Source: Microbotryomycetes sp. JL201
Taxonomy: Eukaryota; Basidiomycota; Microbotryomycetes
Reading direction: 5' to 3'
Assembly (NCBI GenBank): GCA_033819885.1
Contig: JAQYUZ010000010.1
Coordinates: forward strand, 417,959 to 481,958
Length of the DNA stretch: 64,000 bases
Below are positions 1 through 64,000 of the stretch, piece after piece. The translations under genes and the position numbers were made by a program. Each line of letters begins with the position of its first letter. Position 1 is the stretch's first letter. The notes under the pieces were generated by a model. It was not told the origin of the DNA and did no database searches. It was given only the letters and a program-made list of their open reading frames with translations.

Positions 1-422
1 CATGCGTCTTTGCTCGGAACTGGACGCAGTGCTCACTACACGGTCCTGGTGCGTTAATGTTTGCTCGGAAGTCTTGAGCCATTTTGCTGACGTGGACGCG
101 CGCGCGCGCGCCGCTCGCCTGTCTTTAGATGGACGATGCCAAATTTGGCGCGGATGCTCTCCAACGCTTGGCCTACAATCTGTGCTTCACCTACGCTCGC
201 TGCACCCGCTCCGTCTCTTACGTTACGCCGGCATACTACGCCGATCGCGTGTGCACGCGCGCCCAACTGTTGCTCAAGGCTGAAGATGACGACTCTGCCA
301 GTGGCATCTCGTCATTGTCGGGTCAATCCGAAGACAAAGTCATTGGTCAAAAATTGGCCGAGTTTTCTGGTCGCCTCAAGCAGATTCATCAGAACTTGTC
401 GACGTCGCTTTACTTTATGTAA
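1..422 (+). CDS. Argonaute protein, C-terminal end (partial)
   Basis: The 3' end of an Argonaute gene; its start lies upstream of the window. Exons 1..48 and 129..422 join across an 80-base intron (GTGCGT at 49, TTTAG ending at 128) that holds a (CG)n run. The 113 visible residues are the end of the PIWI (RNase H-like) domain: HYTVL, then a DD-x-x-F-x-AD stretch, CFTYARCTRSVS, PAYYAD, and the typical hydrophobic end SLYFM. Argonautes bind small RNAs and silence or slice complementary transcripts, so an RNAi pathway is implied. The fourth residue of the catalytic tetrad, His in animal Argonautes (PAYYAH), is Asp here (codon 243..245). That gives a DEDD-type site if the three upstream acidic residues, outside this window, are intact. 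Confidence 0.9.
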
Positions 423-1604
423 AGTCTCAGTTGAGCGGATTTACCGAAAAGTCACATCTTTGTTTTCGTTTTCCGGCCTCTTCCTTTTTTTTTTTGCTTT
501 TCAGTTTTCTCTTGAATTCCTCTGAAGCGGCGCTAGCTTTCTCATGGCCATCGTTTAATCGTCGGGTTTCTCTTGCTCTTGTTGCGGGTCGTTTGTTGAT
601 ATCACTGCAATTTCACACAATTCTCTTTCTTTGATCTGGATGGACCGCGCAGCAGACTTGGGTGACGACGAGCGCGTGCAAATCGTAGGAGCTTTTGGTC
701 GACAAACAGGACCACTTGTGATCTACAATATTGACAGTATCAGAGCTTGATTTCTGTGCACCGCCTTTGTTGCCAGAATGTTGGACCCTTCGCGCTGCGC
801 TTGCAGACGAGTTGGGTAAAAGTTTTCATACCATGGCCAGGGGGCCGAGCTTGACGAGGAGCGCGACGACTATGCTTTCGGCGACAGCAAGCTTAAAGGA
901 CACAATGAGTACCAGACGACGAGAAACAAGAGTCTTGAGCTGGGATGTTGACTGCGCTGTACGGCATTATGCGCAGTTTGTCAAGTCAGGAAACAATTGC
1001 GAGTGAGCAGGGCCGTGCGTGAGCTTGTACATGCTGCGATGGTCTGGAACGGGATCAGACACGGTCCACACGATAGGCACACAAACACTTTTGCGCGCTC
1101 GGATTTGGCTCCCTTTGACCAGTCTGGTGCCTGCGCATGCGCAGGCGGGCAGCAGCAGCAACTCCTCTCACAGAGGGAGGCCGCCAGATGACCGGCGCAG
1201 TCCTAAAAAGATCGGCCGGTATTTGAATTTCATTTGGGAACTCCTGGGACAGTGTAGACTTGCGGACAACTGGATGGAATGTAACAAAACACTCGAGAAA
1301 CGTATCCTGTGGCAGTGTGTTTTAGCGAACAGCCGCGGCCAACTCGCTCGTTTCCGGAGGGGCCGCTGTTTGTCCTGGAGCGGGTAGTGCGAGCCCGTTA
1401 ACGTCAAGGAGCGACGGCAGCACAGTCTCGTCATCAAGCAGAGCACCAAAGAGAGCTGCGCAAAGCGGCGCTGTCCTCTCGCCAGTGACCCGCAGCTTCG
1501 GGTCGTTCAACCGCCAGCCGATCCTTTTCAAGCGCACACAAGGACAGCCGGCCCGTACGGCTCGAGGGCTGCCAAGATTGACTGAACGCAGTGTACGCAC
1601 GGCC
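423..1604. other. Intergenic, no supported gene
   Basis: A T-rich tract at 470-500 probably belongs to the Argonaute 3' end. Two short open pieces (an ATG ORF of 36 codons at 640-750, and a 37-codon acidic stretch ending with TGA near 952) could be exons of a small gene, but I found no splice pair that joins them and no recognisable family. The last 200 bases should hold the promoter of the next gene. Confidence 0.4.
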
Positions 1605-3876
1605 ATGTACCGTCATGTGGCAACCGGCGAGCCGCTGCCGACGCGCAGTCCTGCGTCCTTTGACCGGCACTCGACGCCGACAGTCATGGGCATTCCGATA
1701 CCTGGAGCCCTAGTGACGTTTGTCAGAACAAGATTGTTCCTGTCGTGCATGGCAGGCGTCGTGCTGTTCATGTCATTGCTCTCGTATGCGACGACGGGCC
1801 AGTTTGCGCTCATTCCCAATCGACTTGCAACACAAACACCTGCACCGACACCTCTCAACCCAAACTCGCAGTGGCCAGAGTACGGGCTGCAGCCGTCGCT
1901 ATGGAGAGAACTCGCGGCGAGGTCTTTGAGACAGTTTGTGCTCGAGCCTCACGAGGTCGAGTGGATCAAACAGCCTTCGCCAGACGACGCCGTGCCATGG
2001 ACACTGGCAGACTTGATCCCAAAGAGGGCAGACAACCTGGCCAACTACCGCCTTCGTCAAGAACAGGCAAAGGCGGACGGATCGAACCAAGCGGCGACCG
2101 CTCGTGACGAATTTGTCGAGGACGAAGTGATTCCGAGACATCGGATAGATACCTACCCAAGGCTGCCGGTCGTTCCAGTCAACGCACCCGCCGGACAAGA
2201 TCTCATTTTCGGTTTCACAACGACGGTCGAACGAGCCAAAATCATGAGCGAATTGTGGACAAGGTTTTTGAAACCTACAGATGGCTCGACAGCTCAAGAA
2301 AACGAACGCAATATGCCGGCTTGCCTCATTCTGTTGAGCAAGGATGAGTCGCCTATCGAGATTCAAGAATTAAAGGACGTACTCAAGAGCAGAGGGCTAA
2401 AGTGCGGCGTCAAAACGAGCAATCAGGAGAGGTACGAGGTTCGGGTTCTGTCACTGATTGTGGAACTGCCGGCCTACGCCAAGGAGCTCAAGTGAGTGGC
2501 ACCAGAGAATTTTGACGGAAACGGACTTGACTGGTATGATGATGCGACGACAGACGCGACTTCAAGTGGTTCGTGTTCAACGACGAGTGAGTTGGCAAGC
2601 TGTTGAGATGATGCGCGGTTGCTGACATCAGGGTTCTAGCGATACGTTCTGGCTCGATCAAAGAGCGCTCAGGCGGCTACTTGCCAAGTATGACCCACTG
2701 GAGCAACTGTTCAGTAAGCCGCACGCCACACTCTATTGAGTAGCATCTCGCTCATACTGCTTGTTTAGTTGGCGCTACGAGTGAAGCAAAGAATCAGCTC
2801 GATTCATTTGGCAGGATGGCATTCGGCGGCGCTGGCATGCTCGTCAGTCAAAGCTTGATGAATGACATGCACGGCATGTATGAAACGTGTCATACCAAGT
2901 TCAAGCACATTTTTGGAGGTACTCGCTCGGAACATCATCTGGCTGTCGATACTTGGCTTACGCATCGCGTTGTGGCAGGTGATGAAATGGTGACGAGGTG
3001 TGCCGCCTTGGCCAAGGGCGAGACGAAGCAGACCGTGACGTCGGAGGAAAAGGGTCTTCATCGTGAGTTTCGACGTGTCACGGATTTAAAGCGAACCACT
3101 GAGCGTATCTACGTAGAATTCGACATTCCTGGGGACACGACTGGAGTGCTCCAGTCTGGCATCCCATTCCTGAACTTGCACCACTACCTCGGCGGCTCCT
3201 GGGTGCGTGCAAGCACGAGGTTGAGCTTTATGAACCAATTTTGGCGACTGACGAGATCTTTCGCAGGTCCATCTGTTTGGCTACGGCTCATACCGCTCAG
3301 ACATGTCGCAAATCCTACTTCTCAAACGGGTCGTTTCGTTCCTTGGATCTGACAACATGTTCAAGCGTTACGTTTTTGGCGACGGCAAATGGTTGTTTGT
3401 CAACGGTTACTCGATCACGTTCTTTGAACAACCCTTGACCAGGAAAATGATGAACAAGATGGAGCATACTTGGTATGAAGGGTACAGATTGAGTTTTGAT
3501 GATCGACCGGCGATCCCAGAGAGGCATGACCCGAACAATCTTCCGTGCAAACAGACATTCTACATTGTGAGTCGGACAATGACGCGATTGGTTTCAACCA
3601 ATCGACTGTCTTGGGCGGGGGACTGACGGTTTGCTTGGGCTCTCGCAGGACGACCTCGTCAGTTTTCATCAAGCTCGCCCTTTTTAAACTGGTTTTCGGG
3701 TGCTGACGCAGCGTTGACTTTCACAGACCATAATCTCACCAAGAAAAGCAGTCTTCACATACATCAGTGCCGACAAATGGGACGAACATCTCACTCGAGA
3801 CGAAAGAGTTCAACTCAATGTAACCTGGGACGAGTGTTGGGATTCTTCAGCAACGAGTCCGAAACCGGGCTGTTGA
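1605..3876 (+). CDS. Fringe-like glycosyltransferase, family GT31, type II membrane protein
   Basis: A Golgi-type glycosyltransferase of the Fringe/DUF604 group, expected to transfer a sugar from a nucleotide sugar in the secretory lumen. Exons: 1605..2491, 2554..2586, 2640..2713, 2769..2918, 2979..3062, 3117..3202, 3267..3566, probably a 9-base exon 3649..3657, and 3727..3876 (about 590 aa). One hydrophobic segment lies near residues 35-55, giving a short cytosolic N-terminus. The metal-binding DxD motif sits in FKWFVFNDDDTFW, assembled across two introns, and is followed by the glycine-rich FGGAGML loop and a conserved Trp/Cys-containing end (WDECW). Acceptor and substrate cannot be read from sequence. 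An in-frame ATG at 1485 could lengthen the N-terminus by 40 residues; I prefer 1605. The tiny exon could instead be skipped within one 160-base intron. Confidence 0.8.
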
Positions 3877-4500
3877 GAGCAGTATTTTCTCTTCTATCTG
3901 ATTGCGTTATGGGGTTTCGGGGGATCGTACCGAGCAAGTCAGGTAGCCTCGCCCGCCGAATGAATCTTCGCGGCGAGTCTATGAAAGGGCGGCTATGCGC
4001 AGTATGGACGGTCTGTACAATATCAAAAGGGAGCAAAAGGTTTATTCGGGCATGAGATTGCGATCACGAGATCGCGGGCGTTTTTTTGGGGCAAGGGTGG
4101 ATCTTGTCTCTTGCATTGTTGTTTTGCAAAAGCATCAGCATTCATTCAATCGCAGACTCCGCAGAGGCATTCAGAACCGACTTGGATCGACGATGAGGGA
4201 CAAATCAAATGTGTGGCAATCTCCTTCGCTATCAATTCTACCAAATCACAGCCCCAAGACCCCACATCTTCCACTGAAGAGGTATCCTGTCCAAACGCCA
4301 CAGTGCCGCCATCGTTTAACTTCTCTTGTGAAGAGTCCCCAAAACAGAGATTTCTTCCGGTTGAAAATACAAATAGAAAGTCGTAGAGAAGTCGAAAGAC
4401 GATGTCGGGGAAGACGAAGCGGATTGGACAGAAGGGGCGAGACGAGCGATTTAAGCAGCGTCCAGCAAAAGTCGTCGTCACGGTATCATCATGCGGCCGT
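3877..4500. other. Intergenic, no supported gene
   Basis: Lies between two convergent genes and should hold both 3' ends. Overlapping ORFs of 91 codons (plus, 4111..4386) and 162 codons (minus, 4146..4634) are open, but neither resembles a known family. The minus one runs into the RPS29 3' exon in another frame. Confidence 0.4.
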
Positions 4501-5080
4501 TTATCGGTTCTTGACGAAGCCGATTGCAGCGGCCTGCGATGTGAACGAGCGTGATCAGCGCGTCGTTCAAGGAGAATATATGTGTCCAGGCGCGTCAAGG
4601 GCAAGATTGACGACTTACGCGCTCGCGGAAGCACTGCCTGCAGATGTTGATACCGTACTTGCGGATCAAACCGGCACCGTGGGTGCAGACGCGGCTATTG
4701 GGAACGGACAAAGGCAAGACGTAAGTGACCTGTCGTCCCAGCGCAAGGACGAGGTATTGGTGGCGAGCAGACAGAATCGACACAGCAGACTGTCCAGCCG
4801 TATATGTGGCATTGGTGGCCAACCGCAGACAGATTGATAGCCTGCACAGCGGCCTTGGATAGGCCAGAGCGCGAATGGCATGCCATTGACGAATGCCAAT
4901 TCCGCAGGACAGCATCACATGCTAGCTGGAGCACAGACAAGTAGCCAAGTGTCGCGGCTTTCGGTCCTGTCCCGTCCGCTGCCTCGCTGTCAACCCTCGT
5001 CCACAATCGCCTGCTCACCAGCCGCGTGAGCCCTTGCCGTAGGTGCGGGGGCGGGAGAACCAAACTGCCTCGTGAGTCAT
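4501..5080 (-). CDS. RPS29: 40S ribosomal protein S29 (uS14)
   Basis: Small zinc-binding protein of the 40S head. Three exons on the minus strand: 5080..5019, 4694..4619 and 4533..4501, giving 56 residues, the normal length of the family. The start reads [19 protein letters not shown]. The zinc ligands are the Cys pairs in GCRVC and [23 protein letters not shown] is diagnostic, and the end is IGFVKNR. The first intron (324 bases) is unusually long for this window, as is common in ribosomal protein genes. It is transcribed divergently from RPS8. Confidence 0.96.
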
Positions 5081-5673
5081 GTTTGTCTGTCGAGTCGTCG
5101 GGGCGATGGTAGAGGTGCGTTGTTGTGCAAAGGGCGTTTAGCCGAGTTTTCAGATCGAGGCGAACGAACGGGCGTAGCGAGAGTTCAAGGCAACAGCGTT
5201 TGACGGAACAGCGGCAATGTCAGCTTCTAGTCGTGCACGAACGACAAAGCGGCGCGTACACTTGAGGACGGTTACGGAACGACGGAGACAGCCCTTCATC
5301 GCGAGCGCTCAAGTCGGATAGTGACAGGGGGGTCATGTCCCACACGAGTAGCTCGAGCTTTCTCGTTTGAGCAATTCAGGCAATTCATTGTCCTTCAGTG
5401 TTTGCCCTGACTAGTAATGTCTGGGGGTGTGCCCCCTGTCGACGCTCTCGAGTGCCCGCTGGCGCTGCGCGCTTGGGCGCTTTTCTTCGTGCACCGCCGA
5501 CTGTAAGCGCCCGCGTCGACGCATAGCGCGTTCAGATCGACTTTGTGACTGACTTGTTGCTGTTCCCGTATCTGTTCCTGCCGTCTGCTCGTCGCCTGGT
5601 CTTGACAATCTCGCCGGCCGCAAAACTTGTTCTCCGCCCCTTCTACACGCAACGCCGGCATTCTTAGCTCAAG
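5081..5673. promoter_or_regulatory. Divergent promoter region between RPS29 and RPS8
   Basis: This 593-base gap separates the start codons of two 40S protein genes pointing away from each other, so it should hold both promoters and 5' UTRs. I saw no canonical TATA box placed for either gene. The arrangement suggests shared control, which is inference. Confidence 0.6.
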
Positions 5674-6625
5674 ATGGGTATCACTCGGGACAGTCGCCAC
5701 AAGCGATCGGCATCTGTCAGTCTGTTCTCCGGTTCAAGAGGACTCGGTCGCGTGCACGAACCCGTCGCGCGAGAATAGGCGAGAGCGAACCAGTCGCTGA
5801 CCACGACGATTCTTGTGCCACACAGGGTGCCCAACGGGCTCACTACCGCAAGAAGAGAAAGTTCGAGCTCGGCCGCCAACCTGCCATGACCAAGTTGGGC
5901 GCCAAGCGCATCCACACCGTCCGCGTCCGTGGCGGCAACACCAAGCACCGTGCCCTTCGTTTGGAGTCTGGCAACTTTGCCTGGGGCTCTGAGCACGCCA
6001 CCCGCAAGACGCGCATCATTGGTGTCGTTTACAACGCCTCAAACAACGAGCTGGTCCGCACCAACACGATTGTCAAGGGCTGCATCATCCAGATCGACGC
6101 TGCTCCTTTCCGTCAATGGTACGAGGCTCACTATGGACAACCCGTCACCAAGAAGGGTCGCGTGAGTTTGATTTCCAACGAGCGGCTAGCGACCGCTTGC
6201 GCGGACCGAGGCGGTTTGCGAGCTATATTTGTAGCTCGCGCGCACACTTGCGCCCGCGTTCCTTCCCGGTTTGCAAACCTTTGTGCTGATTCATCGTCGT
6301 TTCGTTGCAGTCCAAGGAGACCGCCGAGACCGAGGCCAAGACGCAATCAAACCACGTCAAGCGTGTCGTCGCCGAGCGCCAGAAGAACGCCAAGATCGAC
6401 CCTCTGCTCGAGTCGCAGTTCCAGGCCGGTCGTCTGTACGCCGCCATCTCGTCGCGACCTGGTCAATCCGGCCGCGCCGATGGTTACATCCTGGAGGGCA
6501 AGGAGCTCGAGTTCTACTTGAGGAGGTGAGCTGCATTGCTTGAATCTTGCTTTCACTTGATTGCTGACCATTCCTCTCGCGCTTGTCGTAGGCTCCGCGC
6601 CGGCAAGGCCAAGCACGCCGCCTAA
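5674..6625 (+). CDS. RPS8: 40S ribosomal protein S8 (eS8)
   Basis: Structural protein of the 40S subunit. Exons 5674..5715, 5826..6161, 6311..6525 and 6592..6625 encode 208 residues, exactly the usual length. The start [13 protein letters not shown] is spliced to [38 protein letters not shown] and the end [13 protein letters not shown] are family hallmarks. The first two introns (110 and 149 bases) are longer than typical here. The gene is head to head with RPS29. Confidence 0.97.
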
Positions 6626-6941
6626 GCGGGTGATTGACCTCGGGGTAGTTGTACTTTGTGGTCGAGCATGTTGGAATACGCTTCTTTTCCATACCACACC
6701 TTGGGCTGTATTTTTGTTGCGCTCCTTGACAGTGCTGTTTGGGAATGGCTGCTGCGCGCCCTCTGCCGGCTTTCGTTTCTCGTTCCCAGCCGCCCCATCT
6801 GATCGCACTCGCGCCCAGTCCAATTGATCGGGTTGACGTTTGCGCGGGCTAGTTGCTGTCGGCGTCGCCTGTGCGCTTGTGCGATCGTCGTAGCTGCGTC
6901 GGCGATCGCGGGTCCTCTGCCTTGGACCGCATGCGCCTGTC
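6626..6941. other. Intergenic, 3' end of RPS8 and upstream region of the DUF1365 gene
   Basis: I see no gene here. T-rich stretches after 6640 fit a 3' UTR. Confidence 0.4.
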
Positions 6942-8825
6942 ATGAATACGTCAACCGTGTACAACGTAAATCCGACCTCACTGTGCTCAACGTGCACCTC
7001 TGTCACGCATGCCTGGCTGTCGCTGCTGCCGCTCGACATTGTCGTCATCGCTGCAGCGTCGTGCACCGCACTGTGGCTCTTTCACACCAGTAGACCTCGG
7101 TCTGACAAGCTTCAATATCCTGGAACCGGCCACGTCTTTCGAGCAAAAACGGTCCACGCTCGGTACTTGCCCGTCGCGAGCCGCCACCAATTCAGTTATC
7201 CAGTCTTGTTCTTTGGACTCGACTTGGACAGTCTGGAACGGCATGAACTTGATATCGACTCTCGCGTGTTTTGCTACAATGCAAGCGCGTCTGGGTCAAA
7301 GTGGCAAGTCTGTTCGATCGAACCGGACGTCTACTTTGATCCGCCTGTGACGGATGAACAACATCAAGGGATCAAGTACAAGCTGAGAAAACACCTCGTC
7401 CAGAATCTTGGGCCAGAGGAAGACGTGGACAAGTGCACTGAATCGGTTTATACGGTGACGATGCCAAAATACCTCGGCTTCCAAGACATTAACCCTTTGA
7501 CGGTGCACTTTTGCTATTCAAAGGACCGGCATACGCTCACAAATAAAATGGAAATTGTTGCGCTCGAGGTGTCCAACACGTTCGGCGAGAAACACTTGTA
7601 CACGCTGAGAGTGGGCAAAGACGAAGACGAGCGCATTGGTCAAGGGTAGGTCTCAGATCTGCAGCTTTCATGGCTGTATGCTAACCCGCCGGAGGCTAGG
7701 TACGACCATAGCTGGACATTCCCTCGCGCATTCCACGTCTCGCCTTTTAATGATCGGTCCGGATTCTACCAGGTGTCTGTTGTTGACCCACTCAAGCATG
7801 TACACGATAGATCCTCGGACACTCCTCGCTTAGACGTCAAGATCCTCACGCTCACGTCTGACCGACAGAAAAAGCTGTTTGCGTCGCTTGTTGGCGACGG
7901 CATCCCTTTGACAAAGGCGGCTTTGCTCGGCTCGATCGCAAGGTGGCCGACATCTTTGTTGTTGACTACCCCGAGGATCTTGTACCAAGCCGCCATTTTG
8001 CACTATCGCAAGTGGCTTGACGTTTTTCCGAGACCAGAACCGTTTGCGGCAGTGCTCAGCGCCAAACTGGACGATATCAATCCAGTCGAGGCGCTTGATC
8101 ATGCTCAAGAAGGCGGAGTGCAGTGGCAGGACGAAGGTGCTTTCACGACATTTGCCCGCAAGCGAACGGTGGCTTTCCTGGAGCGCAGAGTCGACGAGAT
8201 GGCACAATTGCTCGAACGACGTGTCAGTGTCTTACTCAAACCTGCCAACATCAACATAGACCCCATCACAATTGCTTCGTCTTTAGGCGAGGGTAAAGTT
8301 GAGAAGCTCGAAATGGCCTACTTGACGCCATTAATGTTTGACGACTTGTTCCTGTGTCCGACACCACAGCTTGCGCTTGAGCTCGGCAGCCAGTCTGAGC
8401 GCAGGTGGTTCGTCAACGATTCGACGTTATTCTTGGACGTTTTCAGCTGTGAACCGACAGTGCCAAAGCCGTCGAACGTTGGCAAGATGCCTCAGCTTCG
8501 TGCAGATATCGTCAAATGGGGCTTGTCGTTCTACACGGGTGATCTCTCATCGTTACCTCGTGATCTTGTCGACGCATCCGTACAACCTATAGTTCATCCG
8601 TTCGACAGTGACCCTGAATCGACTGGCTCTCGTGCCTATACTTTGGCCCGGAGACAATTCAGAACGGCCAAAGTTGGGTACTGGCTGTTTGTGCTATTCA
8701 GGGCGAGGTTTGTCAGAGGAACTGAACCCTGGTTGGAGTGGTGTCGAGTCGTCGAACAGAGGCGAGGCAGAGGGAGGGCTGTTGAGAAGGGCCGATTTGG
8801 AAGTGTTAGACGGAAGGACGGTTGA
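6942..8825 (+). CDS. DUF1365 family protein
   Basis: Two exons, 6942..7645 and 7700..8825, encode about 609 residues. A hydrophobic N-terminal segment (about residues 24-47) suggests membrane anchoring. The DUF1365 core starts with HVFRAKTVHARYLPVASR and includes FHVSPFNDRSGFYQV, and the end RRQFRTAKVGYWLF is also typical. The family is found in bacteria and fungi; in bacteria it often sits beside cyclopropane fatty acid synthase genes. Its biochemical role is not established, and no lipid gene is adjacent here. The fungal protein is longer than the bacterial ones because of insertions in the middle. Confidence 0.85.
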
Positions 8826-9066
8826 TGCTTTGATGACGAGGTGATGCGTGTTGTAAAATTAGGTCATTTTATACCTTGTGCAGTCGTGTGCTGTTTCCCC
8901 CACCTTCTCTTGTTGGCTTTGTCCGTGTCCTGCAAGCCAAGTTATCCCGCTCGCCCCGCTCAAAGGCCCTCTGATAGGATAGGAACCTTGATTGCCTCCG
9001 CCAGTTTGCTGCTTCTGCAAACGCTACATACGGCCAGGGCGCTTTGCTTGGCTGCGCGCGAGGTCA

Positions 9067-10580
9067 ATGACGCGCAGTCAGCCTCACCCATCCGCCTCGC
9101 AGCCATCTCCAACTCTTGAATCAGCACTGCAAGCCACTTCCAGCGCCGAACATGCTCCTGTTGCGCTCTTGCCGCCTATCCAAGACGCCCAATTCACGTT
9201 CAAAATCGTCGTCATTGGCGATACGAGCACTGGCAAGACGAGCTTGCGCACCAGGTACACACATAGCACATTCAGCTCATCTTACCGTGCCACGATCGGC
9301 TGCGACTTTGTGTCGAGAACGATATTTGTCGACGGACAAAAGGTCGTCATAAGTGTCTGGGACACTGCAGGTCAGTCGGTTCTGCTCGGCTTGCTCGTTC
9401 AAATGATTCACCAAAGCTCTTTACGAAACTGCAGGTCAAGAGCGCTTCAAGAGTCTGGCCGCGTCTTTCTACAGGGGCGCAGACGCTTGTTTGCTCGTCT
9501 ATTCTGATCAAACTTCCCTCGACAACCTCGAACACTGGTTCAACGAGTTCAAGACCAGATGTCCTGTTCAAGACGAAGAGCTGAACGATTTTGCATGGGT
9601 GGCAGTCGGCGCTAAAGCCGACATGTGGGAAGAGTACGGGTTTCGGACGTCAGGGGACAAAGTGGCGCGGATGCTCGAGCGCATCGTGCCAAGCCAACGA
9701 CAAAAGCAAGAGTTGCAGGCTAATGGAAGTCCTCAACCGACATCGCCAGAGCCACTGCATTGCCACAGAGGCGCAGACGCTCAACCTCACGCGACACCTT
9801 CGAAACTTCGAGTCAAATCCAGAGCGAGAGAATGCTGCGGTCATGACCAGAAGCTGAGAACCAAGAGGTCCACTATCTCAACTACGGGTTCGGTCTATCA
9901 CACGCCTTCGTCTACAATGCGTGGTGCGCTGCCGAACGGATCGACCGAGTCTCTGCTTAGCGAAGAGACAGTCATGCCGGGGACGCCCTCAACGTCTGCT
10001 TCAGTCTTGTCAGAACGCGACGTGTTCCAATGGACAGACAATGAGGAGCACTATGCCGCCGAGCAACTAAAAGAGAGCGCTCGTGGCGTGGACGTATTCA
10101 TGGCGACTTCGCCACCTCACACCCCAAGATCGCTGTTGCACAGAGACAGGACGAGGTACAAAGGCGGTCCATCGGTATTTCACGCACAAGACGAATCCAA
10201 CGAGGACGTCAAGCCAGAGGTTCATCCAGCGAGTAGGATTGCGCCAGGCGGGTCAGCGTTCACTGCTGCGGAGTCGGCGTACGATAGTTGTTTGTCCGCC
10301 TCGACAACAGCAGGTCATGATTTTGCGAGTGACGGTATCAAGCATTTTGTGACGTCCGCCAAGACCGGCGAAGGCGTCGAAGAAGTGTGAGTCTTTACTG
10401 GTCCAGGTGCCGACATAGGGCTGATCGACCCTACACAGCTTTGACTACCTCGCTCGGCGAATGGCGTGGAAGCGAGAAAAGGATGAAAGAGAACAGAAAG
10501 CGCAAGCTGATCGTGGTCCAACGATCAACCTCGCACCCAACAAGAAGCGCAACAAATGGGCGGAAGCGTGTTGTACATGA
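9067..10580 (+). CDS. Rab-family small GTPase with a large internal insertion
   Basis: Exons 9067..9370, 9435..10386 and 10439..10580 encode about 465 residues, more than twice the size of a Rab. G1 is GDTSTGKTS, the switch I region holds YRATIGCDF, and G3 is WDTAGQERFKS; the following FYRGADACLLVY resembles the Rab7/Ypt7 group. G4, normally NKxD, reads GAKADM at about residues 160-164. G5, TSAKTG, comes only at about 408, whereas Rabs normally have about 30 residues between them. The intervening segment is polar and Ser/Thr-rich, with no recognised domain. The C-terminus ends in CCT, a CCx-type geranylgeranylation site, so the protein should act on membranes. The frame is open throughout and splice phases agree, so this is not an assembly slip. 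Confidence 0.85.
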
Positions 10581-10712
10581 ACGCGTCGCATCTGATGTTT
10601 GAGGCCAGTCTGTTATTTGTTGTTGTTTAAGATTTTATTTCGGGCCTGCTTCTACGTTGCTTTTTTTTTTGGCATGACTAACGTCGACGGTGTCCGTGTG
10701 CATGCGGACCTA

Positions 10713-12098
10713 TCAATCCTTTGCTTGGTACACGTGCCCGCTAATGGCAATTTCTACGTCTGCGTCAACGCCTCGACCTTGTGCTTCCAATTCGCGCACG
10801 CGTGGAATCACCTCGCGGCCAAACTGCTCCAACTCCTCCTGAAAGTGCAGAAACGCCGTCAACAAGAACGAGATCCCTAATGATTTGAACAACAAGATGC
10901 GGTCGACAACTTGATCTCGTGTACCAATCAATTTCGCTCTAAAGCCATCGTTGAACTGAACGGCTTGGTCCGTCTCTTTCAACGTTTTTGCCCACATGCC
11001 TTTACCGTCTGCAGAAGATTTGCCAGCGTGCTTGACTTCGTTCAAGAAAGCGGCGACGGCTTTGTCGTCTGCGTTGCCAACGATTTCGTGCAACGTGCGC
11101 AAGGCTTCTTCTTCCGTGTCTCTGACGATGATGAACGCATTCAGGCCGAACCGGACTTGACCCTCTCGTCCTTCTTCGATCGCTCGCCTCTTGGTGTCTT
11201 CGACTATATCTAGAATATCCTATTGCACGCGGAGGCATCAGGGTCCATCGATGGCTTGCTCGTCTGATAGTCAACTCACTTGAACCGTGCTCTGACCGTT
11301 CAGCAGCAACAAGTCGCTGACTCGCGCAGCCATTGCCCGTGCGTCTGCACTGTTGCCTCCTTGAAAGATTTCTGGACCAGGTTTCTGAACCGGTTGAGGC
11401 CTCAACGGATACTCGTTGAACTGATAAAAGTTGCCATGAAACGTGAACGATTTTTTGGCCGTCCAAATCCCTCGCAACGCTTTAATGAATTCTTCAGAGC
11501 GACGGTACCGCTCTGAATGTTCGAGCCATGGTTCGCCGATCGAACGGAATTCAGTGGCGAACCAACCAGAGACGACGTTGACGGCAATCCGACCTTTGGA
11601 ATAATGATCTATTGAACTGAGTTGCTTTGCGGCCAGAACTGGTTTGCAAGGTCCAGGAAGGATTGCAGCGATAATCTTGAGCTTTTGGGTGTGAGCGAGG
11701 ATGTGCTGCGATAGTGACACTGATTCGTGCTGGTACTCGGCTCCGTAGCCCGCCATGAAACGAATTTGAGTCAATCCATGCGAAAAACCATACTGTTCAG
11801 CTGTCTGGGCTAGTTTGACCTGCAGGAGCGGTAAAGATTTCACCGTCAAACTCGGATCTGCTGCTAGTCTCAGCTCATTGAGACTGACATTGTACTCGGG
11901 AGACCAGTCTGTGCGTTGAGGGATCTTGCTAATGACCAATCCCCCTGAAACGTTTGGCACCCAATAGCCAAACTGCAGCCCGTCTTGCGCCTGGTTACCG
12001 TTCGAAGCAAACAAATGGTCTGTGCCGTTGGTCCCATTTGTATCAGCGCTGTCCAGTCTAGGCGCTTTGCCATTCGTTCGCGCTACTCTTGGCGGCAT
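10713..12098 (-). CDS. FMNH2-dependent dimethylsulfone monooxygenase-like protein (SfnG type)
   Basis: Luciferase-like flavin monooxygenase. Exons on the minus strand are 12098..11280 and 11219..10713 (441 residues). The core starts with FGYWVPNVSGGLVISKIPQR, followed by QIRFMAGYGAEYQHESVS, GRIAVNVVSGWFATEF and EIFQGGNS. All are close to bacterial SfnG, which oxidises dimethylsulfone to methanesulfinate with reduced FMN supplied by a separate reductase. About 45 polar residues precede the bacterial-type start. No flavin reductase gene is visible in the window. The neighbouring SfnB-like gene supports a role in organosulfur use. The related SsuD (alkanesulfonate) activity is the main alternative. 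Confidence 0.88.
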
Positions 12099-13120
12099 GA
12101 TGTTGGTGTTTGTCTGAGAAGACAGCGAAAGTCTCCGAGTTGGCGCGTGAAAGCAAACTTTTTGCTTGAATCGATCTGGACGCGAAGAGGTTGTCTGCGC
12201 TTATCGCGTCACCGTGTCAGAGTCCCTGGTTTTCACAGTTATTGCACTTTAGAAAGCTAAAGCTCAGACTAAATGTCCTTGCGTGATCTAGCCCGGTCTT
12301 TGACGAGAGAGGATGGCGTGCGCGAGTTGACGCCATCGGGCGAAGGGTCGTTCTGTGCTTGCGAGGGCAAGTGGCGCAAGTGCTAGAGGGTCCCGATTCA
12401 AGTGCCGAGGTTCGCTAAAAGGCGCATCTGTCAGTGTGCTTGAATCTGGATCACGTGACTCGGAATTGTCGCATAGAACCGTGGCTCAAATTAGAGCTGC
12501 AATGCATTTTGATTTCTGAAGGAGACACCATACGACTTTGGCTTGGCTGTATACTGTCTAAAAGACGCCCGCGGTCCTGCTTGGTCCGCGCCTTGTTTCT
12601 TGTCCAGCCCATGCACCGCCTCTCATCCGTTTGAGCAGACGCTACTTGGGTTCAAAGAGCGTGCAGGCTCGATCCAGTGCTCCTTGACGGAACCTCGTAT
12701 CACGCCAAACCCTGATGATGCTTGGGCCAGAATAGACACCCATGCTGCAACGTACACGAAAGCGCGTCGCTCCCAGCAAGAGTGCGAATGTGTTCCGAAT
12801 GTTCTAGGCTCAAATATAAAGGGCAAGCGTCACTGCCGCTCTCGCGCGTACTCGGCAAGGCGAAGGCTTCGCTGTGCAACTAGCTGTAGTGCAATTCAGA
12901 CGATGGTGCGCCGCTCATTCCTTGAGCGTCGGTAGCAAGCACCCGCGCTATGCTCGCAATGATGTACGATATCCTTGCGACACATCGTCACGAGCTCGTC
13001 ACAGTATCGTTGCTTTGCTCAGCGTGATACGAGCACGCATGCCAGAGCGGTTTTCAGCAGACTACAAAGCAACTACCCGCATTGCTCACGCAATACATTG
13101 ATCGTAGTCTAATGTATTTG
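12099..13120. promoter_or_regulatory. Intergenic region upstream of the SfnG-like gene, with a TCACGTGA site
   Basis: No convincing gene in 1022 bases. A palindromic TCACGTGA lies at 12451..12458, about 350 bases upstream of the SfnG-like start codon. In ascomycete yeast this is the Cbf1 site used at sulfur-assimilation genes. The same octamer also occurs elsewhere in the window, so its role here is only a suggestion. Confidence 0.4.
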
Positions 13121-14490
13121 TCAGGACGCGTTTCCCATTTTGACAACGAGTCGTCCAAAAGAGTGATTGCCGCTGCGCATGCGATCCAGGGCGCCCTAAT
13201 GATTGCTTCAAGTGAGTGATTCTTCTGAGCAAAAAGATTGGCGTTGACTTACATTGACAGCTTCTAGGCCCCCTCCTACGATCTCGATTGGCGGGAGCAC
13301 AAGCTCTTTGCTCGCAATCAGATCTTCCAACAGGCGCATGAGTCCGTTTCCTACTGCAGCGTTCGTGTGAAACGTTTTGATCGGAACGTCGCACAACCTG
13401 ACATTGCGCGGCGATTGCCCCGGCAACCCGCTCAAACCGACGAGGAACACCTCGCGCTCGAGGTCCGACAATGTCTGCATCGCAAACTCGGCAGTCTGAC
13501 GTCCCACACAGTCGACGGCGTATCGGAGCTGCCCTTGTGTGATGTCGCGGACCTGCTGCACTGCCAGTTTGGGGTCGCTGCGGTCGACGATGTGCGAGAT
13601 GCCGAGAGCCCGGAGTCGAGCATCGTGCTTTGACTTGTCGGCCACGGCAATGACTCGCAAACCAGCAATATGGGCAAGCTGGGCAATCAAAAACCCTGTG
13701 ACGGTGGATCCTGTGCCATTTCATTAGTCGTGATCAGTACCGCGATCGTTTTTTACCAAGCTCACCGCCCCAGATCAACAGGTACTCTCCAAGGTGAACC
13801 TGAGGCGTCGAAATGGGCGAGTCTGTACCCGATAGCTTTATCCATTCTGGGCTTTCGCCTTCGGCGCCAATCGCCCATGTCCTTGGAGCAAACCCTCTGA
13901 TTGCGATCCCTAGAGCAGAACCGAGCACAAGAGCTGCAGCGACTGCGCCGACACCCAGAGCTGCACACTGCTCGACAGACACGTCGTCCGGCACCGTACC
14001 GAGACAATGTTCGCTTGCGACTGCGTACTGCTGAAAAGCCGACGTGCGATAATCTCGATAAGCCGTGGACGGACCAAACACTCGATCACCGGGTTGCCAT
14101 CGTTGAACGCGCGAACCGACCTTGACAATCGTGCCAGCATAGTCTCTGCCGCAGAGTGCTGGCAGGGTCGGAAGCCCAAATCCAAAGTCTGCGCTCTTCC
14201 AGTCACTATACGTCATTGACGCATCTACACCGGTCAAAGCACGACTCTGCCTGCTCGTGATCTCTGGTCACTCACACTGGATTCAAGCCGATCGCTTCTA
14301 TCCGAATCAACACTTCGTCGGGCGAATTGAGCGACGGCAGCGGGATTTCGGTCAATTCGTACCGCGACTTTGGTGCATGAAGCAGCAGAGCTTCTTGCTT
14401 CGGTGGGTTCCTGAACCTGAGTGTGTACGGCATTGCTGGTGAGCTGGTCGTCGAGTTGACCTTGAATTTCTCAAGCGCGGCACCGGTCAT
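13121..14490 (-). CDS. Medium-chain dehydrogenase/reductase, quinone-oxidoreductase-like
   Basis: Minus-strand exons 14490..14276, 14205..13766, 13710..13253 and 13195..13121 encode 395 residues. The N-terminal GroES-like fold shows IEAIGLNPVDWKSADFGFG, CGRDYAGTIVKVGS and WQPGDRVFG. The Rossmann region starts at LIWGGSTVTGFLIAQLAH (NAD(P)-binding glycine motif). The last exon gives ALDRMRSGNHSFGRLVVKMG, the usual MDR end. Structural zinc Cys clusters are not visible, so a zinc-free reductase of the toxD/CipB-like fungal group is likely. It lies inside the sulfur gene group and faces the SfnB-like gene. A link to sulfur metabolism is inferred from position only. Confidence 0.87.
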
Positions 14491-14994
14491 GATTCGTTTC
14501 TTTTGATGCAGACGAAAGGGTCAATGGGAGGATTTTCGAATTGCATCATTGAACCGGACATCCACGTCTGGTCCCCTCGAGGCATCCCCCTGAGGCTGCT
14601 CCCTATTGGGCTAGCTCCCAGCTCGCGCAAAATGTCGTGCTCAGCACGTCAGCACCCTCTCTCCCCTGCTGCTGGCCTGAAAGGGCAGGCCCCGTCCCAA
14701 ATAGCACCCTAACTAAACTTGTAGGCATTGATGCTGACATGACATTGGTCAAGTACAGGTCAACAACCGCTCATCATCGCAAATTCTGATTTTTTGTGGG
14801 CTCGGGCAAAAACCTCGTTCGAGCTCGTCATTTGCCTGGACGGACGAAATCGAATGGCGTTTTGGACTAAACAGAAGGATGCGGGGACAAGTCGCCCCGC
14901 AAATAAACCTCGTCAGAAGATTGCGAAATCAGGCTCAAGGTGCAACTGATTTTGACGACCTGCAGTCTTTTTTCTTTCTGCCGACAAGCAGACC
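14491..14994. promoter_or_regulatory. Divergent promoter of the MDR and SfnB-like genes
   Basis: These 504 bases separate two divergent start codons and contain no ORF of note, so the two oxidoreductase genes probably share control elements here. I could not identify a specific binding site. Confidence 0.5.
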
Positions 14995-16558
14995 ATGTCG
15001 CCTGCCATCGCCCAGCCCGCTCCCCCTCCATCATCATTCCAGTCGCTGGACTTGACCACTTCGTCCAAGTCTGCAGCGGCAGATGTAGACGGCAAAGTGC
15101 AATACCCTTCGTATGCCTCTACGTCCGTACCCCGGACATTCGACGAGTTTCTCGCCCGGGCATACGAAGTTGCCGAGTTGCTTGCTTTTGATGTTGCCGA
15201 ACGTGATCGAGACAACATTGTTCCTTACCGCCAAGTCCAGTTGTTGAAAGACAGCGGTCTCGTCACGGCTCTCGGTCCGGTGGAACACGGTGGTGGCGGA
15301 CTTTCATATGCTCAAGGCTTGAAGCTACAACGTGCAGTATCAACTGGAGACGGATCGATTGGTCAACTCCTCGCGTACCACTACTTGTGGTCTTACACGG
15401 CTTGGGTCGTCGGTACCAAAGAGCAGGCTGCACGTGAAGCAGAACGGTTCGTACACGTTTGACCAGGTCAATTTGCCTCGAACTGAATCGAAAGCTTTTG
15501 ACAGGTACACGAGAAACAAGTACTTTATCGGAGGCGCAGTCAATCCGCGGTAGGTACACGTTGTCTCGCTGCTTGCCCAGAGCTAACGATCTGCCTCTCA
15601 GCGACTCTGACTTGAACGTCACCGAGACTGCTGACGGCCAAAGTCTCGTCTTCAACGGTCGCAAAGCCTTCTCTACAGGATCAAAGATTTCCGACCTGAC
15701 GGTGCTCGAAGGCGTTTTCGCTGGTACCGAGACGCACGTGTTTGCATTGGCAGAGTCGAAGCAACCGGGTATCGTGTACGGTGACGACTGGAAAGACGTA
15801 CTTGGAATGCGAGGTACCCAGTCCGGCTCGATCACCATCACGAACGTCGTAGTGCCATGGTCTGGCGCTCTCGGTTTCGATCCTCGAACGAAAACGTTTC
15901 AACCTCTCGGTGCCTTTAATACGCTTCTCTTGCCGAGCATTCAAGTCACATTCAGCAACTTTTATTTGGGAATCGCTCAGGGCGCTTTGGCCAAGGCGGC
16001 TCGATATACCGTCAAGAACACACGAGCTTGGCCGTTCGCAGGCGACGTTAAATCGACCGGTCACGAAGAGTTCTACATCCAAGAGACATACGGCGAGTTG
16101 CAAGCCAAGTTGTGGGCTCTCGAGGCTCAACTTGATCGGGTCGGTCAAGAGATTGGCGACCTCGTTGATAGACCAGACAGGCAAGTTGGCGAGCAAGAGC
16201 GTGGTCTCGTTGCCGTCAGGATCGCAGCCACAAAAGTCACGGCGACAGAGATTGCTCTTGAGGTGACAAACAAGATCTACGAAGTGCTCGGAGCCAGAAG
16301 TATCGCATTCAAAGCTGGGTTTGATCATTTCTGGTGAGGTCCAATGGCGATCTGACCTAGTTTGGCGTTACTGATACAAGGATTTTTCGTAGGCGCAACG
16401 TGCGCACACACACTTTGCATGACCCCAAGCCTCACAAGTCTGCAGAAGTAGGTCGTTTCGTTTTGACCGGCGAGTTGCCCGAGGTAAGCTATGTGAGCTC
16501 GAACTACTGATGGTTGTGCTAATTGCGTTGTTATCGACAGCCAACTTGGTATACCTAG
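14995..16558 (+). CDS. SfnB/DszC-like acyl-CoA dehydrogenase-fold flavoprotein
   Basis: Exons 14995..15446, 15505..15549, 15602..16333, 16393..16483 and 16541..16558 encode 445 residues. The acyl-CoA dehydrogenase fold shows VEHGGGGLSYAQGLKLQRAV and IGQLLAYHYLW in the N-terminal helices, then RYTRNKYFIGGAVNPRDSDL, GRKAFSTGSKISD and GTQSGSITITNVVVPW in the beta domain. The C-terminal helices end with RNVRTHTLHDPKPHK. This matches the SfnB 'sulfur acquisition oxidoreductase' group, close to DszC, rather than mitochondrial beta-oxidation enzymes. No mitochondrial presequence is evident. The neighbouring SfnG-like gene suggests joint use in taking sulfur from organic sulfones; the exact substrate is unknown. 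Confidence 0.87.
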
Positions 16559-17466
16559 GCATTTGTCGTTGTCGTACCGAATGCTAGCAACGATGTAATC
16601 TCAGCACCCTTCTGCCCGACCTGCTTTTGAACGTTTTTGAAACTGTGGCGGATTCGCCAGAATGGGATCCACGTCTTCGAGCTGGTAATTGGAGCACAGT
16701 CAGAGAAGGGAATGAGTGACTAACGAAGCCATCTTGGGACGAACCTCAACCTCGGTCAGATTCTGCAATCTCAAACACACCCGAGATCGCCTCGTATTCG
16801 GTTTCGAGCAATGTGACTTATTGTGTCATGTCGTACGCAAACATTCTATGCCATCTCAGCACTAGACTCATCTCTATGGCACGGTAAGCGTCACTGTCCT
16901 CGCCCAAGTGCCGCTTGACCCTTGCGAGAAGCAATGTGATGATGTCGAAGAGCTCGATTCGAGGTCGTGTACAGAGAAAGATGCGCGGGATCTCTTCCAT
17001 GTCACATGTAGTGGTAGATCAGGATTCTGGCAACATGCTATGGTCGACTTGAACAGGATGCAAGTCCGCGGCGAGCACTTTGTGCCTCCTCTGTGAGCAT
17101 GGCGAAGATGGACGGCTGGATCTTCTTGAGCGGCGTACACAATGAGTCGATGTACCAAATCGCGATGCCAGCAAGAGAAGGTCACGTGACTTCTGAGGGA
17201 GAGGCAACAAAAGACCGTCAAACGAGCGTCATTTTCACGACCGTGGGGATTCAGGGTGTCATGTATGATGCGTGTAGGCTTGCTTTTGTCGCGAGCGAGC
17301 GAGACAAAAGACAAAAGGCCGTTCGATGCTGCGGAATCCAAGCCGGGCCGTGCGCTATCTGGTTTCCGTTCGTTCAGTCTGGCACGCCATGGCGACTTCA
17401 GGTGAGCGAGCAACACGACGATCGAGACGGCGACTGCTGACACGCGTGCGCGGTGCAGTGCTGGCA
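16559..17466. other. Intergenic, uncertain exon-like pieces
   Basis: On the minus strand a 60-codon open stretch (16818..17000) and a longer one (16874..17488) look slightly protein-like, but no consistent gene model or family emerged. A TCACGTGA octamer lies at 17182..17189. The last part should be the farnesyltransferase promoter. Confidence 0.3.
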
Positions 17467-19030
17467 ATGAATTGGGTGCCGACGCCAACGGACGGCCTGC
17501 AGTCCGATACGCTCACAGCGCAGCTCGACGCAGAGCAAGAGATTAGCTCGTTGCTGACGACACACATGACCACGAACGGATCGAGCGCCGTGCTGCACCG
17601 CGCCGAGCACGTTGCCTTCTTATCTTCGTTCTTGCGTGACAAGCTGCACAGCGCGTTCACGGCCTTGGACGCATCCCGCCCGTGGCTGTTGTACTGGTGT
17701 ATCCACTCACTCGCGCTGCTGGACCGTCAAGTCGATGATTCCGCGCAAGACCGTGTCATCGCCACCCTCGCGAGCTGCCACAATCCAAAAACCGGAGGCT
17801 ACGGCGGCGGACCAGGCCAGCTGAGTCATCTCGCTCCATCCTACGCAACCGTATCAACGCTGTGCTACATGGGTCAGCGCGGCTGGGACTCTATCGACAG
17901 GCGAGCCCAAGGTTCGCGAGCGCTCACGTGACTTGACCTCTGACCTCCCGTCAATTGTCTACAGGCCAGGCATGTACAAGTTCCTCATGTCGCTGAAACA
18001 GCCTGATGGCTCATTCATCATGCACAAGGGTGGAGAAGTCGATGTCAGGTCAGTCTCATCCTTGGAAAGGGTTTCGCTCGAAGAGCTCACAAAGGGCTTG
18101 ATTTGCCACAGAGGATGCTACTGCGCCCTCGTCATCGCTTCCCTCTTGAACATGTTAACTCCCGAGCTCGCGCACAATACAAGTCAGTTCATCGCGTCGT
18201 GCCAGACCTACGAAGGCGGCTTGGCATCGTCAGCCGCCACTGTCGACTCTGCCACTACAAATGCACCACCTCTCGGTGAAGCTCACGGAGGCTATGCGTT
18301 TTGCGCGCTCGCATCATACGCCATGCTCAGACCTCTCGACGACCCAAACAGTCCGGCAAACGCTGCGCCCCGTACCGACAAAACACGAAAACGACTCGAC
18401 TTAGATAATTTGTTGAGGTGGTCTTGCTCGATGCAAGCCATGCCAATCGAAGGTGGAGGATTCAGAGGAAGGACAAACAAACTCGTAGACGGTTGCTACT
18501 CGCTTTGGTGTGGTGGCCTGTTTGGTTTGCTTGGAGGATTAATAGCCGAGCGAGGTCTTGACTTTCAAACGGACTTGTACGACAGAAGTGAGTATCGTTC
18601 CAGGTCACAGCTTTCAGGGAATTAGACTGAATTGTCTACGACGTCAGGCGCGCTACAGGAATACGTCTTGTACGCGGCTCAAGCGCCTCGTGGCGGTTTG
18701 AGAGACAAACCAGGCAAACATCCAGACGGTTACCATACTTGTTACAACTTGTCTGGCTTGACGGCTGCCCAGCACCAACATGTCCTCGAACGAAAAACAG
18801 TTGAAGCCAAACGGACAGCGTTTGTCTCGCCCTTTAGCGAATCGGGAGTCGTCGACGTTGATGGGCGAACGATGGCGAACCCAGAGATGATGATCGGCGA
18901 CAACGAGAGTCAAGAACAGGCGCAAAAGAGAATGAGAGAACAGTGGTCGAGAGCTGTTGCATGGCAAGAAGGTGAAAAGATGATCGTAGGCGATCAAGGC
19001 AACGAAGTTGTGAGTGCTGTGAAAGTTTGA
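17467..19030 (+). CDS. RAM1: Protein farnesyltransferase beta subunit
   Basis: Catalytic beta subunit that attaches farnesyl to CaaX-box Cys residues (Ras, mating factors). Exons 17467..17900, 17965..18048, 18112..18587 and 18648..19030 encode 458 residues. Prenyltransferase repeats are clear: GGYGGGPGQLSHLAPSYA, SLKQPDGSFIMHKGGEVDVR, CYCALVIASLLNML and EAHGGYAFCALASYAML. The zinc ligands are the Asp and Cys of VDGCYSLW and the His of YHTCYNLSGL. A charged extension follows. The first intron (17901..17964) uses a GC donor (ACAG|GCGAGC); only this junction restores the SIDRPGMYKFLM frame with an intron of normal size. In-frame ATGs at 17326 and 17389 could give a longer N-terminus. Confidence 0.93.
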
Positions 19031-19313
19031 CCCGGAACGTCGAGCAACCATTGACCTCTCTAGCTGTGCATCGACAGTTGCCTGCACATCCCATTTTCAA
19101 CCTTGTTCAAACACATTGCCTGGCCATGTTGAACTACTTTTACCGTCAAGCTTGACGGCTCATTGTTTGCCCGCATTTGCAACTCGTTCGTTTAATGCCA
19201 GTCCATGCCTTTTGGATGCGAAAAAAACAAAAAACAATGCTTTATCAACACGACATGTGAATTCTACTTGTCTACAGAGAAACCCAAAGACAGCTGAAAA
19301 CATGGAGTTTGAT

Positions 19314-20368
19314 TCAATCCTTTTTGCCTTTTGACAATTCCCAAAACTGTCTCTCGCCTTCTTCGATCGCCTTGTCGACTTGACCCATCAGATCTGGAGT
19401 CCCTTGCATCAACAAAGACGTAGTTCTCGAATGTTGGCTTCCTTTCGCTTGTCCACCAACTGAAGGACGTGGCGAGTCGAGACTCAACAAGTCGTTCAAC
19501 TCTTGCTGTTCTTTGTCAAGTTGAATCAACTTTTGACCTTCACTCGTCGTGTCGTCGTACATCCTTGACTGCAGTCCTCCAACCTTGTCATTGTCGTGTT
19601 GATGAATCTTGGACTCGAGTGTTTGAGCTTCGAGGTGTAAATTCGAACCCTGACCATCTTGTCCAACGTGATGCGACGGTCCCTGAGTGAATGGCGTTCT
19701 AGATTGAGAAGGCAAAGACACTGAGCCAATTCGCTGATTCCTCATAGGTGTCCTGAACTCTGGTGAAGAATGGTCGCTCGGTTCGAATGATGACAACGAG
19801 TCGTCTGATCCGAGTTGATGCAAAGGTCCGTCGAGACCATCGTCATCTTGCAATGACCTGTCTTTGCGAGACAATGTAGCCAACGACATGGCATCATCCG
19901 CTCGGCCATTCGCTTTGCGAGCGACGTCGCCTGTAGTGAGCATGGGCGCATCCTCGTCGTATGACTCTTCGTTGTTGCTCGACAGCAATGAAGTGTGCGC
20001 ATGACTCTGCCGCCTGATGCTCGCGCCGTGACCTCGCGAGGCGGCCTCGGGGTCCTTGATGAATTGTCGATACTTGAGATAGTTGTACATGCCGATACCT
20101 GCACAAGCGCTTGCATGAGCACGTCATGTATTTGATCAGTCAAGGAAAAGATTACTGACCGCAAATGGTAATGACGAGACCGCTGACGTTGATGGGCGTG
20201 AGCTGGTCATGGAAAATGAACATGGACAGGAAAATGGTGCCAACTTCTTTAAAGATACCGGCAACGGAGCTGACGAATTGCTGAATGTCAGCGGAGAAAA
20301 GCTTGTTACTGGCTGATGTGCCTCACAGCGTGACGACAGACGTTCGCTGGATAAGACTGTCAGACAGC

Positions 20369-20437
<69 letters not shown>

Positions 20438-22009
20438 CATCAGAGTACTTCAACCAACTTGCCCGACAGGCAGACCCACCCAAACTCGGTCACGTTCATA
20501 CAGAACGCCAGCACGCCAGGAAACAAGATCGCGCCCAACGTCGACAACGTGGCCCAAAACGAACCAAAAAATCTCTCGTCCGCAAAGACGGTCCACCACC
20601 CGTCCCACAACATGCTGCATGTCGCCAACGTCAAGCCCATCATGGGTGCGAGCCAAAACAAGGTTGCGATGGGATTGTTCATTCCCAGCGCTTCCTTGTC
20701 CAACAGAATCTGCGTAAGAGACCATCGCAGACCGCCGAGAGCCGATGCCGTCAACACTTCGACCATGCCCGCAAAGTCGAATTGTGTTTCCGTTGAAACC
20801 ATAAGAATGACTCCGGCTGTGATGATGGCGATGATGCCGACAAGTTTCCACGTTGGCACTTCTAAGCGGAACAAGAAAGCAAACACGAGCACAAATGCAA
20901 GTGACGACGACTTGCACATCGCTGTGGGCCTCGCGAGTGAGCAATGGAGATTGCGTGCGGACAGTATGGACTCACTGTAAAAGCTGAGCGTGATTGATCG
21001 CAAACTGAGGTTGGACAAGCCAATATCCAGCCCTGTCGCGACACCGCACGGAGCCACACTCTTGCTGCGAATTAGATGTGTAAGCAATAGCCCAAGTTCC
21101 CGATCTTGCGACCACGTACGCATAGTCCGACGCCTTTGGCCTCGCTGTCGGTCGAAGGTTTTTGAAAAAGCTAAGGGTCAACCCTGCCAGGGTCCACTGC
21201 ACGAGCATGTGACACGACGTGACAAACAAGGGAAACGGAAAGTCGTAGTGATCGGATGAAAACATCCATTTGTCTGTCGAGAAGCGAGTGAGTGGATCTT
21301 TGTCGGCGTAAAGGTGGAAGTTGCTCTCACTGTAGACTGATATACACGTCGAGAACGTGTACCATGCTGCGATGAACAAGCAATTGATCATTGCCGTTCT
21401 CCACCACAATGCCTGTTTCGTGCGCTTGTCCAAGTCTGACAGCGAACTGAGCGGACCGCCACCCGACTGGCTGGCGATGCTGCCACCTGCGCCGTGCTGC
21501 CGCCGTTGTCCGCTCGTGCGCCCGTCTGCGGTCGCGTTGTGGTGTCCGAGTGGGTGGAATGGCCGTTGCGATGCCGAATAGCTGCGCTGTTGCCTCGTTG
21601 TGCCACCGTTCGCCGAGCCTGACGACGTATGCTTGCCAAGCTCGCTCGCGCTCATGCTAGGCTCCCATGCCAAGCCGTCATCGTCGTCGTCGTTTCGTGC
21701 ATGCCGACCTAGTGCGCTGCTGCTCATGCTGCTCGCTGACGCCGACGATCGTCGCCGTCGCCCGCGCGCTCGCCTGTTTGTCCCTCCATCCTCGTCGTCG
21801 TCGTCGCCGTTCAGGTGCCATGGGTCCTCAACGTCGTCGTCACTGCTGTGTCGCGCGTCAAACAGGACGCCGCGTGTGCTTGTCAATGTCGCGTCGTCGT
21901 CGTCGAGCGAAGCGCGCGCGTGCGTCGCCTGCCCAGTGTACATGTCTACACCCCGTGGCTCGTACGCGTCTTGCTCGACCAGTCTCTGAGCCCGACCCGG
22001 GTCTGCCAT
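19314..22009 (-). CDS. Nucleotide-sugar/triose-phosphate-type transporter (SLC35C2-like)
   Basis: Multi-span transporter of the TPT/SLC35 group, expected in Golgi or ER membranes. Minus-strand exons: 22009..21120, 21064..20976, 20921..20480, 20356..20327 (30 bases), 20269..20160 and 20098..19314; 781 residues. A polar, Asp/Ser-rich cytosolic N-terminus of about 180 residues precedes about ten membrane spans. Diagnostic segments are CGVATGLDIGLSNLSL, SFYTMCKSSSLAFVLVF, LGGLRWSLTQILL and LIQRTSVVTLSVAGIFKEV. The latter is assembled over two introns, including the 30-base exon. A long Ser/Gln-rich tail follows. The transported substrate is unknown; yeast Ymd8 and animal SLC35C2 are the nearest named relatives I can think of. 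Confidence 0.87.
20370..20436. repeat. (GA)n microsatellite inside an intron
   Basis: About 65 bases of almost pure GA (CT on the transcribed strand), interrupted once by GATAGA. It occupies the middle of intron 20357..20479 of the SLC35-like gene. In the transcript it forms a long CU tract upstream of the 3' splice site. Confidence 0.95.
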
Positions 22010-22247
22010 CGCGCGCGCGCACACTGTCGCTCGTCTCTTGCTTGGCGCGCAGGAAGCCAACGTCCGTCGCTCGGGCCTCTCCACGAGTGACGCCCCGTGA
22101 CCGCGACGGCGACATGCACAAGAAAAAAAAAAAAAAAGCGTCACGGTGCGGATTGACAAGCACAAGCCAAGTATAAACACGAGGAAAATATCGAAACAAA
22201 CAAACAAACAAACGAATAGCCGTCGTCGAAAAACACGAAACAACACA

Positions 22248-25200
22248 TCAATCAGATCCAAGCGCAAACGAAGACTCGTTCGCAGCCCGGCCATCCTCTT
22301 CGTCACTGCTCAGATCCATCACATATGCAGGCCTGGCTTTCGTAGCCGCTGCAGCTCGCCTGCTCGTCGTAGCTCGAGGCTCGCTCACAACTTCGAGCTC
22401 AAACCCGTCCTCATCCTCATCAGGTTCGTCAAACTCGTCTTCTTCCTCGCTAGAAGCAGCCTTCTTGGCGACCGTCTTTTTCTTTTGCATCGCAGTCGTC
22501 ATCTTTTTCGGCGCCGCAGCAGGCTTCTTTGCCGTTGCCGCTTGAGATGTCAACGTCGTCATCGTCTTTTTGACAGCAGACACGGCAGCCTTTGGCGGGG
22601 AGTGGGCCGGAGGGGGTTTGGAAGGGCGTGTGAATATATCGTCCATGTCGTCAGAGTCACTCTCGACGACCGTCTTTCTCTGAAACAGCGCACACGCAAA
22701 CACACACTTTAGCTCGAAACTCTTGGTGAAAATGAGCAAAGTCCAGAAACTCACGGCAGCAACCTGTTTGACAACTTGTTTCTTGACAGGCGGTGCTTTG
22801 GGCAAATCATCAGCACTGTCGGATTCGACTTCAACGCTCCTGCGTTTGGCCGGACTTGTTGGAAGAATGACAGGGGCCGCTGATCGCGAACGAGCTCGAG
22901 CGGTCGTCGCACGAGGCACGACTTCGCTCGTATCATCATGGCCCTCAAAATCGCTCTCCCCGTCGCTCTCGGGCAACGGCACGGGCTGCTGGGCGTGCAA
23001 AGCCAACTTAGCGCTCGCGGTGTTTGACGTCGTACACGTGGCACCGCTCACCTTTTTGACTGCAGCTGGCTTAGGCTTGGCTTTGGCAACAGGAGCAGGT
23101 TGGTCATCCTCGCTCAACGCAGGAGTCGGCTACGAACATGTCATCAGGCCGCTGCACAGCGCTCGATATTCTTCTGCCCGACTGACCTTTTTCGCGACAG
23201 GCGGCTTTGACGTGGCTCGCTTTGTCTGTGTCGGCACGTACTCGTATGCATCCACCGAGTCGTCATCGTCGCTGTAATCCGATCGAGCCTTTTTCGTCTT
23301 TTTGGCCGGCTTGCCTTTGAGTTTGGCGGCGCGTAAACTCTTTTGCTGAGCGATAACGTCATTATCGAGCAATTGCTGAGAAATGTTCGGCAAAAGTCAG
23401 TCTTGAAGCACTTCACAACATCAGTCGCTCACGTACCTCCCACTCTTGCTCAAACTTGTCCAAATCGCGCTCCCACAAATCCTGAGCCGACAACTTGAGC
23501 AATTCCGTTAACTGTCGCTCACGCTCGTCCCTTTCTGCCAACAGTTTTGCCACCCTTTCAGCCGTCAAACTTGAAAAGCTCATGCTCAACAAGTAATCGA
23601 AATCGCTGTCACTGCCTTCGGCAGACGCCGCCGCTTCCGGGTCGTCCAACTCTTCCTCCAACTCTTGGTCGACCGCTCCGGCAACGACTGCCTTCTGCAC
23701 TTTTGGGAACGGACGAAAGTTCTTGTCGCGCAATTCAGCAACGATCGAAGCTTTTTTGCGGTTCGAGAGAACGAGCTCCTTCTTGATCATCATTTGAATG
23801 AAACGAGCTTGGTTCGATACCTTGTCGTGAGCGTTGGTCAACTCGTTAACGACGTACGCCTGATCAGAAGGAACGCCAATCAGTCAGCGCTTCACATCCA
23901 CTTTGGGCGACTTTTATTCGTGATGCCAGCTCACTTTGCGCTTGTGGTAGTACTCGAGACGAACGTCGTAAAAGTCTTCAATCACTTGTTCGGGCGTCGC
24001 GTACTTTTTGATCTTGCCATGCGGATCAAACATGACCATGTTGCTCGTACTGATTTTGCCCGTCATTTTGAATGCCTTTTCGAGTCCTTCCTTTTTGATC
24101 GCGCCTTTGCCTGCTTCGGTCAACGTAATGATGAAATGAACAGTCGTGTCGGTATGGTACTCTTTGTAGTCCTTGATCAGCGCAGGCGCCTTTTCGGTAC
24201 CGACGACCCAGCTCTCGAGTAATTCTTTATACGACTGAGTCCAGGTTCGAATCGGCAACTCGGTAATCTCGACCGTACTGTCGTCAATCATCTGAATCAG
24301 ACCAGTCACTTTGAATCCGTCCTTTTCAGCCTTTTCAATCGTGCCCTGTCATCACGGATGCAACAGCGTGAGAAAATTTGGCTTCACACATCGATGCGCG
24401 CGAGCTCACTCTGAAGCCGCGGTACCAGGGGTGCATCGGCTCGAGCTCTTGTCCCTTCATCTTGCGCTTCAGGTTTGCGACAATGTCACTTGGGTTGTAG
24501 TTTGGCACGGACGAACTCCAACCGGTACCGATTCCATCTGAGCCGTTGACGAGACACATTGGCATGACGGGAATGTACCAAGCAGGCTCGATGCTTTGAC
24601 CGTCGTCGTTCAGGTACGTCAAAACATTGTCGTCGTCAGGGTGAAACACGGTCCTCGTGATGCTTGCCACATTCGTAAAGATGTAACGAGCCGAAGCCGC
24701 GTCCTTGCCACCTTGCAACCTCGTACCAAACTGACCGTTCGGGTCGAGCACGTTCAAGTTGTTGCTGCCGACAAACTGCTGAGCCAAGCCAATGATGGTC
24801 GCTTGCAACGACAAGTCGCCGTGATGGTACGCCGAGTGTTCAGAAACGTAACCAGAGAGTTGGCCGACCTTGATCTCGTTCTTGAGCTTGCGCTTGAAGC
24901 ACGCAAATAAGACTTTGCGCTGACCGGGTTTGAAACCGTCGACGACCGAAGGAATAGACCGGATATTGTCGGCCATCGAGAACAGAATCAACTCTTTATT
25001 TATAAAGTCGGACAATGGAACTTGGGACACGTTGTGATCCATGTACGTGCCAGGCTAACGATGCCGGCAGAGTGAGCTCGCTTACGACAAAGACTAGGCT
25101 GACGACTTACGACGAAGCGACGCAACCACTCTTTGCGGTCATCAGCCTTCTTTTTGTTGAATGCCATGTCGATCAATTCGCGATCGGTTTCAGTTGAAGG

Positions 25201-28200
25201 CTTAAAAGGCAACCTGTGCCTCTTCATGTCGCCAAAGTACTTTTTGGCGTCAGCCGCGTCACTGGTTCCGAGACCCTTGAAGTATTTGATGCGCCATCCG
25301 CGACCGTCGTCCGTCTCTTCTTTCCATGTTTCGTACTCGGGCAAAGTAAAGAAAGAGATCTCTCGCTTGCCTTTCGAGACTTTGACGATCGGCGTAATAA
25401 ACTCGACCAAAAAGTTGGGCAACTTGAGCAGTGAGGGGAACCAATAGTCCAAGAAATTGATGATCAACCCTTTAATGTGCGAGCCATCGTGGTCCTGCGA
25501 GCGGATGAAAGTCAGTGCGAAGTTGGAAGCGCAGAACAGACCTGACCAGCCTTACTTGATCGGCCATGATCATCAAGCTGCCATAACGAAGCGACTCTGT
25601 GTTTTGGTACACCTTGCCCTGTTGCAAACCCATGATTTGCTTGATCGCCTGGATTTCGGCATTCTCGAGCAAACTCTTGCCCGATGCCTCTCGCACGTTG
25701 AGCAGTTTACCGCGCAGCGGAAACACGCCATAGTTGTCTCGACCGACGACAGACAATCCAGAGACGGCCAGAGCTTTGGCAGAGTCTCCTTCTGTCAAGA
25801 TCAACGTACATTTGTGGCCGTTGCGTGTGCCGGCATTGTTGGCGTCTTCGAGCTTGACAAGACCGGTGATGCTGTCGGAGGCATGTCTCGTAAGCAGGCT
25901 TACAGAATCAGGCAGGCGCACAAGCTCACCGAGATCGCTTTGAGCCGTCCGTCTTCTTCAAAAGCTGGTCCTGCTTGAAGCGAGCCCAGGACACGACGTT
26001 GTCGACGACGCCAGACTTCAGGACTGTCGCGCACGAGTCAGCCGAGAACTCTGGAGATGGTCGTGCGCGACGACTGACCTTTTTTCAAAAAGTCCTCGGA
26101 GCTTGACAACTTGCAAGTCGACCCAAACTTGGACGCGCCAAGCGTCATGTTCTCCTTCGTCTGCGAGTCGAAGCTCGGGTTGGCGATCAGGCAATTGATA
26201 AAGACGCTCATGTGGTTCTTGATTTGGAAAGGCTTGACTTGAGCTCCAGACTTGTTTTTCTTCTTGACCAATTCTTGAATGCCCTCGACAAGTTGCTTCG
26301 CAACGTATTCGACGTGTGTACCACCTTTTGTCGTGGCAATTGCGTTACAGAACGACACTTGATTGAACTGTCCATCAGAAACGGCGAAAGCAACCTCCCA
26401 TCGATCGTTGAACTTTTCGTAAATGATGGTCTTTTTGTCGTTCGCACTTGGGTCGACACCGGCCAGATCATTTTTGGCGCCGCCCGAGCTCTTGGTAGAG
26501 CCCGTGACCTTGTTGTCACCATTCGTGTACATTTGCACGTACGCTTTGAAATCCCGGACGCGGATTTGTTTGCCGTTGAGCGAGACTTTTACACCTTTGA
26601 CGATACCGGCCATGTCGTACACACGCTTTGTCAGCAGCGCGACAGTGTCGTCGTCGAATTCGGTCATGTTGAACCTGGGCAGGTCGGGGAAAAAGGTGAT
26701 CTGAAGAGATGCCAAGTCAGAAAGTCCGAACATTGCGTTCGTGGGCGGATCAACTCACTTTCGTGTAATCTTTGCCCGACACGTCCGTGATGAGAGGCTT
26801 TCCTTTGGTGCCCATGTTGTTCGAGAACGTCTGTTTGTACTTTTGGCCGCTTTTCGAGTCGACCGTCTCGACAATGAATTTCTTCGAGTAGATGTTGGCG
26901 AGCTTGGCTCCGTAACCGTTGCGACCACCAGTCACTTTCGCCTCATCGTCGTCATAGTTGGATGACGTGAGAAGTGTGCCAAAAATGAGTTCCGGAATCC
27001 AAACATTTTCGACCGTGTGCATCTCGACAGGAATGCCTTGGCCATCGTTCATGACCTCGATCGATTTGTTCTCGCGATCGATGACGACTTTGAGTTGAGA
27101 CATGGACTTGTCGCGGACCTGTGTGAATGATGAGCAATCACTAAACAGCGTGGCAGGAGATGCTTCATGGGACCGACCTTGTTGTCGGCCGCGTTGACCA
27201 AAATCTCGTCAAAGATTTTGTAGAGGCCGGGCACAAACGTCGTGTTGCTGCCAGACACAAGCGATTAGCCCGTGCAACACGTCGTGATCCGTCAAGAGAG
27301 CTCACCGGAATGTCATCACAGCTTGTCCGTCATTCTCTGCGCCATCGTAGACCCACATGGGCTGCGTAATGGCTTCAATCGAGCCAATGTACGTGTCGGG
27401 ACGTTTCAATACGTGCTCGAGTTGGGAAAGCTGGCGAACGAGATTAGTTGATCAATTAGCAGCGCGCCGAGTTGTGTCGCCACCGAGATGCGAGCTCACC
27501 TTGACATATGTCTCTGACGCCGACTTGGCTTTGCCCTTTTTCGCAGCAGGTGCGGGCCTGACGTTCTCAAAGTCCTAGAATGAATTGTGCGGTCAGTCGT
27601 GTTGCACCCAAGTTGATTGATATCCCTGGCTCTCACGTCGTCGTCTTCGTCGTCTCGTGCTCTGCTCACTGCCACCTCGCTGTCGCAGTCCATCGAGTCT
27701 GACCTTGTGCCATTGCTATGATGGTCTTGAAGTATGGCCTTTTTCTTTCTCACGAGCGCTTTAGTTTTTGCTGCAGTCGTCGTCGCCGCCTTCTTGGCCG
27801 GAGCTTTTGGTTTTGCGGCAGCCTGCGGTGAGTGCAGCAGAAGCAAGCGAAAAGATGCCGGCGCGTGTCAGTCATGGCCGAGATGCTTGAAATGCGGGTA
27901 TGACGCGAGCGCGGTCATCCGTCGCGTGCATAAACGAGACTCGGTCGAGGCCAGGTTGGCTCGTGTCTGCGCGTTACAGTCGCCGAGGACGTCGCGCACC
28001 GGACGTATCTAGACTTCTCAGAGCGTGCACAGTGCGTCTGGACATGCTCTTGCGCTTGCTCGGCTCGCCAAAAGCTGGATAGGCTCGACCGCCGAGCGCG
28101 TTGATCTGTCCAGAGGGAGCGGACCTGGAGCCTGCAAGCCAGCTCTGGCTCACCTTTGTGGCTTTTGCTGGTTGTGCGACGTACGCGTCCGAGCCCGAGT

Positions 28201-28317
28201 CGTCGTCGTATCGCTGCGAGCGTGTTTTGTTGAGTGAGCGGCGGCGAGCTTGCACATGCTGCAAGTGCATTGCTGCGTCCCTAGAGCACTCACAAAGTCA
28301 GACTCGTCACTGCTCAT
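22248..28317 (-). CDS. TOP2: DNA topoisomerase II
   Basis: Type IIA topoisomerase that passes one duplex through another; nuclear. About 19 exons on the minus strand: 28317..28294, 28213..28154, an uncertain exon near 28105..28040, 27822..27637, 27574..27500, 27430..27306, 27247..27178, 27118..26759, 26700..26079, 26023..25930, 25871..25556, 25494..25111, 25054..24410, 24345..23935, 23859..23437, 23375..23187, 23129..23052, 22985..22755, 22679..22248; about 1575 residues. The GHKL ATPase shows EHVLKRPDTYIGS, EILVNAADNK and TGGRNGYGAKLANI. TOPRIM shows LTEGDSAKALAVSGL and DHDGSHIKG. The breakage domain has the catalytic Tyr in SARYIFTNV and GSDGIGTGWSSSVPNYNP. The C-terminal tail is acidic and Lys-rich, typical of the disordered regulatory end. 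Only the structure at 27823-28153 is doubtful. Confidence 0.97.
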
Positions 28318-28501
28318 GGTTGCTGCGACGAGTTCCCCGACAGCGGGCAACGTCGACACGGAGCAGAAAGTGTCTGTTGGCTGCGGTCGCCCGTGTCTTG
28401 CTGCGGATGAAACAGGAGGCGAGCGGGGCCCGAGCGGCACCACACCGTCGTGTCTCGTCTGTTTGAGCTCATCTCGGCCAGCACGAGCGCAGCGCCGTCG
28501 C
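28318..28501. promoter_or_regulatory. Divergent promoter between TOP2 and the Q-rich gene
   Basis: Only 184 bases separate the two divergent start codons, so the promoters must overlap. I see no obvious TATA element. Confidence 0.5.
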
Positions 28502-29898
28502 ATGTCGCACCAGCACGTCAACAATCCGTTTGCGCCTCAGCCGCAGACGTCGGTCGAAGCGACCGCGTCGAGGTTCCCCGACGTCAGCGGCGAGCTGCAG
28601 CAGTCTCAGCAGCAGCAGCAGTACTACCAGCAGCAGCAGCAGCAGCCTCAGCAGTTCAGTACAGCATACAGTGGAGGGTACGCCCAACAACAGCCGCTGC
28701 AGTCTCAGTACACGGGCTTCCAGCCGTCATCGTCATTCGGCCAGCAACTGCACTACGAGCAGCAACAGCAGCAGTATGGCAGCATGAGCAATGGCCCGTC
28801 ACCACAAGTTTCGTTCTCAAACAGCGACTTGGACCCGTACAGCGGCTTGTCACAACTCGGCCAGACGTCTGGCGGCGGAGGCAGCATGCACACAGCTGGC
28901 AACAGGGTAGCACCCGCAGGGCTGATGAACGTGCAGCAGACTCAATCGCACCCGCGCCAGTACGTTCACGACAACAAATCGCTATTGATGACGTGGGACG
29001 ATTATGCCGTCAGTCCAGCGTGTACCATGTCGATCGCAGAGCTCGTGGTGCTAATGTCATCTTTCCACAGTGGAAGCAACTGCTCGGTCGCGTCGATGTG
29101 AGCTCGACCGCCAGTCTTGAACGCCCTAGCCGCCGCTAATGAGCCGTGTTGCGCCACTCGCAGAGCCTCAGGCAAGGCTGGGAGCAGAGAAAGTCGTCCA
29201 TCTCGACACTCGGCAACCAAGGCGCAGATCCTACACTCGTAGAGTCGCTGAAGCGCGACGCAGACAATTACATTGATTCGTGTCACGCCGCAAAGATGCA
29301 ATTGGCAGAAGTCAAGGAGGGCTGGAGACATTCGACGGATGCTGCGTCGTGAGTGGAAAAGCTTCTGATTGCCGACACGTCAAATCAGGTCGGCTGACGA
29401 CTGTTGGTTCTCAGAAAGGCGCGAGTGAGGGAAGCTTTGAATGCCGGTCTGGCATCCTTGCCTGGTTGGTCCATGCACAGCCCTTTCAAGAGTACACTGC
29501 GATACTCATCCTTTTGCTCAACAGAATACCCACCAGCTCTCACACCCGAACAGCTCGGTGGCGCATTCTACCAGAGAGCCTACGAAGACCATCGCAAGCA
29601 GTCAATCATGTCGTCCTTCAACACAGGACCTCAACAACAGCCACAACAAACGGGTTATGGTCAACAACAACCGCAACACTTTGGCTCAGGCGGCGTCATG
29701 TCTCAGCCTACTGGGTTTGCAGGAGGCATGGGCATGTCGATGCAACCTCAACAAACGGGTTATTACCAGCAAACAGGGTACATGCACAGTCAACCAACTG
29801 GCTATGGCGGATTTGCTCAACAGCAAACTGGCTACCAAGGCGGTGGAACGTTTGGCGGTCAACAAGGATTCGGAGGTGGTCAAGGATTCTACCGGTGA
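28502..29898 (+). CDS. Q-rich protein with QQTGY/QPTGY repeats, function unknown
   Basis: Exons 28502..29008, 29071..29097 (27 bases), 29164..29348, 29415..29464 and 29525..29898 encode 380 residues. The N-terminal 170 residues are rich in Gln with short poly-Q runs. A central helical, charged region follows (WKQLLGRVD, LRQGWEQRKSSIS, DNYIDSCHAAKMQLAEVKEG). The C-terminal 100 residues repeat P-Q-Q-T-G-Y and Q-P-T-G-Y/F, ending Gly/Phe-rich. QQTGY repeats occur in fungal endocytic proteins such as Pan1, so a role at endocytic sites is possible but not shown. The composition is prion-like. All splice phases agree. Confidence 0.75.
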
Positions 29899-29996
29899 TC
29901 GTATCGTGTACATGGAATAATAACGTCACGTCACCAAAGCCTGGCAGTGTGTAAGAAAAATACTGGGTATGAGCTTTCCAAGTTAGAGGAAGAATG

Positions 29997-31248
29997 TCAT
30001 GTCGTTTCGTCAAACACGCCTTGCCGTTCAAACAGCTTTCCTTTTCGACACCATTCTGCGACCTGACTTTCACCTCTTCGTGTACCTTGAAGCGTCGCTT
30101 CGCCTTCAAACACGAGATCTGTGAAGACGGTCATCCAGTGTGCAGGCAACAATTCGCGATTGGCGAGGAGGTGATTGACAGTGTCGACGAGTGTGCCGGC
30201 AGAGTGGTGCATGGCGCTCGGAGCTGTAGCGCTTTGCAGAGTGCCGGGTGCTTGAGGAGGCGCTGATCCGTTGAACTGGCGAGAGTCCGGTTCAGTCAAG
30301 GCGAAGGGTCGTCCGTCAACGCCTGACCAACAAATTCGGGCTCACAGTTGAAGCTGGACCAGCCTGAAAGCAAGCCGGATCAGTGCAACCAGGTTGACAA
30401 AGTAACATATTCGGCCTGGGCATCAAAGAGGCGTTTGTACTCGATGGAGCAGCTACGACGGCCATTTGCTGACAAGCGGGGCAATCTGCATGCATCGAAC
30501 CCAATTGTTCGTCTCGGGACCATTCTGCGTACGAACGGAATCGCGGCGCACCCTGTACCCAAGGCTTTCCTGCGTCACAAGCAATGGTGGAATTGTAATT
30601 GAAAGCTGTTGAAAGGGTAGGCTGTGCATATGCGAATCGATTGTTGTGATATGACTCGGCAGGGACTGACGGCGCAGGTTCGCACTTGAGCCACGGCATC
30701 CAAGTGCTAAGAGACGGCAGGCGAAGCTCGTTCCGCTGCTGGTTACGCGTGAGAACCTCTCTCAATATGTCTGTACATGTGCAAGGGTAGGTCTCGTCTC
30801 TCACAAATTTCCCGTTCGAGGACTGGTGTCCCATTTGCGGCTCTTGCGCGCAAGGCCATTGCGAGGTGGCAAGCACATGCGTCTCACTCGAATTCATCCT
30901 CCTACGCTTGTCGATGGCCCGCTCATGCCCTTCGTCTACCTCGCCATTGAAATCCACCATGGACCGCTTACCGAGCTTGTCCATGACTGGCACTCGCCCA
31001 TCTCGGTCCCGTTGTATCAGAACCATTGCAGCCGCTGCGGCTTCTGTTCGCTCAACATGGTCATCAGTCGACATGACAACAGAATCTGTCGTTCGTGTTT
31101 TTGCGTTTGGCAAAGATAAAAGTTTGCCGTGATGGCGATTGACCAGGCTGACGAATCCGCTCGGCGGCTCGGCCATCGACGGAAGAGTGCTGTCGAATGA
31201 GGAGACGACGTTTGGAGGGCGACGAGAAGACGACTTTGCGGTCGCCAT
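29997..31248 (-). CDS. Unrecognised protein, Cys-containing, two exons
   Basis: Minus-strand exons 31248..30346 and 30275..29997 encode 393 residues from an ATG at 31248; the frame is open upstream to 31437, so the N-terminus is uncertain. The N-terminal half is Ser/Arg-rich with a basic patch (RAIDKRRRM) that could be a nuclear signal. Cys groups (CTCTDIL, CPACQQ, CQPGCTDPACF) might bind metal. The second exon encodes a conserved-looking helical end (LVDTVNHLLANRELLPAHWM). I do not recognise the family. Confidence 0.6.
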
Positions 31249-31571
31249 CAAACGCGGTGAACTTGCTTGGCCGCCGAAGAAAGAGTTTAGCGTCGAGGTC
31301 TTTTCGGTGAGGATGTGGAGGAAAGGAGAAGAACGAGCATCGAAACGAGAAGCGCACGACGAAGACTCTGAACGCCTTTCGTGCACGGTCCGCTCACCTT
31401 CCAAAAGTCCGTGCGCGCTACTGCGCATGCTGGGCAAAAACGTCTTGAATCAGGTGTTTCGACAACAAAAGCCAACAAAATGTGTACAACAAGAGAGCAA
31501 GAAAAGCGCCTAAAGAGCTTGATTGTCGGAAACAGAACGTATACAGCCAAACCTCATGCGAATGCTGTTCT
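31249..31571. other. Intergenic
   Basis: Lies between the start of one minus-strand gene and the end of NSE4. A possible upstream exon of the preceding gene ends at a GTGAGC donor (about 31396 on the minus strand). Confidence 0.3.
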
Positions 31572-33340
31572 CTACCATTTTGTGCGTCGACCATTGGCCT
31601 GGACACCTACAGCCTCGTACGGATCACGGTGAGGAATGGTGCTCTCTTCAATCTCGTAGGCCTCGATGGCATCCTATCCGTCGAGCGGTCAAACATAACG
31701 CCATGGTGGTAACTTTCGATGCTCGGCTCACCTTCCACAGCTGTTCGGTGACTTCGAAAACAATCTGTGTCTTGGATATGGCGTCTGCCTGGTCTTGCCC
31801 GTCCTCCGGCGCCGCTACAGAGTCTACAGAAACGTCCGTCAGCGACTCACAGAAAGCCCCACAACGAACCTGAACCTTACAGCAAATGTAGTCTTGGTAG
31901 TGCGGTGACTTGGGATCGTCTTCCAATTCGATACATGCCTTGTTCTCTCTGATCAGGAACGAAAAGTAAAACACGTTCTCGACGGTTTGAGCGAACGAGT
32001 TCGGGTTGATGACGAATTTTAGGTATGGAATGCCCTCGGCACCTTGTTTTTCTAGGACGGCGTTGAGCTACAAAACAGGCACGCATCAAGCCAAGTCATG
32101 ATAGTCGTTCGCGGACGAACTCACCTGTTTAACGAGCTTTCCGGTCTCGTGCTTGTCTTTCTGAACGTCCTCCGCTTTGAGCTGGATCAGAGACGCCAGA
32201 TGAGCAAGTTGTACAATCACGGCCACCTCTAGCCTTACCTCTTCTGGCCTGACGCGGTCCGCCTCGCTGACTTTTTGCCGCTGTCGCTGCACACGCGCCT
32301 TTTTCTCCTTGACCTGGATCTCTAGAGGTCCTAACCTGTCGTGCGGCGAGGTCAGAATCAATGATAGTCTGTGATAGTGCAAGTGTGCACGGCCCACTCA
32401 CATGAAATCACACGAGGGCACCCTCCTTGACTCGGCAGCGACGGCGCGACCGACCCTGCCCCACTTTAGATTCATTTCCAACGGTGCATTCGGTGCCTGA
32501 GTACGAGCGACTGAACGTCTGCCGCCCATAAACTTGACGAGCCTGTTGAGAAACTCGATCGTGTCGAGCGCTTTTGCGTCAATCTTTAGATTGCGGGCTT
32601 TCAGTGCGGCGGCACTCGAAGCGGCGAGCAAGACGTGCGAGTCAAGCACAGCCTCTGCTGTCGTCGTGACTGTGCGTGACATTGGAGGTCAGCATCGCAA
32701 GCGTGTGACGGGTGGCGGAAACTCACCTTTGCGGAACAGCTTGTTGGCTTGCTCTACCGTTTTTCCAATGTCGGCAACGCTGACGTCACTGATACTACTT
32801 TGTTGCTCTGCATGTACCAAGCCAATTTTCTTGCGTCAGCTTGCATATTCGGGAATCAGGGCTCGGACGATGGTGCGGACCTGTCGCATTGTAGCCAAGC
32901 TGGCGGTACCTCGCTTTAACTCTGCGCTGCATGATCTCGGGTGCGACGTGTGCAGCGTTGTCATCTTGCTCTCTGTTCTCGTCCTGCACATCGTTGTCGC
33001 TTGTCGGCACGGCTTCGTTAGTGCGAGGGCTCGGAGCCAACCCAGTCTGCTCCTCCTCCATATCAACATCTGCATCATCGCGCTGCTCTACCACTGCATC
33101 CTCGTCATCGCTGGGGTCCGTTTGGCTGATGCCTGCTTGTTGATGCACATCGGCGGCCTGTGCTCCTTGTTCGAACTGGGCTTGCGCACGAGAGCTGCTC
33201 GCTCCATCGTCGACGTCCTGCATTTCTGCGTCCTCCGAGTCGTGCACGTGACGCTTGCCACGCTTGCTTGCTTCGTGTTGATGATGCTGGCGAGATGGCA
33301 ACCGAGACACGTTTGCAAACTCGCGGAACGGCTGCGTCAT
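31572..33340 (-). CDS. NSE4: Nse4, kleisin subunit of the Smc5/6 complex
   Basis: Bridges the Smc5 and Smc6 heads in the DNA-repair complex; nuclear. Minus-strand exons: 33340..32881, 32807..32727, 32669..32402, 32335..32239, 32181..32125, 32067..31881, 31823..31732 and 31673..31572; 447 residues. An acidic, Gln-rich N-terminal region precedes the kleisin N-terminal helices (RVKARYRQLG, KTVEQANKLFRKVTTTAEAV, LLAASSAAALKARNLKIDA). The C-terminal winged-helix region shows YLKFVINPNSFAQTVENVFY, FSFLIRENKACIELEDD and AYEIEESTIPHRDPYEAVG. The 57-base intron 31824..31880 is in frame and without stop, so a retained form is possible. Confidence 0.92.
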
Positions 33341-33825
33341 TGCCCTTCAGGCAGCAGGAGAAAGTTGTTGGATTTGTCTTGACACGCAAAGACGGTCGGA
33401 GCCAAGGCTGTTTGCGCGGGAGACAACGCAAAGCGCAAAGCCGCACGCGCCGCGACGCGTTCGAGCCTGTTTCAGCCACAAACCACGAGCACCGCGTCCG
33501 TATTTGACCGCCGCGGATGAAGCCAGCGATCAAGGCTGCATCGCAGCATGGTCCATGGCGCGTTATGCACGTGCATTGCGCCAGGCCGGCAACCTCGGCC
33601 CTTGCGTCACGGTTACAGGCTCACAACCGTCACGGCAAGGTGCGACTTGCGCATTGTGAGTATTCATTCGCCCCGTCCACGGCACGCATAGGCTCGCAGG
33701 CCGGGTCTGCGAAATGTCGTCAGTGACGACATTTCCGCTCGGACGTTGTGCATCGCCGCTAGCACAGGCACAGACGTAGGCGGCGAGACAGTAGAACATG
33801 TTAGCGTGTCAAAGAATGGCATCGC
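33341..33825. other. Intergenic, upstream of the UbiB-like gene
   Basis: Divergent region between NSE4 and the UbiB-like gene. A first exon of the UbiB-like gene could lie here (ATG near 33551), but no splice pair is convincing. Confidence 0.35.
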
Positions 33826-36269
33826 TTGGACCACCAAGCCTGCTGCCGTCAGGAGAGCGGCTACAACTTGTGTTTGTTCGGTTCAGCTGACATTGGCGAT
33901 CGGCATCTCGTTTTGTATGTAGCATCATGTCAAAGTCGGAACACCTTATTACTTGGTCAACCGAGCCCTGCTTCAGGTCGGCACGTCGTCGAGCTGCATT
34001 TCCGAACTGTGTCCACTTTCACGCCGTTGCGCGAGCCTGCTGCAACCGACGCATCGACCGACGCAACGTCGAGCACGTCGACAGCTTCACAAGCTGCAGT
34101 CCGAAGAGCTCGCTTTGACTACCGCAAGCAACTCGTCCGATTGCGAAAAGAATTGCAACTTTTGAGCAAACGGTTGCCACCTTTGAGACAACCAACCCGA
34201 TACTCGCTACTGGCCATTATCGTCATAGCGGCGGGCGTTGGGACCGTCATGTATCACCTGGTCTCACCATTCCGACACCTCATCATTGCCGCCGACCGCT
34301 GCTTAAGGGTCGCGTGGGCCGTCTTTTGGTGTATCATCGACTACAAGGTCTTGTTCAGAAAAGAGTGGCCAGACTCGCCAGAAGGCAAACAACAGAGGCA
34401 TGAAGATTACGAGTCGACGCACTGGAAGTGCGCCGTCAGGATTCGCGAGGTGCTCAAGAAGAATGGCGGCATTTACATCAAGGCGAGTGTTCTCTGGTGT
34501 TTCGACATGCTTACGTCTAGCTGATCCTCGAGCAATACTCATAGCTCGGTCAACACTTGTCTGCGGTTCAGCTGATCCCAGTGCCATGGACTGAAGCCAT
34601 GAAGCCGCTCCAAGACCAATGCTTTCCTACCCCTCTGCACGAGCTGCAAGAATTGTTCCTCTCGGACGTTGGAGCACCGCTATCTGCATTCTTTTCGACT
34701 TTTGATCCAGATCCAATCGGCGTAGCGTCTCTGGCCCAAGTGCATCGCGCGACGGATCGCAAGACGGGTCGTCAAGTCGCCGTCAAAGTCATGCATCCGG
34801 ATTTGGAAGAGTTTGCACAGATTGACATGAAGACGACGACGATGATGCTCAAGGTCGTCAAGCGAGTGTTTCCGTCGTTCGAATTTACATGGCTTGGTGA
34901 AGAGATGGAAGAGAATTTGCCGCTCGAGATGGATTTCCGTAGGTGGAGTGGGTGCGGTGCGACAAGGAGATGATGCTGATCCAACCTTTACCCTCAGGTC
35001 ACGAGGCGGCGAATGCAGAGCGGTGTCGGGCTGACTTTGCTTCATTGTCCCGAACGACCTTGGTTGTTCCAGAGGTCTTGTGGGCCAAGAAGCGCGCAAT
35101 GGTCATGGAATGCGAGTCTATTGATGTACGCTCCGTCAACTGTCTGACCTGTCTACGCACAGTTATTGAAGGCGCCCGCATCGACGACCTGGCATATCTC
35201 GCTAGACATCAGATCGACCGCAATCAGGTAGCCAAACAGTTGCAACATATCTTTTCACGTATGATATACGTCACTGGATTCTTTCACGCGGACCCGCACG
35301 GAGGCAACTTGTTGATCAGGCCGGCCCAGCCTGATTCGAGGTCGCCATATAATTTCGAAATCGTCTTGCTCGACCACGGTTCGTTACGAGTCAGCTGCAG
35401 AAGCTGCCATAGCTGATTTGATGCTCGCAAAGGCTTATACTTTGACATGTCTGCCGAGTTGCGCGTCAATTATGCCAAGCTATGGTTGTCGCTAATCTCG
35501 CCAGGGTCTCCCGAGGTTGACAAAGAGCGACGCAAGTACGCGTACCTCGTTGGCAAGATTGACGACGAAATGTATCCTCTGTTCCAAGCTGCCATCACCG
35601 GTCGAGCGGCTTTGGACGACCCGTTCATGTCGAGGGCCGACGGTACGAAGCGGGGCAGTGTCATGGAGTTGGGAGAGAGCACGTTAGCTGAACAAAAGAG
35701 GATGAGACATGCGATTGTCGAGACGGAAGGATTGATGCAAAGCTTGTTCGAATTGTTGAGAAGGGTGCCGAGGCGGTTGTTGATGGTGCTCAAGGTCAAG
35801 TGAGTTGGCTGTGCATGCCGTAAGCCCGCTTCGTGGCGCGCTGCTGACACGTTTGAGTTTGCTCGTTCAGTGATCTCGCTCGGTAAGTTACGACGGCGGT
35901 TGTCACCTCGAGGAACCTGTTGACTGACTCGATTACTGTTTCCGTAGTGCTCTGGACAAGTCGCTGCACACGACTCACAGTCCAACGCGCATTTTCATGA
36001 TTGTTGCACACTACTGCAATTTGTCAGTGTATCAAGCTGATAAAGCCGACCTCGCCCTCGAATACCGTATGTTTGGCATGTCGTTTTCGCTCGTTCGGTC
36101 ATTCATCTCGAGCTGGTGGAGGTACAAAGTGTGGCAAGTCAGTCTCGGCAGTGCCGAGTTGTACGAAGATTCAAAGGCAAGGCTGTCGAAGCTTTCGCTC
36201 TGGTTGAACGGGTTCAGGCAAGGCGGATTTGAAGGTGCGAGCCGAGAGTTGGCAGGATTGACTATGTAG
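33826..36269 (+). CDS. UbiB/ABC1 atypical kinase family protein (ADCK1/5, Mcp2-like)
   Basis: Atypical protein-kinase-like ATPase, probably in the inner mitochondrial membrane. Exons 33826..34482, 34545..34938, 34998..35378, 35433..35799, 35871..35882 (12 bases) and 35948..36269; about 710 residues. A membrane span (YSLLAIIVIAAGVGTVMY) precedes the kinase. Family motifs are KxGQ in YIKLGQHLSAVQ, the Ala-rich loop in VASLAQVHRA, the Lys in VAVKVMHPDL, the catalytic/metal segment GFFHADPHGGNLL and VLLDHG. The first intron (34483..34544) has a GC donor (CAAG|GCGAGT). At 35127..35172 the frame is open but the sequence looks like an inserted segment: CESID and GARIDDL would be adjacent in relatives. 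The first ATG is uncertain. Confidence 0.85.
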
Positions 36270-36613
36270 CCATGAGATTGTCCCAAATAGAACGTGTATG
36301 GTTTTGCACCCGTCTGCTCGTCTTTGCGCTCGGGCCTCTCGCGCGTGTTTCGATTTTTGGAAACGCGCCAACGGCGAGCGCTGGGTCGGTGTCACAAGTC
36401 AACAGAGCATTGCTCGCGCTCTTTTGTCGGCACAAGCACTCTCTGTGTCTATACCGACAGGGCTGCGCCTCGTTTTCGGCTACACGCGAGAGCATTTTCC
36501 TTTGGCGGTCGTTGCTTTCACGCGCTGGCATCGACACGCCACGGCACGATCAGCTAGTCAGCATCCCTACAAAATTCATTTAAAAGCTTGCACGAGCGGT
36601 CACGAGCTGCAAG
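36270..36613. other. Intergenic
   Basis: Between two genes on the plus strand; presumably the terminator of one and promoter of the next. No gene seen. Confidence 0.35.
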
Positions 36614-39326
36614 ATGAGTGCAGGCGCAGACGAGGCGTGTTTGGCCGAGGCAGCGACGCCTGCGCGCCACACACCGTCAACCGCCACCCACGCAGGCTCT
36701 ACTCTGCTCAACAAGGCACTCAAAAATGCCTCGAGCTCGTCTGCAGCGACACTGCGCGCGGTCGAGCAGGAGCAATCGGCGACAGACAATGACGTTTCTG
36801 TACGAGCGCAATTTGAACAGCAACAAGATTTCATTTCGTTTGAACCTTCACCTTCACCACCACCTCCTGCTGCTGCTGCTGCTGGTGGAAGAGGAACGCC
36901 AAATGCGCGCGGCAACAATCGTAGGCGAGCGGCCACCGAATCGAACGGGCCAGCAGGGATCTCGAGCGCCAGTAAGCGCAGGCGGATTGACGACAATACC
37001 AATCCGGTCGGTACGCAAAGGATGCAGAAGCGAGAGCGCGACCGCAGCACGCCTTGGTGCGAAACGCCCGGCGTAGATTGGGATTCGTGCCGCAACGCCA
37101 CTGAAATGTCGGTTGATCTTTCAATGAGCATGTTGGGCAAGCATCGCGCTGACGGCTTTTCTTCGTCTCTCGGCACAGTCTCAACAAAGAAGCTCAGGCG
37201 TTCGTCTCGTACATCTCGCCGACTCTGGAAGAGCACAATCTGCGCATGTGGACGATTGAACTCATCAGGCGCGCGATCCAAAGTCACTACAGCGATGCAG
37301 ACGTGCAATGTTTCGGCTCAGTTGGCACAGGGTTGTACTTGCCTGGAGGGTAAGCGCGCAAACTCTGGCGCACGTTGTTGTTGCAAAAGTCTGGCTGGCT
37401 GACAAAGCGCGTTTGGGCAGCGATATCGATCTCGTGGTTTTGTGTCCGTCGTTCCCTGCCCCGCCTCTGAAACCGTCGTCGTCTCTACTACACCGCCTCG
37501 CAGCACTCTTGTTGTCGTCAAACATTGCCGACCCAAAGTCGATCGTCGTCATTGCCAAGGCACGTGTGCCCATTGTCAAATTCGTCACGCGCCATGGCGG
37601 ATTCGCGATCGACTTGTCCGTCAACCAAGCCAACGGTGTCGAAGCGGCCGTGCGCGTGCGCAAGATGCTCGAGCAGTTTGCATTCAGACCGCCAGGATAC
37701 GTTGAACCAGGAACAGACGTGTCCAAGCCCAACAAACCAGAACCAAAATCGAAAGACCAAGTCGTCGAGACAGACAGACCCGAAACGATTGTGACGGCCG
37801 ATTTGGGCGTGGCGAGGTCTCTGGTCATGCTCGTCAAAATGTTTTTGAACCAACGTGGCATGAACGAAGTGTTCACCGGCGGCCTTGGCAGTTACTCAAT
37901 CATCTGCCTCGTCATCTCGTTTTTGCAGTTGCATCCCAAAATCCAAACGGGCGAAATCAATCCACACAACAATGTCGGGCTGTTGTTTGCAGAGTTCCTC
38001 GAGTATTATGGCAAGCATTTCTATTATGACGTGACGGGTATCACGTTGAGGGACAGAGGCGGGTATTTCATCAAGCACGACAAGGGTTGGTACAGGCCGA
38101 ACCAACCTTATTTGTTGTCGATCGAAGATCCCAATGATCCAAGTGAGTCACTTTCAGAGAGAACCTGTGCCCCAGCGGACGCTTACAGGACTCGGATTCT
38201 TTGTGCAGGTAATGACGTCTCTGGAGGCTCTCACAATATTCTACGTGTCCGTCAAACGCTTGGTGGCGCGTTCGACTGCCTCGCAGCTACCTTGTCTCAC
38301 CGCGTTTCACATTTTCAAGCGCGCAAGGATCGTTCGGTCGTACCGTTGTCTGACGAAGCTCTACCGAACGCCGACAAAGCTCGTCACCCTTTGTCTCAAT
38401 CGATTTTAGGTTGTATTATCGGTATGAGTTCGGCTGGGATCGAGAGTCGAAACGCCAATAAAGAGTTGCACGACAGTGGAGTGTTGCAAGACTTGTTGGC
38501 GAACGATGAGATCAAGGGTTCGACGTCTCGGTCGGCTCTTAAAAAGCTGACCATGTCTGACAAGGTCAAGGACAAGAAGGAGAGGAAAAAAGCGAGGACG
38601 TTGGCCAGGTTGGAGAGGAAGAAACGAAAGAGGGAAGAGAAGGCGCAGGAAAAAGCTGAAAAGCAACGCGCGATGACGACTGCCGGCGGAAAGAAGAAAT
38701 CATCGAGGCAGAGTTCGCTCGACAAGGGTGCTCGGGACGAGATTGACAGTGAAGGAGAAGAGGTCAGTGAGGAGGACGATGACGATGACGACGACGACGA
38801 CGACGAATTGCACGCCTCGATCAATGGCGACAGTGACGGTGGCCGAGGTTTCGTAGTCGACGTCGTTGGCGAACGCAACCCCGCTCTCAGCAAACGTTTT
38901 GCTCCGGGTTCGGCTTTAGCGTCTCGGCAAAACAGTGACGATGAAGAGTCAGAGTCTAGATACTCTATTGGATCGCCTCGACCTAGTCTGACGAACGACG
39001 ATCGAGGACAGACTCGTGCCGCAAGCAGAGGAACGAATCCCAGAAAAGTCGACTTGCACCATACCATTTTTGTTGGCGGATCTTCAGACGATGAAGACGC
39101 GAGTCAAGATGACGATGACGATGACGATGACGATTACGATGACGATGTCATGCTCGGTGGAGCCTCAGGAGACGTGCTTATGAGTACCTCTTCTTCGTCA
39201 AAGCGAAACAAGTCACAGCAAAAAGACGAGGACGTCATCAAGCGCAAACAAGCAAAGGCAGATTATTGGGCTAGCAAGAGCAAAATTGACACGTCCTTGG
39301 CAGACAATGTCATTGATCTGTCCTGA
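36614..39326 (+). CDS. Non-canonical poly(A) polymerase, Trf4/Trf5 type (TRAMP complex)
   Basis: Adds short oligo(A) tails that mark nuclear RNAs for exosome decay. Exons 36614..37107, 37179..37349, 37421..38142 and 38209..39326; 834 residues. A disordered N-terminus (about 155 residues, with SASKRRRIDD as a likely nuclear signal) precedes the nucleotidyltransferase domain. The catalytic motif is GSVGTGLYLPGGDIDLVV with the two Asp of DID; the third Asp lies in GGFAIDLSVN. The PAP-associated domain has NVGLLFAEFLEYYGKHFYY and FIKHDKGWYRPNQPYLLS. The long C-terminus is highly charged, with Lys-rich stretches and two runs of 10 or more acidic residues. Confidence 0.92.
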
Positions 39327-39482
39327 GGTTCAACGGCCGTACAGCTCGCGGTTGATGCCCGTTGTTGTTGTAAAGTCCATTGACGCGAAAGATTGCATGA
39401 TGAAAATGACACGAATAGGATGAATAGCAACATTGAAACGACACACAGAGAAACAATACAACACAAATCGCGTACAGGAGCG

Positions 39483-40793
39483 TTACGCAAACGCTCTCGT
39501 CGAACCTGCCGCGCCAACCATGCTCGTTTTGATGCCGTTCTCGACCCAGCCTTGTAGTCTAGCCTTTGACAGAGAAAACTTTCGTTTCCGACCTGCGGCA
39601 CCGGCGTCTGAAGCGATTTCTTCAGTTCGTTGCTGCTCGTTTTCGGGTGGAGATGCAGCTGACGACGGTCGCGATGTTGCCATAGACGCTGATGCTTCGG
39701 GTGGTGACATGCCCGACTTTGCAGCAATCACGGTCGGACTGTGGGAACTCATCGTCGTCGACTGTTTGACGAGCTCTCGCTCAGGAACAAGTTCGACTGA
39801 ACCCTTGACCTGCTCGACCGGCTCGATAGGCGACGAACTCTCTTCGTCAGAGTACGTCGCTTCTACGAGTTCGTCCTCGCTCTCCTTCTTGTCTTCGCTC
39901 AGTTCCTGCCTGGCAGTCTTGCCTTTTTCCTTGCCAAGTTCGTCAACGACGACACTGCCAAAGGCGCTGTCCGTCGCGACATGATCTTCCGCATCCTCGT
40001 CGTTGACCTCCTGACAGTCGTCGCCACAAGAGACGCTCGTATTGTCTAAAGCCAAAGTGTTGATGCTGACGGCAGCATCTGCGCCGACAGAATCTCTGCG
40101 ATGTTTCCGTTTTGCTGCTTTGGACCACCGTTCGACATGATCTGGACTCCGACCGAGTTCGGTGCCATGATGACAATCTGGACAGCAAGGACTGAGAGGA
40201 ATAACTTCTGCCTGTTTCGGTTCGTTTGGTTTGCCAGACTGGCTCGGTATGGCGATGCCGACAGACCGACTTGGCGAAGTGGCGAGCATGAGGCTCTGTG
40301 GAGCCGACTCGACCGGGGACAGTTCCGGAAAACATCCTTGTCGCGGCGAAGCCAGAGGAGGAGGCGTGTCAAGGTACGACATGGTAGAAGCCGAAGTTCC
40401 CGCGTCCGTCGACAACGAGGGCGAAGGCAAACTGTTTGGCGGGGATGAGCCCAACACGGACGACTTGAGACAGCTTTTCGACGGACCACTCGCCGCTGCC
40501 GGCGTGCAGCACTTGCGCGACAATGCCGGCAGTTTGATCGATAGTTTGTTGTTGTTGGGAATAAAGTTTGGATCATCTTTCAGATCCGAATAGGCACGTG
40601 ACCTTGCGAAGGACGTTCGCTCGAGCTCGCGTTCGGGCGAGTATTCCCGACGAGCCGACTGCGGCGATAGCAGTGGCTGGATAGAATTCGAGAATCCAGC
40701 GCAAACGTTCTTCCATGCGCGCGAAGTGGCGTTGGATAGGTTGGGAGTGTCGACGCTGGCACGAAGCGGGAAGCGCAAGTAAGCTCCTGACAT
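39483..40793 (-). CDS. Unrecognised Ser/Pro-rich protein
   Basis: A single open frame of 436 residues from ATG at 40793. It is rich in Ser, Pro and Glu and largely disordered. A Cys/His cluster (CCPDCHH, about residue 203), a basic patch (KAAKRKHRR) and an acidic stretch (about residues 280-340) are visible. The C-terminal end has RKRKFSLSKARLQGWVENGI, which might be a short conserved helix. It is convergent with the Trf4-like gene. I do not recognise a family. Antisense ORFs over the same DNA are shorter and look like shadows. Confidence 0.6.
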   Translation of the reverse strand: MSGAYLRFPLRASVDTPNLSNATSRAWKNVCAGFSNSIQPLLSPQSARREYSPERELERTSFARSRAYSDLKDDPNFIPNNNKLSIKLPALSRKCCTPAAASGPSKSCLKSSVLGSSPPNSLPSPSLSTDAGTSASTMSYLDTPPPLASPRQGCFPELSPVESAPQSLMLATSPSRSVGIAIPSQSGKPNEPKQAEVIPLSPCCPDCHHGTELGRSPDHVERWSKAAKRKHRRDSVGADAAVSINTLALDNTSVSCGDDCQEVNDEDAEDHVATDSAFGSVVVDELGKEKGKTARQELSEDKKESEDELVEATYSDEESSSPIEPVEQVKGSVELVPERELVKQSTTMSSHSPTVIAAKSGMSPPEASASMATSRPSSAASPPENEQQRTEEIASDAGAAGRKRKFSLSKARLQGWVENGIKTSMVGAAGSTRAFA

Positions 40794-41917
40794 GATCCGG
40801 ATGCATGATACAGGTCACAAGTGCTACTCACGAATACGTCTTGACCTGCAAGCGTGGTCTCCCGCGCGAGTCGAGTCGTTTACCGTGCACCAGGGCCGGA
40901 TCGCGCTGCCCTTCTTGCGCACATTGCAGCACGAGCGCGAGTGGGCAGAACAGCACTCGCTTCTCGCGAGCAGAGTTCAAGTCTGGTGATGAAGCCAGGC
41001 GTTCGCTTGAACCGCTTGTGGCGGCTGGCGTGGTGGCACAGAATGACGCGGGGTCCCGGCGCCTGGCGTCGCCCTCTGCAGCTGCAGTCACGGCATCGCC
41101 TTCCAGACTGATGGCGGCCAGATCTTCCGAAGTAATGTACGAGCTGCCATGCCCGTCTTGCTTCGCCATGGTGCGCACGTACAAGCGAGGATGACAGGCG
41201 AAACATGGCGCCGAAGGCCTAGACCCCCGCGATGCGCAGTCGACAGGAGGTGCCGTCCAGTCTAGACCGGCTACAAATCAGCTCTTTGCGAGCCAAGGCA
41301 AAAGAAAGAGGTCCCACATGGCCGCAGGCACACTGACATGCCATGAAAAGCAAGTCACGATGACCGCGCGGCCACTCGGCGGGCACAGCCAGTCGTGTGG
41401 CAGGCGGCAGGCGTACACGTGTCCGAGGGTCACAGTCACGCAGACCGCTCGAGGCTTGTCAAGCAAGTCATCCAATAGCTACTGCCGTGCCGTCAACGGG
41501 CCGTGCACAGACAGCCCCGATGAGCAAGCGCTCGGCATCGCCAGCGCGAGCGGGCATCGGTCGCACCAGTATGTTGTGGTTCCGGCGAGATGCAGCAATA
41601 CCTGAAAGCTGACCGCGTTGGACTTGGCGAGGGGCAAAGTAAAAGGCACAGGGCCTTCGGAGTCGAGCTCGGAGGTGTCTCTCGTGAACCGACGAGAGAG
41701 CCGAGCACTTGTCACTCACAGTAGACGGCGATGCAATGCCACTAAGGGATAAATTGGCACGCGGAAAAGAGGCTCGCTTGATCTAGATCTCAAGTCAAGG
41801 AACAGTGACCCCTGTCCTGGCTCATTCAAACTTGATTCACCGAGAGCACTCTTTCGCGTACTATTGGTTCACTGACTCGGGCTTCCTTTCTGCCTCGAGT
41901 GTCTCCTAGTGGCCGAC
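40794..41917. other. Intergenic, no supported gene
   Basis: A 118-codon minus-strand ORF (40828..41184) ends next to a GTGAGT donor and could be an upstream exon of the Ser/Pro-rich gene. However, splicing it to the nearest acceptor does not give the right frame. Nothing else is recognisable. Confidence 0.35.
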
Positions 41918-44200
41918 ATGAAGCGGCAATGGATGGCCAACGGTCGCGGTGGCGTCGAGCAAGACAGGCTCGAGGCAGCGGGGCCATCGAGGGTAGACAG
42001 CTCACACAACGATTCAAAAGGGTCAGTCTTGTATGTCACGACTGTCTGGATGTACCTTGCTGTCGTGGTCCGCTGAACCGGTTCGCATGACTCGGACGCG
42101 GACACCTCGTTATCGCCGTGCTGCCCGAGCACGTCACAACGCGTGCTGATACCAGTTGCTACACAGTGTTCAAGAGTATGCGTCTCGCAAGCGGTCCAAG
42201 CGGAGCCGTTCGCCGTCGTTGCAGCCTTTGGCGCCCGCGCGCTCGGCCATCCTCTCGCTCGAAGGCTCTCTGAGCGAAGAAATCCTACTCAGGTGCTTGT
42301 CGTACCTCGACATTGACGACTTGATGCAAGTGTCGCGAGTCTCGACGGCCTGGCACAGACTCAGCCACGATCCACACGTGAGTTGACTTCACAGTGGCTT
42401 CTTTAGGGTGTCCTCGCTGATAGGCTGGTTCACGTATAGCTATGGAAGCGACTGTACATGTCAACGTTTGCTACAGGGAGGTCGCAGAGGTTCCTTGTGC
42501 CTTCGTCTTCTCACCGTGCCACGATGACGCCAACTCGGCCATGGCGAGAACTGTACAAGATTTCGGTGAATTGGAGGCGTGGCAATGCGCGGACATCAAC
42601 GATTACACGCGCGATGAGGGAAAGCGTTCTGGCCCCCGCACCGGGAGACTTGGCAGTCGAGGGCGAACAGACACCTGCGAGAAGGCAGACGGCCTCGACT
42701 GTGAGGCCTAATCGGACCAGCGCACGACATCAGAGGGCCCAAGCACGACCCACCGACACCATAGTACAATTTCATGGCCAGGTGTTCTTTACCGCATCGC
42801 GGTCGCAAGTCGGTGGCGTTCCGACCGTCGCAGTCCACAAATCTATGCCGTCCGGCGCCGACTCTGCTCAAATCGGCACAATATCGTCACCCTCAATAGC
42901 AGCTTACCTCACGGCTGAAGGGGCACAGGCCTATCAAATGTCGATCACGGAAATGCGACTGGACGAGGCGGGTCAATCTAGCGATACTCGACATCCACTC
43001 GTGCTCGCCGTGTTTTACTCAACGGGCCAGTACTCTATCTTTGCTGCGAATCTTGAACCGGAAACGCGAGCGTTCTCTTGGAAGGAAGAGTATTGCTCGT
43101 TGGCAATTTCGCCTTTGTCACGATTGACTCTGTCGTTCGATCCGATCGTGCTTGCTCGCGTACACTCGCCTTTGATTGTGACGTGCTCGAGCGCGTTTAC
43201 GATTCGGTTTTTGAGAATCAGGCACGTGCTTGGTGACGCGAAGCAATCGGCGACTGTCGTCGAGGAAGTGGCGCCGACATTGCACAGCAGCGAGACGTGG
43301 GAACCCGTTTCGTTGACCGTCAAAGAAACAACGAAGCGAGTCGGCGCTAGATCAAGGCAGTCATTGGTATCTGTACCAGCAGACGTTGAGGAGCGCTCGT
43401 TCAAGGTAACGCTGGCGTATTCGACGCCCGTGTGGCCCGACGGCTGGACCGTCGGAGTGCAAGAGTTTAGTTTGACGCTTCCAGAAGATTCAAGACGACG
43501 ATGCACGTTCGACTCGCTGCACGCCATTGCGCCACTTGCGACTCGCCCATCGGTCGGATCAGGATCGCTGCGCAGACCTTTGGACCTCGTTACTGCAATC
43601 GAGCACTCTGACCCATTCGTCGTCACTTCAAGAGCCGACAACACGATTCAAGTGTATGAAACGGTACATCATCAGCGTGCATCTACGAGACGGCAAGGCC
43701 AAGTTGCCAACTCTGCTGGTACCAGAGCCTTGTCCCTTGTGCACCGTCGCACATTGTTTGGTCATACGTCTGGCGTGACAAGTGTCGCTGTACAGGCAGA
43801 AACTGGCACGTGCGTATCTACTGCCAAAGACGGTCAAGTCAAAGTGTGGCAGTTGCGTCCTGCAGTCCAGGACAAGGGACGCGACGAGCAGGGGGCGCTC
43901 GTCGCGTCTGTTGACGTTGTCGACACTGATTTCAAGGAGACTGATGAGGGCGGGGTACATGGGTCACGGCGTGGACGCAAGCTGAACATTTGGGACGAGA
44001 TGAAGGCACTGAGGCGACGCAAGAAACGACGGCAAAAGCACGCGGCTATGCAGAGCAGGCTTCAGGTCGACCCGGACAACGCGACGGACGAATTGCAAGG
44101 GTTCGCTCGGCAAGTGTGGTTTGACGAGGACAAGATTGTAAGTCTGGTGGCGGACGAGCGTGGTGCGCACGAAGAAGTGCGCGTGTTGCGGTTTGATTGA
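41918..44200 (+). CDS. F-box/WD-repeat protein
   Basis: Likely substrate adaptor of an SCF ubiquitin ligase. Exons 41918..42021, 42167..42377 and 42440..44200 encode 691 residues. The F-box spans the second intron: LSEEILLRCLSYLDIDDLMQ, VSRVSTAWHRLSHDPH then LWKRLYM. A long middle region has weak beta-propeller character. A clear WD repeat near the end reads LFGHTSGVTSVAVQAE followed by KDGQVKVWQL. The basic KALRRRKKRRQKH near residue 640 may be a nuclear signal. Substrate unknown. The first exon was chosen because it alone gives an ATG, a GTCAGT donor and matching phase. Confidence 0.82.
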
Positions 44201-44472
44201 GCGTAGCAGGAATTGCGGGTGTTGCCATGAAGGTTGTTATTGTGTCGTCAGCCTGTCACGCGTGCCTTGAACTCGTTAATTGTGCGCGCCGCAGCAGTGT
44301 GAGACGCGTCCGCCGATCCGACGCGACTGATCTTTTTCCCGCTCACCGACACATCATTACACCGCACGCGCGTCATCAGACCAGCCGACCCTTGTCACTC
44401 GTTTCATTCTTTACTTGAACCTTCCGGACACTCTGCTTTTCCACTGCACCACTACACTCCGTTGACACGCGC

Positions 44473-45991
44473 ATGCCGGGCCCGAGCTCAGCGACGCACG
44501 CGAACCGCAAAATCACGCGGCTGCAGCGCCTTGCATGGTGCTCTGCAGCCGTCCTGCTCGCCTCTGCACCAGCTGGCACGTCTGCATTCGCTGAAGGCAC
44601 CATTTCGGACAGAGACTACAGTTTGCAGGTGAGCGAAACGCAAGAACGCGCTCAGACACAAACGCGCGTCTGCAGGCTAGTACACGACTAGTCCAAACCA
44701 GAGCAACAGCCTCAACCGAACCTTGTCTTGCACGGACGAGGTCTGCTGGAGAAGTAGGGCCGAGACTGCCACCTTTGGTCTTGTCGTGTGTTGCCTGCGT
44801 GCCTCGGCTTGCGCGGGACCCGAGCGCTCGTCCCGTTGTTCATCAACGACAATGAGCCACGGACTGATTGCGCATGCGCCCTTGAAACCCTACAGTATGA
44901 TGGATACAGCTCGACGAGGGCTTTCTGCATCGCGTTCCGACGACAATGCCAGGACGTGAGTTTCGAGCAGCGTCGTCTCATCTTGCGCAAGCAAAGGCTA
45001 ACTCGTGCTCGATCGAATGCAGTGTGCGTCCTTCTCTCTTCCTGCGGACGGGTCACGGATTCGAGCTTAATTTGCTCTGCTCACTTTGCCCACAGTCGCC
45101 AACAATCTCGGATGGCGGTACCAACTCGACTGCGTTACATCGCAATCTGGCAATCCCATCTTTGCGTTCTGCGGTGGCAGACAACGTGACGAGTCGGGTG
45201 CCGCCTACGGAGCAACGTGTCAGTCCAAGGTCATCGCCGACAAGGAGACATTCCGACTTCGCTGACAACGGCAATATAGATGATTTTACTTCGCACGTCT
45301 GTCCAAATACGAGTGGTTGCTCAGTGTCGGCTCAACCTGTCGCTCCAGTCAGTGCCTGCGCGTCTCTCTGCGAGCTCGTAATCGTCCGCTGAATGATTCT
45401 CGCTTGAACGATCAGGAGCGAATGTACGGCGACGGACCGAGGTAAGCCCAAGCACCTTCAGCCTGTAATCAGAAAAGCAGCCGTCCTATTGACACGTGCG
45501 AACGGCCGGGCACAGTTCTGGATCGACGTCGACGTCGGCAGCTGCGGCACCGGTCGCGACAAATGACTCGCAAGCTTCTGGAGAGGCAGACTCGTCCGGC
45601 AACGGGAACGACGAGTCTGACGGATCTTACAGAGATCACGGTGACGAAGGAATGCACATGTAAGTTGTGTTGAAAAGCCTCGAGCGCGCTTGCAGAGTGC
45701 GAGCACAACAGTGCTCATGACGACTGAATTCAGGAGCGACGCCCCGTCATCCGCAACAAAAGCAGTGAGTATTCCTCGTCACGCTCACTCGGTCGATTTG
45801 TCTGACGCGAGTTTTGACAGGCCGCAGCTCCGGTCGGACCAGCCACTCGAACCGTTCGAGGTTCGTTTGCTTATCCGACAGCTCTACCCAACTCTGCTCT
45901 GTCAAACTCGATTCAAGTACCAAAGACGACCTTGAGACTTGCTACATTTGGTCTGGGCTTTGCAGGATTCATTGCGCTGGCCGTTCTGTGA
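44473..45991 (+). CDS. Probable secreted, membrane- or GPI-anchored Cys-rich protein (gene model incomplete)
   Basis: The first exon, 44473..44628, encodes a signal peptide (LAWCSAAVLLASAPAGTSAF). The last exon, 45821..45991, ends in a hydrophobic tail (LGFAGFIALAVL) directly before the stop, as in GPI-anchored proteins. A 30-base exon 45733..45762, between an AATTCAG acceptor and a GTGAGT donor, and a Ser/Ala-rich stretch at about 45520..45660 precede it. In between, several splice-bounded pieces are Cys-rich (for example TDCACALETLQYDGY, YQLDCVTSQSGNPIFAFCGG). I could not fix the internal exons with confidence. The overall pattern of signal peptide, Cys-rich domain, Ser-rich linker and hydrophobic tail is that of a fungal cell-surface protein. 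Family unknown. Confidence 0.5.
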
Positions 45992-46152
45992 AACCTAGGG
46001 CCGACGGATTTGTTCGAAAGAGGGGGGGGCGCATTATCATTCGCGGATTGTTTGGGAGCATTGTGTACATACGCGCGTTCATCTCATACTCGTTCTCTCT
46101 CCATGCAATGTCCTGTATGGTGTATGAAACTGTTTTGTGCGCGCGTGTGTGA

Positions 46153-48968
46153 TTACAAACGCCAGATCTTTACTGTATTGTCTCGTGCGCCTGAACACAT
46201 GTACGAGTCCATGAACCTCAACCTTTCAACAGGACTCGTATGTCCATTGACCGTCAAAGAAGTGTGTTGCAACGTCGTACGATTAAATACCTGTCAAGGA
46301 TTTTTTTTGGCGCGCGAACGCGTCAGTTCAAACTTGGCTCGCAAAAATGGACGTGTCGCGCAAGCTCACTCTGACACCATTTTCACCTGCGGCAGACACG
46401 ATTTTACGAGTGTCGAATTGTAGACCGGTGATTGGATGGTCGTACCGGATCGTATCTGAAATCGAACCCGTTCGCAAGTCCCAGATCTGGCAGGTTTACG
46501 AGAAAACGGAGAAGAGAGTTCAAGATGAGCGAACGAGACGGGGAAAAACAAGAGGCGAGGTAGAGTGACTTGCTCTGATTGACTTGTCGAGGCTGCCGCT
46601 GACGAGGTGCATCTCGTCAAATTGGAGACACGTAACTGGACCGGTGTGACCGACGAGCGTACGGTGAGCTTGACCCGTTCGCACTGCCGAGCACAATGTC
46701 CAGATCAGTTCCAGGAGCCAGCTCGGATTCTTGCAAAGACGTACTGTCCCACATCCTGACACAACCGTCCGCCGTGCCACTCGCGAGCGCGTACCCCCAA
46801 AACTGAACTCCGCCAACAAAATCGTCATACAGCTCCCAGCTTCCGTCAGCATACGTCGTCGTCGTCGGACTAGCTGCAAAGCCGTTTCCGCTGCCGGGTG
46901 AATTGAAGTTGCTAGACTGTCTTCGTAAAGCTCCAAACGATTTGCGAGGAGATACGTGAGGCGTTGTCGGATACCCTCCCATGTCTTCGTCTGGAGATGT
47001 CAGGTTCTGAGAAGCGTTTGAGATGGCCCACAAAATGTCCATCGTCAAGACGCATTGTCCGGTCGTTAGGTCCCATTGTCTCAACGTGCTGTCGTTTGAG
47101 CCAGTGACGAGACACGATCCGTCAAAATACAGACTGGTGACTGATTTGGAATGACCTTCAAGCGTCTTGATGCATGGCCCACCCTCTGGCGCATCTAGAG
47201 TCGATGATGCGTTTTCGCGCATGACGCCGTCTTCTTCGAGCAAGCCATTGCCATTAACGAGACCTGCGCCCGAGCCGACGACTGAAGGTTGCACCGCAAA
47301 AAGGTCGTCCATAGGATCAGTCTCGCGTCCGAGAATCATGCTCTCCATCGAACGCGCCGCCCGATCAACGTCGCTCGGTGTTTTGACAGAGGGCGAAAAC
47401 GCAGCTTCGGCCGAATCCAGGTCCCAAATTCGAATCTGTCCGTCCGCGCCACCGGTCACGCACAAGCTCGATTCGACCTGGAGCACTTTGACAGCGCCTG
47501 CGAGAGCGCGGGGTCCCGAGCGTCTGTGTCAGCTTGCACGAGGTCAACAAGTCTAACAATGTAGAGTTGCACCTTTGTGACCCCTCAGGTAGCCAATCTC
47601 GTCGCCGTTTGTCAAGTCCCACAGGCGTACCGATTGGTCATAGCTGGCCGTGACAAGCGTGCCATAAGGCTCTGAAAAGTCCACGGCCGTGATCGGTGCG
47701 AGATGGCCCGACAGCGTCTGCGTAGCGACAAGCGGTACATGTCAGCCAAGCAGAACCTGCTGCGCGAAAGAGAGTGCGCGCGCGGCACTGACCATAAAGG
47801 CGACGCCGCTCGGGAGCTCGTCGTGCTCCGAAGGCAGGAACGCCGGACCTTTTCTCCTTCTGGATGACAGTGATACTTGCCTGCCCTGAGTCTTTTCCGA
47901 TTTGAGGACGATGCGCTCGCGCAAGCCCTCGAGCTCGTCTTCCAACTCTAATTCTTCTTCTCTCAACGTGAGCAGATCACGCTTGAGGCTCTCCCTGATG
48001 GCGTCGAGGGCCGCGATTTTGGCATCTACGTCAGACACTTGCGAATTGAGCAATGCCCTGCGAACGGTCACGTTTGACATGTCGACTTCGACCGCTCTGA
48101 CGTCCGCCTCCATTTCCTCGAGCGTCTGTTCTGGCACGTCTTGCTCTTCGTCGAGAGAAGCAAGGCTCGATTGGCGCGTGTCGGCTGCTGGTGTTGCCCG
48201 AGTGAACAGTTCGCTGCGCCTGCCACTCCGCCGCCGCCGTTTCGACGTGGCCGACGTGCGCGAGTTGATGCCTAAAGACGACTGGCCATCGTTGACTTTG
48301 TCGTCTTCGTCAACTGATGTGAGCATCCCTCGAGCCTTGTCTCCTCGTTGCCTGAGTCCAAGCTTCGCGCCGTCTTCGAGTCCCAAGACTTGCTCGCCAA
48401 GTCCTGCCCTGCGCCGTCTTCGCTCGAGTTTTGCGGCTTGAGCGGCCGGTGCGGTCGCTTGGAACCCCCTGATTAACGGGACTTGGCTGTCTGGAGCAAT
48501 GTATTCGATGCGCTGTTGTTGTTGTTGTTGTTGTTGCTGCTGCTGCTGTTGGATCTGAGCCGGGTGGCGACCGAGCGCGTTTGCTGAGAAATCGAATGGC
48601 GCTGCAGGAACGTCGAGCCTCAACAGGTCCTCGACTTTTTCTCTGATGTAGATCGAGTTGCTGTCCTGAAGCGTGGCCGCTGCGCCCCAGCCGAGTCCGA
48701 GCCTTGACCGGATGCTGGACGAGCGGGTGCCGATGGCGGCGGCCGATTGGCGGGACGAAAAGTGCGGCGAGCGGACAATGTTTGGGTGGAGTAATTGAGG
48801 TGCCAAATCTGCTAGCAAGGTCGCGGGCGGTGTCGGCGTGAACATGGCCTTGATCGAACTCAGGCGGCCGTTGCCGCTCGAGCTCGTCGATGACGATGAC
48901 GAGGCGTGTTGTTGGCCATTACGGGTTTCTTCGTCTCTGTTGTCGCCGTTTGCACGGCGGTTGGCCAT
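46153..48968 (-). CDS. MDV1: Mitochondrial division protein Mdv1-like (WD40, fission adaptor)
   Basis: Adaptor linking the outer-membrane protein Fis1 to dynamin Dnm1. Minus-strand exons: 48968..47793, 47717..47573, 47497..46745, 46683..46574, 46486..46370 and 46290..46153; 812 residues. The N-terminal region has a poly-Q run and helices ([20 protein letters not shown]). A long coiled coil follows at about residues 285-360 ([20 protein letters not shown]). Seven WD repeats then run to the end, starting [19 protein letters not shown] and closing with DNTVKIWRL. The intron 46487..46573 has a GC donor (CAGA|GCAAGT). A polar insertion of about 80 residues interrupts the propeller. Confidence 0.92.
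48515..48556. repeat. CAG/CAA trinucleotide tract encoding poly-Q
   Basis: On the minus strand this is a mixed CAG/CAA run encoding 13 consecutive Gln in the N-terminal part of the Mdv1-like protein. Confidence 0.9.
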
Positions 48969-49576
48969 TCAGACTGTGTCAGGGCCGAATGAGGCGGCAG
49001 CTGCGAATTGGCGACAGTGTCGACAGGATCAGCAAGATGTGCAAAACACACTAGCCAAGCATGCGTCTGGAGATGCTCCAGAATGTGCTGTCTGCAGTCT
49101 GCCGACAGCTAGTGCGAGCGTGACAAGTGCGCGTTGCCGCTGCGCATGAGCGATGACGCCCGCGCCAGTACCAGTCTCGTCGGCGACAGACATGCACGGA
49201 GATCGCGACTGACCGTTCCCTTTGGATATTTCAAGGCAGCTCTCGAGAAGGATGCTGGTCCGGTTGTACGCTTGCGCTGTCGTTTCCGCTGCCTCTCGGT
49301 TTCCTTGCAACAGGGCCTGCGCACAGCGCGACTATGGCCAAAGGCAGCACCGGCAGCCTTGTGATGCGCTTCGAGTGCACTGGTTGCCCTGTCCCGAGAC
49401 TCGGGCCCGAGTGGAATGAGTCTGATCAAAGTGAAAGACGAGCGCGTCAGTTGCGCAACTTGCAGTTCTCACACTCGTTCTCTTGCGCCAATCTCTCGAG
49501 CCTGCGCACGCGGGTCTTTGCACGTGGCAGTAGCGATCCATCTCGTTCTGCGTCAGGACCCTCGTCGTCGTGTGCG
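48969..49576. other. Divergent intergenic region between the MDV1-like and VAC8 genes
   Basis: Open minus-strand pieces at 49029..49429 (one reads EAAETTAQAYNRTSILLESC) look weakly protein-like, but no full gene model was found. Otherwise it holds the two promoters. Confidence 0.3.
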
Positions 49577-52159
49577 ATGGGCGTGTGCCAGTCGTGCTGC
49601 GGTCAGTTGGCCCTGTCTCTTGTCGCCGGGCACACACCCGCGCGAGCACACGAACGCACAGGCTGACCCCTGACTTGTTTCCACCCACTTGCGTCCATCC
49701 CCGACTGCCGCCCGCTCGCGTGCCTGTCGTGTCTCGTCTCGGGCGCGTGCACGTTCGTCCGTCCGCTTGCTCGCCGCTTACACACATCGCTCCGTTCGAC
49801 GACGACGGCACACATGCACAGGCGGCACAAAGGCCAACAACCAATACGAGCCTCTGCTGCTTGAGAACGAGCGCGAGGCGGTCGCAGACTTGCTCCAGTA
49901 CCTTGAGAGTGAGTCACACACCTCTACGCGCCCCTCACTGCAAGTCTACCAGAGCGTCAAGCACTCTTGTCAATCCACACGGCGTCGCCGCCACGGGTGT
50001 GGGCTGCAACACCGCCTGCGCCGCGTCAAGGCCCGCCGCCGCACCAGCCGCCGCCCATTCAGACACCGCTCGGCTCGTCGAGCTGTGCTGCACTCGTCTG
50101 CACCGCCCGCAGCTGCAGTCAATGGCTGGACCGAACGCATCAATCTCAAAATCCGCGCTGAGACTGCGTTCATGGACTGGACACTGACGCCTTCTCTCGC
50201 GCTTGCCCCGCACCTGCAGACCGAGCAGAAACAAATTTCTTCCAGGGCGAGCCGCTGAGGGCGCTGTCAACGCTCAGTTTCAGCGAAAATGTCGACTTGC
50301 AGCGAAGCGCAGCCCTCGCGTTTGCAGAAATCACGGAAAAGGTCAGCCCACTCGACCTGATCGGAGCAACACGACTCACAAATTGGCTCGCGCTCTCGCA
50401 TTGCAGGATGTTCGCGAAGTGTCGCGCGAGACGCTCGAGCCCATCTTGTTCCTACTCCAGTCTCACGACGTTGAAGTACAGCGCGCCGCCAGCGCAGCAC
50501 TCGGCAACTTGGGCGTCAACAGTCAGTCTGCGGACCAGTGTTGCGAGATAACGTTGTCGCTGACACGTTACGTTCGCATAGCCGAGAACAAGGTGACCAT
50601 CGTCAAGCTCGGTGGCCTGGAGCCACTCATCAGACAAATGCTTTCACCAAACGTCGAGGTACAGTGCAACGCCGTTGGCTGCATCACAAACCTGGCAACA
50701 CATGGTGCGCAACCGGCTGTGCGCTCTGCTGTAAGCCCCTGATGCTGACCGTCTCTCGATACGACAGACGAAAACAAGAACAAAATCGCCAAATCGGGAG
50801 CGCTCGTGCCTTTGACACGGCTTGCACGGTCAAAAGACATGCGCGTGCAGAGGAACGCCACTGGCGCATTGCTCAACATGACTCACTCGGGTGAGTATTG
50901 TGGCTACCTTGCGCGGCTATCGCTGGCTGACACCGCCGGGGCGCGCGCGCGATCGCAGACGAAAACAGGCAACAGCTCGTCAACGCTGGAGCCATCCCAG
51001 TCCTCGTCAGCCTGCTGTCGAGCCCGGATGCCGATGTTCAGTACTACTGCACAACCGCATTGAGCAACATTGCTGTCGATGGCAAGGGATTGTCCTCCTG
51101 TACTGGCTTGGTCTGTCGCTGATTTCGAATCGCACATCGCGCAGCCGTCAACCGCAAAAAGCTCGCGCAAAGTGAGCCAAAGCTCGTTTCGAGCTTGATC
51201 AGCTTGATGGACTCGCCCAGCTTGAAAGTCCAGTGCCAAGCGGCGCTCGCCCTAAGAAACTTGGCGTCTGACGGTGAGCCTGCGTGGTTGAACACGCTTG
51301 CTTGCGTGATCGGTGTCTGACCTGCTGCGTGATAAAAGACAAATACCAACTCGAGATTGTTCGCAACAACGGCTTGCCCGCCCTGCTTCGTCTGCTACGG
51401 TCGTCGTTCCTGCCTCTCATCCTGTCGGCGGCCGCTTGCGTCCGAAATGTCTCGATCCACCCCCAAAACGAATCGCCAATCATTGAGCAGGGCTTCTTGT
51501 CGCCCTTGATTGACTTGTTGGCATACGACGAAAACGAAGAGATTCAATGCCACGCCATCAGCACGCTGCGCAATTTGGCCGCGAGCTCTGAAGGCAACAA
51601 ACGAGCGATTGTCGAAGCTGGTGCTGCCGAACGTATCAAAGAGCTCGTTTTACATGTACCCGTCGCCGTGCAAAGCGAAATGACGGCTTGCGCGGCCGTG
51701 TTGGGTTTGAGCGAAGACATCAAGAGCGAGTTGCTCGACATGGGCATTCTTGAAGTTTTGATTCCTCTGACGGCGTCACCCAGCGTCGAAGTTCAAGGCA
51801 ACTCTGCTGCAGCGATCGGCAACCTCAGTTCGAAGACGGACGACTATTCGGCATTCAGTCAAGTTTGGACCGAACCGGACGGAGGCTTGCATGGTTACCT
51901 CGTCAGGTTCCTGGAAAGTCAAGACACGACGTTCCAGCATATCGCGATCTGGACATTGGTTCAATTGCTCGAAAGCGAAGATTCGACGTTGGAGAAACAG
52001 ATCAGGTCATCGAAAGAGCTCGTGCCGTTGGCTACGAAATTGAGCGAAGACTCTGACAGTCAGAGCGTACCAGAGAGCGCGACTGAAGGCTCCGAAGACG
52101 GAGGAGAAGGCGAGATCAGACAGTTGGCAAAGACCGTGTTGGACTTGCTCGAGGGTTAA
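49577..52159 (+). CDS. VAC8: Vacuolar armadillo-repeat protein Vac8
   Basis: Lipid-anchored scaffold on the vacuole, needed for vacuole inheritance, nucleus-vacuole contacts and autophagy. Exons 49577..49601, 49822..49908, 50220..50341, 50407..50521, 50582..50704, 50768..50890, 50959..51081, 51145..51273 and 51339..52159; 555 residues. The N-terminus MGVCQSCC has the Gly for myristoylation and Cys residues for palmitoylation. [20 protein letters not shown] and [15 protein letters not shown] precede about eleven armadillo repeats ([53 protein letters not shown]). The middle exons are about 123 bases each, one repeat per exon, all in phase 1. Intron 51082..51144 has a GC donor (GATG|GCAAGG). 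Confidence 0.96.
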
Positions 52160-52764
52160 GGTTTCGCCCGTCCTGTTCAATTCGATCCGAGAGCAGTGTC
52201 GTCCTTTTTTTTTTTCTTCCTCCTTGTCCTCTCTTTTTGAACATTTGTTCTCCCCTTCTTCGTGTTTGTGTTGCAATCGGAATAATCTGTACTGTATGAC
52301 GAGCAGGTGATTCGGCGCAACGGGTGGTCGCCCGTGACAACGAAACAGACATTCCTGTTGACTTGTTTGTCGCGGCAGTCGCGACAGTAACAGATGTGAG
52401 CCCCGTGTCTTGATTTGAGGATGTACTACAAACGTTAGAACAAGACTTGCAACCGTTGGCGTTTGAAAATTGCACGATCTTTTTGCCCCGAGCTCAGAGC
52501 TGACCAGCGAGTCACTTGCGTGTATAACTCTCTAGCCCTTTTTCAACCCGAATGGCGAGCCGGAGATGAGAGTCAAGTTGGATGTCCTTGTAATTCGCGT
52601 TGCACGAAAGAGCGAGCGTGCACAATGTCTAAAGTGGCACAAACTGAATTGCAAGAAGCGCTCAAGGGAAGAATTCTATTGATCAAAGAGCGTCAACCGG
52701 CAATGTACCTGTTGAGAGATTGCTCGAGTGAGCTGTGAAAGTGAGCGAGCGACTGGACAGGCGC
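52160..52764. other. Intergenic between convergent genes
   Basis: A T-rich run at 52204..52220 fits the VAC8 3' end. A 37-codon ORF (52625..52738) is present, without recognisable similarity. Confidence 0.35.
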
Positions 52765-54455
52765 TCACAGAGCAGGCCCGGCAACAACGTGCTTGTTGAT
52801 GAGCGTCACTGCAAATGTCAAAAATCAATGAAAGCGCTCTGACGAGAAAAGAAGCCTTGCCGCCCCACAATTGTATCTGTTTGCCACGAAAGCGATCAGC
52901 AATGGCGCCTTATGGACGAAAGTATGGCTTACGGTGTCAGGAATGGATTCGCGTCCGTAAGAACCAGGAACGATGTCTCATTCACCTGTGGCCGAAAGCT
53001 TTAGCACCAGCTTGGCATGAATTTATGGACTATGGTCGAGCTCACGATCGCCGGCGAGTACGGACCATACACCTGGGAGCCAGGCTGACGGATAGAGGCT
53101 GCGCGCGCGTTTGTATCGACATTGTCCAAGCCGACGTAGGTGACGTTGAGCTGCTGAACAAACGCAGCATAGCTGGTTTCAGCCACGTTAGCGCAAAGGA
53201 AAACACTCGTCTAGGCTCTTCAAATGAAGCTTACCGTGGCTGTCCAGCAGTCGTATTGGTCGTGTACGAATTGTTCGGGCCAGTTGCACGTCCAGCTTCC
53301 TCCCAAGACACTTGGATAGTGCGGCCAGCCGCTGTCAACGTCCTGTTTGTCGAAACGGCAGCTCTACCGCCCAGAGCGTTTGCCTGATTTTCAATCGTCA
53401 AATCCGGGAAAATTTGGAACCTGAAGGTGCAAACGTGTCGATGTCAATTTGGGCTCGCGGGCGGATGCGCGTCGATGGGACTCACTGGATTTTAGGGTTG
53501 TTTTCGGGACAGCTCTTGATGTAACGTTGAAGGAGCGTCCAGGCAAATCTGCGCAGCATACGCGGCATGTCAACAGAATCACTCATCAGGACCAAATTAG
53601 CTCACGCTTGAGGCACGCCACTTTCGAACCAAACAGGCATCGGGAAGAGTCCGAGAAGCTGACGGATTGCCATTTCTTGTCGCGACTCTGTCGTAATACT
53701 CTGAAGCAAGATTTGGGCATTCGGTCGAGAGTCCATGTGCGGCAGGAAGCCGAGCACACCGCTCTCGCCCCAGCGAGTGACTTGGCCACGGAATCGAATC
53801 AGCTTTCGCAAGTGGTCGACTGAATTATTGCACGCACCGAATTGAGAAAACATGAGCGCGTCCTGTACGCTAGTAAAGTTTGGATACTGAAACTCGCAAA
53901 CTTTGCCTGCTCGGTCGGGGTTGAGCATGTTGGTAACTGCCACGGCGTGCCCAATCTCTTGATTCGCCATCCATTGAATCAATGAGCGGTCTTCCGGTGT
54001 CAGACCGGCATCAGGAAAATCTTGATCGCTGAAAAGCGTCAGAAGCTTGTTGAAGAGATCGAGTTCCAGGAATTCCTGCTGCAGGCCAACTTGCAGCGAC
54101 TGTTCGTCGAAATTGCTCAATGTTATGTCTGGACACACATGACTTGTCTCAGTGGAGCCTCTACGCCAGGTATGAGGCGAGACTGACACTTTGGTTCCTT
54201 GATTACATTTCCGCCAGAAGGTGTAAACGGACCAGACAGCGCATTCGCACTCGTGTTGGTTGACGGCCGAGGATTATTGCCGCGGACAGGAGGAACAAAT
54301 GGGCCTTTTGGAAATGTGACATTGCCAAGCTCGCTTGGGACGGTCGGGTCCCGATAATTGAATTGTGGCGATCCTGACGAATTGCCACTCTGTCGAGAGA
54401 CAATCGCAGGCAGCGCAAAGGCGAGCGAAGGCAGCAAGAAGAAATGGTAAAGCAT
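52765..54455 (-). CDS. Secreted ferritin-fold protein, Rds1-like
   Basis: Stress-related secreted protein of the fungal Rds1/ferritin-like group. Minus-strand exons: 54455..54188, 54128..53606, 53548..53486, 53420..53235, 53172..53046, 52985..52933, 52876..52869 (8 bases) and 52808..52765; 423 residues. A signal peptide (MLYHFFLLPSLAFALPA) leads. The four-helix core shows LQQEFLELDLFNKLLTLFS, MANQEIGHAVAVTNML and SITTESRQEMAIRQL, with Glu and His at the usual di-iron-like positions. WFESGVPQAFAWTLLQRYI follows. A beta-rich C-terminal domain ends LTLINKHVVAGPAL, as in relatives. Whether it binds iron is unknown. Confidence 0.9.
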
Positions 54456-55828
54456 GTTACCGCTCGTTGAATGCGTGTGTGAAGAGAAGCTGCATTGACG
54501 GTTCTCGCTCGATTTTCGTTGCCGAGCGCGGGTACAACGTGATGAAACGGAGGCGTCGCCTAGCGAGAGTCGCTGCGGTGAAGCCCCGAAGCCCCGATGA
54601 AATGCAAGCTCGGATCGACAGTGCAGCGAGCTTTGTTAGTCAGCTTCGTCGCGCGAGCCAAATGACGCGCCTTGCGTCCCATCGCCTCGACTATCCGCTA
54701 AGCCAGGCCGGCACACCTCGCCGAGAGCACTCAATCGCTGACGTATCATCGCTTGTGAGATTCGCTGCGATACGTGCTATAGCTTGAACGAGAAGAAGCT
54801 GAACCCTCGAGCGAGTGTTGCGACGCCGACTGGCGGGTACCGCACCACATGTTTGTAGGATGGTAGTGCTAAGAAGTACTAGCCGCGCGGCTCTCGACAG
54901 TGTGCAGCTTGCAGGCGAAAAGACGAGCGGTATCCGCTTTGACCGACGTGCGTGGTTGGCATGTTGTTCAACTTTGTACGGATGACGACGTGTCAGACAT
55001 AGTCTTGAGTGGTTCCTGCGCCGAGAGCCGACGCAACCGACAAAAGCTTCAGATAAGCCGCCGCGTCAGCAGGCGTGGCCACTCGCGATCGTGCTCGAGC
55101 CCAAATGCTAGAATCGTGTGCACAGCGAGGTGTCAGGTCGGACAGGATCCTTCCTGCGTTTTTAACGAGGGATGCCGGTTTCGCTGTACAGCAGCTCGAG
55201 CTCTGAGCTCCAGGTTTTGCCGTTTTGGTCATGATGGATGAGAACGATCGACTTGAATACTTTGCCGGAGCCGACCGCGCTGCCGGGCCGCGTGAGGTCA
55301 TCTCCGAGGCGATCTCCGAATCCGCTGGCCAGAAAGAGGGCTCAAGGGTCTACAGGCGTCATGACCGAAGCGATCGCATCACTCTGTAGGGACATGTTGG
55401 ATGTAGCACAGTCATGGTCTGCAGTCCAATGTCAAGCGTGCCTGGCCAAGCAAGAGCGAAAGTGATGACCAAGAGCTCGCATATCATGTACCTCGTAGAA
55501 TTCTCGTCGGCACTAGCGCTGGGCTATTGCATTGTTGCTCTCTGCATGGCAATGACTTTGTTTTTCCATCGCTCTGGCACTTTGGCACTCAGCTACGCGG
55601 CCCGCTTACGCGTGACGGGCTGACATTTGCCAACCGGCTCTGGACAGGCCGTGCGCAGCGCGGGCCGGCGCGCGTATACGAATGTCGAAAAAAGACCCAG
55701 CTGACTGTTCTCTTCCTTCTTCACGCCATCACATTCAACAGGTGCTCGTCTCTGCCGCTTTGCACGCGTCTGTGCAGACGAAATCCCACACACTCGCTAC
55801 GCCTTCACTCCCCAGCTCTCGGCACGAG
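54456..55828. other. Long intergenic region before the ABC transporter
   Basis: 1373 bases without a supported gene. A minus-strand ORF of 102 codons (54993..55301) has a fairly protein-like C-terminal half (RILSDLTPRC, ADAAAYLKLLSVASALGAGT) and may be an exon of an unrecognised or broken gene. The rest presumably includes the ABC transporter promoter. Confidence 0.35.
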
Positions 55829-58800
55829 ATGGCGAGCGTGATGCAGTGGCCGCAGGCAGACTCTGCCACATCGACAATTGTCAACCGCCAGGACAGTCAA
55901 GAGTCTGTCCGTCCCGATCCTGAGAGGCCGTTCCCGAAAGAGCAAGTGCAGGAGCTCGCGCGCTCGTACTCGCGCCAGTCTCAACACTCGCGCGCCGCCG
56001 GCTTTGACAACCCGTTCCATGCCGACGAAGACTCTGAGCTCAACCCGGCTTCCGAAAAGTTCAACGCGCGCAAATGGACCGAGTCTATGATCCGCCTGCA
56101 GGCATCTGATGGCCGCAATCCAACCAGGACCGCTGGCGTCGCTTATCGCAACTTGTCGGCTTTTGGCCACACGCAGGCAATGGACTATCAAAAATCCGTC
56201 AGCAACTTGCCCTACCAGGTCGTCGGCTTGGCTAAACGCCTCTCGGGCGACAAAGGCCAGCGTGTCGACATTCTGCACTCGATGGACGGTCTCGTCAAGG
56301 CTGGCGAGATGCTCGTCGTCCTTGGTCCTCCTGGAAGGTGCGCACCGCAAGCCTACATCCTCCTTTTAAGCTTTGTTCTGACCGTTTTCATCTGCAGTGG
56401 CTGCTCGACCTTTTTGAAGACGATTGCCGGCGAAGTCAATGGGTATGAAGTTGACGGCGAGATGAACTACCAGGGCATTTCGGCCAAACACATGGCGACC
56501 CGCTACCGCGGCGAAGCCATCTACACTGCCGAGGTCGACGTGCACTTTCCGCACTTGACCGTTGGCGACACGCTCTTGTTTGCCGCCCGCGCTCGTGCGC
56601 CTCGCCACCCACCGCAGGGCGTGTCGCCGATACAGTATGCGACGCATCTTCGAGACGTCATGATGTCCGTCTTTGGCATTTCTCATACGATCAACACGCG
56701 CGTCGGCAACGACTTTGTCCGCGGCGTTTCTGGCGGTGAGCGCAAGCGTGTGACAATTTGTGAGGCGTCGCTATCGGGCGCGCCTCTCCAATGCTGGGAC
56801 AACAGTACGCGAGGCTTGGACAGTGCCAACGCCGTCGAGTTTTGCAAAACGGTAAGAGTGCTCTGAACGCCTGCCGCTCTGATCGCTAACTTGAGGTGCG
56901 CACAGCTCAAGACTGGCACTGAACTTGCTCGCTCAACGGCAATGGTTGCCATCTATCAAGCCCCTCAGAGCGCGTACGACCTCTTTGACAAGGTCACCGT
57001 ACTGTACAAGGGCCGCCAGATCTACTTTGGCAAGGCTACTGAAGCCAAAAAGTTTTTCACCGACATGGGTTTCCACTGCCCTGATCGCCAGACAACGGCC
57101 GATTTTTTGACGTCGCTCACGTCCGATCTTGAGCGCCGTGTCGAACCTGGCTTTGAAGGCAAGGTACCTCAGACGCCCGAAGAATTCGAGCAGCGATGGA
57201 AAGCTAGTCCCGAATACCAGCAGCTGCTTCGTGAGATTGATGAGTACAATGCTCAATATCCAATTGGCGGAGAAGCCGAGGAAGAGTTCAAGGCTTCTCG
57301 ACGTGCTCAGCAGTCCAAAGGCCAGCGCATCAAGTCGCCCTATACGTTATCGTATGGCAAGCAAATTGAACTTTGCGTCTGGCGCGGCTTCCGTCGCCTC
57401 GTCGCGAACCCAGAGCTGACTCTGACGCAGCTTTTTGGTGTGTGCGATTATTCCCGATGACCGATCCAAAGCTGACCACCAGATTCTTTGTTAGGTAATT
57501 TCATTATGGCGCTCATCGTTTCCTCCGTCTTTTTCAACCTCGACCAGACTACGTCGAGCTTTTTCCAACGCGGTGCTCTACTCTTTTTTGCCATTTTGCT
57601 GGCTGCTTTTGGGTCCGCCCTCGAAATTCTAACGCTGTATGCCCAGCGAGCCATTGTACGTTTGCGGATGTGCCGTCGTCCGTCTGCTAACAGTATGACA
57701 ATGCTCAGGTCGAGAAACATGATCGCTATGCATTCTACCACGCATCGGCAGAAGCTTACGCTTCCATGTTGTGCGACATTCCATACAAGGTGTCCAACTC
57801 GATCATCTTTTCCCTCACTCTCTACTTTATGACGAATCTGCGACGCGACCCTGGACATTTTTTCTTCTTCCTGCTCATCTCATTCACGTTGACATTGTGC
57901 ATGTCGATGATTTTCCGAACAATCGGCTCGGCTTCGAGGACGTTGTCGCAGGCTTTGGTTCCGGCCGCAGTTCTGATTCTCGGCCTCGTCATCTACACTG
58001 GTTTCGCCATTCCGACTCGCAACATGCTGGGATGGGCTCGCTGGATGAACTACATCGTGCGTTTCTCCTTTCATGGCGGGCGTTTAGTCGATCTAACGTT
58101 TTTCTTACGCAGAACCCGATTGCGTACGGCTTCGAAGCGCTCATGGTGAACGAATTTAGCGGGCGGCAATACCGCTGTGATCAGTTTGTCCCTCCATACC
58201 CAGACGCCACTGGCTTGCAGCGCGCTTGCTCTGCCGTCGGCTCTGTGCCTGGTCAAAACTTTGTGTCAGGTAGCGCCTACATCGCCACCGCCTACGAGTA
58301 CTACAATTCTCACAAATGGCGCAACTTTGGCATCATCATCGCGTTCACCGTCTTTTTCCTTGGCACCTACCTCGCTGCCACTGAGTACATTAGCGGCAAA
58401 AAGTCAAAGGGCGAGATTCTCGTGTTTCAGCGCTCAAAGCTCCGCGAAGTCGCCAAGAAGCAGCACGACACCGAGCTCGGCATCAAGGCAACTCGTCAGG
58501 TATCTACAGCTCCGAAAGACGTGTCGATGATCCCTCGTCAGACGTCGATTTTCCAGTGGGAGGACGTCGTTTACGAGTGGGTTTGCCGAGTCTGAACCCG
58601 TCTTGTCGGTCTCGACTGATTATGTTTTGAACGCACAGCATCAAGATCAAGGGACAGCCGCGTCGCATTCTCGATCACGTCGACGGCTGGGTCAAGCCTG
58701 GCACATTGACTGCTTTGATGGGCGTCAGTGGCGCCGGCAAAACCACGCTTCTCGATGTTCTCGCCACTCGTGTCACGATGGGTGTCGTGACCGGCAAAAT

Positions 58801-61060
58801 GCTCGTTGATGGCAAGCAGCGCGACGAATCGTTCCAGCGCAAGACAGGTTACGTGCAACAGCAAGACTTGCATCTCCAGACATCCACTGTTCGTGAGGCT
58901 CTTCAGTTCAGCGCCCTCTTGCGACAGCCTGCGCACGTGCCCAAAGAAGAAAAAATTGCCTACGTCGACGAGGTCATCACCCTGCTCGACATGGAGGAAT
59001 ACGCCGATGCAGTTGTCGGTGTTCCCGGCGAAGGATTGAATGTTGAGCAACGCAAGCGTCTTACGATTGGTGTTGAACTTGCGGCCAAGCCTCAGCTCTT
59101 GCTCTTCCTTGACGAGCCAACATCGGTTAGTCTCGCTTGCGCCAAATGTTCCTTGCCGCGATGCTGACCTTGTCATTGTTAGGGTCTCGACAGTCAAACG
59201 TCATGGGCAATCTGCGACTTGTTGACAAAACTGGCCGAGCATGGGCAAGCGGTGAGCCCTTTAAAACGCGTGTGTTTCTCTGCGTATCTCATGCGTCGAG
59301 TTTGTAGATTCTTTGCACCATCCATCAGCCTTCGGCCATGTTGTTCCAGCGCTTCGACCGGCTGCTCTTCCTCGCCAAGGGCGGCAAGACGATCTACTTT
59401 GGGCCCGTCGGCGAGTCGTCCAAGACCTTGACCGCGTACTTTGAACGTAACGGCGCGCATGCTTGCGGTGAAGACGCCAATCCAGCCGAATGGATGCTTG
59501 AAGTGATTGGCGCAGCGCCTGGAACACATACAGATATCGACTGGCACAACGTCTGGCGTTCAAGCCCCGAGTACAAAGAGGTCAAGCGCGAGCTGGCCGA
59601 GCTCGAGGAACGCGGTCGCCAGATTCAGGCCCAGAAAGGCGATAGTCAGGAGAACGACAACGAAAATAAGGATTCGAGCGATTTTGCCGAGTTTGCCGCG
59701 CCGTTCTCGGTCCAATTCCTCCAGGTCACAAAGCGCGTGTTTCAGCAGTACTGGCGCACGCCGTCGTACATTTACAGTAAATTCATGTTGTGTTCATTGA
59801 CAGTGAGTCTTGCATTATGCTCTCCAGTGTGTCTTGCTGACCTCGTTACATTCAAAGGCATTGTATATCGGCTTTTCGTTCTATGGCTCGCCGGTGTCTC
59901 AGCAAGGCTTGCAGAACCAGCTCTTTTCCATTTTCATGCTGTTCACAAGTGAGTTGTTTGCATTTGTCCCTCGAGCTGAGCTAATCATGGTCGAGTCGTA
60001 GTCTTTGGCAACTTGACGCAACAGATCATGCCGCAGTTTGCTTTGATGCGCGAGCTGTACGAGGCTCGTGAGCGCCCAGCAAAGACTTTCTCGTGGAAGG
60101 CATTCATGCTCGCCGCTTTCGTCGTGGTATGTGCAGACTGAAAGGTTGCAGAGAGCGCCAAACTGATCATCGGCGCCACGCAGGAAATCCCGTTCAACGT
60201 CGTCATGGCGACTGTCATGTTCTTCTGCTACTACTACCCAGTAGGCCTGCAGCGTAACGCATCCGTAACCGACAGCGTTGCCGAGCGAGGCGCGCTCTTT
60301 TGGCTCTTTATGCAAGTTTTCCTGTTTTACATTTCGACGTTCAGCACGGCACTCGTGGCGGGCATGCAAAGTGTCGAAACCGCCGGAAACATAGGCAACC
60401 TACTGTTCTCTATGTCTCTCATCTTTTGTGGCGTTCTAGCGTCTCAACAGACGCTGCCGGGCTTTTGGATCTTCATGTACCGCGTCTCGCCTTTGTGAGT
60501 CTTTTTCTCTGGACCCGCATACGCAGGTGCAAGTGCACGAGTGCTTAAGGCACTATGCACATGTGCCTTATCTCATGCACATGTGCTCCATCTATTGCTC
60601 TGGATTGTGCAGTCTGCTAACCTGAATTCTCGACAGTACGTACTTTGCCGAAGGTTTCCTCACGACTGGCCTCTCCAACACGCCTTTGCAGTGCTCCGAC
60701 ATTGAATTCATTCAATTCCAGCCTCCCTCTGGACAGACATGCCAGCAGTACATGCAGCCCTACATTGATTCGGCGACCGGATACCTCCTCGATGGCGCGG
60801 CAACGTCCGACTGTCAATTCTGTGCGCAATCTAGCACCAATGACTTTTTGGCAAACTTCAACATGTCGTACGGCAACCGATGGCGCGACTTTGGCATTCT
60901 TTGGGTGTACGTCGCCTTTAACGTTGCAGCTGGCGTGTTCCTGTACTGGCTGGCTCGCGTGCCAAAGAAGACCAAGGTTCAAGAGACGGCTCGACGTGAG
61001 GATGATGCCAGCAACCACACATTGACCGACACACCATCGTCCCACGCCAAGAAGCAGTAA
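55829..61060 (+). CDS. PDR-type ABC transporter (ABCG, pleiotropic drug resistance)
   Basis: Full-size plasma-membrane exporter, layout (NBD-TMD)x2, 1489 residues. Exons: 55829..56337, 56398..56851, 56906..57437, 57495..57655, 57709..58056, 58113..58576, 58639..59125, 59183..59251, 59308..59802, 59858..59948, 60002..60126, 60184..60494, 60637..61060. NBD1 has the atypical Walker A GPPGSGCST, signature VSGGERKRV and Walker B region [17 protein letters not shown]2 has Walker [13 protein letters not shown], the degenerate signature [12 protein letters not shown] and [16 protein letters not shown]. This asymmetry between the two sites is normal for fungal PDR pumps. Two six-helix membrane domains and Cys-containing extracellular loops before the last helix are present. 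Substrates (drugs, sterols, lipids) cannot be told. Confidence 0.96.
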
Positions 61061-61740
61061 AAAGTTTTTTTCGTTGTCGTTGCTCTCTTTGCATATTTTT
61101 GTTTTCTCAGATAGAAGGTCGTCTAGCTCATGCAATACTAATATACAATGTTGCTGCATTTCCAACATTTCAATCGTGTCACGATCTGGTCTTGTGCAGG
61201 GCAAGCCGTTCATGTCGGATGTGTGATTTGCCTCGCGAAACCGAGCGAGTCTCTGTGACAAGTGGTGCAGCACGTTTGCTTACGCCAACGCGTCTCATGC
61301 AACATATCGATGGTTTCTGATGTCCATGTCACCCGTAGATGGGTGTCAGACGCAGCAGAGCACGCGTCAGTGGCTCGTGGGGCTCTCTGACTGGTCGCTC
61401 GAGCATGTTCACCAAGCGCAACAGCTCCAAAGAGACGTTTGATGTGTTTCGACGGCGCAGAATTTGTGAGATTCCGGTCCGAGACCGCGGGAAGGAGCTT
61501 AATTAGCCGCGCGGCCTCGGACATTCACCAAGGTGTTTGCAGCAAGCAGAGCAAGCGGCTCGAAATACTGCGAGTCTATGTCATCGCACTGAGACCGGAG
61601 AAGCGGCGGTCATCTTGCCTGCCGCGTATTTTTACATGAGCCACTGGCGCCACGGATGAGCGCAAACTATATTCGGTTTCTTTTCCGTGACACGCTCCCT
61701 TCTAAGGTTGTTACTTTCCACAGCAATAACTTTGGATTGA
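61061..61740. other. Intergenic, nothing recognised
   Basis: T-rich 3' end of the ABC transporter gene at 61060-61110. No gene, tRNA or repeat was found in the remainder. Confidence 0.4.
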
Positions 61741-62408
61741 TGGACTCCGACGAGTTGACGCGTTGGTCGATGTTGTTTGAATCTGCGCCGCGGTCGTCGC
61801 GTCGCGTCGCCCGTTGAACTCGCACCAGAAGTTGCGAATCCGATTCCTCCAGTGGTCGCGCAACGGGTGACGCGGGCAGCGCGCGACGACGTGCTTGCGG
61901 CGGATACATCCCGGCTTCCTTTGCAGCCAATGTCGGACAATGAGACAAGGTTCACGTCGGCGCGCGTCGTGTCGTCCGATCTGCCGTCCTTCTTACGCGA
62001 CGCCAACGGGCAGTCGGTTGCAGCAATGTTGAATAACATAGAGGTTTCGTTGAAGGCGCATGATCCCCCTTGCATCATTTGCCAGAGAATGGGCAAGGCG
62101 TGTTGGGGTCGCGTCACGAAAGCAACCAAGTCGTTTAAATGTGAGCCGTGTGTGAAGTCGGGTACACCATGTAGTAAGTAACATGGCAACCATAGAGGCT
62201 AGCCTTGACTCGAGCGCGGTGCAGAGTGGGTAGGCGACGTTGCCGTGGTGCACGTGAGTGAGATGGGCCAGTGAGGACAGATGGAGGTGTTGACAGTTGA
62301 TCCATTTTTTCATAGGATCGAAAACCTCGAAAGAAATTGGACAAGGACGGTGGCGCGAAGAAACGCAAGAAGAGCGCCAAAGAACGGAATGGTCCGGCTC
62401 CGCACTAG
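61741..62408 (+). CDS. Zn-cluster-like ORF, possible gene or transposon-associated remnant
   Basis: An open frame (about 61780..62181) ends with a C-x2-C-x5-C-x13-C-x2-C-x5-C pattern (PCIICQRMGKACWG, then FKCEPCVKSGTPCS), a motif often seen in basidiomycete Zn-cluster proteins, some linked to transposons. Downstream, after a GTAAGT donor at 62172 and a CATAG acceptor near 62317, lies a Lys-rich open stretch (62320..62408). The phases do not agree for that stretch. No clean start codon fits: an ATG at 61741 is in another frame. It may be a broken gene or lie partly in a retroelement. Confidence 0.35.
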
Positions 62409-62474
62409 CGGCCGGCATGTTACCCAGTAGTGAAGATACCCTAATCGTATGCTGTTGCCAAGGCTGAAATGTAA

Positions 62475-63045
62475 CTAATCTCGCTTCCTCTTGTGGTTCG
62501 TGCGAGCGTTCGGAGTCTTCGACAACGATTGAGGGTTGGGTTTGTTCGGATAATCTGAATGGAATTCGTTGACGAGTTTGGAAGCATTGTGGACGGCATC
62601 TGCGGGCTCCCACGTTTGCCGTTCTGGGTCGCCTTCGTATCCGGCCCATTGTACAAGGTACTCGAGTTGGCCGTAACGTACGCGAGAGTCAAGAATTGCT
62701 TCGACCTCGTATTCAAGATCGTCGTTGATTTGGATTGGCTTTGGCGGCGGTTGCGTTCGACCTTTGTTCTTATCGGGATGAACGGGCTTGATCAAGGACA
62801 CGTGGAATACAGGATGGGTTTTCCACGACGCCGGCAACTGAAGTCTGACTGCCAGTTTCGAAACAACTTTGGATACGGTGAAAAAGACATTTTTTGGAGA
62901 GCTTGCTCGTTGGTCGATTCGTCGAGAGGGTGGAGCTGTCAAGCGTGACTTGATCTCCGACTTGATAAACTGGAGCGTCGGCGCGGTGTCGATCGGCCTT
63001 TGCACGGCTATGGAGCCCTGCACGCTGTCGTGCGTGTTTCTAGGT
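62475..63045 (-). mobile_element. Decayed Ty3/gypsy (chromovirus) pol end: integrase C-terminus and chromodomain
   Basis: Reading the minus strand from about 63040, the integrase tail shows KADRHRADAPVYQVGDQVTL, then a frame change in an A-run near 62890..62897. The sequence continues SKLAVRLQLPASWKTHPVFH and VSLIKPVHPDKN, and then a chromodomain (YEVEAILDSRVRYGQLEYLV, QWAGYEGDPERQTWEPAD). A stop codon in the upstream frame near 63040 and the frameshift show it is no longer functional. Reverse transcriptase, RNase H and LTRs were not found in the window, so it is a fragment. Confidence 0.85.
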
Positions 63046-64000
63046 CAACAACACCGCGACGCGGCTGTCTGAATTTGGATTGGCTTCGGTACAGCTCGGC
63101 GCGCCCTGAACGGATTTGCCAGAAACCGGCCGCGCACGCGCGACGGACCTGCCTTAGCTCGCGTAGAATTCGTACGAATCATGTGTGGACATATATGTAC
63201 ATAGCCCGCCCTGCGCCATCCGGACGCGCGCACCATCAAGCGCTGCAGCGCGCCTTGAATGAACGCCACGATCCGTTGTAGATGCCATGTTTATGCTCCC
63301 AGATGAAACAGCCCCAAATGTTGAGCATTGTAATAGAATGTAGTGCATCCGCACAATGACATGGACATGCGCAGTGCATAACATGCACAACGCGGGCTCG
63401 GCACCATTCTCCATCCACTGTGCAGCACATCTGGTCAAGAGTCTGCGGAGCAGCTTCATCGGTTTTTTCGAACCCTGGAGAGTGGCTTCCAAGACTGTTT
63501 TACACGGCATACACTGCCAAAAGGCAAAACCGTAGCCGCCAATTCGCCGGATCGACGATTGCCCAAAAAGCACGCGCCGTTGCAGAGCTTCACCTGTTGC
63601 CAGGGACGGTTCAAGTAACATACTATGCCGCCTCGGTAGTCGCCCCCTGCACTGCCTCTGGCTGCGAGCGCAATGTGCAGTCAAAGCGCCACTCTCGGCG
63701 GCCGAACCCGATTGGCGTCGAAGGTGCATCATTTGAAGTCGATCAAGCGGTAGAATAGACTGGTAAAGGTATCACGATGATTTGACCTTGTTGCGTGCAG
63801 GGCTCTTGAATTTTCCGACGCGCTGAGTAGCCATTGTCGCGCACGACCTAGAGTATTGCTTCTGCGGCGAGCCATTTAACCAATGAGAATACATGCCGAT
63901 CGATCATTGTTAAGCGTGTGCGATCGTCTGATTCCGAATGATGCACTGGTAGCGATATCACGCCACTGTTTGCGCGGCGCGTTGCCTCGTTTGACAAAAT
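63046..64000. other. Unassigned end region
   Basis: Overlapping ORFs on both strands (112 codons plus at 63420..63758, 192 codons minus at 63154..63732), but none resembles a known protein. Given the adjacent retroelement piece, this may be transposon debris or intergenic DNA. Confidence 0.3.

What the first reader, a model, noticed from the sequence alone, without database searches (positions are those of the whole stretch)
10713..16558. A fungal organosulfur cluster: SfnG-like, MDR and SfnB-like genes side by side
The SfnG-like monooxygenase and the SfnB/DszC-like flavoprotein are the two enzyme types that bacteria (Pseudomonas) use to obtain sulfur from dimethylsulfone and related compounds. 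Here they lie within 6 kb, separated only by an MDR dehydrogenase that shares a divergent promoter with the SfnB-like gene. All three carry typical short introns and so are native to this genome now. Clustering of such genes in a eukaryote suggests a horizontally acquired, co-regulated sulfur-scavenging pathway. Missing from the window is the flavin reductase that both flavin enzymes need.
Basis: partly seen in the sequence, partly recalled or inferred. Interest (0 to 1): 0.8.

Follow-up and report, generated by a model that had tools for sequence, protein, structure and literature searches.

The report
Conserved fungal sulfur-scavenging gene trio
A yeast-like fungus carries three neighbouring genes that probably strip sulfur out of small organic molecules; related fungi keep the genes together, and some genomes fuse two of them into one protein, which points to an untested third player in this chemistry.

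Summary
Gene A passes NCBI's SfnG equivalog cut-off (492 vs 383 bits). Gene C is DszC-type (group D) but fails the SfnB cut-off (208 vs 431); its nearest bacterial relatives are actinobacterial and it is nearer to MsuC than to SfnB. Gene B is an MDR reductase without the usual zinc ligands, closest to LovC. Linkage is conserved in Microbotryomycetes, and 14 of 359 listed homologues hold B and A in one frame, 12 with a proper linker. Of 80 bacterial sfnG loci only 2 have an MDR in the fetched flanks, so B-A looks like a fungal arrangement. A is of proteobacterial type, C of actinobacterial type, B fungal: the cluster was probably assembled in fungi, not acquired whole. The genome search found no second PF00296 gene, three flavin reductases and five TauD loci elsewhere, allowing a route sulfone, sulfinate, sulfonate, sulfite. 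Substrates, the role of B and co-regulation remain untested.

The parts
10713..12098 (-). Gene A, SfnG-like FMNH2-dependent monooxygenase (OIV83_002300), 418 aa; exons 12098-11889, 11819-11280, 11219-10713
   Evidence: Translation identical to P0001; TIGR04021 492 bits vs cut-off 383 (with the longer first model); solved SfnG 8t0u E 1.7e-131
13121..14490 (-). Gene B, MDR reductase lacking zinc ligands (OIV83_002301), 395 aa or 376 aa from ATG 14433; exons 14490-14276, 14205-13766, 13710-13253, 13195-13121
   Evidence: Gene model; PF08240 + PF00107; best structure LovC; zinc-ligand places N51 and R73 without Cys/His in 28 of 28 sequences
14995..16558 (+). Gene C, DszC/MsuC-type group D flavin monooxygenase (OIV83_002302), 445 aa; exons 14995-15446, 15505-15549, 15602-16333, 16393-16483, 16541-16558
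   Evidence: Gene model, identical to P0121; PF08028, PF02771; PDB 8cda, TdsC, DszC, MsuC
14491..14994 (.). Shared divergent B-C promoter, 504 nt; holds no TCACGTGA
   Evidence: Coordinates; motif scan
12451..12458 (.). TCACGTGA (Cbf1-type E-box) 353 nt upstream of the start of A
   Evidence: 803 sites in 17.15 Mb
9407..10390 (+). Left boundary: Ras/Rab-like GTPase exon, not part of the cluster
   Evidence: PF00071
17825..18622 (+). Right boundary: prenyltransferase-like exon, not part of the cluster
   Evidence: PF00432

Best explanation
A fungal organosulfur-scavenging cluster assembled within fungi. A uses reduced FMN and O2 to cut one C-S bond of a small sulfone, giving a sulfinate and an aldehyde. 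C, a group D flavin monooxygenase, adds oxygen to sulfur: most likely sulfinate to sulfonate as MsuC does, or sulfide/sulfoxide to sulfone upstream of A. B, an NAD(P)H reductase without zinc, acts on the carbonyl by-product or a co-product; it is the usual fungal partner of A, fused to it in some ascomycete-like genomes. Reduced flavin comes from one of three PF01613 reductases elsewhere. The sulfonate is then cut by a TauD/Jlp1-type dioxygenase, because the genome search shows no MsuD/SsuD. Shown here: gene structures, family membership, conserved linkage, fused frames, separate origins, gene content found in the genome. Inferred: substrates, step order, role of B, regulation.
For: A passes the SfnG equivalog cut-off and aligns over residues 35-400 with solved SfnG. 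Consecutive locus tags: A-B in JL201, JL221, Sporobolomyces carnicolor, Microbotryum saponariae and M. intermedium; B-C in JL201, NB124-2, S. carnicolor, S. pararoseus and S. phaffii; all three on contigs of one length in S. salmoneus, S. koalae and Meredithblackwellia. B-A in one frame in 14 of 359 listed proteins, 12 with a linker of 40-53 residues. Of 80 bacterial sfnG loci, 43 carry a DszC-type ORF of 100 bits or more in the flanks, so the A-C pairing has a bacterial parallel. One PF00296 gene, TauD at five loci. Pathway chemistry from passages of PMC8234197 and PMC13352529.
Against: No expression, growth or enzyme data. C is not in the listing for JL221, Microbotryum, Leucosporidium and Rhodotorula pacifica although A and/or B are, so C may not always be a partner (listings are the best 120). 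B resembles ene-reductases, for which dimethyl sulfone chemistry offers no obvious substrate. PMC13352529 (passages) reports that MsuC is slow on methanesulfinate and that its loss gave no significant growth defect. PMC13170222 (passages) reports for Candida albicans that, except for the dioxygenase gene JLP12, losing single candidate desulfonation genes, those it calls FMNH2-dependent monooxygenases included, gave no growth defect on the sulfonates tested.
Confidence: 0.55

Rival explanations
1. A bacterial sulfur operon was taken over whole by an ancestor of this fungus and later gained introns.
For: A and C each have bacterial relatives around one fungal clade; bacterial sfnG often neighbours a DszC-type gene.
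Against: A is proteobacterial in type, C actinobacterial, B fungal; MDR beside sfnG in 2 of 80 bacterial loci, both generic; fungal C does not group with any of the 30 (of 69) DszC-type ORFs from sfnG loci put in the tree.
Confidence: 0.05
2. B is the dedicated electron supplier: an MDR that passes NAD(P)H electrons to flavin for A, so that the fused form is a self-sufficient sulfone monooxygenase.
For: One-frame fusion and adjacency of B with A; no PF01613 or PF03358 flavin reductase in the window.
Against: MDR reductases of the LovC/quinone reductase type are not known to me as FMN reductases (recalled); the genome has three PF01613 flavin reductases.
Confidence: 0.1
3. The trio is a detoxification or secondary-metabolite module in which an SfnG-type oxygenase, an ene-reductase and a group D hydroxylase modify a larger molecule; sulfur supply is not its purpose.
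For: The best structural match of B is LovC, the trans-acting enoyl reductase of lovastatin synthesis; C is below the SfnB and DszC cut-offs.
Against: A is a clean SfnG equivalog match; DszC-type partners such as MsuC serve sulfur pathways in bacteria; the four flanking ORFs scanned show no synthase, transporter or regulator (one of the four matches no Pfam family).
Confidence: 0.2

Closest known systems
Pseudomonas sfnG / msuEDC dimethyl sulfone pathway (SfnG, MsuC, MsuD, MsuE)
   Same: A is an SfnG equivalog by score; C has the MsuC/DszC type of sequence; both would need reduced flavin from a separate enzyme
   Different: No MsuD/SsuD-type gene and no PF03358 reductase found in the genome search; a fungal MDR is linked to A; C belongs to another clade than MsuC
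Fungal PF00296 FMNH2-dependent monooxygenases implicated in sulfur assimilation (Linder 2018, PMC5857272; Candida work PMC11502921, PMC13170222; passages)
   Same: PF00296 family (PMC5857272, PMC11502921), proposed sulfone/sulfonate use, induction by sulfur starvation in Candida
   Different: The passages read describe separate genes, mostly in ascomycete yeasts; no cluster with an MDR and a DszC-type gene is mentioned in them
DszC of Rhodococcus and the SfnG-SfnB region of Gordonia (PMC9861168, passages)
   Same: Group D flavoprotein beside an SfnG-type enzyme
   Different: C scores 221 bits against a DszC cut-off of 850; no MDR is listed in the Gordonia region in the passages read
LovC-type MDR enoyl reductases
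   Same: Fold, best PDB match by sequence and by structure
   Different: 27-28% identity in the structural alignment; B is linked or fused to an oxygenase, not paired with a polyketide synthase

Membership tests
SfnG (dimethylsulfone monooxygenase) | Whole-protein score over the TIGR04021 equivalog cut-off | tested here: met
   491.9 vs 382.95 bits (first model with 23 extra residues)
SfnG (dimethylsulfone monooxygenase) | Converts dimethyl sulfone to methanesulfinate with reduced FMN | not testable with these tools
   needs enzyme assay
SfnB | Score over the TIGR04022 cut-off | tested here: not met
   207.8 vs 430.9 bits; an SfnB from a bacterial sfnG locus, L026, scores 610
DszC | Score over the NF043015 cut-off | tested here: not met
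   221.1 vs 850 bits
MsuC (methanesulfinate monooxygenase) | Same clade as MsuC of pseudomonads | tested here: not met
   MsuC-class rows form their own clade (99*); C joins fungal, actinobacterial and unnamed rows (100*)
Group D two-component flavin monooxygenases (DszC/MsuC type) | Nearly full-length alignment with solved DszC, TdsC and MsuC | tested here: met
   E 1e-60 to 1e-51, best with residues 41-445; RTHTLHDP matches RTHSLHDP of DszC
Zinc-dependent alcohol dehydrogenase (MDR) | Cys and His ligands of the catalytic zinc | tested here: not met
   At the two aligned ligand places (recalled from horse ADH) N51 is N in 28 of 28 and R73 is R, S or A; the third ligand was not examined
LovC-type ene-reductase | Reduces a C=C next to a carbonyl with NADPH | not testable with these tools
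   fold match only
Bacterial sulfone operon transferred as a unit | All genes from one bacterial lineage and found together there | tested here: not met

The most novel reading that the evidence does not exclude
Fungi evolved their own type of sulfone-cleaving system, in which an SfnG oxygenase works with, or is fused to, a zinc-free ene-reductase. The conserved partner would mean that the natural substrates are alkenyl or other larger sulfones (for instance from plant S-alkenyl compounds), whose cleavage releases an unsaturated aldehyde that B reduces at once, so that sulfur scavenging and aldehyde detoxification are coupled, in some fungi within one protein. No such enzyme appeared in the papers I searched.
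Probability: 0.15. Interest if true: 0.7.

Novelty: new variant of a known kind. Interest (0 to 1): 0.45.

Why it matters
The review by Linder (2018; passages read) says that fungal FMNH2-dependent monooxygenases have yet to be characterised genetically or biochemically; a 2026 Candida albicans study (passages read) found no growth defect in the single mutants of those it tested. A conserved, sometimes fused, partner gene gives a specific handle: test A with and without B. If B is needed, fungal desulfurisation has an element that the bacterial pathway lacks, relevant to soil sulfur cycling and to fungal use of plant and fuel organosulfur compounds.

Tried and rejected
Recent transfer of a bacterial operon: rejected on trees and neighbourhoods. 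'C is SfnB': rejected on cut-off and tree. In the script I labelled the outermost class SfnB_like, but one search shows that its representative L017 is under the SfnB cut-off (287 vs 431) while L026, of the class I had called otherDsz, passes (610). One representative each of those two classes and two of the MsuC class (L036, L049) were checked; L036 is a near match of solved MsuC (807 bits), L049 was not compared with it.

Fungus-to-fungus transfer of the cluster to Sistotremastrum (Agaricomycetes): A places it among Microbotryomycetes (SH-aLRT 91; 82/89 in the careful tree), but the AU test does not reject Microbotryomycetes as a clade without it (p 0.132), B puts it beside them (87/93) and C is unresolved. 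Left open.

Regulatory motif: TCACGTGA lies within 500 nt upstream of A, ATP sulfurylase and one of five TauD genes. That is 3 of 12 promoters looked at: A, B-C, ATP sulfurylase, PAPS reductase, five TauD, three PF01613. Start codons of the ATP sulfurylase and TauD genes were estimated from reading frames, about 260-400 and 310 nt from the site. Binomial P 0.002 against the genome rate, 0.046 if promoters are assumed three times denser. The motif is also common elsewhere (803 sites, control 191). Suggestive only. CYS3-type and Met31/32-type motifs were not found in the cluster's promoters; one AAACTGTGG lies at 16640, just 3' of C.

Full report
IDENTITY. The window is G000:C2:417959-481958 of a 17.15 Mb assembly. 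The listed proteins OIV83_002300, 002301 and 002302 of Microbotryomycetes sp. JL201 lie on a contig of the same length, 481,958 bases. A (after correction) and C are identical to my translations over their whole length; B is identical from its second Met. The host is therefore a basidiomycete of the Microbotryomycetes.

GENES. A runs on the minus strand from 12098 to 10713 with introns of 69 and 60 nt. The 69-nt intron is in frame and I first read it through; the GenBank protein without it equals the corrected translation. B runs on the minus strand from 14490 (or 14433) to 13121 with introns of 70, 55 and 57 nt. C runs on the plus strand from 14995 to 16558 with introns of 58, 52, 59 and 57 nt. 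B and C share a divergent promoter of 504 nt. On the left follows a Ras-like GTPase exon, on the right a prenyltransferase-like exon, so the cluster appears to be these three genes.

FAMILIES. A scores 491.9 bits on the SfnG equivalog model (cut-off 382.95), its only NCBIfam model over cut-off (that query still held the 23 extra residues). Five homologues tested, four from named fungi and one unnamed entry, score 503-577. Solved SfnG (8t0u) aligns over residues 35-400. C scores 207.8 on SfnB (cut-off 430.9) and 221.1 on DszC (cut-off 850), thus neither; it aligns over nearly its whole length with 8cda, TdsC, DszC and MsuC, and the stretch RTHTLHDP matches RTHSLHDP of DszC. B is a two-domain MDR protein (PF08240, PF00107) closest to LovC by sequence and in a predicted structure (mean pLDDT 89.3; Foldseek ranks 1-3 LovC, then yeast Zta1 quinone oxidoreductase). 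At two places where zinc alcohol dehydrogenases hold Cys and His (recalled), B relatives read N in 28 of 28 and R, S or A in 28 of 28; the third ligand was not examined. B is thus probably a reductase of enone or quinone type.

CONSERVED LINKAGE. The listings show the best 120 rows for each gene, of 5808 hits for A, 2128 for C and 161 for B; P0006 is in two lists, so 359 proteins in all. Locus tags show A and B consecutive in JL201, JL221, Sporobolomyces carnicolor, Microbotryum saponariae and M. intermedium, and B and C consecutive in JL201, NB124-2, S. carnicolor, S. pararoseus and S. phaffii. In S. salmoneus and S. koalae the tags of A and C are two apart and B is on a contig of the same length. 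In Meredithblackwellia all three, in M. lychnidis-dioicae A and B, and in Sistotremastrum niveocremeum A and C, are on contigs of one length, which I take as one contig. In Rhodotorula pacifica A and B are two tags apart. C was not listed for JL221, Microbotryum, Leucosporidium or R. pacifica: A-B seems the more stable core. Strands of these genes are not in the listings.

FUSIONS. Fourteen of the 359 listed proteins match both the B and the A profile, always in the order MDR then SfnG. In 12 the end of the MDR is followed by 40-53 residues, 33-53% of them G, S, T, P or N, before the WVPN start of the SfnG core. These 12 are from Phyllosticta capitalensis, Saccharata proteae (MDR end only) and ten entries without organism names (sources lgn, ena, jgi). 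Two (P0006, P0081) join abruptly and look like merged gene models. Those of the 12 placed in trees fall with Ascomycota: P0026, P0049, P0065 and P0113 for A, P0261, P0267 and P0271 for B. Ascomycete B proteins are sister to those of Microbotryomycetes plus Sistotremastrum (99/96 for the joint clade). Whether the junction is one exon cannot be seen from protein entries.

ORIGINS. In the A tree (91 rows; 35 of the 80 bacterial loci kept) the fungi, with ten unnamed entries, form one clade (100*) with a stem of 0.45, inside mostly proteobacterial SfnG; the inner bacterial forks are weaker (88-90). In the C trees the fungal rows, with some unnamed entries, form one clade (100*; 100/100) beside Actinobacteria; MsuC is the next branch and SfnB lies further out (labels). 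Close relatives of B are fungal. Around bacterial sfnG, 43 of 80 loci hold a DszC-type ORF of at least 100 bits (17 loci with MsuC class, 17 with SfnB class, 26 with another class; classes set by score and checked on four representatives); 44 of 80 at E 1e-5, one of them with a weak match only. An MDR is found in 2 of 80 (L045, L074), both generic. Flanks were up to 8 kb and clipped in 17 of the 80 loci. The A-C pairing has a bacterial parallel; the A-B pairing shows none in this sample.

REST OF THE PATHWAY. The genome search finds one PF00296 gene, which is A, one copy of C, PF01613 flavin reductases on C12, C13 and C89, no PF03358, TauD-type dioxygenases at five loci, ATP sulfurylase and PAPS reductase. 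Searches are six-frame and exon by exon, so a miss is not proof of absence. In pseudomonads SfnG makes methanesulfinate, MsuC makes methanesulfonate and MsuD releases sulfite, with MsuE supplying reduced FMN (PMC8234197, passages). In Acinetobacter group D enzymes also oxidise dimethyl sulfide to the sulfone, and one reductase powers all of them (PMC13352529, passages), so a reductase outside the cluster is no obstacle. With no MsuD found, a TauD/Jlp1-type dioxygenase is the natural last step; deletion of JLP1 lowers growth of Saccharomyces cerevisiae on sulfonates (PMC5857272, passages). Against easy expectations: loss of MsuC in Acinetobacter had no significant growth effect, and single losses of candidate desulfonation genes in Candida albicans, JLP12 excepted, had none on the sulfonates tested (PMC13170222, passages).

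REGULATION. One TCACGTGA lies 353 nt upstream of A; similar sites lie an estimated 260-400 nt upstream of ATP sulfurylase and about 310 nt upstream of one TauD gene. Cbf1-type sites mark part of the sulfur-responsive promoters in Candida parapsilosis (PMC11502921, passages). The statistics are weak, and B-C has no such site.

PRIOR WORK. Fungal FMNH2-dependent monooxygenases with a presumed sulfur role are in print (PMC5857272, PMC11502921, PMC13170222; passages only). I found no paper describing the A-B-C cluster or the MDR-SfnG fusion in searches (listings; some of these were broad and returned mostly unrelated papers). The library is open-access only, and the yeast genome paper of Linder 2012 was not read.

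VERDICT. A real, conserved fungal cluster, a variant of a known pathway type with an unexplained fungal partner.

Noticed in passing
G000:C55:3239-3778 and C55:22613-23599 (L098, L091): PAPS reductase and a TauD/Jlp1-type dioxygenase lie about 19 kb apart on one contig.
   Followed up: no
window 17182 and 17924: Two further TCACGTGA sites near the prenyltransferase-like gene, of three in the 64-kb window; the palindrome is about four times commoner in the genome (803) than its reversed control (191).
   Followed up: partly
P0004, P0127, P0260: Sistotremastrum (Agaricomycetes) proteins group with or beside Microbotryomycetes for A and B; possible transfer between fungi, not settled by the AU test.
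   Followed up: partly
P0140, P0144, P0146, P0165, P0186, P0198: Smut fungi and relatives (Ustilaginomycotina) carry C relatives; none of them is in the best-120 list for A, and for B only Sympodiomycopsis appears, with a weak generic MDR (P0312, 28%).
   Followed up: no
P0006, P0081: Public gene models that seem to merge the neighbouring MDR and SfnG genes into one protein.
   Followed up: partly
window 16640: AAACTGTGG, a Met31/32-type site and the only one in the window, lies 82 nt past the stop of C.
   Followed up: no
window 7650-8822: DUF1365 protein exon left of the GTPase gene.
   Followed up: no
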